Assembly (NCBI RefSeq): GCF_027531545.1
Contig: NZ_JAPZSC010000004.1
Location: forward strand, 1 to 64,000
Source of the DNA: Silanimonas sp.
Lineage (GTDB): Bacteria; Pseudomonadota; Gammaproteobacteria; Xanthomonadales; Xanthomonadaceae
Reading direction: 5' to 3'
Length of the DNA: 64,000 nucleotides
The position numbers were made by a program, and so were the translations under genes. The notes beneath the pieces were generated by a model that did not search any database, was not told the DNA's origin, and saw only the letters and a list, made by a program, of their open reading frames with translations. The stretch's first letter is position 1; the number at the start of each line of letters is the position of its first letter. Positions 1-64,000 of this stretch are shown here, in pieces.

Positions 1-77
1 ATCTCGGCCAAGAACACCTCGCGCCGCGTGCGCTTGCGGCCTCCAAGATCCTCAGCATCACCAAACGAAAGCTGCAT
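1..77 (-). CDS. IS5-family transposase, N-terminal fragment (runs off the window)
   Basis: Reading leftward from an ATG at 77-75, the first 25 codons begin MQLSFGDAE and continue with an R/K-rich stretch ending in REVFLAE. This is the characteristic opening of IS5-type DDE transposases. The protein would catalyse cut-and-paste transposition of its own element. Only the start is inside the window, so the catalytic residues cannot be checked and it is unknown whether the gene is intact. Recognition rests on the N-terminal signature and on the matching terminal repeat 60 bp upstream of the start codon. Confidence 0.8.
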   Translation of the reverse strand, partial: MQLSFGDAEDLGGRKRTRREVFLAE

Positions 78-140
78 CGAACTCACCCTTGAAGCGATGA
101 CCGATTCTCGCCGAAAGTGGAGGAGTTGTTCAGACCTTCC
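1..140. mobile_element. End of an IS5-type insertion sequence with terminal repeat
   Basis: Read inward from position 140 on the minus strand the DNA starts GGAAGGTCTGAAC (140 down to 128), which resembles the GGAAGGTG-type terminal inverted repeat of IS5 elements, and the transposase start follows at 77. The four bases just outside (141-144) are CTAG, which fits the YTAR target preference of this family. The far end lies outside the window, so neither the second inverted repeat nor the target duplication can be confirmed. The element sits about 137 bp upstream of the exporter operon starting at 278 and could affect its promoter. Confidence 0.75.
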
Positions 141-277
141 CTAGGGCATGGCCGCGGGCCGAGGCAGCCGCGGCGCACCACCGGCTGACTTTCGTCAGTG
201 ACGCGGCGGCCCAGGACTTGGCACAGTGTCTTCATGCCCGGCGCCGCATGCTGTGCGCGCCCTGACTTGGAGCCCCC

Positions 278-1525
278 ATGAGCCGTCCGGAAGACCACCT
301 GCGCGACCTGCGCATCGACCGCCGTCCCGGCGCCGCGCGCCCAGCCTCCAACCGCAAGTGGATCGTGCTCGGCGTCATCGTCCTCGTGATCGCTGTCGGC
401 GCCGTGCTGATGTCCGGCCGGCCCACGCCGGTCGACACCACGGTCGCGCGCAGCGCCGCCGACGCCGGCCCGCCCACCCTGCTCGACGCCTCGGGCTTCG
501 TCACCGCGCGACGCATCGCCACCGTGTCGTCGAAGGTCACCGGCCGCGTGGCCGAAGTGCTGATCGAGGAAGGCATGAAGGTCGAGGAAGGCCAGCTGCT
601 GGCCCGCCTCGACGCCACCGATGCTTCGGCCCAGCTCGAACTCGCCAGCGCGCAGCAGGCCTCCAGCGAATCGCAGCTCGCCGAAGCCCGCACGCAGCTT
701 GCGCTGGCCGAGACCACGCTGAAGCGCCAGCAGGAACTGATCGGCCGCCAGCTGGTCGCGCAGTCGGCGTTCGACCAGGCCAAGGCCGACCGCGACGCCC
801 GCGCCGCGCGCCTCGCCAGCCTCGAGAAGGCCGTTGAAGTCGCCCGCGACCAGCGCGCGCTGACCGCCATCGGCGTCGACAACACGCAGATCCGCGCGCC
901 CTTCGCCGGCGTGATCGTGGCCAAGGCCGCGCAGCCGGGCGAGATGATCTCGCCGGTCTCGGCCGGCGGCGGCTTCACCCGCACCGGCATCGGCACGCTG
1001 GTCGACATGGACTCGCTCGAAGTGAACGTCGACGTCAACGAGGCCTACATCGGCCGCGTGCAGCCGAAGATGCCGGTCAACGCCGTGCTCAACGCCTACC
1101 CGGACTGGACCATCCCGGGCAGCGTCATCGCCATCGTGCCCACCGCCGACCGCACCAAGGCCACGGTGAAGGTGCGCATCGCGCTCGACAGCAAGGACCC
1201 GCGCATCGTCCCCGACATGGGCGTGCGCGTGAGCTTCCTGGCCCCGGTCGATGCCGACGCGCCGAAGCCCACCGGCGCCTTCGTGCCGGAAGCCGCCATC
1301 GTGCAGCCCGCGCCGGCCGCCGAGGGCGAGGAGCCCGGGCGCCCCGCCGTGTTCGTCGTCGAGGACGGCGTCGCCAAGCGCGTCGAAGTGACGCTGGGCG
1401 AAGAAGCCAATGCCGAGCGCCACGTCACCGCCGGCTTGAGCGGCGGCGAGACCGTGATCGTCGCGCCGCCGAAGGGCCTCGCCGACGGTGCGCGCGTGGT
1501 GGCCAACGCCGCCGCTGGCCGCTGA
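278..1525 (+). CDS. Efflux membrane-fusion (periplasmic adaptor) protein
   Basis: A 415-residue MacA/HlyD-type adaptor. A short basic N-terminus is followed by one membrane segment at about residues 27-46. Then come a lipoyl-like half domain (start of the VSSKVTGRV region), an alpha-helical coiled-coil hairpin rich in A, Q and E (about 115-195), the second lipoyl half (IRAPFAGVIV), and a beta-barrel plus membrane-proximal domain. Such proteins bridge an inner-membrane transporter and an outer-membrane channel. The next genes encode an ATPase and two FtsX-type permeases, so this is the adaptor of a MacAB-like tripartite exporter. No outer-membrane TolC partner is encoded in the window. Substrate is unknown. 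Confidence 0.88.
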   Translation: MSRPEDHLRDLRIDRRPGAARPASNRKWIVLGVIVLVIAVGAVLMSGRPTPVDTTVARSAADAGPPTLLDASGFVTARRIATVSSKVTGRVAEVLIEEGMKVEEGQLLARLDATDASAQLELASAQQASSESQLAEARTQLALAETTLKRQQELIGRQLVAQSAFDQAKADRDARAARLASLEKAVEVARDQRALTAIGVDNTQIRAPFAGVIVAKAAQPGEMISPVSAGGGFTRTGIGTLVDMDSLEVNVDVNEAYIGRVQPKMPVNAVLNAYPDWTIPGSVIAIVPTADRTKATVKVRIALDSKDPRIVPDMGVRVSFLAPVDADAPKPTGAFVPEAAIVQPAPAAEGEEPGRPAVFVVEDGVAKRVEVTLGEEANAERHVTAGLSGGETVIVAPPKGLADGARVVANAAAGR

Positions 1526-1539
1526 GCGACCGCCCCGCC

Positions 1540-2241
<702 letters not shown>

Positions 2242-2254
2242 GCGCGGACGACCC

Positions 2255-3517
2255 ATGCTGAAGTACGTCGGCCTCGTGCTCTCGGGCCTCACCCGCAAGA
2301 AGCTGCGCACCACGCTGACCTTCCTGTCGCTGGCCGCGGCGTTCACCCTGCTCGGGCTGCTGCAGGCGGTGAACTCGCTGTTCTCCGGCGCGGCCGATTT
2401 CCTCGGCGCCAACCGGCTGATCACGCAGGCCAGCACCAGCTTCACCCAGGCCCTGCCGATGCGCCTGATGCCGCAGATCGAAGCCGTGCCCGGCGTCACC
2501 GCGGTCAGCCATTCGCAATTCTTCGGCGGCCAGTACGGCGAGGGTCGCAGCTTCTTCCCGCAGTTCGCGGTGAACCCGCGGCGCCTGCGCGAGACCTACC
2601 CCGAGTGGGTGATGGAAGAAGACGCCTGGCGCAACTTCACCTCGACGCAGGACGGCGCGATCGCAGGACGTCTTCTCGCCGAGCAGAACGGCTGGAAGGT
2701 GGGCGACATCATCCCGCTCAACAGCTTCATCTGGACGAAGGCCGACGGCTCGCGGCTGTGGGAGTGGCGTCTCGTCGGGATCTTCGACGGCAAGGACGCG
2801 GAGTGGCAGAAGCGCGCCAACCTGATGTACCTGAACTACGGCCAGTTCGACGAGGGTCGCGTGCCGCAGGCGCGGGGTCTCGCGGGGGTGTTCGTCGTGC
2901 AGGTGGCGGACCCGGGTGAGAGCGAACGCATCGCCAGCACCATCGACGCGAAGTTCGCCAACTCCTCGGAAGAAACCAAGACGCAAAGCGAACAGGAGTT
3001 CCAGCTCGGCTTCATCCGCCAGCTCGGCGACATCGGCCTGATCGTCAACCTGATCACCGGCGCGGTGTTCTTCTCCATCCTCTTCCTCACCGGCGTGGCC
3101 ATGTCGCAGGCGGTGCGCGAGCGCATCCCGGAGCTCGCCGTGTTGAAGTGCCTCGGCTTCAAGGACACGCAGGTGATGTGGCTGGTACTGGCCGAGAGCT
3201 TCGCGCTGTGCCTGCTCGGCGCGCTGGCCGGCATGCTGTTCGCCAGCTTCGTCATGCAGTTCCTGCCGCCGGAGTTCCCGATCACCGCCGATGCCTTCGT
3301 CTGGGGCGTGGCCGGCGCCAGCGTGCTGGTGCTCACCGTGCTCGTCGGCCTGCCGCCCGCGCTGACCGCGCAACGACTGAAGATCGTCGATGCGCTGGCC
3401 GGCCGCGCCGGGGATTCCCCGCTCGAACTCGCGCTGCGCAAGGCCATCGAATGGCCCGCCATGGGCTGGCGCTGGTTGATGGGTCGCCCGCTCCGCCCGG
3501 CCGAGGCCGACGCATGA
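2255..3517 (+). CDS. FtsX-family ABC permease, first subunit
   Basis: A 420-residue MacB/LolC-type permease. It has one N-terminal membrane helix after the KKLRTTLTFLS motif, then a large periplasmic domain of about 230 residues, then three C-terminal helices in the FtsX arrangement, with the conserved VRERIPELAVLKCLGF loop between the first and second of them. It starts 13 nt after the ATPase stop and its own stop overlaps the next ATG (ATGA at 3514-3517). It therefore probably pairs with the following permease as a heterodimer, a common arrangement in MacAB-like exporters of Xanthomonadales. Confidence 0.88.
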   Translation: MLKYVGLVLSGLTRKKLRTTLTFLSLAAAFTLLGLLQAVNSLFSGAADFLGANRLITQASTSFTQALPMRLMPQIEAVPGVTAVSHSQFFGGQYGEGRSFFPQFAVNPRRLRETYPEWVMEEDAWRNFTSTQDGAIAGRLLAEQNGWKVGDIIPLNSFIWTKADGSRLWEWRLVGIFDGKDAEWQKRANLMYLNYGQFDEGRVPQARGLAGVFVVQVADPGESERIASTIDAKFANSSEETKTQSEQEFQLGFIRQLGDIGLIVNLITGAVFFSILFLTGVAMSQAVRERIPELAVLKCLGFKDTQVMWLVLAESFALCLLGALAGMLFASFVMQFLPPEFPITADAFVWGVAGASVLVLTVLVGLPPALTAQRLKIVDALAGRAGDSPLELALRKAIEWPAMGWRWLMGRPLRPAEADA

Positions 3518-4692
3518 GCACATGGACGCAGGTGCGCGAGATCACGCTGATGAACCTGCGCTCGATCCCCGAGCGCCTCGGTCCTTCGCTGGTGATCGTG
3601 GTCGGCATCGCCGGCGTGGTCGGCGTGCTCGTGGCCCTGCTCTCGATGTCCTCGGGCCTCGACGAAACGCTGGGCAGCGGCGGACGCACCGACCAGGTGG
3701 TCATCACCCGCGGCGGCAGCAATGGCGAGCTGGCGAGCTTCCTCGCCATCGGCTCGGCGACGCTGATCAAGCAGGACCCCGGCATCGCCCGCGCCGAGGA
3801 CGGCACGCCGCTGGCCAGCAGCGAGCTGATCGTCATCACCGAAGTCCCTCGCCCCGGGCAGCGCACCGGCGCGAACGTCACCCTGCGCGGCGTGGAGCCT
3901 GTGGGGCTCGCGCTCCGCGACGGCTTCCGCATCGTGCGCGGGCGGCTGTTCCGTCCGGGCGTGCAGGAGCTGATCGTCGGTGCCGGCGCCGCGGCGCAGT
4001 TCAGCGGCCTCGAGGTGGGGCGCACGCTGCGCTTCCGCGGCTCGACGTGGACCGTCGTCGGCCACTTCGAGAGCGGCGGCAAGTACGACAGCGAACTTTG
4101 GAGCGACATCGGCACCGTGCAGAGCGCCTGGCGGCGCAGCGGCGTCTCGTCGATCCTCGCGCAGCTCAAGACGCCGGCGGTGCTGCCAGCGATGACGGCG
4201 CGGCTGAAGGAAGACCCTCAGCTCGACGTCGAAGTCAAGACGCAGCTCGACTTCTACCAAGGCCAGAGCGGCCAGCTCACCGCGACGATTGGGATTCTCG
4301 CCGGCATCGTGGCCCTGATCATGGCCTTTGGCGCCACCTTCGGCGCACTCAACACCATGTATTCCGCCGTCTCCGCCCGCACTCGCGAGATCGGCACGCT
4401 CCGCGCACTCGGCTTCGGCGCCTCGCCGGTCGTGGCCTCGGTGATGGCCGAAGCCCTGCTGCTCAGCACCTCCGGCGGCGCGCTGGGCGCGCTGTTCGCC
4501 TACCTCGTATTCAACGGCTACGCCGTGAGCACGCTCGGCGGCGGGTTCACGCAGGTCGCGTTCCAGTTCGCCGTGACCCCGCAATTGGTGGCGATCGGCC
4601 TGTCACTGGCCATTGCCATCGGCTTCATCGGCGGCTTGGCGCCCGCCATCCGCGCAGCGCGGATTCCGGTGACGTCGGCGCTGCGGGAGTAG
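3514..4692 (+). CDS. FtsX-family ABC permease, second subunit
   Basis: A 392-residue paralogue of the preceding permease with the same topology: one N-terminal helix, a periplasmic domain, and three C-terminal helices with a TREIGTLRALGF loop. I start it at the ATG overlapping the upstream stop codon. The frame stays open further upstream, but that stretch lies inside the previous gene and does not look like permease sequence. It is the last gene of the exporter operon. No convincing terminator was found in the 174 bp that follow. Confidence 0.88.
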   Translation: MSTWTQVREITLMNLRSIPERLGPSLVIVVGIAGVVGVLVALLSMSSGLDETLGSGGRTDQVVITRGGSNGELASFLAIGSATLIKQDPGIARAEDGTPLASSELIVITEVPRPGQRTGANVTLRGVEPVGLALRDGFRIVRGRLFRPGVQELIVGAGAAAQFSGLEVGRTLRFRGSTWTVVGHFESGGKYDSELWSDIGTVQSAWRRSGVSSILAQLKTPAVLPAMTARLKEDPQLDVEVKTQLDFYQGQSGQLTATIGILAGIVALIMAFGATFGALNTMYSAVSARTREIGTLRALGFGASPVVASVMAEALLLSTSGGALGALFAYLVFNGYAVSTLGGGFTQVAFQFAVTPQLVAIGLSLAIAIGFIGGLAPAIRAARIPVTSALRE

Positions 4693-4866
4693 CGCCGGCG
4701 CCACCGGTGTACCGCGGGGTCGCCGCCATGGCGCATCGGACCAGCAGGCGGACCGTTCCGCTCCCGCACGCTGACAGCAGGCGCCATTAGGCGAAGGCAG
4801 CGACCTGCCGTGGCCGGAAAACCGCCGCACTCCCGATGATTGCACCAATGCCTTTCGCGCGAGGCG

Positions 4867-5169
4867 TCAGGAGACACGCTGGTAGTGCGAGATCCTCAGG
4901 AAGTCGAGATCAATCAGGGCGAACACCCCTGCCAACTCCGGCGCGTCCTGGGAACGCCGCATCGCGCGCTCCGCCGCTTCGGCATCCTCCCAAGCGACAT
5001 GGTCGATCCACCATCCATTGGCCTCGTCTCGGTACATGGAGCGTGACACATGGCCGGGCTGTGCCCTGATGAAGTCGCCGAGGGTCTCCATCCCTGCCCT
5101 CTGGTCGGCAGCGTCGACGCCACTGATGAACCGTAGCAGCGCGATCTCGTGCACCTGTTTGTCGTTCAT
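4867..5169 (-). CDS. Small dimeric alpha-beta barrel-like protein
   Basis: A 100-residue soluble protein starting MNDKQVHEIALLRF. The pattern (beta strand, helix with a G-x-x-x-L stretch, a GWWIDHVAWED strand, an AEAAERAMR helix, then a strand LIDLDFLRI) resembles the antibiotic-biosynthesis-monooxygenase/stress-responsive barrel fold that forms dimers. No catalytic residue can be assigned. It is divergent from the WYL regulator at 5268 with only 98 bp between the starts. That gap contains symmetric heptamers, so it is probably the regulator's target gene. Longer upstream start codons in frame would run into that operator region and were rejected. Confidence 0.6.
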   Translation of the reverse strand: MNDKQVHEIALLRFISGVDAADQRAGMETLGDFIRAQPGHVSRSMYRDEANGWWIDHVAWEDAEAAERAMRRSQDAPELAGVFALIDLDFLRISHYQRVS

Positions 5170-5228
5170 TGGCTGAATTCTCCGTGTTGGACCGGCGTCG
5201 TCGCCGGCGCTTGAAGAATCCCCATGGA

Positions 5229-5260
5229 CATGCCAGAAAATGGCATGTTCATTCATGCCA
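5229..5260. promoter_or_regulatory. Probable operator: three alternating heptamers
   Basis: Three perfect half-sites occur in 32 bp: CATGCCA (5229-5235), TGGCATG (5241-5247) and CATGCCA (5254-5260). Neighbouring copies are in inverted orientation, so either adjacent pair forms a 7-bp palindrome (spacers 5 and 6 nt). The array lies 7 nt before the regulator start codon and about 60 nt before the divergent gene. This is the expected place for an autoregulatory operator that also controls the neighbour. Binding by the WYL protein is inferred, not shown. Confidence 0.6.
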
Positions 5261-5267
5261 AACGCAA

Positions 5268-5981
5268 ATGAGATCAGAGACCGGCGAGCGTGCCCTCGGA
5301 CTGCTGCGCTCCCGCGATGACTGGACAGCACCTTCGCTGGCGCACGAATTGGGAGTCAGCGTGCGCACCGTCCACCGGCTGCTCGCGGAATTCAGGGAGC
5401 GTGGTTTGCCGATCGAGGCCTCCCGCGGCGCCGGTGGCGGCATCCGACTGGGGTGGAGCTACGGCCTCGACGGACTCCGGCTAGGGCACCGGGACACGCT
5501 CCAGGTGCTTCTTGCGCTGGCCGTTGCCGAGCGGGTCGGGGGGCCACTCATGACAGCGAGGCTCCCCGCGGTGCGGCAGCGGCTTGGCCTGGCGCTGCCC
5601 CAGCAACAGCGAAGCGCCGTTTCCCGACTCAGGCGCCGGGTCCTCGTGGGCGCGTCCGCCTCACCGGCCGTCGCGTCGACGTACGGAAGCATCAAGCCAA
5701 GCATCGCGGTTCGAATCCATGAGGCATTCCTTGCCCAGCGCGCCCTGCGCATCGCTTATCGGGATGGGTCGGGTGCCACCTCGGCCCGAAAGGTCGAGCC
5801 CCACTATCTGTTGTTCAATCCGCCCTGCTGGTACTTGCTGGCATGGGACTCCGGGAAGGATGCCGCCCGTCACTTTCGACTCGATCGCCTGACCGATGCC
5901 GGGGTCGCGGAGGAACCGTTCACCTTGCGCCCGTCGAAACAACTGATGCTCGACGTCGACACGTTCTTCGATGGCCTCTAG
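5268..5981 (+). CDS. HTH/WYL-domain transcriptional regulator (YafY-like)
   Basis: A 237-residue regulator. Residues 1-60 form a winged helix-turn-helix (the SVRTVHRLLAEFRERGLPIEA recognition region, given here by its start and end), followed by a GGGIRLGW wing. The C-terminal half has a WYL domain with CWYLLAWD and an HFRLDRL strand. WYL domains bind small ligands or nucleic acid and modulate repressor activity. I chose ATG 5268 because upstream in-frame codons are arginine-rich and overlap the symmetric half-sites. Its divergent partner at 4867-5169 is the likely target. Confidence 0.82.
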   Translation: MRSETGERALGLLRSRDDWTAPSLAHELGVSVRTVHRLLAEFRERGLPIEASRGAGGGIRLGWSYGLDGLRLGHRDTLQVLLALAVAERVGGPLMTARLPAVRQRLGLALPQQQRSAVSRLRRRVLVGASASPAVASTYGSIKPSIAVRIHEAFLAQRALRIAYRDGSGATSARKVEPHYLLFNPPCWYLLAWDSGKDAARHFRLDRLTDAGVAEEPFTLRPSKQLMLDVDTFFDGL

Positions 5982-6049
5982 GTGCTGCCGATCCCAACAT
6001 CAGGGCCTGTTTTGCCCAGTGACCGGAAGGCCGATCAACGCACTTGGAA

Positions 6050-6072
6050 CGGGAGCCCCGAAACGGGGCCCC
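6050..6072 (-). terminator. GC hairpin between convergent genes
   Basis: GCCCCG at 6054-6059 pairs with CGGGGC at 6063-6068 around an AAA loop, extended by GGG/CCC after one mismatch. It lies just past the stop of the leftward peptidase gene and past the end of the rightward WYL regulator. There is no T-run on either side, so it may be only a weak or factor-assisted terminator. Confidence 0.4.
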
Positions 6073-6081
6073 CGGATCCAA

Positions 6082-9000
6082 TCAGGGCTCGACCACCTCC
6101 ACCCGCTTGCGGTTATCCGAGGGCACGCGGTCGATCAACTTGTTGTAGGGGTCGAAGCCCACCTCGTAGGGCGCTTCGTCGACCGTCACGGTGATCGTCG
6201 GCTCGGCCTCGGTGATCCGGCGCCGCTCGAGGAACAGCACCCGCTCGTCCGCCTCGTCGGCACCCGGCGCGCGCGCGAACACCGCGACCTCGACCTGGTC
6301 GTCCATGGCCGCCGGCGTCTCCTTGCCCAGCCCATCGCTGTAGACCTTCGCGGCCTTGAGCGAGAGGGTGACATCCCAGCGACCGTCGGCGCGCTTCGTA
6401 GCCTTCGCGTCGAGCACCCGGTTGTCGTAGAACGTGATCCTCTGGAACAGGTCGGTGATCAGGCCCTGCTGCTCGGGTGATGCCTCGGCGCGGATGTACT
6501 CGATCAGTTCCGCGGAGGTCGTGTAGGGCGGTTGCTGGAAGCCCTTGTCCTGCAGGTAGCGCCGCAGCGCACGGTTGAGCGCTTCCTCGCCCATCTCCTC
6601 GCGCAGGCGGTAGAACACCAGCGAGCCCTTATTGTAGTGGATGTAGGACTGGTTCTCGACGCGGTAGAGCGGGAGTTCCTCCACCAGCTCGCCGCCACGC
6701 CGGTCGAGGTAGTTGTCCAACTCATACCTGAGGAACCGGCGCATCTTGTCACGGCCGTATTTCTTCTCCATCACCATCAGCGCCGAGTACTGCGACAGCG
6801 ACTCGATGAGCATGGTCGAACCCTGCATGTCGGCGCCGACCACCTGATGCCCCCACCACTGGTGCGCGACCTCGTGCGAGGTCACGTAGTACACGTAGTC
6901 GATCGCGTCCTCGTCGCGCAGGTCGGCGATGAAGCCGATCGACTCCGAGAACGGGATGGTGTTGGCGAAGCTCTGCGCGAACTGCGCGTAGCGCGGGAAC
7001 TCGATGATCCTTAGCTGCTTGTGCTGGTAGGGCGTGAAGTGCGTGGTGTAGTAGTCCAACGAATCCCTGGCCGCCTCGATCATGCGATCGACGTTGTAGG
7101 CGTGCGAGCCGTGGTGGTAAACCTCGATCGGAAGGCCGTTCCACGTGGCCTTCTCCACCTCCCAGCGGGCCGACAGCCAGGCGGCGAACGGCAGCATCGG
7201 GCGGTCCATCGCGTAGGCGAAGCAGCGGCGGCCGTTCTCCTCCGTCTCGGTCACGAGGTAACCGGGCGCCAGCGCGATCTGGTCGGGCGCGGTGCAGACC
7301 TTGGTGCGGAAGTCGATCCAGTCGGCATCGTCGCTGATGAAGCTGTTGGCGCGCGCCGCGTCGTCTTCCAGCTTCGCCATCCGCGGCACCTCGCCCAAGC
7401 CGCGCTCGCGGCGCTCGTTGCGGTCGACGATCTGGCCACCGCTGCCGTAGCCGAACGACGGCAGTACGCTGGAATTGAAGAACGTCCCGTTGCCGACCAC
7501 CTGGGTCTGCAGCACGTTGTTGCCGAAGCCGCGCTCCGCGGCGCGCACCTCGAAGCGCAAGGTCATCTCGGCCCCCGGTGCCATCGGCTCGCGCAGTCGG
7601 TAGATGCGGTAGCCCAGCGCTTCGTCGAAGCGTTCCAACTCGTGCGGCGCGAATTCGATGGACGCCAATTCGACGTTTGACGGCGTCTGGATATGGAAGG
7701 CTTCGATCGGCGTGGCGTGCCGGTTCACCAGCCGGTAGGTGCCGCGGATGACGAGGCCGCGGGTCTCGGGGCGGATGTCGACGTCGGTGTCGATCGCCGT
7801 GATGCGCGGCTGCGGCAGGCCGGCGTACTTCGCGTACTCCTTCTCGTAGCGGGCCTGCAGGTCGAGCGCGGTGTCGGCGGACATGTAGTCGTTGACCACG
7901 TTGGTGTTCCAGAACACCCAGCCGCCGACCCCGGCCCAGGCCGCAACGGCGACGCCCAATGCCGCGCCGAGCGGGCCGCGCAGTCGCGCCACCGCCTGCC
8001 GGCGACGCTCCCGGGCCGACGGCGCGGTGCCGCGCACCCAGAACGCCGCGGCGAGCAGCAGCAGGGCGACCACGAAAAGCAGCCAGTACACCGAGAACCA
8101 GGCCCAGCCGGTCAGGTAGTGGCCGAAGCCGTTCATGTCGGAGTACGGCGCGATCGGCGCGCCCGTGAACTGCACCAGATTGTGGTCGATATCCACCACG
8201 CCCAGGACGATCTGCGAGACATAGACAAGGATCACGGCGAGGTAGCCCGCGAACTTGTTGTGCGTGAACACCTGCACCACCACGCCGAGCAGGCCCATCA
8301 GCACGAAGGGCAGCGCGGCGATCGCGAGCGAGGCCGCATACACGCCGGGCTCGATGTGGGTATAGCCGCGCATCAACTGGAAACCCATGCCGGCCAACAC
8401 CCCGGCCGCGCTGAACACCCCCACGACCGCCAGGACTGCGCCGCACTTCGCCGCCAGCGGCACCCAGTCGGGCACCGGCAGCGCGTCGGACACGTCGCTG
8501 ATCTTGACTTGGCGCTCCTTCCATATGAGTTCGCCGGCGTAGAACGTGACGATCAGGAACAGGAAGAGCGACATGCTGCCCTGCAGGGCCTGCACCATCA
8601 GGTAGCTGACCGGATAGACCTTGGCGCCAAACAGGGTGTCGACGAACTGCGCTGCGCCGAAGAAGTTGACGACGGCGAACGCCAGCATCACGAGGAAAGG
8701 CACGCTGCGCAGCACGCCCCAGGTGTCGAAGCGCAGCAGGCGCCAGAACTGCGCGAGCGCGGTGCGCAGGGTGAAAGCGCGTGGCGGATGCGCAGCGATC
8801 GCGTGCGGCATCGCGGTCGTTGCCGGCGTCGCCTGGACGATGGACGCCTTGCGCTTCGACGCAGGCCGTGAGCCCGTACCCGCCCGCATCGGCTTGAACA
8901 GCGCATAGGTGGCGCCCAGCAGGCCCAGTGCCACCGCACCCCACAGCGCACGGTTGGCGATGAGGTAACCGGCCAGTTCCGGCAGGCGGGTGTTCTGCTC

Positions 9001-9678
9001 CTCCACCGACCAGTAGCGCACCGCGCGACCCATCGCCCGCAGCCCGAAGGGGTCGACCAGCGCGGCGACCCAGGCATTCTCGATATCGCTGGTCAGGTTG
9101 CCGGCCACGATCCACAGCACGAAGAACGCCAGGACGCCCACGTAAACCATCAGCAGGCTGCGCGTGACCGCCGCCAGCAATGCCAGCAGCGCACCGCCGA
9201 ACAGCAGGTTCGGCAGCACCAGCACCGCGAACGACCACAGGAACGGGGCGATCGAGAATGCACCCAAGCGCTCGGGGTCGATCCAGGGCATGAGTTGGCC
9301 GGCGATCATGCCGATGGCGACGGCAATGAAGATCACCAAACAGGTGACCAGCCCTGCCGCGAAGCGACCGAACAGATAGTCGGCCTTGCGCATCGGGGTG
9401 GCGAAGAACAGCTCGGACGTGCCGAACTCGTGGTCGCGCAGCAGCCCGTTGGCGATGAAGATCACGATCAGGAACAGCCCCAGCAGGCTGAACGCGCCGA
9501 ACATGTTGGCGATCACGGTCGGCGCATTGCGGTGCACGTTGCCGATCGCACTGCCGACCTGGATCGCGTCGGACGAAGTAGCGCCGAAGGCCAGCAGGCC
9601 GAACACCGCGGCCACCAGCCACAGCAGGGGCGAGCTGAGCTGGTAGCGCAGCTCGAAGCGGAAGAATTCACCGAACAT
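6082..9678 (-). CDS. ABC permease fused to M1-family aminopeptidase
   Basis: A 1198-residue protein. The first 600 residues contain about a dozen hydrophobic helices in two ABC-2-type permease halves (openings FRFELRYQLSSPLLWL and FWRLLRFDTWGVLRS). The C-terminal part is a gluzincin peptidase with HEVAH at 935-939 and a downstream glutamate at 959 in MLIESLSQYSA. His935, His939 and Glu959 would bind zinc and Glu936 act as base. The spacing is one residue longer than in canonical M1 enzymes. The ATPase gene immediately upstream (12 nt gap) supplies a nucleotide-binding subunit. This ABC-2/M1 combination recurs in bacteria but its substrate is unknown; peptide export coupled to trimming is an inference. 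Confidence 0.85.
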   Translation of the reverse strand: MFGEFFRFELRYQLSSPLLWLVAAVFGLLAFGATSSDAIQVGSAIGNVHRNAPTVIANMFGAFSLLGLFLIVIFIANGLLRDHEFGTSELFFATPMRKADYLFGRFAAGLVTCLVIFIAVAIGMIAGQLMPWIDPERLGAFSIAPFLWSFAVLVLPNLLFGGALLALLAAVTRSLLMVYVGVLAFFVLWIVAGNLTSDIENAWVAALVDPFGLRAMGRAVRYWSVEEQNTRLPELAGYLIANRALWGAVALGLLGATYALFKPMRAGTGSRPASKRKASIVQATPATTAMPHAIAAHPPRAFTLRTALAQFWRLLRFDTWGVLRSVPFLVMLAFAVVNFFGAAQFVDTLFGAKVYPVSYLMVQALQGSMSLFLFLIVTFYAGELIWKERQVKISDVSDALPVPDWVPLAAKCGAVLAVVGVFSAAGVLAGMGFQLMRGYTHIEPGVYAASLAIAALPFVLMGLLGVVVQVFTHNKFAGYLAVILVYVSQIVLGVVDIDHNLVQFTGAPIAPYSDMNGFGHYLTGWAWFSVYWLLFVVALLLLAAAFWVRGTAPSARERRRQAVARLRGPLGAALGVAVAAWAGVGGWVFWNTNVVNDYMSADTALDLQARYEKEYAKYAGLPQPRITAIDTDVDIRPETRGLVIRGTYRLVNRHATPIEAFHIQTPSNVELASIEFAPHELERFDEALGYRIYRLREPMAPGAEMTLRFEVRAAERGFGNNVLQTQVVGNGTFFNSSVLPSFGYGSGGQIVDRNERRERGLGEVPRMAKLEDDAARANSFISDDADWIDFRTKVCTAPDQIALAPGYLVTETEENGRRCFAYAMDRPMLPFAAWLSARWEVEKATWNGLPIEVYHHGSHAYNVDRMIEAARDSLDYYTTHFTPYQHKQLRIIEFPRYAQFAQSFANTIPFSESIGFIADLRDEDAIDYVYYVTSHEVAHQWWGHQVVGADMQGSTMLIESLSQYSALMVMEKKYGRDKMRRFLRYELDNYLDRRGGELVEELPLYRVENQSYIHYNKGSLVFYRLREEMGEEALNRALRRYLQDKGFQQPPYTTSAELIEYIRAEASPEQQGLITDLFQRITFYDNRVLDAKATKRADGRWDVTLSLKAAKVYSDGLGKETPAAMDDQVEVAVFARAPGADEADERVLFLERRRITEAEPTITVTVDEAPYEVGFDPYNKLIDRVPSDNRKRVEVVEP

Positions 9679-9690
9679 GGGCGCGCTCCC

Positions 9691-10569
9691 TCAGGCTGCC
9701 TGCGCGTGCTGGCGCAGGCGCTGGAAGTAGACGTCCTCGAGGTCGGGGGCGATCTTCGAAAAGCCCGCTTCCGGCTGCGATTCCGCGTGGACGTGGATCA
9801 CTGGCTGGCCGCCGACCAGGCGCGTGGAAAGCACGTTGAAGCGCGCCTGGTAGTCGGCCAGCGAGGCCTTGCTGACCGTCGCCTTCCACACCCGGTCGCT
9901 GAGCGCCTCGATGGCCTCCTGCGGGCGGCCGGTCAGCAGCACCGTGCCGCGGTTGATGATCGCCATCCGCGGGCAGAGGTCGGTCACGTCCTCGACGATG
10001 TGGGTCGACAGGATCACCACCACCTGCTCGCCGATCTCGCTGAGCAGGTTGAGGAAGCGGTTGCGTTCCTCGGGGTCGAGGCCGGCGGTCGGTTCGTCCA
10101 CGATCACCAGGCGGGGGTTGCCGATCAGCGCCTGCGCGATGCCGAAGCGCTGGCGCATGCCGCCGGAGTAGGTGCCGAGCTTGCGCTTGCGCGCCTCCCA
10201 CAGGTTGGTCTGGCGCAGCAGGGATTCGACCACCTCGCGGCGCTCCTTGCGCGCGGCGTAGCCCTTGAGCGCGGCGAAGTGGTCCAGCAGGTCCTCGGCG
10301 CTGACCTTCGGGTAGACGCCGAAGTCCTGCGGCAGGTAGCCCAGCGTTCGGCGCACGGCGTCCTTGTCGCGCAGCACGTCGATGCCGTCGAAGGTGATCG
10401 AGCCCTCGTCGGGCTCTTGCAGGGTGGCGATGGTCCGCATCAGCGAAGACTTGCCGGCACCGTTCGGCCCCAGCAGCCCGAACAGCCCCTTCGGGATGTC
10501 GAGCGAGACGTGGTTGAGCGCGCGCACGCCGTTGGCGTAGGTCTTGGACAGATCGCGGATGGTCAGCAT
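9691..10569 (-). CDS. ABC transporter ATP-binding protein (ABC-2/CcmA type)
   Basis: A 292-residue ATPase with Walker A GPNGAGKS, a Q-loop near GYLPQDFGVYP, a degenerate signature LGTYSGGMRQRF and Walker B LVIVDEPTAGLDP, then an H-loop STHIVEDV. The roughly 75-residue C-terminal extension is typical of drug or antibiotic ABC-2 exporters. It is the first gene of a two-gene leftward operon with the permease-peptidase fusion and surely forms a complex with it. Confidence 0.92.
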   Translation of the reverse strand: MLTIRDLSKTYANGVRALNHVSLDIPKGLFGLLGPNGAGKSSLMRTIATLQEPDEGSITFDGIDVLRDKDAVRRTLGYLPQDFGVYPKVSAEDLLDHFAALKGYAARKERREVVESLLRQTNLWEARKRKLGTYSGGMRQRFGIAQALIGNPRLVIVDEPTAGLDPEERNRFLNLLSEIGEQVVVILSTHIVEDVTDLCPRMAIINRGTVLLTGRPQEAIEALSDRVWKATVSKASLADYQARFNVLSTRLVGGQPVIHVHAESQPEAGFSKIAPDLEDVYFQRLRQHAQAA

Positions 10570-10592
10570 GGTCTTCCCCGTCAGGATGGGCC

Positions 10593-10607
10593 GGCACCGT
10601 CGGTGCC
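10593..10607. promoter_or_regulatory. Palindrome upstream of the ABC-peptidase operon
   Basis: GGCACCG (10593-10599), one T, CGGTGCC (10601-10607) is a perfect 7-1-7 palindrome starting 24 nt upstream of the ATPase start codon. Its place in a 5-prime leader fits a repressor site. In GC-rich DNA such palindromes are not rare, so support is modest. Confidence 0.3.
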
Positions 10608-10727
10608 GTCATGGAACGGGACCATGCTGGTGGCGCGGCGCTGCCCTAGGCCCGTGCGGCAAGTCATGGGGTGACCTTGGTCATGGGGCTTGGCCGCGCG
10701 GCGCCGCGCGCGACGGACAAGCGCGGC

Positions 10728-11615
10728 TCAGCCCCGCTTCGGCGCCCGCGTCACCAGCACCACGCTCGCGAGGATGACCGCCATCGCGATCCACGTATCC
10801 GCATCGAAGCGCTCGTGCAGCACGACGGTGCCGAGCAGCACGGCGATGGCCGGGTTCACGTAAGCGTACGAGGTGGCCAGCGCCGGCCGCACGTGGTGCA
10901 GCAGCCACACGTAGGCCGTGAAGCCCACGATCGAGCCGAACAGCGCGAGGTAGACGAGGGCCAGCGTCGAATCCAGCGGCGGCACGCCGGTGAAGCGCTC
11001 ACCCAGCACCAGCGAGGCGATCGCCATCAGCAGGCCACCGCAGAGCATCTGGCCGGCGGCGCTCATGAAGGGCGTGGGCAGGTCCTGGTCGCGGCTCCAC
11101 ACCGAGCCCCAGGCCCACGAGAGTGGCGCCACGATCAGGCAGACCATGCCCAGCCACGAACCGCGCAGCTCGCTGCCGAAGTTCAGCAGCGCGACGCCGC
11201 CGAGGCCCATGACAATGCCCGTCCACTCCAGCGCACCGAGCTTGCGGCCACGCAGCGTGGAGAACACGGCGACGAACAGCGGCATCGAGGCCACGGCGAT
11301 CGCGGCGAGGCCGCTGCTCACTTCCGTCTGCGCGAGGTTCACCAGGCCGTTGGCGAACAGCACCATGAACACGCCCATCGCCGCGAGGTTGCGCCACTGC
11401 GCGCGGGTGGGCGGCGCCACGCTGCGCCAGCGCAGCACGGCGTAGAACAGCGCACCGGCGGCGAGCATGCGGATCGCGCCCATCGCGAAGGGCGGGTAGC
11501 CCTGCACGCCGATGGCAATGGCGAGGTAGGTCGAACCCCAGACGAGGTAGACCGCCGCGAGCGCGGCGGCAACGGCGAGGCGTGAGGGCGCAGCGGCGTT
11601 CAATGACGCCGCCAC
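10728..11615 (-). CDS. EamA/DMT-family transporter
   Basis: About 295 residues with ten hydrophobic helices in two EamA repeats (first repeat opens VYLVWGSTYLAIAIG, second with LIVAPLSWAWGSVWS), the typical drug/metabolite transporter layout of RhaT/YedA-like proteins. It would export or exchange small metabolites across the inner membrane. No ATG is available near the N-terminus. I use GTG 11615, 17 nt past the prc stop; a TTG at 11603 is an alternative. It is probably cotranscribed with prc. Substrate cannot be predicted. Confidence 0.8.
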   Translation of the reverse strand: MAASLNAAAPSRLAVAAALAAVYLVWGSTYLAIAIGVQGYPPFAMGAIRMLAAGALFYAVLRWRSVAPPTRAQWRNLAAMGVFMVLFANGLVNLAQTEVSSGLAAIAVASMPLFVAVFSTLRGRKLGALEWTGIVMGLGGVALLNFGSELRGSWLGMVCLIVAPLSWAWGSVWSRDQDLPTPFMSAAGQMLCGGLLMAIASLVLGERFTGVPPLDSTLALVYLALFGSIVGFTAYVWLLHHVRPALATSYAYVNPAIAVLLGTVVLHERFDADTWIAMAVILASVVLVTRAPKRG

Positions 11616-11631
11616 GAGTACGCGAACGGGA

Positions 11632-13824
11632 TCAATCCGCCCAGAGCGTGGCTTGGCGCGTTTCCGGCAGCACCTGCGTCGCGAGACGCTGGTTGCCGGC
11701 GAGCAGGCCGAGCGCATCGGCCAGCACGTGCGCCGACTCGCGCAGCAGCGGGTCGATGTGGTTCTCGGCGGCCTTCTCGTCGGCCACCTGCTCGGCGACA
11801 TCGCGCTCGTCGGCCTGCAGGCCATCGTCGGCGCGGTTCGGCAGGCTGTCATCGAGACCGAGGCGCTTGCGTTCGGCGGTGCGGGCCACGCGCTTGGCTT
11901 CGGCTTCTTCGCGTTCGGTGCGGCGGGTGGCCTCGTTGAGCGAGATCGTGCCCTCCTCGCGCTCCTTGCGGAACTCGGCCACGTCCTCGCGCCACCAGCC
12001 GAACTCGACGTCCTTGGCGATGCGCGCTTCATGGCGCTGCGCGAGCGGCAGCAGCATGGGGGCGAAGTTGCCGTAGGTGCGGTGCGTGGCGGGCTGGATG
12101 CGGCTGGCGGGCAGCGCGTTGTCGTAGCTGCTCTCGCCGAACTCGCTGGCGTCGAGCGTCACGGGGAAGGCCAGGTCGGGCACGACGCCATTGAACTGCG
12201 TGGTGCCGCCGTCGATGCGGAAGAACTGCGCGACGGTGAGCTTCAGCTGGCCGAAGCGCGGCTCGCGGGTGTTCTGGAAGCGGTCGAGGTCGATGAGGTT
12301 CTGCACCGTGCCCTTGCCGAAGGTCGTCTCGCCGATGATCAGGCCGCGGCCGTAATCCTGGATGGCGGCAGCGAAGATCTCGGAGGCGGAGGCGGAGCTG
12401 CGGTCGACCAGCACGGCGAGCGGGCCGTCCCACGCAACCCCGGCGACGTCGTCGCTCTCGATGCTGATGCGGCCGCCGGCTTCGCGCACCTGCACCACGG
12501 GGCCGGTGTCGACGAAGAGGCCCGTGAGTTCGACCGCTTCGGTCAGCGAGCCGCCGCCGTTGCCGCGCAGGTCGAACACCACGCCATCGACCTTCTCGGC
12601 CTTGAGTTCGGCGAGCAGTTTGGCGACGTCGTTGGTGGCCGAACGCGCATCGGCGTCGCCACGGCGCTTCGCTTCGAAATCGGCGTAGAAGGTCGGCAGG
12701 CGGATGACGCCGATGCGCTTGCCGTCGGCCTCGATGAGCTGCCGGCGTGCGGCCTGCTCTTCCAGCTTCACGCGGTCGCGGACGATCTCGACGATGCGAT
12801 GCTCGCCATCGATGCCGTTGGCGGCCGGGATGGTGTCGAGGCGCACCGTGGTGCCCTTGGCACCGCGGACCAGCTGCACGACGTCGTCGATGCGCCAGCC
12901 CATCACGTCGACCATCGGGCCATTGCCCTGCGCCACGGCGACGATGCGATCACCGACGGTGAGCTGGCCGGTCTTAGCGGCCGGGCCGCCGGGCACGAGC
13001 GTGCGCACGACCACGTAGTCGTCCTGCGACTGCAGCACCGCGCCGATGCCCTCGAGCGAGAGGCGCATCGACATGTTGAAGTTCTCGGCGCTGCGCGGGC
13101 TCATGTAGCCGGTGTGCGGGTCGATCGACTCCGTGTAGGCGTTCATGAAGGTCTCGAACGCGTCCTCCGGCTTCAGCTGGTTCACGCGCGTGGCCATCTG
13201 CGCGTAGCGCCGGTCGAGCGTGCGGCGGATCTCCTCCGGCGCGCGGCCGGCAAGCTTCAGGCGCAGCCAGTCGTTCTTGACGTACTTCTCCCACAGCACG
13301 TCGAGCTCGGCGCTGTCCTTGGCCCAGGCGGCGTCCTCGCGCTCGTAGCGCCACACCTCGTCACCGCTGAAGTCGAAATCGCCCTTCAGGCGCTCGCGGG
13401 CGAACGCCACGCGCTCGGCCACGCGAAGCATGTAGCGGGTGTAGAGGTCGAAGGCCGGCTGCAGGCTCTGGCCCTTGATGGCGTCGTCGAAACGGCGCTC
13501 GTTCTTCTGGAAGGCGTCGATGTCCGACTGCATGAAGAACAGCTTCTGGCCGTCGAGGCTCTCGAGGTAGCGACCGAAGATGGCGCTGCTGAGCGCATCG
13601 TCGAGCGGCTTCGGCGCATAGGCGTAGCGGCTGTCGGACAGCACGCCGTAGACCATGCGGGCGGCGCCCTGCTGGTCGACGGTGGGGCGGAAGGCCGGAG
13701 TGGCGGTGGCGGCCGAAGCCGGGGCCGCGGCGGCACTGCCGGTGGCGACCTGCGGCGACAAGGCCGCGCCGGCGAGGGCCAGCGGCAGGGCAAGGGCGAG
13801 TACGAGGGGCAGCGGCTTCAGCAT
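11632..13824 (-). CDS. prc: Tail-specific carboxy-terminal processing protease
   Basis: A 730-residue periplasmic S41 protease. It has a signal peptide (MLKPLPLVLALAL, Ala-rich cleavage area near residue 20), an N-terminal helical domain, a PDZ domain (about 225-320), a serine peptidase domain and a C-terminal DUF3340-type region. The segment SSASASEIFAA aligns with the E. coli Prc active site and places the catalytic Ser at 479, Asp at 490 and Lys at 504 (GKGTVQ). Prc degrades periplasmic proteins and, with NlpI, controls peptidoglycan hydrolases. Start is ATG 13824; ten upstream in-frame codons lack signal-peptide character. Length is normal (E. coli 682). Confidence 0.93.
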   Translation of the reverse strand: MLKPLPLVLALALPLALAGAALSPQVATGSAAAAPASAATATPAFRPTVDQQGAARMVYGVLSDSRYAYAPKPLDDALSSAIFGRYLESLDGQKLFFMQSDIDAFQKNERRFDDAIKGQSLQPAFDLYTRYMLRVAERVAFARERLKGDFDFSGDEVWRYEREDAAWAKDSAELDVLWEKYVKNDWLRLKLAGRAPEEIRRTLDRRYAQMATRVNQLKPEDAFETFMNAYTESIDPHTGYMSPRSAENFNMSMRLSLEGIGAVLQSQDDYVVVRTLVPGGPAAKTGQLTVGDRIVAVAQGNGPMVDVMGWRIDDVVQLVRGAKGTTVRLDTIPAANGIDGEHRIVEIVRDRVKLEEQAARRQLIEADGKRIGVIRLPTFYADFEAKRRGDADARSATNDVAKLLAELKAEKVDGVVFDLRGNGGGSLTEAVELTGLFVDTGPVVQVREAGGRISIESDDVAGVAWDGPLAVLVDRSSASASEIFAAAIQDYGRGLIIGETTFGKGTVQNLIDLDRFQNTREPRFGQLKLTVAQFFRIDGGTTQFNGVVPDLAFPVTLDASEFGESSYDNALPASRIQPATHRTYGNFAPMLLPLAQRHEARIAKDVEFGWWREDVAEFRKEREEGTISLNEATRRTEREEAEAKRVARTAERKRLGLDDSLPNRADDGLQADERDVAEQVADEKAAENHIDPLLRESAHVLADALGLLAGNQRLATQVLPETRQATLWAD

Positions 13825-13893
13825 GGGGTGTGGTCCGTCCGTTCGATGCAGCATGCCGCGATTGGGCGGCCGGTCAATGTGCCGGACGTCGCA

Positions 13894-14889
13894 TCAGGCG
13901 ATGACGCCGGCCTCGGCCGCCGAACGGTCGGCGTGGTAGGACGAGCGCACCATCGGCCCGGAAGCGACGTGGCTGAAGCCCAGACCGTAACCGAAGGCCT
14001 CGAGTTCCTTGAATTCTTCCGGCGTCCAGTAGCGCATCACGGGATGGTGATGCGCCGTGGGCTGGAGGTACTGGCCGATGGTGATCATGTCGACGTCGTG
14101 GGCGCGGAGGTGCTCGAGGCACTCCTTCACCTGGTCCATGTCTTCGCCGAGGCCGAGCATGATGCCGCTCTTGGTCGGCACCGACGGGTGCTGGGCCTTG
14201 AAGCGCTGCAGCAGCTGCAGCGACCAGTCGTAGTCGGCGCCCGGGCGCACGTTCGGGTACAGCGGGCGGACGGTCTCGAGGTTGTGGTTGAAGACGTCCG
14301 GCGGGTTCGTGGCGAGGATCTCGAGCGCGCGGTCCATGCGGCCCTTGCCGCGGAAATCCGGCGTGAGGATCTCGATCTTCAGCGCGGGCGACAGCGCGCG
14401 GGCCTCGCGGATGCAGTCGGCGAAATGCTGGGCGCCGCCGTCGCGCAGGTCGTCGCGGTCCACCGAGGTGATCACGACATACTTCAAGCGCATGTCGGCG
14501 ATCGTCTGCGCGAGCTTCAGCGGCTCCGAGGCGTCCGGCGGCTTCGGCCGGCCGTGGGCCACGTCGCAGAAGCTGCAACGCCGCGTGCAGACCTCACCGA
14601 GGATCATGAAGGTGGCGGTGCCGTGGCTGAAGCACTCGTGGATGTTCGGGCAGCTCGCCTCTTCGCAGACCGTGACGAGCGCGTTCTCGCGCAGCTTCGA
14701 CTTCAGCTGCTGCACGGCGTTGCCGGCCGGGATGCGCACGCGGATCCAGCTCGGCTTGCGCAGCTTCGGGGCCTCGTCGAACTGGACCGGGCTCTTGCCG
14801 ATCTTGTCGCCGCCGAGCTGCTTCTTGCCCGCCTCGAGCGCGTCGGGCGTGAGCACGGTGAGCGGGATGGTCTTGGTCGGCGTGGACAT
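13894..14889 (-). CDS. lipA: Lipoyl synthase
   Basis: A 331-residue radical SAM enzyme that inserts two sulfurs into octanoyl groups to make lipoate on PDH and KGDH E2 subunits and GcvH. Auxiliary iron-sulfur cluster cysteines are Cys75, Cys80 and Cys86 ([12 protein letters not shown]); the radical SAM cluster uses Cys101, Cys105 and Cys108 (CTRRCSFC). The RSSY motif that caps the auxiliary cluster is near the C-terminus (VRSSYHAD). It starts 16 nt after the lipB stop, completing the LipB to LipA pathway in one transcript. The start ATG at 14889 gives [10 protein letters not shown], a usual LipA N-terminus in this group. Confidence 0.96.
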
Positions 14890-14905
14890 GGTTCGATTCG
14901 CGTCG

Positions 14906-15583
14906 TCAGGGGCCGGCGGGCGCCGCGCCGAGGTCCGGCGGGTCGTCGCGCCACTCGGCGGCAAGGCCGAGCTGTCGGCAGAGATGGGGCACCAGCACGT
15001 CGGCCACAAGGCTCAGCTCACCGGGGCCGCCGCAGTCTAGCAGCGTGGTCACGGGCTGCCCGGCGTAACCGCAGGGGTTGATGCGCTGGAAGGGCTCGAG
15101 GTCCATCGCGATGTTGAAGGCGAGGCCGTGGAAACTGCATCCACGCCGCACGCGCAGGCCCAGGGCCGCGATCTTCGCTCCCTCCGACGTGTACACGCCG
15201 GGGGCACCGTCCTTGCGGAAGGCGGCGATCCCATAGGCCGCGCAGGTGTCGATGATGGCCTGCTCGATGCGCTCGACCAGCGCCTTCACGCCGATGCCGA
15301 GCCGCCGCAGGTCGACCAGCGGATAGGCCACCAGCTGGCCCGGCCCGTGGTAGGTCACCTGCCCGCCGCGGTCCACGGGGATGACCGGGATGTCGCAGGC
15401 CGCCAGCACGTGTTCGGGCTTGCCGGCCTGGCCGAGGGTGAAGACCGGATCGTGTTCGACCAGCCAGAGCTCGTCGACCGTGTCGGCGCCGCGCCGGTCG
15501 GTGAGCGCCTGCATGGCGCGCCACACCGGCGCATAGGCCTGCCGGCCGAGCCAGCGGACGCGCACCGGCGTCAGAGCGTCCAC
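14906..15583 (-). CDS. lipB: Lipoyl(octanoyl) transferase
   Basis: A 225-residue enzyme moving octanoate from acyl carrier protein to lipoyl domains. The catalytic pair is visible: Lys137 in GAKIAALG and Cys171 in [13 protein letters not shown], with the [13 protein letters not shown] motif. The spacing matches E. coli LipB (Lys135, Cys169). Its start overlaps the ybeD stop by 13 nt and lipA follows 16 nt downstream, so it is translated within the same leftward transcript. Confidence 0.96.
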
Positions 15584-15849
15584 TTCACTTCGGGCAGGGC
15601 GCGCAGGGTCTCGTGGGCCTTTTCGTAATCGGCGCGCGTCGCGGCGTCGAAGGCGTAGGTGACGGACACCCAGTTGCCCTTGGCGGAAGGCCGGCTGCGG
15701 TGGCCCCCGCGATGCACGACGAAGCCGGCGGTTTCCAGCGCATCAGCCATCTTCGCGTCGAGCCCGGCGCCGGCCGCGCCCATCGCGCTGATCTCGAAGG
15801 TGCCCGGGAACTGCAGGCCGTGTTCGGGGTTGTCGGAGGTGATCGACAT
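15571..15849 (-). CDS. ybeD: DUF493 family protein YbeD
   Basis: A 92-residue ACT-like ferredoxin-fold protein. It opens [20 protein letters not shown] and ends with a short helix ALPEVKWTL, as YbeD proteins do. The neighbourhood dacA-ybeD-lipB-lipA is the same as in E. coli and many gammaproteobacteria. Function is not established; the conserved linkage to lipB suggests a regulatory role in lipoate or cell-wall metabolism. It overlaps lipB by 13 nt. Confidence 0.9.
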
Positions 15850-15864
15850 GCGCGCTCCGGCCGA

Positions 15865-17118
15865 TTACTCGGCGTTCCACCACATCAGGAATTCATCGTA
15901 CATGCGGCCGAAGAAGCCGGCTTCGGCCACCGGCTTCAGCGCCACCAGTGGCGCCGAGGCCACTTCCTTGCCGTCGAGCATCACGCGCACCGTGCCGATG
16001 GCCTGGCCCTGGGTGATGGGCGCGACGATCTGCTTCGGCACGTCGATCTGCGGCTTGAGGTCGCCGTAGCGGCCGCGCGGCAGGGTGACCAGCACCGGCG
16101 TGGTGACGCCGAGCTCCACGGTTTCGACCTCGCCCTTGAACAGCGGCTGGGTCGCCAGCGCGGCGCTGCCGCCGAACAGTGCGTGGGTCTCGTAGAAGCG
16201 GAAGCCCCAGTTCAGCAGCGCGAGGTTGTCGCCTTCGCGGATGCGGAAGGCATCGGCGCGCGAGTCGGTCTCGATGCCCATCACCACGGAGATGAGGCGC
16301 ATGTCGCCGCGCTTGGCCGAGGCCGCGAGGTTGTATCCGGCGTTGTTGGTATGGCCGGTCTTGATGCCGTCGACGCTGGGGTCCTTCCACAGCAGGCCGT
16401 TGCGGTTGTGCTGGGTGATGCCGTTCCAGGTGAATTCCTTCAGCGAATGCAGCGCATACGCCTCGGGGAAGTCGCGGATCATCGCGCGGGCCAGCAGGGC
16501 CATGTCGCGCGCGCTCACCACCTGGCCTTCGGCGTCGAGGCCGTGGGCGTTGACGAAGCGGCTGTTCGTCATGCCGATTTTCGCGGCATAGCTGTTCATC
16601 AGGTCGGCGAAGGCCTCCTGCGTGCCGGCCACGTGCTCGGCCATCGCGATCGAGGCGTCGTTGCCGCTCTGCACGACCATGCCGGTCAGCACAGCATCCA
16701 GCGGCGCGCGGGTGTTCACGTCGAAACCGGAGTAGCTGCCCGCGGTGCCGGCGCCGCCTTCGCGCCAGGCGCGCTCGGAGATCAGCACCTGGTCGTCCTT
16801 CTTGATGCGGCCGGCGGCCAGCTCGGCGGCGATCACGTAGGCGGTCATCACCTTGGTCATCGAGGCCGGCGCGCGCGGGGTGTCGATGTCCTTGCCGGCC
16901 AGCACCTGGCCACTCGTCGCGTCCATCAGGATCCAGGCCGCGCCCTGCGAAGCCGGCGCCGGCGGAATCGCCACCGGAGCGGCAGCGGGGACCGGCGCGC
17001 TCGGCTGCGGCACCGGCGTGGCCACGGGCTGGGGCACGGGCTGCGGCGTGGGCGTTTGGGCGACGGCGAACGTGGCAGCAACGATCAGGGGAAGCGCGAG
17101 CAGGGACGGGCGACGCAT
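15865..17118 (-). CDS. dacA: D-alanyl-D-alanine carboxypeptidase (PBP5/6 type)
   Basis: A 417-residue low-molecular-weight penicillin-binding protein that trims the terminal D-Ala from peptidoglycan pentapeptides. A signal peptide is followed by an unusual Pro/Val/Ala-rich linker (about residues 22-50). Catalytic motifs are Ser86-x-x-Lys89 (SMTK), Ser151-Gly-Asn (SGN) and Lys253-Thr-Gly (KTG). A C-terminal beta domain and an amphipathic C-terminal anchor (GRMYDEFLMWW) complete a PBP5 architecture. It lies 15 nt upstream of ybeD. dacA versus dacC cannot be decided from sequence alone. Confidence 0.93.
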   Translation of the reverse strand: MRRPSLLALPLIVAATFAVAQTPTPQPVPQPVATPVPQPSAPVPAAAPVAIPPAPASQGAAWILMDATSGQVLAGKDIDTPRAPASMTKVMTAYVIAAELAAGRIKKDDQVLISERAWREGGAGTAGSYSGFDVNTRAPLDAVLTGMVVQSGNDASIAMAEHVAGTQEAFADLMNSYAAKIGMTNSRFVNAHGLDAEGQVVSARDMALLARAMIRDFPEAYALHSLKEFTWNGITQHNRNGLLWKDPSVDGIKTGHTNNAGYNLAASAKRGDMRLISVVMGIETDSRADAFRIREGDNLALLNWGFRFYETHALFGGSAALATQPLFKGEVETVELGVTTPVLVTLPRGRYGDLKPQIDVPKQIVAPITQGQAIGTVRVMLDGKEVASAPLVALKPVAEAGFFGRMYDEFLMWWNAE

Positions 17119-17231
17119 GGGACGACAGGACTCCGGGGTGCGGGGCGCGCGGTGGTCGCGCGTGGAAAGGGTGGAAGGTTACGGCGCGACGGCTGAATCG
17201 CGTGCCGGAATGCGGCGCAGGAATGGCGGTT

Positions 17232-18281
17232 TCAAGGCTCCGCGCCGAACAGCCGCGGGGTGGCGAGGCCGCTGTCGATGATGCGGGCTGCCAACGCCTG
17301 CGCCGCGTCCACGGCCTGGGCCGGGAAGCGCACGCGCCAGACGCTGCGCTCGCCGACGATGGCGTGGTCGAGTTCGGCCCCGTCGAGCCCCGCATCGGCC
17401 AGGCGCTCCACCAGCCGCTCGGCATTCATACGGTCACCGAAGCTGCCGACCTGCACGACGTGCGGTCCCGTCCCCATCGGGGCGGGCGCCGTCGCTCCGC
17501 GGTCGGGCGCGGGCGGCACGGGGCCGCGCCAGCGGTTGGCGGGCACTGGGGCGGTGGCACGCGGCGACGCGGCGGGCGCCGGCGGAACCGCATCGGCCAG
17601 CAGGGTGTCGTCCGGGCCCATCAACGCGCGCACCTCGACGCGGGCGGTGCCAGCCTGCTTCATGTCGAGGCGCGTCGCCGCGGCATAGGACAGATCGATG
17701 ATGCGGCCAGCGTGGAAGGGGCCGCGGTCGTTGACGCGCACCACCACGCTGCGACCGTTGTCGAGGTTGGTGACGCGCACGTAGGTGGGCAGCGGCAGCG
17801 TCTTGTGCGCGGCCGTGAACGCACACATGTCGTAGCGCTCGCGGCTGGAGGTGTGGCGGCCGTGGAACTTGTAGCCGTACCAGCTGGCGATGCCGCGCTC
17901 CTCGTAGCCTTCGGCCGAGTCCATCACCCGGTAGGTGCGACCGAGGACGCTGTAGGTCTCGCGGTTGCCGTAGCGCGATTTCGGCTCACGGCGCGGCACC
18001 GGCTCGGGGATGTTCGAAACGTCGATGGCCACCGGCGGGGCGCTGTCCGCGACGCCGGGCGCGTAGAGGCCGCCGGCGGTGTACAGCGATTCGTCGTGCT
18101 CGCGCGGCGGCACGCAGTTCGGCGCCGGCGGCAGCGCATCGACGCTGGCCGCGCCGCCATCGTGCAGCGGTCGCACGCGGCTTCCCCCCTCCCCGGCATA
18201 CGGGTCGGGGCGCGGTTTCGGCGCACTGCCGCAGGCCGCGAGCAGCAGCGAGGCGACGACGACGCCGGCGACGCGCGACAT
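17232..18281 (-). CDS. rlpA: RlpA-like septal lipoprotein with SPOR domain
   Basis: A 349-residue lipoprotein: lipobox LLAACG places the lipidated Cys at about residue 17. A double-psi beta-barrel follows (GIASWYGYKFHGRHTSS through VRVNDRGPFHAGRIIDLS), which in Pseudomonas is a lytic transglycosylase acting on denuded glycans. The C-terminal 70 residues form a SPOR domain binding denuded septal peptidoglycan. Its ATG shares one base with the mltB stop (TGATG), so translation is coupled. A Pro/Ala-rich linker separates barrel and SPOR domain. Confidence 0.92.
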   Translation of the reverse strand: MSRVAGVVVASLLLAACGSAPKPRPDPYAGEGGSRVRPLHDGGAASVDALPPAPNCVPPREHDESLYTAGGLYAPGVADSAPPVAIDVSNIPEPVPRREPKSRYGNRETYSVLGRTYRVMDSAEGYEERGIASWYGYKFHGRHTSSRERYDMCAFTAAHKTLPLPTYVRVTNLDNGRSVVVRVNDRGPFHAGRIIDLSYAAATRLDMKQAGTARVEVRALMGPDDTLLADAVPPAPAASPRATAPVPANRWRGPVPPAPDRGATAPAPMGTGPHVVQVGSFGDRMNAERLVERLADAGLDGAELDHAIVGERSVWRVRFPAQAVDAAQALAARIIDSGLATPRLFGAEP

Positions 18282-19282
18282 CACGGCGCGGCGTCGCCCG
18301 CGATGATTTCGTCGGCCAGCTGGTGCACGGCCAACGCGTACATCGGCGAACGGTTGTAGCGGGTGATCACGTAGAAGTTGCGGAAGCCGAGCCAGTGCTC
18401 GGTGCCCTCCGCACCTTCGAGCGTCACCAGCGTGGCCGGCGCGTCATGGCCCTGCGCCTCGGCCGGTCGGAAGCCCTTTTCGCCGAGCTCCGCGAGGCCG
18501 TAGCGCGGCTCGAGGTCGGGCGGCACGAAGGCTGCGCCGTCGTTCGCGGTGGCACGCGCCACGACAGGGCTGCCCTGCTCCCAGCCATGCGCAATGAAGT
18601 AGTTGGCGATCGACGCGAACACATCCGGCAGCGAGCCGAACAGGTCGCGCTTGCCGTCGCCGTCGCCGTCCTTCGCGTAGGCGCGGTAGCTGGACGGCAT
18701 GAACTGGCCCCAGCCCATCGCACCGGCGTAGCTGCCCTTCTGCGCGGGGATGTCGATGCCCTCCTCGCGCGCCAGCAGCAGCGACTGCGCCAGCTCGTCG
18801 CGGAAGAACGCGCCGCGCATCGCCTCGCGCTGCGGATTGCCGAGCGACGGATAGTGGAAACCCAGGGTGTAGAGCGCATCCAACACTTCGAAGCTGCCGG
18901 TGATTCGCCCGTAGGCCGTTTCGACGCCGATGATCGCGACGATGTACTGCTTCGGTACGCCGGTCTCGTCCTCGACCTTCTGAAGCGCCTCGCGATGCTC
19001 GGCGAGGAAGCGCCGGCCGCCATCCACGCGGGCATCGGTGATGAAGATCGGCCGGTAGTCCTTCCACGGCTTGACGCGCTCGGCCGGCCGCGACATCGCA
19101 TTGACGATGCTCTGCTGGTAGGTGGCCTTCGCCAGCCAGCCCTCGATCTCGGCGTCGGTGAGCCCGTACTTGGCACCGGCTTCGGCGATGAAGGCCGCCT
19201 TCGCCGCGGGGTCGGTCTCGGCGGCCGAAGCCGGGAGGGCGAGGGCCGCGAACAGCGCGGCGGACAGCAAGGCGAAACGCAT
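18281..19282 (-). CDS. mltB: Membrane-associated lytic murein transglycosylase B
   Basis: A 333-residue family-3 lytic transglycosylase. It has a signal peptide (MRFALLSAALFAALALPASA) without a clear lipobox, so it may be soluble periplasmic rather than lipid-anchored. Catalytic Glu121 lies in IIGVETAYGR. MltB hallmarks include QKGSYAGAMGWGQFMPSSYR and a Ca-binding-like DGDGDGKRD loop. It cleaves glycan strands to 1,6-anhydromuropeptides. It sits between rodA and rlpA in the cell-wall operon and is translationally coupled to rlpA. Confidence 0.93.
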   Translation of the reverse strand: MRFALLSAALFAALALPASAAETDPAAKAAFIAEAGAKYGLTDAEIEGWLAKATYQQSIVNAMSRPAERVKPWKDYRPIFITDARVDGGRRFLAEHREALQKVEDETGVPKQYIVAIIGVETAYGRITGSFEVLDALYTLGFHYPSLGNPQREAMRGAFFRDELAQSLLLAREEGIDIPAQKGSYAGAMGWGQFMPSSYRAYAKDGDGDGKRDLFGSLPDVFASIANYFIAHGWEQGSPVVARATANDGAAFVPPDLEPRYGLAELGEKGFRPAEAQGHDAPATLVTLEGAEGTEHWLGFRNFYVITRYNRSPMYALAVHQLADEIIAGDAAP

Positions 19283-19426
19283 CGGGATCAGGCCGGGACA
19301 TCCGCGCGACGACGGTCGCGCTGTGCCGCGCAATTTACCATGCAGCCGCATGGGGGCTGTGCGAGGAGAGCTCGCGAACGGTGCGCTGAGCGGCCCGTGT
19401 GCGAGTGCTCGCTGAACGCTCCCGCC

Positions 19427-20533
19427 TCACCCACCCCAAGTGCGCCGGTGCGCGCCCGCGGCCATCACCATGCCGAAACCGGCCAACAGGGACACCGCCG
19501 AGGTGCCGCCATAGCTCAGCAGCGGCATCGGCACGCCCACGACCGGCAGGAAGCCCGCGACCATGCCGGCATTCACGATCACGTAGACCGAGAAGGTCAG
19601 CGCCAACGCACCGGCCAGCAGGCGGCCGTAGGTATCGCGGGCCTGCGACGCCAGCCACAAGGAGCGCGCCACGACGAAGAAGTACAGCGCCAGCAGCACC
19701 AGCACGCCCAGCCAGCCGAATTCCTCCGAGAACACCGAAAAGACGAAATCCGTGGTGTGCTCGGGCAGGAAATCGAGGTGGGCCTGGGTGCCCTGCCCCC
19801 AGCCCTTGCCCGTCGCGCCGCCGGAGCCGATGGCGATCTTCGACTGGATGATGTTCCAGCCGGTGCCGAGCGGGTCGGATTCCGGGTCGAGGAAGGTGAG
19901 GATGCGGTCGCGCTGATAGGGCATGAGGAACTGCCAACCCACCGGCAGCGCGGCCAAGCCGAGGCCGGCGAACAGACCGATGCGCCACCAGGCGATGCCG
20001 GCGAGGAAGACGGCGAACACGCCCGAGGCGCCGACCAGCAAGCCCGTGCCGAAGTCGGGCTGGAGGATGGTGAGGCCCACTGGCAAGCCGATGATCACGG
20101 CGGTGATGCCCAGCGTGCGCCACTGCGGCGGCAGGTGGGCCTGGTGGAGGAACCAGGCCACCATCATCGGCACGCTCAGCTTCAGCAGTTCGCCGGGCTG
20201 CAGGTAGAAGACCTTGAGATCGATCCACAGGTTCGCGCTGCGGCCCGTGCCGACGGCGAACACCAGGCCAAGCAGCACGAGGCTGGCGAGGTAGGCCAGC
20301 GGCGTCCATTGCCGCAGGGTGGACGGCGCGAGGCGCGACAGCATCAACAGGGCACCGAGGCCGATGGCGAAGCGCGCGGCCTGCTTCACGACCGAATCGA
20401 CGTCGCCGCCGGCGCTGGCCTGCACGACGAGGCTGATGGCCATGATGGCGCAGAGCCCGAGCAGCAGCGGCAGATCCACCTTGTCGAGCCAACGCCAGGC
20501 GAAGGCGCTGAAGGCGCGCACCAGCACGTTCAT
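19427..20533 (-). CDS. rodA: Peptidoglycan glycosyltransferase RodA
   Basis: A 368-residue SEDS polymerase with ten predicted helices. Conserved elements include WIDL near the second helix, the PDFGTGLL loop, the catalytic-Asp-containing periplasmic loop around SKIAIGSGGATGKGWG, FLPEHTTDFVFSVFSEEFG, and the C-terminal GVPMPLLSYGGTS motif. RodA polymerises lipid II for elongasome growth together with PBP2, encoded directly upstream with a 4-nt ATGA overlap (20530-20533). Confidence 0.96.
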   Translation of the reverse strand: MNVLVRAFSAFAWRWLDKVDLPLLLGLCAIMAISLVVQASAGGDVDSVVKQAARFAIGLGALLMLSRLAPSTLRQWTPLAYLASLVLLGLVFAVGTGRSANLWIDLKVFYLQPGELLKLSVPMMVAWFLHQAHLPPQWRTLGITAVIIGLPVGLTILQPDFGTGLLVGASGVFAVFLAGIAWWRIGLFAGLGLAALPVGWQFLMPYQRDRILTFLDPESDPLGTGWNIIQSKIAIGSGGATGKGWGQGTQAHLDFLPEHTTDFVFSVFSEEFGWLGVLVLLALYFFVVARSLWLASQARDTYGRLLAGALALTFSVYVIVNAGMVAGFLPVVGVPMPLLSYGGTSAVSLLAGFGMVMAAGAHRRTWGG

Positions 20534-22491
20534 GTGCGCGGCTCCGGAGTGGCGGACGGAAGCACGGCCGGTTCGGCAGGCGTCGGAGCGGGCGTCGCTG
20601 CGGGAGCCTCCGCTGGCAACGTCGCAGGGGCCGCCGGCGGCGGGCCGATCCAGGCATCGAAGATGCGTCGGGCCACCGGGGCGGCGGCTGTGGAACCGGA
20701 ACCGCCGTGCTCGACGACCAGGGCCAGCGCGATGGTCGGCGCTTCGGCCGGCGCATAGCCGACGAACAGCGCCTGGTGGCGCAGGTGGTAGGGCAGCTTG
20801 TTCGGGTCGAGGCGTTCGTCGCCGCGACGGCTCACGCGCTGCGCGGTGCCGGTCTTGCCCGCCATCAGGTAGTGGGCGCCGGCCGCGGCACGGGCCGCCG
20901 TGCCCGTGGGCCCGTGCATGGTCGCGACGAGGCCATCGCGGACCGCCGCGAGGTGCGCCGGATCGTCCACCACCGGCACAGCCGGGGGCTGCGGCTCGGG
21001 CACCCGCGCTGCGCCGAAACCAGCCTGTGTGGCGCGAACCAGATGGGGGCGGCGCAGTTGCCCATCTCCCGCCAGCATCGCGGTGCCCTGCGCGAGTTGC
21101 AGCGGCGTGGTCACCCAGTAGCCCTGCCCGATGCCCGAGATCACGGTCTCGCCGGGGTACCAGGCCTGCTTGAACCGCCGCTGCTTCCATTCGCGGCTCG
21201 GCAGCACGCCGGAAGCCTCCCCGGCCAGGTCGATGCCGGTCGGCCTGCCGAAGCCCATGCGATCGAAATCGGCGCTGATCCGGTCGATGCCCAGCTTCAT
21301 GGCGAGGTCGAAGTAGTAGGTGTTGACCGACTGTGCCAGCGACTCGCGCAGGTTGACCGTCCCGTGGCCGCCGGGACGCCAGTCCATGTATCCGCGCTCA
21401 TGCCCCGGAAGGCGGTAGGTGCCGCTGGAGAAGATCGTGGTGTCCGGCGTGATCAGGCCCTCTTCGAGCCCTGCCAGTGCCATGAAGGGCTTCACCGTCG
21501 AACCGGGCGGGAAGCCACCGAGCACATTGCGGTTGAACAGCGGCCGGGCCACGTCCTCGTTGAGCCGCCGGTAGTCGTCGAAGGAAATGCCGCCGACGAA
21601 CAGGTTGGGGTCGTAGCTCGGTAGGCTGACCATGGCGAGGATCTCGCCGCTCATTGGATCGATCGCGATCGCCGCGCCGTGCTGGCCTTCGAAGGCGTCG
21701 ACCATGGCCTTCTGCAGGGCGATGTCGATGCTCAGGTGCAGGTCGGCGCCGGGCTTCGCGTCGTGCCGGCGCAGCACGCGCAGGGGACGGTTCTCGACGT
21801 TGGTCTCGACCTCCTGGTAGCCGACGTCGCCGCGCAGCCGGCTCTCGTAGTAGCGCTCGAGGCCAGTCTTGCCGATGTGCGGCAGCGCCGCGAAGCGCGA
21901 TTCACCGCGCGACTCCATGGCGTCGACATCGTCCTGGTCGATGCGCCCGACGTAGCCGACGATGTGGGCGGTGAGTTCGCCAAAAGGGTAGCGCCGCGTC
22001 AGGTAGGGCACCACCTCGACGCCGGGAAAGCGGTGGCGGTCGACGGCGAGCCGCGCGATTTCCTGTTCGGAAAGGCGCAGCTTCAAGGCGATCGGCTTGA
22101 AGCGCCGCGTGCCCTTGCGGGCGTTATCGAAGCGGCGGAGCTCATCCTCGGACAAGGCCACGCGCTCGCGCAGCGCAGCCAGCAGCTGCGGCATGTCCTC
22201 GACCCGCTCGGGAACGATGTCGAGGCGATAGGCGGGTGCGTTGTCGGCCAGCAGCACGCCGTTGCGGTCGTAGACGAGGCCGCGCGCCGGCACGATGGGG
22301 TCGAGCCGGATGCGGTTTTCCTCGGAGCGCGTGGCGTACTCCTCGTGCTGCTGGATCTGCAGCCGGCCATAGCCCAGCGCCAGCGCCAGCAGGGCGAGGG
22401 CGACACCGGCCGCGGCGAGCAGCGCGCGGCGGCGGAACTGCTCGCCTTCGGCCGCGGCATTGCGGACGGGACGGGCGCGCCACCGCCTCAT
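20530..22491 (-). CDS. mrdA: Penicillin-binding protein 2 (elongasome transpeptidase)
   Basis: A 653-residue class B PBP with an N-terminal cytoplasmic tail, a membrane anchor (about 22-40), a pedestal domain and a transpeptidase domain. Active-site motifs are Ser331-x-x-Lys334 in PPGSTVKP, Ser388-Val-Asn and Lys546-Thr-Gly. The C-terminal 40 residues are Pro/Ala-rich, an extension not required for catalysis. Start ATG 22491 overlaps the mreD stop (ATGA). It cross-links glycan strands made by RodA and is recruited by MreC. Confidence 0.96.
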   Translation of the reverse strand: MRRWRARPVRNAAAEGEQFRRRALLAAAGVALALLALALGYGRLQIQQHEEYATRSEENRIRLDPIVPARGLVYDRNGVLLADNAPAYRLDIVPERVEDMPQLLAALRERVALSEDELRRFDNARKGTRRFKPIALKLRLSEQEIARLAVDRHRFPGVEVVPYLTRRYPFGELTAHIVGYVGRIDQDDVDAMESRGESRFAALPHIGKTGLERYYESRLRGDVGYQEVETNVENRPLRVLRRHDAKPGADLHLSIDIALQKAMVDAFEGQHGAAIAIDPMSGEILAMVSLPSYDPNLFVGGISFDDYRRLNEDVARPLFNRNVLGGFPPGSTVKPFMALAGLEEGLITPDTTIFSSGTYRLPGHERGYMDWRPGGHGTVNLRESLAQSVNTYYFDLAMKLGIDRISADFDRMGFGRPTGIDLAGEASGVLPSREWKQRRFKQAWYPGETVISGIGQGYWVTTPLQLAQGTAMLAGDGQLRRPHLVRATQAGFGAARVPEPQPPAVPVVDDPAHLAAVRDGLVATMHGPTGTAARAAAGAHYLMAGKTGTAQRVSRRGDERLDPNKLPYHLRHQALFVGYAPAEAPTIALALVVEHGGSGSTAAAPVARRIFDAWIGPPPAAPATLPAEAPAATPAPTPAEPAVLPSATPEPRT

Positions 22492-22982
22492 CGGCCGCCG
22501 GCCCGCTCGCGATGCCGAAGGCGCAGCGAATCCAGCAGCAGGAAGCCCCAAGGCCACACCACCAGCCCGACCAGCGGCGCCAGCGCCGGCCCCCAGCCCG
22601 GCAGGCCGGCCCCGGCGATCAGCCGGATCAAGGCCATCAGGGCGAAATCGTTGACCAGCAGCAGGCCCACCGCCGCCGACTGTTGCCATAGCGGGAAGAA
22701 GCGCAGCTGCGCGCGGAAGCGCTGCACCAGGAACACCAGCACGGCCATGCGCAGCGCCTGCTCGCCGAGCAGCGTGCCCGCCACCACGTCGGCCAGCAGG
22801 CCGGCGGCCCAGGCCAGGGCCATGCCGCCGCGGCCCGGCGATTCCAGCGCCCAGTACACCAGCGCCAGCGCCAGCAGGTGCGGGCGCAGGGTGTCGAACG
22901 GCGTGGGCAGCGGCAGCACGAGGAACAGCAGGCCGACGGCGAGGCTGCCCAGCCGCAGCCAGACGGGCGTGTCGCGGTTCAT
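22488..22982 (-). CDS. mreD: Rod shape-determining protein MreD
   Basis: A 164-residue integral membrane protein with five to six hydrophobic segments, including RPHLLALALVYWAL and GLLADVVAGTLLG, which match the MreD consensus. It completes the MreBCD scaffold linking cytoplasmic filaments to RodA-PBP2. Both ends overlap neighbours by 4 nt (ATGA with mreC and with mrdA). Confidence 0.93.
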   Translation of the reverse strand: MNRDTPVWLRLGSLAVGLLFLVLPLPTPFDTLRPHLLALALVYWALESPGRGGMALAWAAGLLADVVAGTLLGEQALRMAVLVFLVQRFRAQLRFFPLWQQSAAVGLLLVNDFALMALIRLIAGAGLPGWGPALAPLVGLVVWPWGFLLLDSLRLRHRERAGGR

Positions 22983-23941
22983 TCGCGGCGCTCCGGGGCG
23001 GACGTCGGGCCATCGGCGACCGTAGCCTCGGGCAGCGCCTCCGGCGCGATGGGTTCGGGATCGCGGTAGCCCTCCGGGATCGGCGGCCCCACGTCGATGT
23101 CGATCTCGCCGCGCATCACCAGCAGGACCTCGAGGCCGCGATCGAGCTGGGCGGCGGGCGTCACCTCGGCCACGAGGAACAGGCGGGTGTCTTCCGGCCC
23201 CACGGCCCGCACCGTGCCCACGGCAAAGCCGGCGGGAAAGCGGCCGCCGATGCCCGACGTGACCAGCAGATCCCCCTCGCGGATGTCGGCGGACTGCGGA
23301 ATGTTCGGCACCCGCAGGCTGTCGCTGCGGCCCGTGCCCACGGCAACGAGGCGCAGACCGGTGCGCACGACCTGCACAGGCACCGAGTGGCTGGCATCGG
23401 TGAGCAGCAGGGCCGTGGCCCCGTGCTCGGAGACCTGCACGACTTGCCCGAGCATGCCGCCGGCATCGATCACGGCCTGGCCCACCTCGACGCCCTCGGC
23501 ACTGCCGCGATCGAGGCGCACGCGCTGCCGCCACGGGTCGAGGTCGACGTCGACGATGCCGGCCATCTGCACGGCCAGGCGGAAATCGCCCTTGCCCCCG
23601 AGCAGGGCACGCAGGCGCTGGTTCTCGCGGGCGACCGCCTCGAGGCGCGCCAGCTGCGCATCACGCAGCTGCAATTCGCGGCGCAGGGTGACCGTCTCGT
23701 CGGCCAGCACCTGCTGGCGGCTCAGCGCGGTGTCGGCCCATCGCCACAGCGCGGCCGGGAGGGCGGCGAAACGCCACATCGGCTCGATCGCCGTGGATAG
23801 CGCGGCGCGCACTTTCGGCGAGAGATCACCGCGATGGTCGGCCACCATCAGCACGGCGGAGAGGGTGATGCAGGCCAGCAGCGGCAGCGTGCCGGCGGCC
23901 GCTTCCGAAAGTTTCGGCGCTGGCGAGCCGGAGTGGATCAC
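22979..23941 (-). CDS. mreC: Rod shape-determining protein MreC
   Basis: A 320-residue bitopic protein: a single N-terminal membrane helix (about 17-34), a coiled coil (LRRELQLRDAQLARLEAVAREN, seen at about 88-110), then the beta-barrel periplasmic domain with VTSGIGGRFPAGFAVG. The C-terminal 40 residues are acidic and Pro-rich. It activates PBP2-RodA. The start is a GTG at 23941, 31 nt after the mreB stop; no ATG is available before the membrane helix. Confidence 0.93.
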   Translation of the reverse strand: MIHSGSPAPKLSEAAAGTLPLLACITLSAVLMVADHRGDLSPKVRAALSTAIEPMWRFAALPAALWRWADTALSRQQVLADETVTLRRELQLRDAQLARLEAVARENQRLRALLGGKGDFRLAVQMAGIVDVDLDPWRQRVRLDRGSAEGVEVGQAVIDAGGMLGQVVQVSEHGATALLLTDASHSVPVQVVRTGLRLVAVGTGRSDSLRVPNIPQSADIREGDLLVTSGIGGRFPAGFAVGTVRAVGPEDTRLFLVAEVTPAAQLDRGLEVLLVMRGEIDIDVGPPIPEGYRDPEPIAPEALPEATVADGPTSAPERRE

Positions 23942-23972
23942 GGGTGCCGGGCGGTCGTCGGCGTGCCGGGGT

Positions 23973-25052
<1,080 letters not shown>

Positions 25053-25204
25053 CTAACAAGGGTAACAACCGCGCACCCTGCCCCACAAGGAAAAAGCCCG
25101 TTAATGCGGGTATCCTTCGCGGCCCGCCCGGCCGCTACCGGGCACCGCGCGGTACCCGTCATCCGGCCGGGTCGCGCTTTCGACGACCCCTGAGGACCGA
25201 TCCG

Positions 25205-26140
25205 ATGACTGCTGCCCTGATCTGCGGCTCGCTGGCCTACGACACCATCATGGTGTTCCAGGACCAGTTCAAGAACCACATCCTGCCGGACAAGGTGCAC
25301 ATCCTGAATGTGTCCTTCCTCGTCCCGCGGATGCGCCGCGAGTTCGGCGGCTGCGCCGGCAACATCGCCTACAACCTGCATCTTCTGGGCGGAAAGCCGC
25401 TGCCTATGGCCACCGTCGGCGCCGATTTCGCCCCCTACCGGGCCCACTTCAGCGACCTCGGCATCCCCCTGACCCATGTGAAGGAGATCGCCGACCTCTA
25501 CACGGCGCAGGCCTTCATCACCACCGACCTCGACGACAACCAGATCACCGCCTTCCATCCCGGGGCCATGATGCGCAGCTACGAAAACCACGTGCGCGAC
25601 GTGCCGGGCGTGGGCTTCGGCATCGTCGGGCCGGATGGCTACGAGGCCATGCTGCAGAACTGCACCGAGTTCGCCGAGTGCGGCATCCCCTTCATCTTCG
25701 ACCCCGGCCAGGCCATGCCGCTCTACAACGGCGAGGAACTGCGCCGGATGATCGACCAGGCGACCTACGTGACGGTGAACGACTACGAGTCGAGCCTGCT
25801 GCAGGAGCGCACCGGCTGGTCGGCCGAGGTCATCGCCAGCAAGGTGAAAGCCTACTTCATCACCCGTGGCCCGAAGGGCTCCGAGGTGCACACCCCGGAC
25901 GGGATGATCCACATCCCCTCGGCCACCGCCATGCGGGTCGTGGACCCCACCGGCTGCGGCGACGCCTACCGCGCCGGCCTGATCTTCGGCTTCATGAACA
26001 ACCTGGACCTGGCCACCACCGGCCGCATCGCCAGCCTGATGGGCGCCCTGAAGATCGAGCACCTGGGCCCGCAGAACCAGCGCTTCGACTACGCCCAGTT
26101 CGCCGAGCAGTTCCGCCAGCAGTTCGGCTACGCGCTCTGA
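25205..26140 (+). CDS. PfkB-family sugar/nucleoside kinase (adenosine kinase-like)
   Basis: A 311-residue ribokinase-superfamily enzyme. N-terminal signature GGCAGNIAYNLHLLGG binds the sugar. The C-terminal signature DPTGCGDAYRAG carries catalytic Asp253 and an anion hole reading GCGD in place of the commoner GAGD. Proteins of this type are annotated as adenosine kinase-like in related bacteria; they would phosphorylate adenosine or a ribose-like sugar with ATP. The gene is divergent from mreB and followed by a strong terminator, so it is a single-gene transcript. Substrate remains inferred. Confidence 0.85.
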   Translation: MTAALICGSLAYDTIMVFQDQFKNHILPDKVHILNVSFLVPRMRREFGGCAGNIAYNLHLLGGKPLPMATVGADFAPYRAHFSDLGIPLTHVKEIADLYTAQAFITTDLDDNQITAFHPGAMMRSYENHVRDVPGVGFGIVGPDGYEAMLQNCTEFAECGIPFIFDPGQAMPLYNGEELRRMIDQATYVTVNDYESSLLQERTGWSAEVIASKVKAYFITRGPKGSEVHTPDGMIHIPSATAMRVVDPTGCGDAYRAGLIFGFMNNLDLATTGRIASLMGALKIEHLGPQNQRFDYAQFAEQFRQQFGYAL

Positions 26141-26193
26141 AGGCCCGCTGAGCCGCGCGAGCGGCCAGTGCAAGCCCCCTTGACAGAGCCGTC

Positions 26194-26228
26194 AACACCC
26201 GCCGCCCCCGGCGAGTGTTTCTTTTTCA
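26194..26228 (+). terminator. Intrinsic terminator after the PfkB kinase
   Basis: AACAC (26194-26198) and CGCCG (26200-26204) pair with CGGCG (26209-26213) and GTGTT (26215-26219) around a CCCC loop, with one C-A mismatch in the stem. A T-rich tail (TTCTTTTTC) follows directly. Confidence 0.8.
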
Positions 26229-26417
26229 ATCAACCACTTGGCAGGCCGCGCGAGCATCGCGGGCATTCCCCGCGGCACGGCACTGGACTTGAAGTGAAGG
26301 AAGTATTAAACGTTGTCTCTGGTCACACGGCCTGCACAGCGTTTTGACCGGGCGTCGACGCGGCAGCGCTCGTCTGCCAGCCCTCCTTCATTATCGACCA
26401 GCAAGGACTACAACCCC

Positions 26418-29324
26418 ATGACGCAACGTAACCCGCTCGCCGCAAGCGTTCAGCGCGCGCTGGTGCTCGGCATCGCCGGCGCCGCCGCCATAAGCGCTCC
26501 GACCTTCGCGCAGACCGCCCCCGCCGGCGAAGAAGCCCAGACCCTCGACACGATCGTCGTCACCGGTAGCCGCATCCGCCGCGTCGACGCCGAGACCGCC
26601 ACCCCGGTCTTCACGATCGACCGCTCCGCGATCGAGCGCACGGGTGCGGCCACCATCGGTGACTTCCTGCAGGACATCCCGGCGATCTCCGGCGCGGCCA
26701 CCAACCCCTCCGTGAACAACGGCGGCGGCACCGGCGCGGCCACCGTCTCCCTGCGCGGCATCGGTGACGAGCGCACGCTGACGCTGCTCAACGGCCGCCG
26801 GATGGTCTACAACGACATCAACTCGATCCCGATGGCCGCCATCGCGCGCGTCGAAGTGCTGAAGGGCGGCGCCTCGGCCATCTACGGCACCGACGCCATC
26901 GGCGGCGTCGTCAACTTCATCCTTAAGCGTGACTTCGACGGCGGCGAGCTGTCGGTCGGCTACGGCCAGTCAAGCGAAGGCGATGCCGAGCGCACCACCG
27001 GCAACGTGACCTACGGCTGGTCGGGCGAACGCGGCAGCGTGCTGCTCAACCTCAACTACAACGACCAGCGCGAGGTGCTCGCCGCGGACCGCGAGTACTC
27101 GCGCAACGCCCTGACCCTGTACTCCGGCACGGTCACCGTCGGCGGCTCGAGCCGCACCACCACGGGCCGCTATTCGGTGCCTCGCACCAATGCCGCCGCG
27201 AACGGCATCAACTGCGCCGGCACCGGCGCCACCGTCGCGCTGACCCGCATCGCCGGCCGCCCCGGCACGCAGTGGTCCGACTTCCGCTGCTTCAACAACG
27301 CCACCGACCTGTTCAACTACCAGGCCGTCGGCAACCTGCAGCTGACGCCGCAGGAGCGCGCCGGCGCGTTCTTCTCCGGCCGCTTCAACATCAATGACAA
27401 CGTCACGGCCTACGCCGAGCTCTACAACCAGAGCACCCGCGCCTACGGCCAGATCGCCCCGCTGCCGTTCGACGCCCGCCCCGGCCAGGACGAAGTGACG
27501 ATCTCCCCCAACAGCGTGTTCTGGCCCTTCGCGGGCCTGTCCGGCGGGCTCGTCGGCAACGACCTGCGCCTGCGCCTGTCGGCCATCGGCAACCGTCGCT
27601 TCTCGTACAACACCGACGTCACCCAGATCTCGACCGGCTTCGAAGGCGCGATCGGCGACAGCTCGTGGTCGTACGACGTCGGCATGACCTACGGCAAGCT
27701 CGAGCAGAACGCCCTGTCCACCGGCTACCTGTTCACGCCGGCCCTCGCCAGCGCCCTCGGCCCGTCCTTCCGTGATTCGACCGGTGCGCTGCGCTGCGGC
27801 ACCCCGGCGGCGCCGATCGCCAACTGCACCCCCGTCAACTTCTTCGGCGACCTGTCCTCGGCGGCCGACCAGGCGGCGCTGGCGCGCATTTCGTCGCCGT
27901 CGATCAACAAGACCGACGAGACGCTGAAGAACTTCTACGCCAACACCTCGGGCGACCTGTTCGAGCTGCCGGCCGGCATGGTTGGCGGCGCGTTCGGCGT
28001 CGAGTACCGCGAGGAGTCCTCGGCGTTCGAGCCGAGCTTCCTGGCCGTCGTCGACCCCACCAACTACACCTGCCTCATCTCGTCGGAAGCCTGCACCACG
28101 CGCGCCGTCGGCGAGTTCGACGTGACGGAGATCTACGGCGAAGTGCTGTTCCCGCTGCTCGCCGACGCTCCGCTAGCGCAGAGCCTGAACGCCATCGCCG
28201 GTGCCCGCTGGTCGGATTACTCGACCTTCGGCAGCACGACCAACTGGAAGGTCGGCCTCGAGTGGCGTCCGATCGACGGCCTGCTGGTCCGCGGCACCGT
28301 CGACAAGGTGTTCCGCGCCCCGACGATCGACGACCTGTTCCAGGGTGATTCGGCGTCGTCGGACAGCTTCTCCGACCCCTGCAACCGCTGGCGCGGTGCG
28401 CCGGTCGGCAGCCCGCAGCGCCTCGCTTGCGCGAACGTCCCGACCGACGGCACGTTCAACCAGACCGACACGCAGCTCTCGGCGATCAAGGGCGGCAACT
28501 CGACCCTGCAGCCGGAAGAAGGCAAGGTGTTCACGTACGGCGTGATCTACGATCCGAGCTGGCTGGAGGGTGCGTCGGTCTCGGTCGACCTGTGGCGCAT
28601 CTATCTGAACGACACGATCGGCACGGTCGGTACGCAGACCATCCTGAACAACTGCTTCAATAACGGGCAGTTCTGCAACCTGTTCTCGCGCAACGCGTCG
28701 GGCGAGATCCTCCGCCTGTTCGACCGCAACGCCAACGTTGGCCGTACCGACACCAAGGGCGTGGACTTCGGCCTGAAGTACCGCCTCGAGGACACCGCGT
28801 TCGGCAGCTTCCAGTTCTCGCTCGACACGACCTACACCGCGCAGTACGATGTCAAGACGATCGTGCTCGGCCAGGTGGTCGCCCAGCAGTACCTCGCGGG
28901 CACCTTCCTGTCCTCGGCCAACGGCGGCCTCGGCAACTACAGCCGCGTCCGTTCGCTGGGCTCGCTGGGCTGGTCGATGGGCGATTGGGAAGCGCAGTGG
29001 ACCTCGCGCTACATCAGCGGGTTCAGCGTCGGCGCAATCTTCCCGAACACCCGCACCAATGTCTGCGCCGACCTCGGCCTCGCCATCACTGCGGGCGGCA
29101 CGCCGGGCTGCCAGTTCGATCGCGGTTCGCAGACCTACCACAACCTGCAGGTCGGCTATAACGTCGAGGCATGGAACACGAAGTTCCAGATCGGCGTCGA
29201 CAACGCGTTCGACAAGCAGCCGCCGATCATCTACCAGAACAACTCGCTCAACGGTAATACCGACGAGCGCACGTTCGACACCGTGGGCCGCTACTACTGG
29301 GCGACGGCGACCGTGAAGTTCTGA
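26418..29324 (+). CDS. TonB-dependent outer-membrane receptor
   Basis: A 968-residue receptor of the large class common in Xanthomonadales. Signal peptide 1-31 (cleavage in TFA-QT), then a TonB box-like DTIVVTGSR at 44-52. A plug domain follows with VSLRGIGDERTLTLLNGRR and IYGTDAIGGVVNFILKRDF, and then a 22-strand barrel ending in a terminal Phe (ATVKF). It imports a scarce substrate with TonB/ExbBD energy. The start ATG 26418 is preferred to in-frame upstream codons, which lack signal character. The convergent and following genes encode modification enzymes (see findings). Ligand unknown; no siderophore genes adjoin it. Confidence 0.9.
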   Translation: MTQRNPLAASVQRALVLGIAGAAAISAPTFAQTAPAGEEAQTLDTIVVTGSRIRRVDAETATPVFTIDRSAIERTGAATIGDFLQDIPAISGAATNPSVNNGGGTGAATVSLRGIGDERTLTLLNGRRMVYNDINSIPMAAIARVEVLKGGASAIYGTDAIGGVVNFILKRDFDGGELSVGYGQSSEGDAERTTGNVTYGWSGERGSVLLNLNYNDQREVLAADREYSRNALTLYSGTVTVGGSSRTTTGRYSVPRTNAAANGINCAGTGATVALTRIAGRPGTQWSDFRCFNNATDLFNYQAVGNLQLTPQERAGAFFSGRFNINDNVTAYAELYNQSTRAYGQIAPLPFDARPGQDEVTISPNSVFWPFAGLSGGLVGNDLRLRLSAIGNRRFSYNTDVTQISTGFEGAIGDSSWSYDVGMTYGKLEQNALSTGYLFTPALASALGPSFRDSTGALRCGTPAAPIANCTPVNFFGDLSSAADQAALARISSPSINKTDETLKNFYANTSGDLFELPAGMVGGAFGVEYREESSAFEPSFLAVVDPTNYTCLISSEACTTRAVGEFDVTEIYGEVLFPLLADAPLAQSLNAIAGARWSDYSTFGSTTNWKVGLEWRPIDGLLVRGTVDKVFRAPTIDDLFQGDSASSDSFSDPCNRWRGAPVGSPQRLACANVPTDGTFNQTDTQLSAIKGGNSTLQPEEGKVFTYGVIYDPSWLEGASVSVDLWRIYLNDTIGTVGTQTILNNCFNNGQFCNLFSRNASGEILRLFDRNANVGRTDTKGVDFGLKYRLEDTAFGSFQFSLDTTYTAQYDVKTIVLGQVVAQQYLAGTFLSSANGGLGNYSRVRSLGSLGWSMGDWEAQWTSRYISGFSVGAIFPNTRTNVCADLGLAITAGGTPGCQFDRGSQTYHNLQVGYNVEAWNTKFQIGVDNAFDKQPPIIYQNNSLNGNTDERTFDTVGRYYWATATVKF

Positions 29325-29347
29325 TCGGCGATCAGCGGCAGTGAATG

Positions 29348-29378
29348 AAAACCGCGCGGGGCGACCCGCGCGGTTTTT
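29348..29378. terminator. Bidirectional intrinsic terminator
   Basis: A 13-bp perfect stem: AAAACCGCGCGGG (29348-29360), GCGA loop, CCCGCGCGGTTTT (29365-29377). It has a T-run on the plus side and an A-run on the left, so it can stop both the rightward receptor transcript and the leftward sulfotransferase transcript that converge here. Confidence 0.9.
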
Positions 29379-29387
29379 CTTTGCGCG

Positions 29388-31259
29388 TCAGTCGAGGGAA
29401 TAGCCGAAGCGTTCGACCCACGGCGCGAGCAGGTCGAGCGTCTCGCCGTCGAACCACGGCCGCCAGGCCTGCCAGCGGCCGACCGCGCGACGGTTCACCG
29501 GCTGAACCACCTGCGTGTAGCTCGGCGTGCTGATGACGCCGCGCGACTTCGCCCGCTCGGTGAAGCCAAGCAGCTCGTCACGCCAGTCGAGGCCGAGGAA
29601 GGCGAACAGCCGGCGGCCTTCCCCCGCCACGTCGGCGACGAGGTCTTCGTAGCGCAGCACGTGGGTGGGCACGCCGATGGCGTCGCGGAAATCGAAATAC
29701 GTGCGGAACACGCGGTCGTACATCCGCGCCGTGCTCTTCAGCGTCTCGAAGGTCACCGCGAAGGCGGGCGCGCGGAAGTTCTGCATCCAGCAGGAGACGA
29801 CGACGTCGCAGGGGTGGCGCAGCGCCAGCACGGCCTGGGCGTCGGGGAACAGCGCCGCCACCAGCGGCAGGCGGACGAGGTAGAGGGGATTCTTGTCGAC
29901 CGGGCGCCGAGCCGCGAGATCCGGCCGCTGCCTCTGCACGTCCGCGAAGTACTGGGCGCGGAAGTCGCGGCGATGCGCCGCGGGGAGGTCGACCAGGCCG
30001 CCCGGATAGCCGGCCGGCGAAGCGTTCATGCGGGTCACGAGGCGCTGCAGGAAGGGCTGCTCGTCGAAGGAGGCGAGGGCCGGATGCGCATCGAGCAACT
30101 GCTCGAGCAGCGTCGTCCCCGAACGGGGGAAGCCGACGACGAACAGCGGATCGCGATGGCCGTCGTCGGCCCCCTCGCGAACGCCGGTGCGGAACGCCGG
30201 CACGGCGCGATCCAACGCGGCGAGGAGCCCATCCTCGCGCATCAGATTCGGATGCGCGGCGTTGACGTGCGCGAGGCGCTCCGCGTGGCCGAGGGAGAAG
30301 GCCGAGAAGGCCGCGGCGTGGTCACGCATTTCCACGCAGGCCTTGCCCAGCTCGAAGCGGAGGTTCGTGCGCAAGGCGGGATCACGCGGCGGATCGACGA
30401 GGACGGCCTCGAACAGCGCCCGGGCGACCTCGGGGCGGCCGCGGCGGGCGGCCAGCCGCGCGTCGAGCTGCGCCAGCGCGCTTCCGACGTCCGGCACGGC
30501 GCGCGCGCGCGCCTCGTCCACCCGCGCGCGTACCGCCTCGGCCTCGTCCAGCCGGTTGTGGCGCTCATGACAGGTCGAAAGCCCGATCAGTGCGCCGGGA
30601 TGCCCCGGGTCTTCCACCAGCAGGGCCTCGAAGGCGCGCTGCGCGTCCGCGTAATTCGCGAGGTTGAGCTGGATCTCGGCGGCCTCGACGCGGAGGTCGA
30701 AGGGCAGGGCCGACGAGCGCAGCGATGCCAAGGTCGCAGCCGCCTGGTCGGTTTCGTCCATCGCGAACAGCACGCGCGCGCGGAACAGAAGGAATTCCGG
30801 GTCGAGCGCTTCGAGCGCAAGGGCGCGGTCGATGCAGGTCAGGGCCGGCAGCGGCCGGCCGTTCGCCAGCTCCGCACGCGCCAGCGCATAGAAGAGCGCA
30901 GCACTGCGGTCGCCCCGCTTGAAAGCCTGCTGCAGCGGCGGCAGTGCGTCGGCCTCGCGGCCGAGCTCGCACAGCGCGTTACCGAGATTCGACCAGTGCT
31001 CGGGCACCTGCGGCTGCCGCGCCACCAGTGCCTCGAACAGCGGCAAGGCTTCGGCGGCACGGCGCTGCTGGGCCAAGGCCAGCGCAAGGACGACCACGGC
31101 ATCCACGGACGCCGTCAGGGGGTCGCTCGCTCCGGCGATCGCGAGGACACGGCGGGCCCGCGACTCGGCTCCGGTCGCATCGCCCTGTCCGAGCGCTTCG
31201 AAGGCCGCCTGAAGCGCCGCTTCCGCGGTCTGCGCCTCGTTGCTCTGGCCTGTGGCCAT
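29388..31259 (-). CDS. TPR-repeat sulfotransferase
   Basis: A 623-residue protein in two parts. Residues 1-320 are Ala-rich TPR repeats (for example a PEHWSNLGNALCELGREADAL unit beginning near residue 90). The C-terminal 280 residues form a PAPS-dependent sulfotransferase with the 5-prime phosphosulfate loop FVVGFPRSGTTLLEQLL and a DKNPLYL and LRHPCDVVVSC region near the 3-prime phosphate site. It would transfer sulfate to a protein, peptide or glycan hydroxyl held by the TPR groove. Convergent with the TonB receptor and divergent (57 bp) from the oxygenase gene. ATG 31259 is preceded by a reasonable GGAG site; longer forms in frame lie over the divergent gene. Confidence 0.85.
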   Translation of the reverse strand: MATGQSNEAQTAEAALQAAFEALGQGDATGAESRARRVLAIAGASDPLTASVDAVVVLALALAQQRRAAEALPLFEALVARQPQVPEHWSNLGNALCELGREADALPPLQQAFKRGDRSAALFYALARAELANGRPLPALTCIDRALALEALDPEFLLFRARVLFAMDETDQAAATLASLRSSALPFDLRVEAAEIQLNLANYADAQRAFEALLVEDPGHPGALIGLSTCHERHNRLDEAEAVRARVDEARARAVPDVGSALAQLDARLAARRGRPEVARALFEAVLVDPPRDPALRTNLRFELGKACVEMRDHAAAFSAFSLGHAERLAHVNAAHPNLMREDGLLAALDRAVPAFRTGVREGADDGHRDPLFVVGFPRSGTTLLEQLLDAHPALASFDEQPFLQRLVTRMNASPAGYPGGLVDLPAAHRRDFRAQYFADVQRQRPDLAARRPVDKNPLYLVRLPLVAALFPDAQAVLALRHPCDVVVSCWMQNFRAPAFAVTFETLKSTARMYDRVFRTYFDFRDAIGVPTHVLRYEDLVADVAGEGRRLFAFLGLDWRDELLGFTERAKSRGVISTPSYTQVVQPVNRRAVGRWQAWRPWFDGETLDLLAPWVERFGYSLD

Positions 31260-31316
31260 CCGGGCTCCTTGTCTATGATTCGCCTGCGGCGGCGCGCCGC
31301 ATCGTAAAGGATTCCC

Positions 31317-31898
31317 GTGACACCGGCTTCCGATCCGCGTGACCGCCTGTCGCGCTTCGTGCAGGTCTTCGACGACGCCCTGCCCCTGCCCGTGTGCCAA
31401 CAGCTGGTGCGGGGTTTCGAAGCCCTCGGCGAGCAGCAGGTGGCCAATGGCCGCCATCGTCGCGATTGGCTGGCGGGCAGCGCCTGGACCGAACTCGACA
31501 TCGGGCCGCTGTCCGACGCCGCCTTCCGCGAGTCGCTGCTCGACGGCATGCACCATTTCCTGGCGCGCTACAACGCCGCGCTCGGGCTGACGCTGCCGGT
31601 GCCGGCCACGACCAAGACCAGCGAGTGGATCCTGAAGCGCTACCGGAACGACGGCGACGAACGCTTCCAGCCGCATTTCGATTCGGTGGGGCCGGTCGCG
31701 AACCGCTACCTCGTGTTCCTCTGGTACTTGAACGACGTGGCGGACGGCGGCGAAACCGCCTTCGTCGACCTCGATCTTGCGGTCAGGCCGAAGGCGGGGC
31801 GCCTCGTCGTCTTCCCGCCGTACTGGATGTTCCAGCACGAGGGCCGCCCGCCGATCAGCGGCGACAAGTACATTCTCTCCACCTACTTGCTGTTCTGA
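31317..31898 (+). CDS. 2-oxoglutarate/Fe(II)-dependent oxygenase
   Basis: A 193-residue prolyl-4-hydroxylase-type oxygenase. The iron triad is His120, Asp122 (QPHFDS) and His174 (FQHEG); Lys184 in SGDKYILSTYLLF probably binds 2-oxoglutarate. It would hydroxylate a protein or small-molecule substrate. The start is a GTG at 31317. Only 13 nt separate it from the methyltransferase-hydroxylase gene, so the two form an operon divergent from the TPR sulfotransferase. Substrate is unknown. Confidence 0.82.
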   Translation: MTPASDPRDRLSRFVQVFDDALPLPVCQQLVRGFEALGEQQVANGRHRRDWLAGSAWTELDIGPLSDAAFRESLLDGMHHFLARYNAALGLTLPVPATTKTSEWILKRYRNDGDERFQPHFDSVGPVANRYLVFLWYLNDVADGGETAFVDLDLAVRPKAGRLVVFPPYWMFQHEGRPPISGDKYILSTYLLF

Positions 31899-31911
31899 AG
31901 GCCGCGTCGCG

Positions 31912-33822
31912 ATGAGCCACCCCACCCTCGCCGCGTTGGCGCGTGCCGTGTACGAGCTGTCCGGCGACCTGCGGGCCTTCGGCCCAGAGGCGGACGCGGC
32001 GCTGGGCGGCACCGGAGCGGCGGACGCGCACGTGCGCGATCTGCTCGCGCAAGTGCACGACCTGCGACAAGCGCTGTCGGCGACGCGGCCGGCCTGGCTC
32101 GCCGCGCAGCGCGCGCGACTGGGCCTCGATGCCAACGCCCGCGGCCTGAAGCTGCACATCGGCTGCGGCGCCCACGAGCTGCCCGGCTGGGTGAACCTCG
32201 ACGTGCATCCGGCCCCGTTGTGCTGGAACGTCCAGTGGGGCCTGCCGTTCGCCGACGGGGCAGCCAGCCACGTGTTTGTCTCGCACCTGTTCGAACACCT
32301 GTTCTTCCCGCACGACGCGATGGCCTTCCTCGCCGAGCTGAAGCGCGTGCTCGCGCCGGGCGGCCGCGTGCGCCTCGTGGTGCCCGACGTGCGCCAGCTG
32401 ATTGACGCCTACCAGCGCGGCGACCGGGCCTTCTTCGCGAAACGGGCCGCGCATTGGGCGAACGCCCACGGAGAGGGTCCGCTGCTGGCCCAGTTCCTCA
32501 ACTACGCCGGCGCCGGCCCGGATCCGGGCTACCTCTTCGAGGCGCACAAGTTCGGCTACGACTTCGAAACGCTGTCGCACCTGCTGCGCGAAGCCGGCTT
32601 CGAAAGCGTCGTGCGCAGTGGCTACATGGCCAGCGACGACCCGGCACTCCGCCTCGACGACCAGAGCGCCGTGGCCGGTGCCACGCACGAGGGCGGCCAC
32701 TACTCGCTGTTCGTCGAAGCGCTCGCGCCGGCCGCTCCCGCCATCCCCATGCCGACACCCGCGCACGAGGCTCGCCGCCGCGGCGTGGTGCTGAGGGCGG
32801 AACGACGCCTCGAGGAGGCCGAAGCCGCGTTCCGCGAAGCCATCCGCCTCGATGCCCAGATGCCGGCCGCGCACCTTCAGCTCGGCCAGCTGCTGGAATC
32901 CAGCGGTCGAGCCACCGAGGCGGTCGGCGCCTACTTCAGGGCACTGATGATCGCGCAGGGGCGCGGGCTCTGGCTCGATGAAGCGAGCACGCCGCCCGGT
33001 CTCCGCGCCGACGTCCTCCATGCGATGGCCGTCGTGCGGGAGCAGCGGGTTCCGGTGCTGATGGGCCTGATGGAACCCCTCGAAGCCCGCTTCGGACGCG
33101 AGGCGATGACGCGCGTCCGCGCCGGTCTCGCCCACCACCTCGGCGCCGAGGCGCATCCGCCGCAGGACGCACGCCAAGCGCCGCGCTTCCTCCACATCCC
33201 GGGCCTGCCCGCCACGCCCTGGTTCGACCGGGGGCTGTTTCCGTGGCTGCCCGCACTTGAAGCCGCATTTGCAGCGATGCGCGAGGAAGCGATGGCAGTG
33301 CTCGCCCAACGCGACGGCGTGCGGCCGTTCCTGCAGGCACCGGACGGCACCTCGCTCGAACCCTACCTGGGCGGCGATCAGGCGCGTTGGGACGCGTACT
33401 TCTTCTACCGCGACGGCCAGCACCATGCCGATGCCGCGCAGCAGGCTCCGCGGACGGCCGCAGCGCTCGAAACGCTGCCGCTCGTGCGGATCCATGAACA
33501 CGCCCCGGAGATCTGCTTCTCGATCCTCGCGCCCGGGACCCACATCAAGCCGCACTACGGCGTCACCAACTCGCGCGTCGTGGTGCACCTGCCGCTGGTG
33601 GTGCCGGACGGCTGCACGTTGACGGTGGGCGGCGACGAGCGGCACTGGCGCGAAGGCGAGGCCTGGGCGTTCGACGACACCTTCCTGCACGAGGCGCGCA
33701 ATGCGAGCGGCGACACCCGAGTGATCCTGCTGATGGACGCATGGAACCCGCACCTCACAGAGGCCGAGCGCGTCGCGGTCAAGGCCATCGTCGAGGGCAT
33801 CGGCGACTTCAACCGCGGCTGA
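31912..33822 (+). CDS. Methyltransferase - TPR - Asp/Asn beta-hydroxylase fusion
   Basis: A 636-residue three-part protein. Residues about 78-265 form a class I SAM methyltransferase (LHIGCG at 81-86, FVSHLFEHLFFPHDA, RLVVPD). Residues about 285-350 contain TPR-like helices (AHLQLGQLLESSGRATEAVGAY). The C-terminal domain is an aspartyl/asparaginyl beta-hydroxylase-type double-stranded beta helix with candidate iron ligands His548 (KPHYG) and His593 (FLHEARN); the 45-residue separation is close to that in mammalian AspH. It presumably methylates and hydroxylates one substrate brought in by the TPR unit. Together with the neighbouring oxygenase and sulfotransferase it suggests a dedicated modification pathway. 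Confidence 0.78.
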   Translation: MSHPTLAALARAVYELSGDLRAFGPEADAALGGTGAADAHVRDLLAQVHDLRQALSATRPAWLAAQRARLGLDANARGLKLHIGCGAHELPGWVNLDVHPAPLCWNVQWGLPFADGAASHVFVSHLFEHLFFPHDAMAFLAELKRVLAPGGRVRLVVPDVRQLIDAYQRGDRAFFAKRAAHWANAHGEGPLLAQFLNYAGAGPDPGYLFEAHKFGYDFETLSHLLREAGFESVVRSGYMASDDPALRLDDQSAVAGATHEGGHYSLFVEALAPAAPAIPMPTPAHEARRRGVVLRAERRLEEAEAAFREAIRLDAQMPAAHLQLGQLLESSGRATEAVGAYFRALMIAQGRGLWLDEASTPPGLRADVLHAMAVVREQRVPVLMGLMEPLEARFGREAMTRVRAGLAHHLGAEAHPPQDARQAPRFLHIPGLPATPWFDRGLFPWLPALEAAFAAMREEAMAVLAQRDGVRPFLQAPDGTSLEPYLGGDQARWDAYFFYRDGQHHADAAQQAPRTAAALETLPLVRIHEHAPEICFSILAPGTHIKPHYGVTNSRVVVHLPLVVPDGCTLTVGGDERHWREGEAWAFDDTFLHEARNASGDTRVILLMDAWNPHLTEAERVAVKAIVEGIGDFNRG

Positions 33823-33840
33823 TCCGCCCCGCGCCGGGCG

Positions 33841-34596
33841 TCAGGACCCCAACAACGCGCGCTCCGCCGAGGTGAGCATCCGCCACGTTCCGGGGTCCAG
33901 CCGCAGCGCGTCGAGCGTGAGCCCGCCGATCGCCTCGCGATGCAGGGTGGCCACGGCATTGCCGGTGGCCGCGAACATCCGCCGCACTTGGTGGTATCGG
34001 CCCTCGTGCAACGTGAGCCGCGCCTCGCGCGGTCCCAGCACTTCGAACTCCGCCGGCAACAGCGGTTTGTGTTCGCCCTCCAGCATCAAGGTGCCGGCAG
34101 CGAACAGCGCGGCCTCGTTGCCACGCAGGTCTTCGGCCAACGTGGCGCGATACACCTTGGGCTGGTGGTACTTCGGGCTGGTGAGGCGATGCAGCAACTG
34201 GCCATCATCGGTGAACAGCAGCAGTCCCGAGGTGTCCTTGTCGAGCCGCCCCACCGGCGAAACGATCGGATCGCGCGCCTTCCAGCGCGGCGGCAGCAGG
34301 TCGTAGACGAGGCGGCCGGGGTCCTTCGTCGAACAGGTGACGCCGACCGGCTTGTGCAGCACGGCGAGCAGGCCCGGCGGCGCATCCAGCGCCTCGCCAT
34401 CGAAGCGGATGGCCGCATGCGGTAGGCGATGCCCGCCGCGCGACGGCGCGCCTTCGCCGACTTCGTCGTCGACGTACAGCGCTTCGCGTTCCGCGTCGGT
34501 GATGCGGCCCTCGGCGATCAGCGCTTCCACCTCGCGACGCGTGCCGTAGCCCAGCGACTGCAGGTACTGCCGCAGCTTCACCGCCTTGCCGCTCAC
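33841..34596 (-). CDS. rsuA: 16S rRNA pseudouridine synthase (RsuA family)
   Basis: A 251-residue enzyme with an N-terminal S4 RNA-binding domain (KLRQYLQSLGYGTRREVE) and a catalytic domain with Asp119 in VGRLDKDTSGLLL. LHKPVGVTCST and HEGRYHQVRRMFAATGN are family motifs. RsuA makes pseudouridine 516 in 16S rRNA; RluB/E/F relatives cannot be fully excluded. I start at GTG 34596 because it overlaps the rsmC stop as GTGA. An upstream GTG (34611) adds five residues. Confidence 0.85.
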   Translation of the reverse strand: MSGKAVKLRQYLQSLGYGTRREVEALIAEGRITDAEREALYVDDEVGEGAPSRGGHRLPHAAIRFDGEALDAPPGLLAVLHKPVGVTCSTKDPGRLVYDLLPPRWKARDPIVSPVGRLDKDTSGLLLFTDDGQLLHRLTSPKYHQPKVYRATLAEDLRGNEAALFAAGTLMLEGEHKPLLPAEFEVLGPREARLTLHEGRYHQVRRMFAATGNAVATLHREAIGGLTLDALRLDPGTWRMLTSAERALLGS

Positions 34597-35654
34597 GGCT
34601 TGGGCTCCCACGCGCGATACACCTTGAAGCCGCCCTGCTCGGCCAGAGCCTCGCCGCGGCCGAAGACCGTTCGCAGTTCGTCCTCGTAGGGCAGGTGGCG
34701 GTTGGCCACCAGAAGCAGCTGGCCGTCCTTCGCCAAGGCCCGCGCCGCGGCGGCGATAAAGGCGCGGCCGAGCGCCGGCACGCTGCGGCTGCCCACGTGG
34801 AACGGCGGATTGCAGACAACGGCGTCGAAGCGCGGGCGGCCGTCCGAAAGCACGCCGGCCGACACGTCATGCCAGTGGATGCCGACCGGCACGCGCGCGC
34901 CGGCGAGGTTGCGCCGGGCCAGATCGACGGCGCGGGCCTCGGCTTCAAACAGCTCGAGCGTGGTCACCGCCGGACAGCGCTCAAGCACCGCCAGCGAGAG
35001 CAGCCCGCTGCCGGCGCCGAGGTCGGCGACGCGGCCGCGCAGGTCCTTGGGCAGGTGTTCGATCAGCAGGGCCGAGCCGCCATCGAGCCGCCCTTCGTTG
35101 AACACGCCCGGTCGCTGCCAGAGGCCGGTGGTCGCATCGCGGCGCGGCGCATCGGCGGCGAGCCATGCCTCGGCCAAGGCTTTGTCGAACGCACCGGCGC
35201 CGGGCGCCATCCGCACCCAGAATGCGCGGCCGTGGTGCTTGCTCAGGCTGCCGGAGAGCGGCACCAGGAGCGCGAGGTCCTTCTCGAAACTTCGCGCGCC
35301 CTCGTCGTTATGCGCCGCGGCCAGCAGCAGGCCACCGGCGGCTTCAAGCCGAGCCACGCCTCGCGCAAGCAAGCCGCGGCCGACTTCGCGGCTGCGCGGC
35401 AGCAGCACCAGGATGACGGTCGGCGAAGGCGCGGGGGCAAGGACGGCACCCACGCCTTCGACGCCACTCTCCACCGCCCAGCCGCGCGCCACGATCGCAT
35501 CGGAAACGAAGCGGACCCCCTGCTCGCAGCGCGAGGGCGCATGCGGCAGCGTGGCGGCCGCGTCGGCGCCCCAGAACTCGAGCTCGCCGGAGGGAAGGGG
35601 AAGCAGCCGCCCGAGGGCGGCTTCCATGGTGCGCAGGGCGGGATGGGACGACAT
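34593..35654 (-). CDS. rsmC: 16S rRNA G1207 methyltransferase-like protein
   Basis: A 353-residue protein with two Rossmann-like halves, as RsmC has. The N-terminal half is degenerate. The C-terminal half has the SAM loop VADLGAGSGLLSLAVL and the target-base motif NPPFH, followed by a LLVANRHLPYE strand typical of RsmC. It would N2-methylate a guanine in 16S rRNA. Its stop overlaps the rsuA start, so two rRNA-modification enzymes are translationally coupled. Confidence 0.88.
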   Translation of the reverse strand: MSSHPALRTMEAALGRLLPLPSGELEFWGADAAATLPHAPSRCEQGVRFVSDAIVARGWAVESGVEGVGAVLAPAPSPTVILVLLPRSREVGRGLLARGVARLEAAGGLLLAAAHNDEGARSFEKDLALLVPLSGSLSKHHGRAFWVRMAPGAGAFDKALAEAWLAADAPRRDATTGLWQRPGVFNEGRLDGGSALLIEHLPKDLRGRVADLGAGSGLLSLAVLERCPAVTTLELFEAEARAVDLARRNLAGARVPVGIHWHDVSAGVLSDGRPRFDAVVCNPPFHVGSRSVPALGRAFIAAAARALAKDGQLLLVANRHLPYEDELRTVFGRGEALAEQGGFKVYRAWEPKP

Positions 35655-35678
35655 GCCCGCCAGTGTAGCGAGCGCCGC

Positions 35679-36068
35679 TCAGGCGCCGGGGCCCTTCAGG
35701 GTCTCGTGCAGCTGCACCGGCGCGGCGCTGACCTTGCGGTAGCGGATGTTCAGCAGCTCGATGAACACGGCGAAGGCCATCGCGAAGTACAGGTAGCCCT
35801 TCGGCACCGCCTCGCCCATGCCGTCGGCGATCAGCACCACGCCGATGAGCAGCAGGAAGGCCAGCGCGAGGATTTTCACCGTCGGGTGGCGCTGCACGAA
35901 CTCGTGGATCGCCTTGGCCAGGAACACCATTACCGCGGTCGCCACGAGGATGGCGATCACCATGATGCTGACGTGCTCGGTCATGCCCACGGCGGTGAGG
36001 ATCGAATCGAGCGCGATCAGGGTGCCGAGCGCCATCCACGCTTCGGGGGACGCCAACCACTCGAACAT
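35679..36068 (-). CDS. TerC-family membrane protein lacking its first half
   Basis: 129 residues, against about 230-250 for usual TerC proteins. The first 20 (MFEWLASPEAWMALGTLIAL) match the TerC N-terminus. The next residues jump directly to DSILTAVGMTEHVSIMVIA, which belongs to the second half of the family, and continue normally through ADGMGEAVPKGYLYFAMAF. About 100-120 residues containing helices 2-4 and the first acidic motif (VLGIDN in the family) appear deleted in frame. TerC proteins are implicated in metal (Mn) efflux. The gene could be a pseudogene, a half-size active subunit, or an assembly artefact; an open frame and normal codon use argue against decay. Confidence 0.72.
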   Translation of the reverse strand: MFEWLASPEAWMALGTLIALDSILTAVGMTEHVSIMVIAILVATAVMVFLAKAIHEFVQRHPTVKILALAFLLLIGVVLIADGMGEAVPKGYLYFAMAFAVFIELLNIRYRKVSAAPVQLHETLKGPGA

Positions 36069-36101
36069 CTGGATCTCCTCGCTGCCGATGTCCCGCCGAG
36101 A

Positions 36102-36476
36102 CTAGCGCAGGCCGATGGCGCCCGCGCGACGGGCGGCAATGAAGGACTTCACCATGAGCGCGAGCAGCGTGGCCGACAGCACCAGCATGCCGAGGTTGAC
36201 GCCCAGCGCCAGCGGGCTCATGCGCGCGGCGCGGATCACCAGCGCCGCGGCCGGTGCCAAGGCCCCCAGCAGCGCGACCAGCGCGGCCACGTGCATCAGG
36301 TGCTTGCGGGCGCCCTCGAAGGCCAGCGAAAGACCGGCCAGCAGGGCCAGCGCGGCACCGACGTAAGCCGGCATCAGGGCGGTGCGGCTCGGAGAACCGT
36401 CACCAGACGAGATCGCGAAAGCCCCGACGCCCAGGGCGATCAGCAGGGCGGCGAGGATCAGCGTGGTCTTGGGCAT
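36102..36476 (-). CDS. Small four-helix membrane protein, unknown function
   Basis: 124 residues with four hydrophobic segments (about 5-22, 36-53, 60-80, 88-108) and no recognisable motif. It ends in a short basic tail (FIAARRAGAIGLR). The helix pattern resembles small DUF membrane proteins common in Xanthomonadales, but I cannot name a family. It lies 33 bp upstream of the TerC-like gene on the same strand and may share its transcript. Confidence 0.65.
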   Translation of the reverse strand: MPKTTLILAALLIALGVGAFAISSGDGSPSRTALMPAYVGAALALLAGLSLAFEGARKHLMHVAALVALLGALAPAAALVIRAARMSPLALGVNLGMLVLSATLLALMVKSFIAARRAGAIGLR

Positions 36477-36541
36477 GGAAGCAGTCCGGATCAGGGCGTC
36501 GGGAGGCGCAGCCTGAGGGGCAGGCCGTCACCGTGGCGTCG

Positions 36542-37690
36542 TCAGGCGACGACGACGCGGTTCTTGCCTTCGGCCTTGGCCTGGTAGAGCGCTTCGTCGG
36601 CGCGACGGTAGAGCGCCGGGAACTCGGCCGGGCCACGCGCGGCCACCAGCCCGATGCTCGCGGTCAAGCCGCTCGGCGCGGATTCGATGCCCGCCAACTC
36701 CGCCGCGACGGCCAGGCGCAGCCGTTCGGCGAATCGCCTGGCCCCGTCGGCGTCGGTCAGCGGCATCAGCACCACGAACTCCTCGCCGCCGAAACGGGCC
36801 ACCACGTCCTCGGCCCGCGACTCCGCGAGCAGGCGCGCGCCGACCCGGGCGATGGCGTGGTCGCCCAAGCTGTGTCCCCCTTCGTCGTTGAGACGGCGGA
36901 AGTCATCGAGGTCGATCACCGCCAGTGCCACCGGGGCGTCGCGCCGCGCCGACAGCGCAAGCAGCGGGTCGGCGAGTTCGTGGAAGCCGCGGCGGTTCAG
37001 CAGCCCGCTGAGCGGATCGCGCGAGGCCATGCTGTGGAGGTCGCGCCGCACGCGGTCGGTGGCGAGCAGGATGAAAGCGACGGTGATGCAGGTCAGCGCC
37101 AGCATGGTGGAAACCAGCAGCACCGGCACGACCAGCCCGCCCACGAGGAAACGCACCGCATCCGCCCCCTCGAAGAGCACGGTCGCCGCGCGCCAGCTCT
37201 GCGCGAGGGCGAGCATCGCGAGGCCCACCGCCATCAGCAGCGGGCCGAGGCCGGCCAGACGCGGATGCGCCCGCAGCAGGGCGTGCAGGCCCACGACCAG
37301 GCAGGCCACGTGCAACGATGCGAGCACCACCAGCCGGAATTCCGCCCATCCGGCGAGCACGGTGGCCATCGCCGCCACGGCATAGGTGCTCAGCGCGATG
37401 GCGGCGAACACCCGCTCCCGGCCCGGAAAGCCGAGGAAGCGACGGATGGCGATCGCCGTGAGCACCATCGACGGCACCCACAGCGCGTTCTGCACGAGGA
37501 TGGCTTCCGTGCTCTGCGAGAAGCCCATGGCCAGCAGGGCGGCTGGCGCGGCCACGCAGACCAGCGAGGCCGTCCAGGTGCCAAGGCCGCGCGCGTTGTC
37601 GCCAAGGCCGACCCGCAGCGACAGGGCCACTACGGCGAGCAGGCCCTGCAGGAGGGCCAGCACGAACAGCAGGGTCGGTTGGTCGAGCAT
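36542..37690 (-). CDS. Membrane-bound diguanylate cyclase
   Basis: A 382-residue protein. The N-terminal 215 residues contain about seven membrane helices with few polar loops, a 7TM-type sensor region. The C-terminal GGDEF domain starts at DPLSGLLNRRGFHEL. The active site reads GGEEF at 301-305 and an intact inhibitory site RAED lies at 292-295, so it should make cyclic di-GMP and be product-inhibited. No phosphodiesterase is encoded nearby. The signal sensed cannot be predicted. Confidence 0.9.
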   Translation of the reverse strand: MLDQPTLLFVLALLQGLLAVVALSLRVGLGDNARGLGTWTASLVCVAAPAALLAMGFSQSTEAILVQNALWVPSMVLTAIAIRRFLGFPGRERVFAAIALSTYAVAAMATVLAGWAEFRLVVLASLHVACLVVGLHALLRAHPRLAGLGPLLMAVGLAMLALAQSWRAATVLFEGADAVRFLVGGLVVPVLLVSTMLALTCITVAFILLATDRVRRDLHSMASRDPLSGLLNRRGFHELADPLLALSARRDAPVALAVIDLDDFRRLNDEGGHSLGDHAIARVGARLLAESRAEDVVARFGGEEFVVLMPLTDADGARRFAERLRLAVAAELAGIESAPSGLTASIGLVAARGPAEFPALYRRADEALYQAKAEGKNRVVVA

Positions 37691-37715
37691 CGGCCTTCCC
37701 CCTCGCCTTCGACCG

Positions 37716-40400
<2,685 letters not shown>

Positions 40401-40445
40401 GCCTTCCCGCTCCGCGTGGAAACTAGAGCTGGAAGTCTAACAGTG

Positions 40446-40462
40446 GCCGGCGCGACGCCGGC
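40446..40462. terminator. GC hairpin between stress protein gene and aceE
   Basis: GCCGGCG (40446-40452), CGA loop, CGCCGGC (40456-40462), a perfect 7-bp stem 36 nt past the universal stress protein stop. There is no T-run, so termination strength is uncertain; it may instead be a transcript-stabilising hairpin upstream of aceE. Confidence 0.4.
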
Positions 40463-40498
40463 GGGGCTGCATACGAATACGCGGGCGTACGGCAGGCG

Positions 40499-40918
40499 TC
40501 AGCGCACCACGAGCACGGGCGTGCGGCAACCCGCGAGCACCTTGCTGACCGTACTGCCCAGCAGCAGGCCGGCCAAGGCGCCGTGGCCGTGCGATCCCAT
40601 CACGACCGCGTCGTACCCGCCGGCCTCCGCCTCCTCGGCCACCAGGCCTCCCGGATGGCCCACCTTCACGACTTCCCGAGCCGTGCGCCCCGCCGCGGCC
40701 AGTCGCCCGCGCGCTTCACGGAGCGCGTCGTCATGCTCATGGGCGTACTGCGCCGCCACGATCTCGGCCCCCACGGCGGCCGCGGCGCGCGGCGGCAGCG
40801 GCTGTGCAACGTGGATCAGCGTGAGCGCCGCCTGCCCGAACATGGCGGGCCGGGCGAGCACGTAGTCCAGGGCTTTCGTGCCGAAGGCGCTGCCGTCGAC
40901 AGCGATGAGGACGTTCAT
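40499..40918 (-). CDS. Universal stress protein (UspA family)
   Basis: A 139-residue single-domain Usp with NVLIAVDGS at the N-terminus. The ATP-binding signature GSHGHGALAGLLLGSTVSKV is near the C-terminus, of the G-x2-G-x9-G-S/T kind. Such proteins bind ATP and help survival under starvation or oxidative stress. An AAGGAG ribosome site lies 7-12 nt before ATG 40918; eleven in-frame upstream codons were excluded for this reason. It may be cotranscribed with aceE. Confidence 0.9.
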   Translation of the reverse strand: MNVLIAVDGSAFGTKALDYVLARPAMFGQAALTLIHVAQPLPPRAAAAVGAEIVAAQYAHEHDDALREARGRLAAAGRTAREVVKVGHPGGLVAEEAEAGGYDAVVMGSHGHGALAGLLLGSTVSKVLAGCRTPVLVVR

Positions 40919-41118
40919 GGGGGACTCCTTGTCGTTGGAAGGGGTGGTCACCAGAATGCCCTCGGGCGACGGGCCGCCATTTGGCGTCGATCAATTCCGG
41001 AACCGGCGTGCGGGGAAAGCAATCGCCGCCGTGGGTCGGTCCGGCAGGCCGCACGGGGTGCGCGATGGATGCATTCCGGCGATCATGGCCGCACCCCAGC
41101 CGCTCCCCGCCCACCCAC

Positions 41119-42066
41119 GTGCCCTCCCCCCTCGTTTCCGTCGCGCTGTGCACCTGCAACGGCGAGGCCTACATCGAAGCCCAGCTGGCGTCGGTACTCG
41201 CGCAGACCCACCGCGAGCTGGAGCTGGTGGTGGTCGACGACGTCTCCAACGACCGTACCGTCGAGATCGTCGAGGAGGCGGCGCGCCGCGACCACCGCAT
41301 CCAACTGCATCGGAACCCACGGCGCCTGGGCGTCAACGCCAACTTCGCGCGGGCCTTTGCGCTGTGCCGCGGCGACTTCATCGCGCCCTGCGACCAGGAC
41401 GACGTGTGGTCCGCACGCAAGCTCGAAACCCTGATGGCGGCGATCGGCGACGCCGACCTCGCCTACGGCGATTCCGCCGTCGTCGATGCGGAAGGCAGGC
41501 CCACGGGACTGACCCTCGGCGGGCAGCGGCGGATGGTGCGGGGCCAGGGCAATGTGGCGCTGGCGTTCGAGAACACCGTCTCCGGCCACGCCGCGCTGTT
41601 CCGGAACACCCTGCTTCCGCAGGCCCTGCCCTTCCCCGAGGGCGTCTGGTCCGACGGCTGGCTGGCCTTCGCCGCATCGCAGCGCGCGGGCGTGGTCTAC
41701 GTCGACGAAGTGATGGTCGATTTCCGCCGCCACGCTGACGCCCAGACCCGCATCGGCCATGCCCCGCGCGGCGGCGCACCGGACCGACACCAGCGTCGCG
41801 CCCGCGAGGCCCGGCAATGGCTGTCCACCTGCGCGGCGGCACTCGACGCCGCGGCGGCGCGCCCTTGGCCCTGCCGGGAGGCGGCCGGCGCGCTTTCCAA
41901 GACCCTCGACGATGCCAACGCCGGGGGGAGCACGATGCCGCTGTGGCAGGCCCTGCTGCGCCATCGGCGGGCACTCTACGGCGATGGCCCGCTCGCTGCC
42001 TTGCGGGCCCTGCGCCTTGGCGGCCGGATCCTCAGCCGCATCCGGCGGGCCCGCTCGCAGGCCTGA
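41119..42066 (+). CDS. Family 2 glycosyltransferase
   Basis: About 315 residues of a GT-A fold enzyme. The N-terminal part has VSVALCTCNGEAYIEAQLAS, VVVDDVSNDRT and a metal/nucleotide-sugar motif CDQDDVW. The C-terminal half is helical and Arg/Ala-rich. It would add a sugar to a polysaccharide or lipid acceptor. I start at GTG 41119 because it gives the compact MPSPLVSVALC opening usual for this family; ATG 41065 would add 18 residues. It is convergent with a second glycosyltransferase ending 3 nt away. Confidence 0.8.
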   Translation: MPSPLVSVALCTCNGEAYIEAQLASVLAQTHRELELVVVDDVSNDRTVEIVEEAARRDHRIQLHRNPRRLGVNANFARAFALCRGDFIAPCDQDDVWSARKLETLMAAIGDADLAYGDSAVVDAEGRPTGLTLGGQRRMVRGQGNVALAFENTVSGHAALFRNTLLPQALPFPEGVWSDGWLAFAASQRAGVVYVDEVMVDFRRHADAQTRIGHAPRGGAPDRHQRRAREARQWLSTCAAALDAAAARPWPCREAAGALSKTLDDANAGGSTMPLWQALLRHRRALYGDGPLAALRALRLGGRILSRIRRARSQA

Positions 42067-42069
42067 GCG

Positions 42070-43074
42070 TCAGAGCTTCAGGAATCGCCGCGGCACGGCC
42101 AGCTTCAACAGGCGCTCGAAGGATTTGCGCCGCAGCCCGGGATGGCGGAATCCCGCCACGATGTGCGGCCACCAGTCGCGCTTGCGACCCTCCAGCATGG
42201 CGCGACGGGCATTGGCCTCGATGCGGTACATCGCGGCGAGCTGCAGGCCGAGCGCGCGCCGAGGCTCCGGCACGGCCGCGATGCGAGCGCAGCGATCGGC
42301 GTCGTCGGCGATCTCGGCATACATCCGCAGCGTGCGCTCGTAGCGCTGGCGCTTGGCGTCGGGCCCGCCCCCGTGGGCGAACACCCAGCCATGGAGGTTC
42401 CCGGCGTGGATGCGGTAGTCGAGCCAGGGCTCGTCGAGGCAGTGCACCTCGCCGAACAGGGCCGCGCGCAGCGTGATCATGTTGTCCTCGACCATGCCCT
42501 GCAGGGGCGGCAGGTCATCGAGGACGAACCGGCGCATCGCCATCGAAGCCCCGAGCAGGCAGACGAAACTGCCGCGCTGGAGCAGCCACTGCTGGTCGGC
42601 GCGACGGAAGCCGGGGTCGCGGGTGCGGCGGGCGATGACGGCACCGGCAGCATCGATCTCGTCGACCGTCGTGCCGACGAGGGCGACGCCGGGATGGGCG
42701 TCGAAGAAAGCCAGCGCGCGGGCGACACGATCCGGATGGGAGCGGTCGTCGCCGGCTTGGAACAGCAGGATGGCGCCGGTGGCCTCGGCCGCGACCACGT
42801 TGATGTGGGCGCACAAGCCGAGGTTGGTCTCGTTTCGGCGGACCACGAACCGATGCGGCCCGCGGTACTCGCGAGCGAAGGCTTCGGCAATGGCGAAGCC
42901 CTCATCCGGCGCCGGGGAGGCATCGTCGGAGACGATGATCTCGCAGGGCACGGTCTGCGCCACCGCGCTCTCGAGGGCCTCGCGGATCGTCGCGCCCATC
43001 CGGTAGGCCAGCAGCAGGATGGACGCCCTCGGCGCCGCTGCGGCGGCGGCGACGGTGACGATCTCCCCACCCAC
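42070..43074 (-). CDS. Family 2 glycosyltransferase
   Basis: A 334-residue GT-A enzyme starting at a GTG. It shows ASILLLAYRMGATIREALESA, IIVSDDASP and the acidic motif FQAGDDRSHPDRV. It resembles rhamnosyl- or galactosyl-type transferases of cell-surface polysaccharides, but the donor cannot be assigned. The C-terminal 100 residues are basic and helical. Placed tail to tail with the 41119 transferase and just upstream of malic enzyme on the same strand (11 bp from the maeB stop), which is probably not a functional link. Confidence 0.8.
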   Translation of the reverse strand: MGGEIVTVAAAAAAPRASILLLAYRMGATIREALESAVAQTVPCEIIVSDDASPAPDEGFAIAEAFAREYRGPHRFVVRRNETNLGLCAHINVVAAEATGAILLFQAGDDRSHPDRVARALAFFDAHPGVALVGTTVDEIDAAGAVIARRTRDPGFRRADQQWLLQRGSFVCLLGASMAMRRFVLDDLPPLQGMVEDNMITLRAALFGEVHCLDEPWLDYRIHAGNLHGWVFAHGGGPDAKRQRYERTLRMYAEIADDADRCARIAAVPEPRRALGLQLAAMYRIEANARRAMLEGRKRDWWPHIVAGFRHPGLRRKSFERLLKLAVPRRFLKL

Positions 43075-43085
43075 GCCTTGCGTGC

Positions 43086-45365
43086 TCAGACCGCGCGCTC
43101 CGCGCGGATCAGCGCATCGACCGCCGCCACCGCCGTCATGTTGACGATGCGGCGGATGGTGGCCGAGGGCGTCAGCACGTGGGCCGACTTCGAGAGCCCC
43201 ATCAGGATCGGGCCGAGGCCGACACCGTCGGTCATCGCGCGGGTGATGTTGTAGGCCGCGTTCGCCGCGTCGATGTTGGCGAACACCAGCAGGTTGGCGC
43301 GGCCCTTGAGGCGCGAATTCGGGAACACGCGCTCGCGGAGCTCCTCGTTGAAGGCGAGGTCAGCGTGCATCTCGCCTTCCACTTCGAGCTTGGGCTCGCG
43401 CTCGTGGAGGATCGCCAGCGCGTCGCGCAGCTTCTGCGCGCTCGGCGCCTCGGAGCTGCCGAAGTTCGAGTGGCCCACCAGCGCCACCTTGGGCGCCACG
43501 CCGAACAGGCGCAGGCGGAAGGCCGCCTGCTGCACGCAGTCGGCGATCTGCTCGGCGCTCGGCTCGACCTGCACGTGCGTATCGGCGAAGAAGAACACGC
43601 CCTTGTCGTTCAGCACCGCCGAAAGCGCCGAGAGGCCCTTGCTGCCGTCATCGAGGCCCAGCACTTCGCGAACGTAGCGCAGCTTGCGCGCGTAGCGGCC
43701 GACGATGCCGCAGAGCATCGCATCGGCCTCGCCACGGCGGACCATCAGCGCGGCGATCACCGTGTCGCGGCCACGGACGATCGCCTTGGCGGCGGAAGGC
43801 GTGACGCCCTTTCGCTGCATGATCTGGTGGTAGAGCTGCCAGTACTCGTTGAAGCGCGGGTCGTCGTCGATGTTGGTGATCTGCACGTCCACGCCGGGGC
43901 GGATGCGCAGGCCCAGGCGCTGGATGCGGCGCTCGATGACCGCCGGGCGGCCGACGAGGATCGGAAAGGCCAAGCCTTCGTCGACCACCGTCTGCACGGC
44001 GCGCAGCACGTTCTCCTCCTCGCCTTCCGCGTACACGACGCGCTGGCGGTTGACGCGGGCGCGGTCGAACACCGGCTTCATCATCAGGCCGGTGCGGAAC
44101 ACCCACTGGCTCAGGCGGTCGCGGTACTGGGCGATGTCGACCGGGCGCGTCGCCACGCCGGAGCGCATCGCGGCCTCGGCCACGGCCGGAGCCAACGAGA
44201 CCAGCAGGCGCGGGTCGAAAGGCCGCGGGATCAGCGATTCGGCGCCGAACTGCACCGGCTCGCCGCCGTAGGCGCTGCCGAGGTCGGTGGCCTCGCGGCG
44301 GGCCAGCTCGGCGATGGCGATGACGCAGGCGCGCTTCATTTCCTCGTTGATCGTCGTGGCGCCCACATCAAGCGCGCCGCGGAAGATGTACGGGAAGCAG
44401 AGCGCGTTGTTGACCTGGTTCGGGTAGTCGCTGCGGCCGGTGGCGATGATCGCGTCCGGGCGCGCGGCCTTGGCGTCGGCCGGGTGGATCTCGGGGTTCG
44501 GATTCGCCAGCGCGAAGATGATCGGGCGCGGCGCCATCGTGGCGACCATCTCGGGCTTCAGTACGCCGCCGGCAGACAGGCCGAGGAAGACGTCGGCGCC
44601 GTTGACGATCTCGGCGAGGCTGCGGAACGGCGTCTCGCGGGCATAGCGCACCGTGCCTTCGTTGAGGTCGGTGCGGCCGGTATGCAGCACGCCGTCCTTG
44701 TCGACCACGAGGATGTTCTCGCGGCGCATGCCGAGCGCGACGAGCATGTCGAGGCAGGCGATACCGGCCGCGCCGGCGCCGCTGACCGCCAGCTTCACGT
44801 CGTGTATCTGCTTGCCGACGACGTGCAGGGCGTTGGTCATCGCCGCGCCGACGATGATCGCCGTGCCGTGCTGGTCGTCGTGGAAGACCGGGATCTTCAT
44901 CCGCTCGCGGAGCTTGCGCTCGACGATGAAGCACTCCGGCGCCTTGATGTCCTCGAGGTTGATGCCGCCGAAGGTCGGCTCCAGCGAGGCGATGATGTCG
45001 ACCAGCTTGTCCGGGTCCTTCTCGGCGACCTCGAGATCGAAGACGTCGATGCCGGCGAACTTCTGGAACAGCACGCCCTTGCCTTCCATCACCGGCTTGC
45101 CGGCCAGCGGCCCGATGTCGCCGAGGCCGAGCACGGCCGTGCCGTTGGAAATCACCGCCACGAGGTTGCCGCGGGCGGTGTAGTCGCTGGCGGTGGCCGG
45201 GTCGGCGACGATCGCCTCGCAGGCCGCGGCGACGCCGGGCGAATAGGCGAGGGACAGATCGCGCTGGGTGACCAGCGCCTTGGTCGGCATGACCTTGATC
45301 TTCCCGGCCGGGGCTTGGCGGTGGTAGTCGAGGGCGGCCTGTTTGAACGCGTCGTGTTCGGACAT
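43086..45365 (-). CDS. maeB: NADP-dependent malic enzyme with phosphotransacetylase-like domain
   Basis: A 759-residue MaeB of normal length. Residues 1-430 are malic enzyme: [19 protein letters not shown], the catalytic-Lys region [13 protein letters not shown]-like stretch, FHDDQHGTA and an NADP-binding GAGAAGIA. Residues 430-759 resemble phosphotransacetylase ([27 protein letters not shown]) and in MaeB give acetyl-CoA regulation rather than catalysis. It makes pyruvate, CO2 and NADPH from malate, feeding the PDH encoded upstream. Start ATG 45365; 13 upstream codons are Arg-rich and rejected. Confidence 0.94.
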
Positions 45366-45467
45366 CACTGGGGTCTTTCGAAGGCGAATCCGCATTCTAG
45401 CCACGGCTTCGTGACGGCAGCGGACGGCGGCGTATGGGCGCCAACGCCGCGGTCGTCGCGCATCCGG

Positions 45468-45634
45468 CCTAGGGGCCTCGGCTGCCTCGCCCCAGTTCGA
45501 GCTGGACTGGAAACCCGGCGGTCCGGCCGAATGCGACGTCCCTGTCGCTCGGCCGGATCGCGCATCCTGCGCGACCCTCCGGGCTTGCGCCTTGACAGCG
45601 CGCTGGGGCTCGAAATCCGCCTCAGCCCCCTAGG
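45468..45634 (+). repeat. Structured palindromic intergenic element, copy A
   Basis: Bounded by CCTAGGGG (45468-45475) and CCCCTAGG (45627-45634). Inside are a GCCCCA/TGGGGC pair, the core AAACCCGGCGGTCCGGCCGA beginning at 45511, a hairpin GTCCGGCCGA/TCGGCCGGAT with inner arms GCGAC/GTCGC, then GCGC-ATCCT-GCGC and CCC-TCC-GGG hairpins. The same order of stems occurs in three other copies. Confidence 0.75.
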
Positions 45635-45730
45635 CCCGCCGCGCGCCCTGTCCTGGCTGCGGGTTAATCGAAGAGCAAGAGCGCGGCGACGGCGTCGCGT
45701 CATGCGGAGATGCGTCGAACACGCGACATG

Positions 45731-45937
45731 CGCGAGAGGACCGAGCCCGGGCATGGCGCGAGGCGACTTGAGGAGCCCCGACGCGCCAACCAGGCGCCCG
45801 CCGCGAAGCGGTGGCGCAGGGATGCGCCATCCGGCCGAGGGTCAGGATGACCCCTTCGGCCGGACAGCCGGGTTTCCAGCCAGAAAGGTGACGGGGCGGG
45901 TCCGCCGAGCACCATGACCGAGCTCGGTCCTTTCGCG
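45731..45937 (-). repeat. Structured palindromic intergenic element, copy C
   Basis: Inverted relative to copy A. Its ends are an imperfect inverted repeat of about 30 bp (CGCGAGAGGACCGAGC from 45731 against CGCGAAAGGACCGAGC read from 45937 on the other strand). Read on the minus strand, the core hairpin is GTCCGGCCGA/TCGGCCGGAT with inner arms GGGTC/GACCC, followed by GGCGC-ATCCCT-GCGCC and CCGC-TTC-GCGG hairpins. Confidence 0.75.
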
Positions 45938-45946
45938 CCTTGGCGC

Positions 45947-47254
45947 CTACCGCCCGGCTTCCCGCGGCTCCGATTCCGCCACCCCGAACAGCCGAGGCAC
46001 GGCATCGAGGTTCTCGATGTCGACCTTGTCGAGCCGGATGGTGTTCGCGAACAGCGAAAAGGCGAGGATCCCGGCCAGACCGTTGGCGCGCTTGGCCCAG
46101 GGCGGCAGGTAGTGCGGCGGAGCGATGGCCCCGCTCTCGAAGGCCGGGGCGAGGTCGAAGACGTCCTCGAGGGTCATCTTCCCGGCGAACAGGCGATGCG
46201 TGAGGGCCAGCTTCTTCTGCCGCAGGCACCAGCGGAAGAAGGTGTGCACGCGCACCAGGCCGGCGAGGTACACGCCGTCCTTGGTGAAGGCCGCGCCACC
46301 GGTCACCGGCACGCCGCGGAACACGCGGGCCGCCGAGGCGAAGCTCTCCGGTTCGCGCTGGCCGGCGTCGAGCAAGAAGCGGAACACGTCGATGAAGTCG
46401 GCGCCGCGCAGGGCCATGTCGATGGCGAGGATGCGCAGACTGATGCGCTTCATGCGCTCGATGTCGATGTGCCCGGTGATCAGCTCGGCGAAGGTCGCCA
46501 GGCCTTCCTGGGTGGCGATGATCCGCGGCGAAGTGCGCGAAAGCGAGGCGAAATGCGGCTGCTCCCGGCCGTTGAGGGCCGTCAGCGTGTGCACGAAGGC
46601 CTCGTGCTCGCGCAGCTGGTGGATGTCGTACTCGCTGAAGGCCGCCCCGGTGCGCAGGCGGATGCGCGTCGGGCCGGCCGCGGCCTTGGCGATCAAATCG
46701 GCATCCAGCTCGACGCTGACCTTGCCGGGGCCGAAGAAGCCGTCCATGTCCTGCTGCAGGCGTTCGCGGACGATGGGCGCTTCCACCGCGTCGTCGTTGG
46801 TGTCGACGGCCCGCAACTCGGCATCGAGCTCATCGGCGATGCGGATGAAGTGCATGGCCGCGTCGACCCCGGACACGGTGCCCCCCGGCAGCGCGTCGCC
46901 CGGACGGCCGAACAGGCGGATGGAATGGTCGGTGACCGCCGCGGTGCCGACGGATTCGAGCAGCAGGGCGGCGGTGTGCCAGCTGTCGGCCGTGCGGCGG
47001 ATGTAGAGCCCCAAGGGCTGGTGCGGGTCGCAGGCCTGGGCGATCGCGCGCAGCTCGGCGCGGACCTCGGCGTGGTCCTCGGGCACGTAGTCGGGCTCGG
47101 GAAGCCGGTGCACGCCGCGGCGCCAGCGGTCGAGGAACTCGCGCTGCACCCGCTGTTTCCAGCTCACCGCCTGCAACAGGCGCAGGCGGCGCGTCGCCCG
47201 CACCATGCGGGCGTCCAGTTCGGCCAGGCTCTGCAACGCGGCGCCGTCGGGCAT
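45947..47254 (-). CDS. QEGLA-motif protein (DUF1704; flavohemoglobin-modulating family)
   Basis: A 435-residue soluble protein with the family signature ATQEGLATFAEL and the preceding LNGREQPHFASL stretch. Relatives are named flavohemoglobin expression-modulating QEGLA proteins; sequence features around HExx-like histidines and QEGLA suggest a metallopeptidase-like fold, but activity is unproven. A strong AGGAGG ribosome site lies 12 nt upstream of ATG 47254. It is divergent (88 bp) from the SpoIIE phosphatase gene. No flavohemoglobin gene is nearby. Confidence 0.82.
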   Translation of the reverse strand: MPDGAALQSLAELDARMVRATRRLRLLQAVSWKQRVQREFLDRWRRGVHRLPEPDYVPEDHAEVRAELRAIAQACDPHQPLGLYIRRTADSWHTAALLLESVGTAAVTDHSIRLFGRPGDALPGGTVSGVDAAMHFIRIADELDAELRAVDTNDDAVEAPIVRERLQQDMDGFFGPGKVSVELDADLIAKAAAGPTRIRLRTGAAFSEYDIHQLREHEAFVHTLTALNGREQPHFASLSRTSPRIIATQEGLATFAELITGHIDIERMKRISLRILAIDMALRGADFIDVFRFLLDAGQREPESFASAARVFRGVPVTGGAAFTKDGVYLAGLVRVHTFFRWCLRQKKLALTHRLFAGKMTLEDVFDLAPAFESGAIAPPHYLPPWAKRANGLAGILAFSLFANTIRLDKVDIENLDAVPRLFGVAESEPREAGR

Positions 47255-47342
47255 CGGCAGCCCTCCTAGGAAGTGCGACGGCCAGCATACCCCCGGCATC
47301 CCCCCCGTTGACCGCCACCGCCGCGCGCCGCAGCCTTGGGCC

Positions 47343-49670
47343 ATGGCCACCTCCGCCCTCGCTCCGACCGCCCGTCCGCCTTGGCGCCACAGCCTGCGCA
47401 CGCGCATCGCGCTGTGGTTCGGCCTGCTGGCCGCCGCCGTCGCGGCCGCGGGCGGGCTGGCCATCCATGCGGTCGCCGAGCGTCGCGCTCTCGAGGATGC
47501 GGAGGCCGCGGCACTTCGCGAGCTGCGTCGCGCCTCGGCGGAATTGCAGGCCCTGCTGCAGGCAGTGGAAGTCAGTGCGGGCACGCTGGCACGCAGCGAG
47601 GCCGCGGCCGGCGGTGATGCCACGCGCCTGCGCGCCCTGCTCGATGCCACGGTGCTGAGCGAGCCCAATACCGCGGGTGGCCTGGTGGCGCTGGCGCCGG
47701 CCGCCTCGCCCACGCCGGGCACGGTCTGGGCCCGCTACGTCGGCAAGCAGGGCCGGGGACTGGCGGAAACCGACCTCGCGGCGCGTGGCCTCGACGTGGA
47801 AGCGCAGCCTTGGTTCCGCGACACGCTGGCGGCGGACCAGGCGCGCTGGTCGGCGCCCTACTTCAACGACACCGCGGGTGGTCGTTGGATGATCACGTTG
47901 AACCAGCCGCTGCCGCTGGGTCCCGCCGGCGAGCGCCGCGGCATGGTCAGCCTCGACGTTCCCATCGACCGCTTCAACCAGGCGCTGGCGCCGTTCCGGA
48001 ACGACAAGCGGTTCCGCGCGGTGCTGCACAAGGGCCCGCTGTGGATCGGCGATTCCGACTGGCTCTCCATCGGCACCCCGCCGCCCAGCGCCACCGCGCT
48101 CGACGAGCATCGTGGTGCCCTGCAAGGCGTGGACGCAGGCCTCGCAATGCGCCCGCTCGGCCCGGGGCTGCGCGGCGTCCATGAGGCGCTCGGCGATGGC
48201 TGGGGCTTGATGGTGCTGATGGACGAGGACACCGTGCTGGCGCCCCTTCGCGAGACGGCGTGGCGCTTCGTCGGCGGGACGCTGGTGGTGATCGCGCTGC
48301 TCGCCTTGCTCAGCAATGCGCTGGCCCGGAGCGTCACCCGGCCGATGGTGCAGTTGGGCCACGCGGCGCAGCGGCTGGCGCAGGACGGCTTCGAGATGCC
48401 GACGCTCCTGCTGGTGCGGAAGGACGAGGTCGGCCAGCTGGCCCGCGTGCTGGACAGCGCCGATTCCGCGCTGCGCCAGCAGCTGGCGCACTCGCAGCGG
48501 ATGGCGCAGGAGCAGCAGAAGCTCGACAGCGAACTGCGCCTCGCCCACGACCTGCAGCAGTCGATGCTGCCGCCAGCCACCGCGGTCGACGTGCAGGAAG
48601 GCCATCTCGACATCCACGCCGTGCTGAAGCCGGCGAAGAGCGTGGGCGGCGACTTCTACGCCTTCCACCCGCGCGACGACGGGATGCTGTGGTTCGGCAT
48701 CGGCGACATCAGCGACAAGGGCGTGCCCGCCGCGCTCTTCATGGCGCGCACGGTCGCGGTGCTGGAGGCCACGGCCCGCAGCACCGACTCCCCGGCCCTG
48801 ATGCTGGCTCGGGCCGCGCCGCGGCTGGCCGAAGGCAACGACAGCTGCATGTTCGCGACAGCCCTGTGCGGGCTCGTCGACCCCCACACCGGCATGTTCG
48901 AGCTGGCGAGTTCCGGCCACGAACTGCCCTTCATCGTCCGCGCCGACGGCCGCATCGAGCTGTTCGAGATGGAAACCGGCGCCCCGCTCGGCATCGACCC
49001 CGACGCCTACGGCGAGGGCTATGCCGGCATGCTGGCGCCGGGCGACGTGCTGTTCTGCTTCACCGACGGCGTTACCGAGGCGCGCAGCCGCGGTGGCGAG
49101 CTCTTCGGCGAAGCGCGACTGCGCGACGCGCTGAAGCCCGGTCGGAACGCCGAGCAGGTGGTGGCCGACGTGGTCGCCGCCGTCGAGGCCTTCGCGGCCG
49201 GTGCCGAGCCCGCCGACGACATCACCGTGCTGGCGGTCGGGCTGGTGGCCCCCGAGAAACCTGCCAACGACCCCCTGCACTTCTCGATCTGGCCTTCGGG
49301 CCTCCGGGCGATGAACCGCGCCATCGACGAATGCCTGGGCAGCCACGGCATCGACACCGAGGGGCAGTCGGACGTCCGCCTGGTGCTGGAGGAACTCGTC
49401 GCCAACGCCATCGACCATGGCGGGGCCGTCGAATGCACGGTCGACCTGTCGTTCACCGAGCGCACGATGACGCTCCGGATCATCGACGATGGCAACGCCT
49501 TCAATCCGCTCGACGCCCCGGACCTCGAGCTGGACCCCGACGACCTCGACCGCCCGATCGGCGGCCTCGGCCTGCACCTGATCAAGACCATGAGCCTCGA
49601 CGCGGTCTACGCGCGCGAGGATGACCGCAACCGACTCACCCTCGTCCTGCCAAGGAATCCGCCGAAATGA
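47343..49670 (+). CDS. Membrane SpoIIE-type phosphatase with fused anti-sigma-type kinase domain
   Basis: A 775-residue sensor protein. It has one N-terminal helix (about 23-42), a periplasmic Cache-like domain (FRDTLAADQARWSAPYFND), a second helix (about 305-322) and a HAMP region. A PP2C/SpoIIE phosphatase follows with metal aspartates in KSVGGDFYAF, GIGDISDKGVPAA and ADDITVLAVG. The C-terminal 130 residues form a GHKL ATPase like RsbW/SpoIIAB (LVLEELVANAIDHGG, DDGNAFNP, GGLGLHLIK). Phosphatase and kinase for a STAS antagonist are thus on one chain. Its stop overlaps the STAS gene start, its obvious partner. Confidence 0.9.
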   Translation: MATSALAPTARPPWRHSLRTRIALWFGLLAAAVAAAGGLAIHAVAERRALEDAEAAALRELRRASAELQALLQAVEVSAGTLARSEAAAGGDATRLRALLDATVLSEPNTAGGLVALAPAASPTPGTVWARYVGKQGRGLAETDLAARGLDVEAQPWFRDTLAADQARWSAPYFNDTAGGRWMITLNQPLPLGPAGERRGMVSLDVPIDRFNQALAPFRNDKRFRAVLHKGPLWIGDSDWLSIGTPPPSATALDEHRGALQGVDAGLAMRPLGPGLRGVHEALGDGWGLMVLMDEDTVLAPLRETAWRFVGGTLVVIALLALLSNALARSVTRPMVQLGHAAQRLAQDGFEMPTLLLVRKDEVGQLARVLDSADSALRQQLAHSQRMAQEQQKLDSELRLAHDLQQSMLPPATAVDVQEGHLDIHAVLKPAKSVGGDFYAFHPRDDGMLWFGIGDISDKGVPAALFMARTVAVLEATARSTDSPALMLARAAPRLAEGNDSCMFATALCGLVDPHTGMFELASSGHELPFIVRADGRIELFEMETGAPLGIDPDAYGEGYAGMLAPGDVLFCFTDGVTEARSRGGELFGEARLRDALKPGRNAEQVVADVVAAVEAFAAGAEPADDITVLAVGLVAPEKPANDPLHFSIWPSGLRAMNRAIDECLGSHGIDTEGQSDVRLVLEELVANAIDHGGAVECTVDLSFTERTMTLRIIDDGNAFNPLDAPDLELDPDDLDRPIGGLGLHLIKTMSLDAVYAREDDRNRLTLVLPRNPPK

Positions 49671-50053
49671 CCGACGACCTCCGCATCGCCATCGAGGGCA
49701 GCGGCCCGAAGCGCACCTGCCGCCTCGCCGGCCACCTGGACACCCACACCTACCAGCGCGCCGACAGCGAACTGGAACCGGTGCTGGCCGACCCTTCGGT
49801 CAACCTTCTGGTCCTCGATCTGTCGGACCTCGAGTACATCAGCTCCGCCGGCCTGCGAACGGTGTTCCGCGCCCGCAAGAGCCTCGGCAGCCGCGGCGGC
49901 AAGGTGCTGGTGGCGAACCCCCAGCCGCAAATCCGCAAGGTCTTCGACCTGGTGAAGGCCGTGCCGTTCTCGGAGATCTTCAGCTCCACCGCCGAGGCCG
50001 ACGCCTACCTCGACGCCATGCAGAAGCGCGTGCTTTCCGGCGACGACGAGTAA
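49667..50053 (+). CDS. STAS-domain anti-sigma factor antagonist
   Basis: A 128-residue SpoIIAA/RsbV-like STAS protein. The regulatory segment reads LDLSDLEYISSAGLR; Ser60 is the expected phosphorylation site. It would be phosphorylated by the kinase domain and dephosphorylated by the SpoIIE domain of the preceding protein, with which it overlaps by 4 nt (ATGA). The downstream output (sigma factor, diguanylate cyclase or other) is not encoded nearby. Confidence 0.9.
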   Translation: MTDDLRIAIEGSGPKRTCRLAGHLDTHTYQRADSELEPVLADPSVNLLVLDLSDLEYISSAGLRTVFRARKSLGSRGGKVLVANPQPQIRKVFDLVKAVPFSEIFSSTAEADAYLDAMQKRVLSGDDE

Positions 50054-50173
50054 GGGCCCTCACGGCCCTGGGGCCGCCGTCAGAGCGCGGGAACGCCGAA
50101 GGCGTGTGCATGGCGTGAGGAATACGCGTCGACAGGCTTCAGGGACTTGTCGCGGGCCTTGGCGCCGAGCATC

Positions 50174-50208
50174 TTCCGTCACGGAACTTCCATATTCCCG
50201 ATGGGAAT
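50174..50208. promoter_or_regulatory. Two adjacent palindromes before the second TonB receptor
   Basis: TTCCGT-C-ACGGAA (50174-50186) and ATTCCC-GAT-GGGAAT (50194-50208) are perfect palindromes separated by 7 bp, 47 bp upstream of the receptor start. The position suits operator sites for the receptor gene. Neither resembles a Fur box, so iron control is not indicated. Confidence 0.4.
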
Positions 50209-50254
50209 CCCGCACCGTCTTGCCGCGCCGCACCGCCAGCCCAAGGATGTCGCC

Positions 50255-52756
<2,502 letters not shown>

Positions 52757-52769
52757 GTCTCGACCGGCC

Positions 52770-54356
52770 TCAGTCGAAAAGACTGCCCTGCGTCGCCTCG
52801 TGCGGCGCGGGGCTTTCTTTTTTCCGGCCCTCCAGTCGCGGCCTCGTCTGCTTCATCCGGCTGCCGTGCTTCAGCAGGACGCCGCGTGCCAACTCGCGCA
52901 TGCCCGGGTGATCGCGCCACCACGCGGTGAGCCTCGCTTTCGCCTCGCGGGCGGCCTGCTCGTGGTCGCGGATCGGCTTCGGGTAGTCGCGGCCGAGCAC
53001 CACGCCATGCTTCGCGAGCTGCGCTGGGGGCAGTTGCCACGGCAGGTGGATCCAAGGCGCCGGCACCGCGGCGAGTTCAGGCACCCAGCGGCGCACGAAC
53101 GTGCCCTCGGGGTCCTGGTCGAGCCCCTGTTTCACCGGGTTGTAGATGCGCGGGATGTTGATGCCGGTGACGCCGCTCTGCATCTGCACCTGCGGCCAAT
53201 GGATGCCGGGCTCGTAGTCGGTGAACTGCCGCGCGAGGTGCAGGCCGGTCTCGCGCCAGTGCAGCCACAGATGGTAACTGGCCACCGCCACGAGCATCGC
53301 GCGCATGCGGAAGTTGATCCATCCGGTGGCGGCCAGCATGCGCAGGCACGCGTCCACGAACGGCCAGCCGGTGGTGCCGGTGCGCCAGGCCTCGAAGGCC
53401 TCGTCGTCGAAGTCGCCTTCGCGCAGGCCGTCGAAGCCGCGATGCGTATTGCGGAACTCGATGGCGGGCTCGCTCTCGAGCTTCTGCATGAAGTGGCCCT
53501 GCCAGTGCAGGCGTGATTCGAAGCTCTGCAGCGCCCTCGCCGGCGTGCCGCGCCCGGCCCACTGCGCGGCGCGCGAGGCGGCCACGGCCTCGCGGATCGA
53601 CAGCGTGCCGGTGGCGAAGTGCACCGACAGCCGCGAACACACTTTCGGCGCACTGATTGGGCTGCTCATGCCGCGCGAATACGTCGCCCCGCGACCATCG
53701 ACGAAGCTGCCCAGCAGGCGCAGCGCCGAGGCACGCCCCCCGGGCTGTCGCCCGGGGCAGGGATCGTCCGGCAGGCCGAGGTCGCGGGCCTCGGGCAGCG
53801 CGTCGCATCGGAGATCGGCAAACACCGGCCCGGCGGCGTCTGCCGACGCGGCGTTCGAGGGCCGGGCGGGCGCCAAAGCCACCGGTGCCGGCAGCGGCGC
53901 CTCGCCATTGTGGCCCTCCCAGTGCCGCGCCCAGCCGTCGCGGCGACGCAAACGGCGCACCGTGCTGCCGTTCGGATGTTCGAAGAAGGGAATGCCGGTC
54001 TCGCGCAGCCAGGCACCCACGCGGCGGTCGCGGGCGAAGGTCCAGGCGTTGCCGGTTTCCTCGTGGGCATGCACCTCGACGAGGCCGAAGGCGCAATGCA
54101 ACGCCCCGAAGGCCTCGACGACATCGCCATGGAGCACCTGCAGCGGTGCACCGAGGGTGGCGAGGGCGTCACGCAGCTCGAGCAGCGATTCGCGGAACAC
54201 CGCCCATTGTCGCGCGCTGGCGTCGTCCTGCTGCCACAGTGACGGCTCGATCACGTACACCGGCAGCACCGGCCGCCCGCTGGCCGCCGCGGCGAGCAGG
54301 GGCGCGTGGTCGACGGTGCGCAGGTCGCGCTTGAACCAGACGAGGGCGTGGGGCAT
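52770..54356 (-). CDS. Photolyase/cryptochrome-family FAD protein
   Basis: A 528-residue flavoprotein. The N-terminal alpha/beta antenna domain opens HALVWFKRDLRTVDHAPL. The helical FAD-binding domain includes TGWPFVDACLRMLAATGWINFRMR, the ARQFTDYEPGIHWPQVQMQSG region and GINIPRIYNPVKQ. These are photolyase-superfamily motifs, of the subgroup with TYSRGMSSPISA rather than classical CPD photolyase. It may repair UV lesions with blue light. The extreme C-terminus is QGSLFD, which resembles the QLxLF motif that binds the DNA polymerase beta clamp. Convergent with the second receptor gene. Confidence 0.85.
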   Translation of the reverse strand: MPHALVWFKRDLRTVDHAPLLAAAASGRPVLPVYVIEPSLWQQDDASARQWAVFRESLLELRDALATLGAPLQVLHGDVVEAFGALHCAFGLVEVHAHEETGNAWTFARDRRVGAWLRETGIPFFEHPNGSTVRRLRRRDGWARHWEGHNGEAPLPAPVALAPARPSNAASADAAGPVFADLRCDALPEARDLGLPDDPCPGRQPGGRASALRLLGSFVDGRGATYSRGMSSPISAPKVCSRLSVHFATGTLSIREAVAASRAAQWAGRGTPARALQSFESRLHWQGHFMQKLESEPAIEFRNTHRGFDGLREGDFDDEAFEAWRTGTTGWPFVDACLRMLAATGWINFRMRAMLVAVASYHLWLHWRETGLHLARQFTDYEPGIHWPQVQMQSGVTGINIPRIYNPVKQGLDQDPEGTFVRRWVPELAAVPAPWIHLPWQLPPAQLAKHGVVLGRDYPKPIRDHEQAAREAKARLTAWWRDHPGMRELARGVLLKHGSRMKQTRPRLEGRKKESPAPHEATQGSLFD

Positions 54357-54472
54357 GGCGCGATGCTGCCGAAGCCACGCTGCAGCCCGGGTGAAGCGGC
54401 CGCAGGGTGGCGCGCTCGGCTAGTCTGGCGGCCTCTGATTCCCGCGCGGCCCGTCGCCGCAAGGCCCTTGCG

Positions 54473-55123
54473 ATGACCGATGCCCCAACCCTCCTGCTCG
54501 ACGCCGCCGAAGCCCGCGTGCTCGGCTGCCTCGTCGAGAAGGAAGCCACCACGCCCGAGCAGTACCCGCTCACCGAGAACGCGGCCCTTCAAGCGGCCAA
54601 CCAGAAGACCAGCCGTGAACCGGTGATGGCGCTGGAAACCGGCGAAGTGGCGCGCGCCCTGCGCGGTCTGGAAGCGAAGGGCCTCGCGCGGCGAGTCGAC
54701 GGCGCCCGCGCCTTGCGCTTCGAGCACAGCGCCGCACGCACGCTCGAGCTCACCCGCGGCCAGCTCGTCGCGTTGGCCCTGCTGATGCTGCGCGGCCCGC
54801 AGACCGCGGCCGAACTGCAGTCGCGCAGCGAGCGCCTGCATCGCTACGCCGATGCCGACGACCTCGCGCACGCGCTGGAGCGCCTCGCCGCACGGGGCTT
54901 CGCGGTCGCCCTGCCCCGCGCACCGGGCCAGCGCGAGGGCCGCTGGGCGCACCTGCTCTGCGGGCCCGTCGACTTCAGCGCGATGGCGCTCGACACCAGC
55001 GCCGCGCCGGCGCGCGAACCCGTGCCGCGAGGCGACGACATCCTGCTCGCGCGCATCGAAGCGCTCGAAGCCCGCGTCGCTGCGCTGGAAGCCCAACTTG
55101 CCGGCGGCGAAGCCGGGGACTGA
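54473..55123 (+). CDS. yceH: YceH family winged-helix protein (UPF0502)
   Basis: A 216-residue protein opening LLDAAEARVLGCLVEKEATTP and PEQYPLTENAALQAANQKTSR, the YceH hallmark. It contains two winged-helix repeats and a short coiled coil at the C-terminus (LLARIEALEARVAALEAQL). Its biochemical role is not established. The gene starts 117 bp from the divergent photolyase and is followed after 4 nt by a DUF1289 gene. Confidence 0.9.
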   Translation: MTDAPTLLLDAAEARVLGCLVEKEATTPEQYPLTENAALQAANQKTSREPVMALETGEVARALRGLEAKGLARRVDGARALRFEHSAARTLELTRGQLVALALLMLRGPQTAAELQSRSERLHRYADADDLAHALERLAARGFAVALPRAPGQREGRWAHLLCGPVDFSAMALDTSAAPAREPVPRGDDILLARIEALEARVAALEAQLAGGEAGD

Positions 55124-55127
55124 CGCC

Positions 55128-55370
55128 GTGGCACCGGCTCGACCGACCCCGGCGGTGCGTTCGCCCGGCAGCGCCGAAGACCGCCACACCCCGGCGTCCC
55201 CCTGCATCCGCCAGTGCTGTCTCGACGACGCCGACGAATGCATCGGCTGCGGGCGCACGCTCGAGGAGATCAAGGCCTGGCACGGGGCGGATGCCGCGGG
55301 CCGCGAGGCGATCCTGCGTGCGGCGGCAGCACGGCGGGACGCGCGGGCGGCGCGGTACGGGCGGGGTTGA
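55128..55370 (+). CDS. DUF1289 small cysteine-rich protein
   Basis: An 80-residue protein starting at GTG 55128, 4 nt after yceH. The family core SPCIRQCCLDDADECIGCGR contains five Cys with a CxxxCC...CxxC pattern likely to bind a metal, followed by TLEEIKAWHGAD. Function unknown. The C-terminus is Arg/Ala-rich. Too short for many gene callers but clearly recognisable by this motif. Confidence 0.85.
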   Translation: MAPARPTPAVRSPGSAEDRHTPASPCIRQCCLDDADECIGCGRTLEEIKAWHGADAAGREAILRAAAARRDARAARYGRG

Positions 55371-55404
55371 TGCGCGCAAGCGCTGTCGCCGGCGCCTGCC
55401 GCAC

Positions 55405-55583
55405 GGTGGGCCAAGGGCCTGCGACTGCCTCGCCCCAAGAGGTCTTGTTCAAGAAACCCGGCGGTCCGCCCGAAGGGGGCGTCCTGCCCCTCGGGCGGAC
55501 GGCTCATCCTGAGCCGGTCCTTCGGACCTTGCGCCTGGATAACGCGCTGGGGCTCGAAACTCGCCGCAAGCCCCTGGCCCACC
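55405..55583 (+). repeat. Structured palindromic intergenic element, copy B
   Basis: Ends are a 19-bp imperfect inverted repeat (55405-55423 and 55565-55583; two mismatches by eye). Core hairpin GTCCGCCCGA/TCGGGCGGAC with inner arms GGGGC/GCCCC, then GGCTC-ATCCT-GAGCC and GGTCC-TTC-GGACC hairpins. The order matches copy A, but the stem sequences differ with pairing kept. Confidence 0.78.
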
Positions 55584-55687
55584 TTACGTTGGCGCTGCAA
55601 GCGTCCGCGCGCATCAATTGTGTCCGGCACGACATACCAGCCCAGGTCATCAGGCCTCCGAGTGCGTGTCGAGTTCGCCTTCGTCTG

Positions 55688-55799
55688 TGGTCAATTTCCA
55701 GTGCGCAAAGGTGGTCAGTTTTCGGCGAGCGCCAACACGTGTTGCCGCTCGCTGAGAACTGACCAGCAAAGCGGTCACTTGCGCATCAAGGATTGACCA
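55688..55799. repeat. Palindromic pair of IS21-like ends
   Basis: TGGTCAAT (55688-55695) and ATTGACCA (55792-55799) bound a large inverted repeat. Inner arms are 55713-55731 (GGTCAGTTTTCGGCGAGCG) and 55746-55764, matching in 17 of 19 positions. Several TGGTCAN repeats with GTGCGCAAAG-like spacers recall the multiple terminal repeats of IS21 elements. No transposase remains. I read it as two such ends joined tail to tail: a deletion remnant or a small non-autonomous element. Confidence 0.5.
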
Positions 55800-55905
55800 G
55801 CCCGATGCGCCTACGATCGGCCAACACCGCATCCCCACGCCTACGGTACCCGGCGTCGATTTCGCCCGCACCCGCTCGGTACGGCGCAACACTCTCACAG
55901 CGCCG

Positions 55906-56094
55906 CCGCAGGGTGGCCGGGGCCTGCGGCGAATTTCGAGCCCCGACGCGCGGCCGAGGCGATAGCCGCGAAGCGGTGGCGCAGGGATGCGCCATCCGGC
56001 CGAGCGACAGGATGTCGCCTTCGGCCGGACCGCCGCGTTTCTTGACCAGAAAGTGATGGGGCGAGGCAGCCGCAGGCCCCGGCCGGCCCTGCGG
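55906..56094 (-). repeat. Structured palindromic intergenic element, copy D
   Basis: Inverted relative to copy B. The ends, 55906-55930 and 56069-56094, are an inverted repeat of about 25 bp (CCGCAGGG...GGCCGGGGCCTGCGGC read from either side). On the minus strand the core hairpin has inner arms GCGAC/GTCGC, followed by GGCGC-ATCCCT-GCGCC and CCGC-TTC-GCGG hairpins, as in copy C. Confidence 0.78.
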
Positions 56095-56186
56095 TGAGCG
56101 CCCGCTGAGCGAACCCTGCGCTTCGGCACAGGCCGGGCCACGCCACTGCCGCTACGCTCGTGGGCTCGCCCCAGGGGAACCCACTC

Positions 56187-59100
56187 ATGCGCCACACCCG
56201 CCTCGCGATCGCCGCCGCGCTCGCCCTCGCCGCCTCCGTCCCGTTCGCCGCCGACGCGCCCGCTTGGGACGTCAATGGCGAACACGGCCCGACGAAGACC
56301 GTGCGCTTCACGACGGACGAAGGCACGTGGCTCGACCTCGACGTCGCGCCCGATGGCCGCACGATGGTGTTCTCGATGCTGGGCGACCTTTACCGCCTGC
56401 CGATCGCCGGCGGCCGCGCCACGCGCCTCACCTCTGGCCCCGCCTGGGACGTGCAGCCGCGCTACTCGCCCGATGGCCGCGAGATCGCCTACACCTCGGA
56501 TCGCGACGGCGGCAACAACCTGTGGCGGATGCAGGCCGATGGCACGCGACCGGTGCAGGTGACGAAGGAGCGCTTCCGCCTGCTCAACAACCCGGCCTGG
56601 ACGCCGGATGGCCAATACATCGTCGGCCGCAAGCACTTCACCGGCCAGCGTTCGCTCGGCGCCGGTGAGCTGTGGCTCTACCACCGCGACGGCGGCGACG
56701 GCCTGCAGCTGACGACGCAGAAAAACGACCAGCAGGATCTCGGCGAGCCCGCCGTGTCGCCGGACGGCCGCTACGTCTACTTCAGCGAAGACGTCAGCGA
56801 AGGCCCGTCCTTCCAATACAACAAGAACCCGCACGGCCTGATCTACGCCATCAAGCGCCTCGACCGCCAGACCGGCGAGATCGAGACGCTGGTGAGCAGC
56901 CCCGGCGGCGCCGTGCGCCCGCAGCCCTCGCCGGATGGCAAGACCCTCGCCTTCGTCAAGCGCATCCGCGAGAAGTCGGTGCTCCACCTGATGGACCTCG
57001 AATCCGGCCAGGTGCGACCGCTGTGGGACGGCCTCGAGCGCGACCAGCAGGAGGGCTGGGCGATCTTCGGGCCCTACGCCAATTTCGACTGGACGCCGGA
57101 TGGCGCCGCGCTCGTGGTCTGGGGCAAGGACGGCAAGTTCTGGCGGGTCGACGCGGGCAGCGGTGAGGCGACGAACATTCCGTTCAGCGCCGAGGTCGAG
57201 CAGCGCGTCACCGAGGCGCCGCGCCAGCAGAAGACCCTGCCGACCGGCACGTTCGCGCCGCGGATGGTCCGCGACGTCGCCACGTCGAATGACGGCCGCC
57301 GCGTGGCTTTCCACGCGGTCGGCCGCCTGTGGCTGCGCGAGGGCAATGGCACGCCGCGCGCACTCACCGACCACGACGACCGCTTCGAGTACCAGCCGTC
57401 GTTCTCGCCGGACGGCAGCAAAATGCTGTTCACCACGTGGAACGACGAAGCGCGCGGCCAGATCGTCGAGCGCGACGTCGCCAGCGGCACCGAGCGCGTG
57501 CTGACGACCGTGCGCGGCGTCTACTACGGTCCGCGCTATTCGCCGGACGGCCGCAGCATCGTCTTCGTTCGCGATCGCGGCAACTCGGTGATCGGCAGCG
57601 CCTGGGGCCGCGACGCCGGGGTGTTCGTCATGCCCGCCGCAGGCGGGGAGCCGCGCAAGCTGGCGGACGATGGCCGCGAACCGCAATTCAACGCCGACGG
57701 CACGCGCGTGCTGTTCCTGACCGGCGGCGGGCTGTCGAAGAAGCTCGTGTCGGTGGGCCTGCACGGCGAGGACCGCCGCGACGTGCTCGACCTGAAGTAC
57801 GTCGACGCGGTCAGCGTCTCGCCCGACGGCCTGCGCGTCGCCTTCACCGAGCTCTACAACGCCTACGTGGCGCCGCTGCCGCAGACCGGCGCGGCCGTGG
57901 CGCTGTCGAAGGACACCAAGGCGGTGCCGGTCACCGCGCTCTCGACCGATGTCGGCGCCTACCTGCACTGGTCGGACGCCGACACCCTGCACTGGCTGGT
58001 CGGCGAGCGCTACGTGAGCCGCGACGTGACCGCGGCGAAGGACGACGGCGGCAGGGCGCTTGGCCTGCGCGTTCCGGTCGACGCGCCCACCGACGTCGTC
58101 GCCATCACCGGCGGCCGCGTGGTGACGATGCGCAACGCGCAAAGCGAGCAGGAGGTGATCGAGGACGGCGTGGTCATTCTGCGCGGCGACCGCATCGTCG
58201 CCGTCGGCCGGGCCGGCGAAGTCGCCGTCCCACGGGGCGCGCGCGTCGTCGACGCGAGCGGCAAGACCGTGCTGCCCGGCTACATCGACGTGCATGCGCA
58301 CGCCAGCCACTTCTTCAGCGGCGTGATCCCGCAGGCGAACTGGAGCTACGCGGCCAACCTCGCCTTCGGCGTCACCACGATGTTCGATCCGTCGGCCAAC
58401 ACCGAGACCGTGTTCTCGCAGGCCGAACTGGTGGAGGCCGGGCGACTGCTCGGCCCGCGCGTGTTCTCGACCGGCACCATCCTTTATGGCGCCGACGGCG
58501 ACTTCAAGGCGGTGGTGAACTCGATCGACGATGCCCGCGCCCACCTGCGCCGACTGCGCGCCAACGGCGTGTTCGCGGTGAAGAGCTACAACCAGCCGCG
58601 CCGCGACCAGCGCCAGCAGATCAACCAGGCCGCCCGCGAGCTGGGGATGATGACCGTCGAGGAAGGCGGCAGCACCTTCCAGCACAACCTGACGATGATC
58701 GTCGACGGCAGCAGCAACATCGAGCACAACCTGCCCGTGGCGCCGCTGCGCCGCGACGTGATCGAGCTGTGGCGGCAGACCGACGTTCGCAACACGCCGA
58801 CGCTCAACGTCAGCTTCGGCGGCCTCTCCGGCGAGTACTGGTGGTACGCCCGCGACAACGTCTGGCAGAACGAGCGCCTCCTGCGCTTCTTCCCGCGCGA
58901 GACGCTGGAGGCCCGCGCCATCCGCCGCGAGACCGGCCCGGACTGGGATTACTGGCACATCACCGTCGCCGAATCGCTCAAGGCACTCCGCGATGCCGGC
59001 GTGCGCGTGCACGTGGGGGGCCATGGCCAGCTGCAGGGCCTCGGCTCGCACTGGGAGATGTGGTCGCTGGCGCAGGGCGGCTTCACGAACTTCGAGGCGC

Positions 59101-59486
59101 TGCGGGCATTCACCATCGACGGCGCGGATCATCTCGGCTACAGCACCGACCTCGGCTCGATCGAAGCCGGCAAGAAGGCCGACCTCGTCATCGTCGACGG
59201 CAATCCGCTCGAGAACCTGCAGGACAGTGCCAAGACCACGCACGTCGTGGTCAACGGTCGCCTGTTCGACGCCACCACCCTCGCCGAGATCGGCGGGCGT
59301 GAAACCCCGGCCCCGACCTTCTACTGGCAGCGCCAGGGCAACGGCCTGATGCGCGGCGCCGAGTGGGGCCCCACCGCCCCCTGCCACTGCCCGAAGAGCC
59401 ACCGCGCGCCGATGCCCTGGGAGTACGGCGGCTCCTGGGCCGGCCGCGGGAATGCCAGCCGGATGGGGGACGCTGGCAGGAATTGA
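56187..59486 (+). CDS. Secreted beta-propeller amidohydrolase
   Basis: A 1099-residue exported protein. Signal peptide 1-21 (cleavage near FAA-DAP). Residues about 45-640 contain repeated PD40/TolB-type propeller blades, each with a SPDGRxxxF-like turn. From about 655 an amidohydrolase superfamily domain follows, with the metal motif HAH (His703, His705), then EGGSTFQHNLTMIVDG and GHGQLQGLGSHWEMW. The C-terminal 40 residues contain a CHC and are Gly/Arg-rich. The organisation matches dipeptide- or cyclic-amide-hydrolysing periplasmic enzymes, but the substrate is not predictable. A CAGGGGA site precedes ATG 56187. Confidence 0.88.
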   Translation: MRHTRLAIAAALALAASVPFAADAPAWDVNGEHGPTKTVRFTTDEGTWLDLDVAPDGRTMVFSMLGDLYRLPIAGGRATRLTSGPAWDVQPRYSPDGREIAYTSDRDGGNNLWRMQADGTRPVQVTKERFRLLNNPAWTPDGQYIVGRKHFTGQRSLGAGELWLYHRDGGDGLQLTTQKNDQQDLGEPAVSPDGRYVYFSEDVSEGPSFQYNKNPHGLIYAIKRLDRQTGEIETLVSSPGGAVRPQPSPDGKTLAFVKRIREKSVLHLMDLESGQVRPLWDGLERDQQEGWAIFGPYANFDWTPDGAALVVWGKDGKFWRVDAGSGEATNIPFSAEVEQRVTEAPRQQKTLPTGTFAPRMVRDVATSNDGRRVAFHAVGRLWLREGNGTPRALTDHDDRFEYQPSFSPDGSKMLFTTWNDEARGQIVERDVASGTERVLTTVRGVYYGPRYSPDGRSIVFVRDRGNSVIGSAWGRDAGVFVMPAAGGEPRKLADDGREPQFNADGTRVLFLTGGGLSKKLVSVGLHGEDRRDVLDLKYVDAVSVSPDGLRVAFTELYNAYVAPLPQTGAAVALSKDTKAVPVTALSTDVGAYLHWSDADTLHWLVGERYVSRDVTAAKDDGGRALGLRVPVDAPTDVVAITGGRVVTMRNAQSEQEVIEDGVVILRGDRIVAVGRAGEVAVPRGARVVDASGKTVLPGYIDVHAHASHFFSGVIPQANWSYAANLAFGVTTMFDPSANTETVFSQAELVEAGRLLGPRVFSTGTILYGADGDFKAVVNSIDDARAHLRRLRANGVFAVKSYNQPRRDQRQQINQAARELGMMTVEEGGSTFQHNLTMIVDGSSNIEHNLPVAPLRRDVIELWRQTDVRNTPTLNVSFGGLSGEYWWYARDNVWQNERLLRFFPRETLEARAIRRETGPDWDYWHITVAESLKALRDAGVRVHVGGHGQLQGLGSHWEMWSLAQGGFTNFEALRAFTIDGADHLGYSTDLGSIEAGKKADLVIVDGNPLENLQDSAKTTHVVVNGRLFDATTLAEIGGRETPAPTFYWQRQGNGLMRGAEWGPTAPCHCPKSHRAPMPWEYGGSWAGRGNASRMGDAGRN

Positions 59487-59534
59487 CGTGCGAGCGGGCG
59501 GAAAATCACCCAAGAAATCGATAGTCTCGCGGCC

Positions 59535-60350
59535 ATGCGACGTCTCCTGCTGATCCTCGCGATGCTCCCGGGCGTGGCCTTGGCCCGCCCGGTGCCTCCG
59601 TCCGCCACGCCGGCGGACGACGCGCCCCGAACCCTCGTGCTGTGCTTCGAGGACAGCGACGTGCTTCCGTGGCGCACGCGGGACAAGGTCGGCCTGAACT
59701 TCGTCATGCTCGACGCCGTCGCCGCCCGAACCGGCCTGCGCTTCGAGTACCAGGGACGGCCCTGGCGCCGTTGCCACGACGACCTCCGCACCGGCCGCGT
59801 CGATGGCACCTTCGGCATCAGCGTCACGCCGGAGCGGCAGGATTTCGCCGCGTTTCCCGGCGGCGACGCGCCCGATGCGGCGCAGCGCATGTTCGAGGGC
59901 GGCTACGTGCTGGTGCGGCGGCGCGGCACGCCCCTGGCCTTCGACGGCGAGCGCATCACCGGGCTGGTCGGCAGCATCGGGGCCGAACCCGCCACGTCGA
60001 TCGCGCAGGACCTGCGCCGGCGCGGCTACGCGGTGGATGACGCCGCGCCGAGCCCCCAGGCCCTCTTGCGCAAGCTCGCGGCCGGGCGGATCGGCGCCGC
60101 TGCCGTGGGCACCGACCAGATGCACCAGCTCCGCCAGCAGCGACACCCATGGCTCATCGAGCTCGACGTGGTCGAGCGCCCGCTGGTGGAGAAGCCCTAC
60201 TTCCTCGCGCTGTCGAAACCGCTGGTGGCCCGGCACCCGGAACTCGCCCGCCGCGTCTGGCAAGCCGTGGCCGAAGTGCGCGAGAGCGAGGCCTACCAGG
60301 GCGAACTCGCCCGCGCCCGCGGCAGCTCGGATGGTGGGAGCCCACGATGA
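59535..60350 (+). CDS. Periplasmic binding-protein-like protein (family 3), first paralogue
   Basis: A 271-residue exported protein with an N-terminal signal (MRRLLLILAMLPGVALA). The body resembles bacterial extracellular solute-binding family 3: LCFEDSDVLPWRT, GLNFVMLDAVAARTGLRFEY, RVDGTFGIS and a hinge-region DFAAFP. No permease gene is adjacent. Its stop overlaps the next gene (ATGA at 60347-60350), which encodes a paralogue. It may act as a ligand sensor rather than a transporter subunit. Confidence 0.75.
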   Translation: MRRLLLILAMLPGVALARPVPPSATPADDAPRTLVLCFEDSDVLPWRTRDKVGLNFVMLDAVAARTGLRFEYQGRPWRRCHDDLRTGRVDGTFGISVTPERQDFAAFPGGDAPDAAQRMFEGGYVLVRRRGTPLAFDGERITGLVGSIGAEPATSIAQDLRRRGYAVDDAAPSPQALLRKLAAGRIGAAAVGTDQMHQLRQQRHPWLIELDVVERPLVEKPYFLALSKPLVARHPELARRVWQAVAEVRESEAYQGELARARGSSDGGSPR

Positions 60351-61180
60351 GGCCTTCCGGCGTCTGCACCACCGCCGGCCTCGCGATCGCGGCCTGGTTC
60401 GGTGCGGAAAGCGTCGTGGCCCAGCCGGTCCGTCCGGCTGCCGCCGCCGAGCCCGTGACGCTCGATCTCTGCTTCGAGGAAACCCCGGCGGTGCCCTGGC
60501 GCAGCCGGCAGAAGCAGGGGCTCTACTTCGAGCTGCTCGATGAGGTGGCGCGACGCCTCGGCCTGCGCGTGGAGTACCACCCCCAGCCCTGGCCCTTCTG
60601 CCTCGCCGAAGTGGGCGGCGGCCGGATGGACGGCGCCTTCGCGGTCGCGTTCTCGCCGGAACGCCGGCCGGTGTTCGCCTTCCCGCCGGGCGCGCCCGAT
60701 GTCGACGCCGATGCCCTGCGCGAGGACGCCATCGTCCTCGTCCGCCGTCGCGGCACCCCCGTCGACGTCGTCGATGGCCAGCTGGTGGGCTCCACGCGGC
60801 CTGTGGGCGTGCAGCCCGGCTATGCCATCGCGGACGACCTGAAGCGGGCCGGATGGGCCGTGGAGATGTCGTCGCGGGACCATCTGGTCCAGCTGTCGCG
60901 GCTGTCCCGGGGCGAGCTCGACGCCATCGCGCTCAGTGCCTTCCGCTGGGCGCAGTTGCAGGCGGCCGGCGGCGTCGCGCTGGATGACCTTGAAGCCCTG
61001 CCGCGACCGATCCTGACCAAGCGTTACTTCCTCGGCCTGTCGCATGCCTTCGTCGCGGCCCATCCCGCGCTGGCTCAACGGCTCTGGGCCACCACGCGCG
61101 AGGTCCGCACCAGCGCCGCCTTCCGACGTCGCGAGCAGGCCGCCATCACCGAGGCCCTGACGCCACGGTCCTCGCCCTAG
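60347..61180 (+). CDS. Periplasmic binding-protein-like protein (family 3), second paralogue
   Basis: A 277-residue paralogue of the previous protein. Corresponding motifs: LCFEETPAVPWRS, GLYFELLDEVARRLGLRVEY, RMDGAFAVAFSPERR, VLVRRRGTPV. An N-terminal hydrophobic segment (about 10-24) provides export, cleaved after VVAQ. The ATG at 60347 overlaps the upstream stop. The duplication kept the two domains and the PWR segment but ligand contacts differ, suggesting two related ligands or a heterodimer. Confidence 0.75.
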   Translation: MRPSGVCTTAGLAIAAWFGAESVVAQPVRPAAAAEPVTLDLCFEETPAVPWRSRQKQGLYFELLDEVARRLGLRVEYHPQPWPFCLAEVGGGRMDGAFAVAFSPERRPVFAFPPGAPDVDADALREDAIVLVRRRGTPVDVVDGQLVGSTRPVGVQPGYAIADDLKRAGWAVEMSSRDHLVQLSRLSRGELDAIALSAFRWAQLQAAGGVALDDLEALPRPILTKRYFLGLSHAFVAAHPALAQRLWATTREVRTSAAFRRREQAAITEALTPRSSP

Positions 61181-61285
61181 GCCTCGCCGCGACGGCCTGA
61201 CACAGCGCGATCCGTTTCGCCAGCCTGTCCGCCGCCAGCGGCCGGGGGGACAATCGCCGGCCGTTCCACCTGCCGTCGAGTCCCG

Positions 61286-63703
61286 ATGTCCGCTCCTGCT
61301 GCGCCCGCCCCCGAAACCGCCGGCCTCGCCGCGCCCGTCCGTCCTGCCGCCGCCATCGCGGCCACCATCGCCCAGCGCATCGCCGGCGAGATCGCTGCGC
61401 AGCCCGCGCAGGTGCATGCGGCCGTGGAACTGCTGGACGAGGGCGCGACCGTCCCCTTCATCGCCCGCTACCGCAAGGAAGTGACCGGCGGTCTCGACGA
61501 CACCCAGCTGCGCAACCTCGAGCAACAGCTCGGCTACCTGCGCGAGATGGAAGACCGCCGCGACGCCATCCTCGCTTCCATCGCCGAGCAGGGAAAACTG
61601 ACGAAGCCGCTGCTGGACGACGTGCTGGCCGCCGACAGCAAGTCGCGCCTCGAAGACCTCTACCTGCCCTACAAGCCCAAGCGCCGCACCAAGGCGCAGA
61701 TCGCCCGCGAGGCCGGGCTGGAGCCGCTGGCCGACGCGATCCTCGCCGACCCGACCGTCGCCCCCGAGGAACGCGCCGCCGGCTTCGTCGATGCGGAGAA
61801 AGGCGTGGCGGATGCCGCCGCCGCGCTCGACGGTGCGCGCGCCATCCTGATCGAACGCATCGGCGAGAACGCTGGTCTGGTGGGCGAGCTGCGCGAGTGG
61901 CTGCAGGCCAAGGGCGTGCTGCGCTCGAAGGTGATGCCGGGCAAGGAAAACGAAGGCGCGAAGTACCGCGACTACTTCGAGCACGTCGAACCGATCGGCG
62001 CGATCCCGTCGCACCGCATGCTCGCCCTGCTGCGCGGCCGCCGCGAGGAGATGCTCAGCGTCGACCTCGAGCCGACCGCCGACCTCGAGGCCGGCCACGC
62101 CTACGCCGAAGGTCGCGTGGCACTCGCAGCCGGCATCGCGCCGAAGGGCCGTCCGGCCGACGCTTGGCTGCTGATGACCGCCCGCCTCGCCTGGCGCGCG
62201 CGCCTGCTGATGCACCTGTCGGTCGACCTCGTCGGCGCCGCGCGCGAGAAGGCCGAGGCCGAGGCCATCACCGTGTTCGGCGACAACCTCAAGGACCTGC
62301 TGCTGGCCGCGCCCGCCGGCATGCGCCCGGTGCTCGGCCTCGACCCCGGCCTGCGCACCGGCGTGAAAGTGGCCGTGGTCGACGCCACCGGCAAGCTGGT
62401 CGCGTACGACACCATCTACCCGCACGAGCCGAAGCGGCAGTGGGATTCGTCCATCGCGCGCCTGAAGCAGCTCTGCGCGGCGCACGCCGTCGAGCTCATC
62501 GCCATCGGCAACGGCACCGCCAGCCGCGAGACCGACAAGCTGGCCGGCGAGCTGATGGCCAAGCACCCGGAGCTGAAGCTCACCAAGATCGTCGTCAGCG
62601 AGGCCGGCGCCTCCGTGTATTCCGCGTCGGAACTCGCGGCCCGCGAATTCCCCGACCTCGACGTCAGCATCCGCGGCGCGGTCTCCATCGCCCGCCGCCT
62701 GCAGGACCCCCTGGCCGAGCTGGTGAAGATCGAGCCCAAGGCGATCGGCGTGGGCCAGTACCAGCACGACGTGAACCAGTTCGCGATGGCTCGTGCCCTC
62801 GACGCACGGGTCGAGGACTGCGTGAACGCCGTCGGCGTGTACGTGAACACCGCCTCCGCGCCGCTGCTGGCGCGCGTGTCGGGCCTGACGACCACGGTGG
62901 CGGAAAACATTGTTCGTTATCGCGATGAACACGGCGCGTTCAAGTCGCGCCGCGAGCTACTGAAGGTGCCGCGCCTCGGCGACAAGACCTTCGAACAGTG
63001 CGCCGGCTTCCTGCGCATCGCCGGCGGCGACGAGCCGCTGGACGCCTCGGCCGTGCACCCCGAGGCCTACCCGGTGGTGGAGAAGATCGTGAAGGCCTGC
63101 GGTCGCCCGATCGGCCAGCTGATCGGCGACGCCGCCAGCCTGCGCGGCCTGAAGCTCGAGCCGTTCACCGACGAGCGTTTCGGCCTGCCGACGGTGAAGG
63201 ACATCGTCAAGGAACTCGAGAAGCCCGGCCGCGACCCGCGCCCGGAGTTCAAGGCCGCCCGATTCGCCGACGGCGTCGAGGACCTGAAGGACCTGCGCCC
63301 CGGCATGGTGCTGGAGGGCGTGGTCACCAACGTGGCGGCCTTCGGCGCCTTCGTCGACATCGGCGTGCACCAGGACGGCCTGGTCCACATCAGCGCGCTC
63401 TCCGACAAGTTCATCAAGGACCCGCGCGAGGCGGTGAAGGTCGGCGACGTGGTCAAGGTGAAGGTGCTGGAGGTCGACGTGCCGCGGAAGCGCATCGCCC
63501 TCACCCGGCGCCTCGACGACGTGCCGGGCGAGGCCCGGGGCGGCAAACGCGACGACCGCCCCACCTCGAACGAGCGGGGCAGCCGGGAGGCGCGCGGCCC
63601 CCGTGCGGACGGCGGACGCCCGAGCGGCCGCGGCACCCCGGGCACCGGCCCCGCCCCGGCCAACAGCGCCATGGCGGACGCCCTGAGGGCCTTGAAGCGC
63701 TGA
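61286..63703 (+). CDS. tex: RNA-binding transcription accessory protein Tex
   Basis: An 805-residue Tex, close to the usual 770-790. N-terminal helix-turn-helix region (about 25-200, with [19 protein letters not shown]), a YqgF/RNase H-like domain ([18 protein letters not shown]), helix-hairpin-helix repeats ([18 protein letters not shown]) and a C-terminal S1 domain (about 670-740, [18 protein letters not shown]). A 60-residue Arg/Gly/Pro-rich tail follows. Tex binds nucleic acid and influences transcription and stress tolerance. Single-gene unit with 105 bp upstream. Confidence 0.95.
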
Positions 63704-63791
63704 TCCGGGGCGACTCCGACAGGAATTGACGCGGCGCGCCTTGCCGGGAGCCGGGAGTGACGCACAATGGGGTCGGCCTATCCTCGGACGG

Positions 63792-64000
63792 ATCACGACC
63801 ATCGCCACGGCGCGCGCACTGCTGTTCTGGCTGTTGGTGTCCGTCTCCATGCCGGTCGCCGCCGGCCCGTGGTGGCTGTTCGGCCCGGCCGCGGACAACG
63901 CCGGCGCCGAGCTGACCGTCTACGAGGCCGCCGAGGTGGTCTGGTGGCCCACGAGCCAGGCCCAGGTGGACCGCTGGTCGACGAGCCAGCAGCGCCTGCG
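63792..64000 (+). CDS. Start of a probable secreted protein, cut by the window end
   Basis: In one frame the bases from 63792 read as a signal-like segment (ATARALLFWLLVSVSMPVAAG) followed by PWWLFGPAADNAG and VYEAAEVVWWPTSQ. The start codon is unclear: no ATG precedes the hydrophobic run in this frame (candidates are an ATC at 63792, TTG 63834, GTG 63837; ATG 63849 would lose the signal). No family is recognised from this short piece. Confidence 0.4.
   Translation, partial: MTTIATARALLFWLLVSVSMPVAAGPWWLFGPAADNAGAELTVYEAAEVVWWPTSQAQVDRWSTSQQRL

Follow-up and report, generated by a model that had tools for sequence, protein, structure and literature searches.

Accounts of the Csr/Rsm system usually include only a few dedicated sponge sRNAs; RsmW and the CsrB/RsmX/Y/Z sRNAs are products of dedicated genes present in few copies. 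In RNAs that bind CsrA/RsmA, the hairpins present CANGGANG loops, as a rule in pairs; the SELEX consensus of CsrA is RUACARGGAUGU and CsrB carries CAGGAUG repeats. TwoAYGGAY has been tabulated as probably an RNA and probably not cis-regulatory (PMC2864571). For this family, and for Bacillaceae-1 read in reverse complement, a match to a CsrA-binding motif is described and sequestration of CsrA is suggested, validation being given as ongoing (PMC4333381). The strand of Bacillaceae-1, a family of Bacillales and Lactobacillales, is called uncertain by its describers, the reverse strand being the one with CsrA motifs (PMC4333381). Changing the four GGA motifs of RsmU, an RsmA-binding RNA of Xanthomonas, altered its shift but did not abolish RsmA binding (PMC7694677). 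Among DNA repeats, REP/BIME sequences and palindromes linked to RAYT or TIRYT are reported as multicopy, often close together in opposite orientation and mostly downstream of coding regions, with single REPs of 20-40 bp carrying a GTAG or CGTC tag (PMC3733652).

The window (the whole analysed stretch of 64,000 nt from Silanimonas sp.) contains four copies, A to D, of one multi-hairpin element of ~190 nt. All four were confirmed, in agreement with the four-copy repeat family proposed in the first-pass annotation. The interval assigned to the family there, 55405-56094, is correct for C and D, but A and B lie 10 kb upstream, at 45.45-45.93 kb. Every hairpin arm that it quoted was found, in the order given, and its call of a structure stood; however, the strand that it read is the one with TCC loops (hereafter the TCC strand), and the GGA loops on the opposite strand were overlooked. 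On the GGA strand the order is variable outer stem, core stem, hairpins H3, H2 and H1, core stem and outer stem. H3 carries a GNA triloop with a C-G closing pair, and the H2 and H1 loops of the window copies read C-A(N)GGAY-G, all with a C-G closing pair; in copy D there are 22 nt from the first GGA (H2) to the second (H1). In the sense of the TCC strand, A and C lie on the plus strand and B and D on the minus strand, so that the four copies form two inverted pairs. The features are as follows, with scores for R2, a covariance model built from 23 hairpin trios with the window genus excluded.

45453-45643, GGA strand minus: copy A (R2 match 41.8 bits, E 8.5e-9; L033 1277-1350)
45538-45543, minus: H1 loop of copy A, AGGGAC
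45564-45568, minus: H2 loop of copy A, AGGAT
45575-45583: H3 of copy A, CCC TCC GGG on plus
45644-45740, unstranded: 97-bp spacer of pair A/B, the gap between two model matches
45741-45933, GGA strand plus: copy B (R2 match 32.6 bits, E 2e-6)
45801-45811, plus: H3 of copy B, CCGC GAA GCGG
45812-45829, plus: H2 of copy B, loop AGGGAT at 45818-45823
from 45830, plus: H1 of copy B, loop AGGAT at 45844-45848
55396-55586, GGA strand minus: copy C (R2 match 37 bits, E 1.5e-7; L026 1565-1638)
55481-55485, minus: H1 loop of copy C, AGGAC
55506-55510, minus: H2 loop of copy C, AGGAT
55516-55528: H3 of copy C, GGTCC TTC GGACC on plus
55587-55906, unstranded: 320-bp spacer of pair C/D, containing a separate 54-bp inverted repeat
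55907-56098, GGA strand plus: copy D, complete including the outer stem (R2 match 35.6 bits, E 3.4e-7; L026 2065-2137)
55966-55976, plus: H3 of copy D, CCGC-GAA-GCGG, GNA triloop closed by C-G
55977-55994, plus: H2 of copy D, TGGCGC-AGGGAT-GCGCCA, GGA at 55985-55987
55995-56029, plus: H1 of copy D, TCCGGCCGA-[GCGAC-AGGAT-GTCGC]-TCGGCCGGA, GGA at 56010-56012

The inverted repeat in the C/D spacer (55712-55765, within the stretch 55672-55805) has two 27-nt arms that are 89% complementary and TGGTCA-type ends on its flanks, and we take it to resemble the juxtaposed ends of an IS21-like element. Partial matches to it occur at five places in G007 and at none in G003 or G001.

No Rfam family reached its threshold in the window. 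The statement that the repeat belongs to no named family is therefore accurate at threshold, but below it RsmW, Bacillaceae-1 and TwoAYGGAY resemble the copies or their relatives. Among 4227 Rfam families, the two best for copy D were RsmW on the GGA strand (55970-56043, E 0.058 and 0.015, 24.8 bits vs a threshold of 52) and Bacillaceae-1 on the TCC strand (18.7 bits vs a threshold of 35, E 0.24), with P33 close behind (E 0.25). RsmW was also the sole match up to E 5 in 45400-46000, where it falls on copy B (45810-45862, E 0.057, 24.2 bits). Both B and D thus score below the gathering score of 52 that defines RsmW (RF02809). Copies A and C had no matches to clan CL00106, the Rfam clan that holds both RsmW and TwoAYGGAY. 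For TwoAYGGAY itself (RF01731, threshold 43 bits), nothing reached threshold in the window and nothing was found at E 0.01 in the source genome (G000), G003 or G007. Ten other loci of the wider superfamily gave sub-threshold TwoAYGGAY matches in four cases (L151, twice, L157, L075 and L068), with a best score of 40.6 bits vs the threshold of 43 and the same topology, and no match in the remaining six. Other hairpins of the tested loci matched microRNA families at E 0.0002-0.001, which is as good as the best TwoAYGGAY match (E 0.00064), so these sub-threshold Rfam scores are leads and not proof. Across 18 genomes, RF01731 passed its threshold in one (G126) and gave matches at E 0.01 in nine. 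G126 carries both above-threshold RF01731 matches (14) and R2 matches (5), at different places. R2 found nothing at two RF01731-passing loci of this genome (L162, L171), and since it misses them, TwoAYGGAY and the window element are at best sister families. Integron attC sites, HEARO/IscB omega RNA, group II introns and retrons were dropped on the absence of an Rfam match alone.

Like TwoAYGGAY, the window element has an outer stem, a core stem and two GGA-loop hairpins in the same order, and a comparison by eye with the Rfam structure line likewise places the core stem around the two GGA hairpins and inside a poorly conserved outer stem. Unlike TwoAYGGAY, it adds the GNA-triloop H3, has 13 copies in the source genome and forms inverted pairs. 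Its loops read A(G)GGAY instead of the strict AYGGAY of RF01731, keeping the GGA but without the Y at the second position, while ATGGAT and ACGGAC loops occur among relatives. The window element resembles the RsmW/TwoAYGGAY families and, by RF01731's own test, is not a member of RF01731. It shares GGA hairpins with RsmW and the CsrB/RsmX/Y/Z group but differs from these in being a dispersed repeat. As in Bacillaceae-1, it is the reverse strand that carries the CsrA motifs, copy D matching that family on the TCC strand, although far below the family's threshold. It is multicopy, arranged in close opposite-orientation pairs and located beside gene ends as are REP/BIME, but the element is multi-branched and ~190 nt long instead of a short palindrome of 20-40 bp, and no Y1 transposase was found in its carriers. 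A search of the literature by title and abstract, with subscription papers mostly outside it, found no description of this repeat. What is new is a multi-copy, inverted-pair repeat form of a GGA-hairpin RNA, whose presence differs between relatives; CsrA binding had been proposed before for TwoAYGGAY.

The first-pass annotation argued from its four copies that the structure is under selection, and covariation in larger alignments strongly supports this. Single-sequence folds covered copies A, C and D, with z-scores of -5.8, -4.8 and -7.8, respectively, against 200 dinucleotide shuffles, of which 0/200 were as good in each case. Alignment A3 comprises 19 copies, drawn from three genomes; of the 25 loci found, L010, L018, L020, L023, L024 and L025 were left out as contig ends or short matches. 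In it 92.7% of cells are paired and 33/49 pairs show double (compensatory) changes, as do 3/4 pairs of the H3 helix. The A3 covariation score is 0.464 vs 0.133 in shuffled alignments and 0.022-0.101 in slid controls, and four of five measures were reached by 0/500 shuffles, the fifth (pair types) by 3/500. Alignment A6, composed of 23 trios from other genera, hand-picked among the extracted trios, plus L045, has covariation in 15/20 pairs. In A7, with 62 distinct rows drawn from 29/30 loci of the class-wide R2 scan and 20 window-genus loci, all 20/20 pairs covary and the score is 0.793 vs 0.162 shuffled, in an alignment fitted to its model. Matched arms could also be produced without selection on structure if template switching during replication kept neutral palindromes paired, and rapid arm-matched change between orthologs is seen in copy A, where 128/165 aligned sites are the same as in the positional ortholog vs 1389/1444 (96.2%) in the flank. 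Such an origin is nevertheless very improbable in our view, as many genera share the three-hairpin order and its fixed loops, and as conservation in two orthologous copies far exceeds that of the flanking DNA: one copy shared by G000 and G007 is identical at 189/190 sites vs 91.5% and 93.9% in its flanks, and copy B shares an identical core of 106 nt with its G007 ortholog. Template switching is already strained by the cross-genus conservation of the loops. The single copy at locus c is the same at 182/188 sites between orthologs, little above its flanks.

While the stems vary, the loops are held. TCC is present in both loops of 57/57 distinct rows on the TCC strand. In A7, GGA is found in H2 of 62/62 and in H1 of 59/62 distinct matches, leaving 3/62 H1 loops without it, and the full form CA(N)GGANG (N optional) is found in 51/62 and 53/62, respectively. 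A6 has both the GGA and the full form in 22/23 H2 loops (L079 reads CGA) and in 23/23 H1 loops, and the C-G closing pair in 23/23 of each; across the family this pair hardly changes. Background hairpins of the window (stem of at least 6, loop of 5-6) contain GGA in 16/186 cases and the full CA(N)GGANG in 0/186. The A before GGA is replaced in 6/27 H2 loops of the window genus, all six from G003. The H1 and H2 loops agree with CANGGANG, the CsrA/RsmA loop consensus, and by their letters look like candidate docking sites for RsmA/CsrA recognition; one gene for CsrA is present in the genome (C63:279571, E 5e-25). On balance, we think it probable, with modest confidence, that the copies are gene-end structured RNA elements that bind RsmA through the GGA strand. 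We infer that this strand is transcribed, that RsmA binds it and that binding has a regulatory effect. The two neighboring C-A(N)GGAY-G loops, 22 nt apart in copy D, could be clamped by an RsmA/CsrA dimer, and the GNA-triloop hairpin, the core stem and the variable outer stem would hold the GGA hairpins in shape.

The location of the copies bears on their role. With a simple codon-usage scoring of ORFs, 10/10 own-genome loci adjoin at least one gene 3' end; all 10/10 lie between co-directional or convergent genes and none between divergent genes. Three predicted ORFs overrun an element when read from their first start codon (L028, L031, L034). Hairpins at gene ends might simply be transcription terminators or protectors of mRNA 3' ends in which the GGA loops are incidental, and the location at 10/10 loci and the very stable folds would both be expected of them. 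However, a role of this kind needs neither fixed loop letters nor a multi-branch core, whereas the loops and their closing pairs are the most conserved part of the element, and by eye no long T run directly follows the core in the window copies. We regard this explanation as improbable.

The copies are also arranged in a fixed way. In G000 and G007, 7/7 pairs of copies found by the covariance model R1 are ordered with the TCC strand first on plus and then on minus, an order in which the GGA strands of a pair point outward. A second repeat module with TCC/GGA loops was seen as a partner of the element (L036:1320-1440, equal to G000:C55:178584-178704). It partners four more G000 copies in the same order (C55:178584, C64:254422, C55:151623, C55:69349). 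Matches to it number 4 in G000, 5 in G007, 12 in G001 and at least 40 in G003, where, at the places compared (C40, C24, C14), the two modules follow each other alternately in tandem, with a unit length of ~470-530 bp. Elsewhere in the class both pair orders are seen. Presence also differs between genomes. An extra copy makes locus d 174 bp longer in G007, and a module of the second type makes locus e 123 bp longer in G000. At locus b, one copy agrees with its non-positional partner at 142/155 sites and with its positional partner at 133/163; for the other copy the figures are less clear, 138/175 vs 122/162 aligned sites. These values are only suggestive of copy exchange within the inverted pair.

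Such dynamics introduce the main rival to an RNA role, in which the element would be a non-autonomous mobile palindrome acting at the DNA level: a single-stranded or cruciform hairpin would be recognized in trans by a recombinase or transposase, the loops would be the recognition letters and the RNA would have no role. The fixed orientation of the inverted pairs and the presence or absence of modules at the orthologous loci d and e are in its favor. Wobble pairs also are rare, without clear strand bias: there are 72 G-T vs 87 A-C on the TCC strand of alignment A4 (57 distinct rows) and 13 G-T vs 5 A-C on the GGA strand of A7, which leans to its model. Strict Watson-Crick pairing with so few wobbles fits a DNA hairpin as well. 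GNA triloops closed by C-G (GAA, GGA, GCA) are extra-stable DNA minihairpins, and these are the loops found in H3. Against mobility of this kind, the Y1 transposase family PF01797 has no member in G000, G003, G007 or G001 and one in G064, and inspection by eye of the ORFs enclosed by five widely spaced pairs, one in each of five other genomes, revealed no transposase. A transposase recognizing the element's ends, as suggested in the first-pass annotation, is accordingly unsupported, with no Y1 in three carrier genomes and none seen in the five pair intervals. The empty and filled versions of locus d show no clear target-site duplication by eye, as might be looked for in a MITE or insertion sequence derivative; copy C had no plasmid matches; and the conserved loop agrees letter by letter with the CsrA motif. 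Taken together, we consider a purely DNA-level palindrome unlikely, though it is the rival to which we give most weight. A RAYT/REP system was rejected, given that no Y1 transposase was found in carriers and that the best model match beside the sole RAYT, in G064, is 14.5 bits. A parent element, autonomous through a gene enclosed by inverted ends, was likewise rejected, none of the ORFs of at least 80-100 aa in L146-L150 being transposase-like by eye.

If the copies are RsmA-binding RNA elements, their arrangement could have a simple consequence. They lie beside gene 3' ends and mostly form inverted pairs, with either another copy or the second GGA module, and since the GGA strands of a pair point outward, read-through from either side would carry one GGA hairpin pair. 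Many transcripts would then probably tether or titrate RsmA, either through their 3' portions or through short RNAs cleaved from these. We count in favor of RsmA binding that R2, built from other genera, recovers the window copies and that CA(N)GGANG is fixed while stems vary. On the other side we count the rare wobbles, the loop exceptions, the weak Rfam scores and two loci, C55:69064 and C55:151719, where the GGA strand of the element runs antisense to the gene on either side, although the neighboring second module points the other way in each case. The binding retained by RsmU after its GGA motifs were changed is also counted there.

The distribution of the element was followed with covariance models in this genome and its relatives, a search that the first-pass annotation had proposed, and it returned copies in the genus and related trios class-wide. 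In the source genome, 7 copies were found by DNA search and 13 by R1. Over 99 family genomes R1 gave matches in nine at E 1e-3, and the strong carriers all belong to the window genus (G000 with 13, G003 with at least 25 and G007 with 13); the other six are weak, matching mostly the three-hairpin core alone. The twelve weak matches outside the genus (L041-L046, L049-L051, L054-L056) belong to different repeats that share the H1-H2-H3 trio, and an A-rich palindrome containing CAAAGAAAAGTAACCAAA lies beside most of these twelve. With one free base, CAAAGAAAAGTAACCAAA is present in 22/99 family genomes and absent from G000, G003 and G007, and an intact trio was seen at 17 of 20 such places inspected by eye. 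Searched over 274 class genomes (source included) at E 1e-4, R2 matched 36 genomes and 34/222 genera, and in a 148-kb search it recovered A, B, C and D with E values between 8.5e-9 and 2e-6. RsmU of Xanthomonas campestris was tried as a member and rejected, comEA-family loci in three g7 genomes scoring at most 10.1 bits and being without the A-rich palindrome. At L073, L077 and L078, the other three of the 20 palindrome places inspected, one GGA hairpin is split by an insertion, itself a GC-rich hairpin, as though one palindrome had entered another.

This spread suggests a wider reading, which we offer tentatively and hold to be possible, if somewhat short of probable: through a class-wide superfamily, paired hairpins that bind CsrA/RsmA may be spreading to the 3' ends of genes as direction-independent inverted pairs, forming a copy-number-variable and perhaps transposable RsmA sponge and 3'-end control module whose loops stay fixed while its stems drift or undergo exchange. 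If a dozen or more repeats per genome each clamp RsmA, the free RsmA pool and its targets would depend in part on copy number, and the copy number of the element differs between close relatives. GC-rich gene-end repeats would then gain a role, and Rfam families of unknown function (TwoAYGGAY, Bacillaceae-1) would be tied to dispersed, possibly mobile DNA.

Some further observations concern the relatives and their palindrome. The relative L041 had no plasmid matches, as was the case for copy C, whereas 10 records match a piece of L147 in its A-rich palindrome only; of four such palindrome places that were read, one (Aeromonas L158) also has the hairpin trio, at 34 bits. ORFs running through the A-rich palindrome at L146, L147 and L150 encode KLTKRK- or KVPKRK-like peptides. 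Six ORFs that read through relatives gave no above-threshold match in Pfam or NCBIfam, and the ORFs over the palindrome are probably spurious genes over a repeat. A palindrome of the form GTnACTTTTCTTTG...CAAAGAAAAGTnAC followed by CCAAAAGAAAG was also seen at gene ends with no trio match, at L159 in Burkholderia cepacia, between aceF and lpdA, and at L160 in Pasteurella multocida, after dapF.
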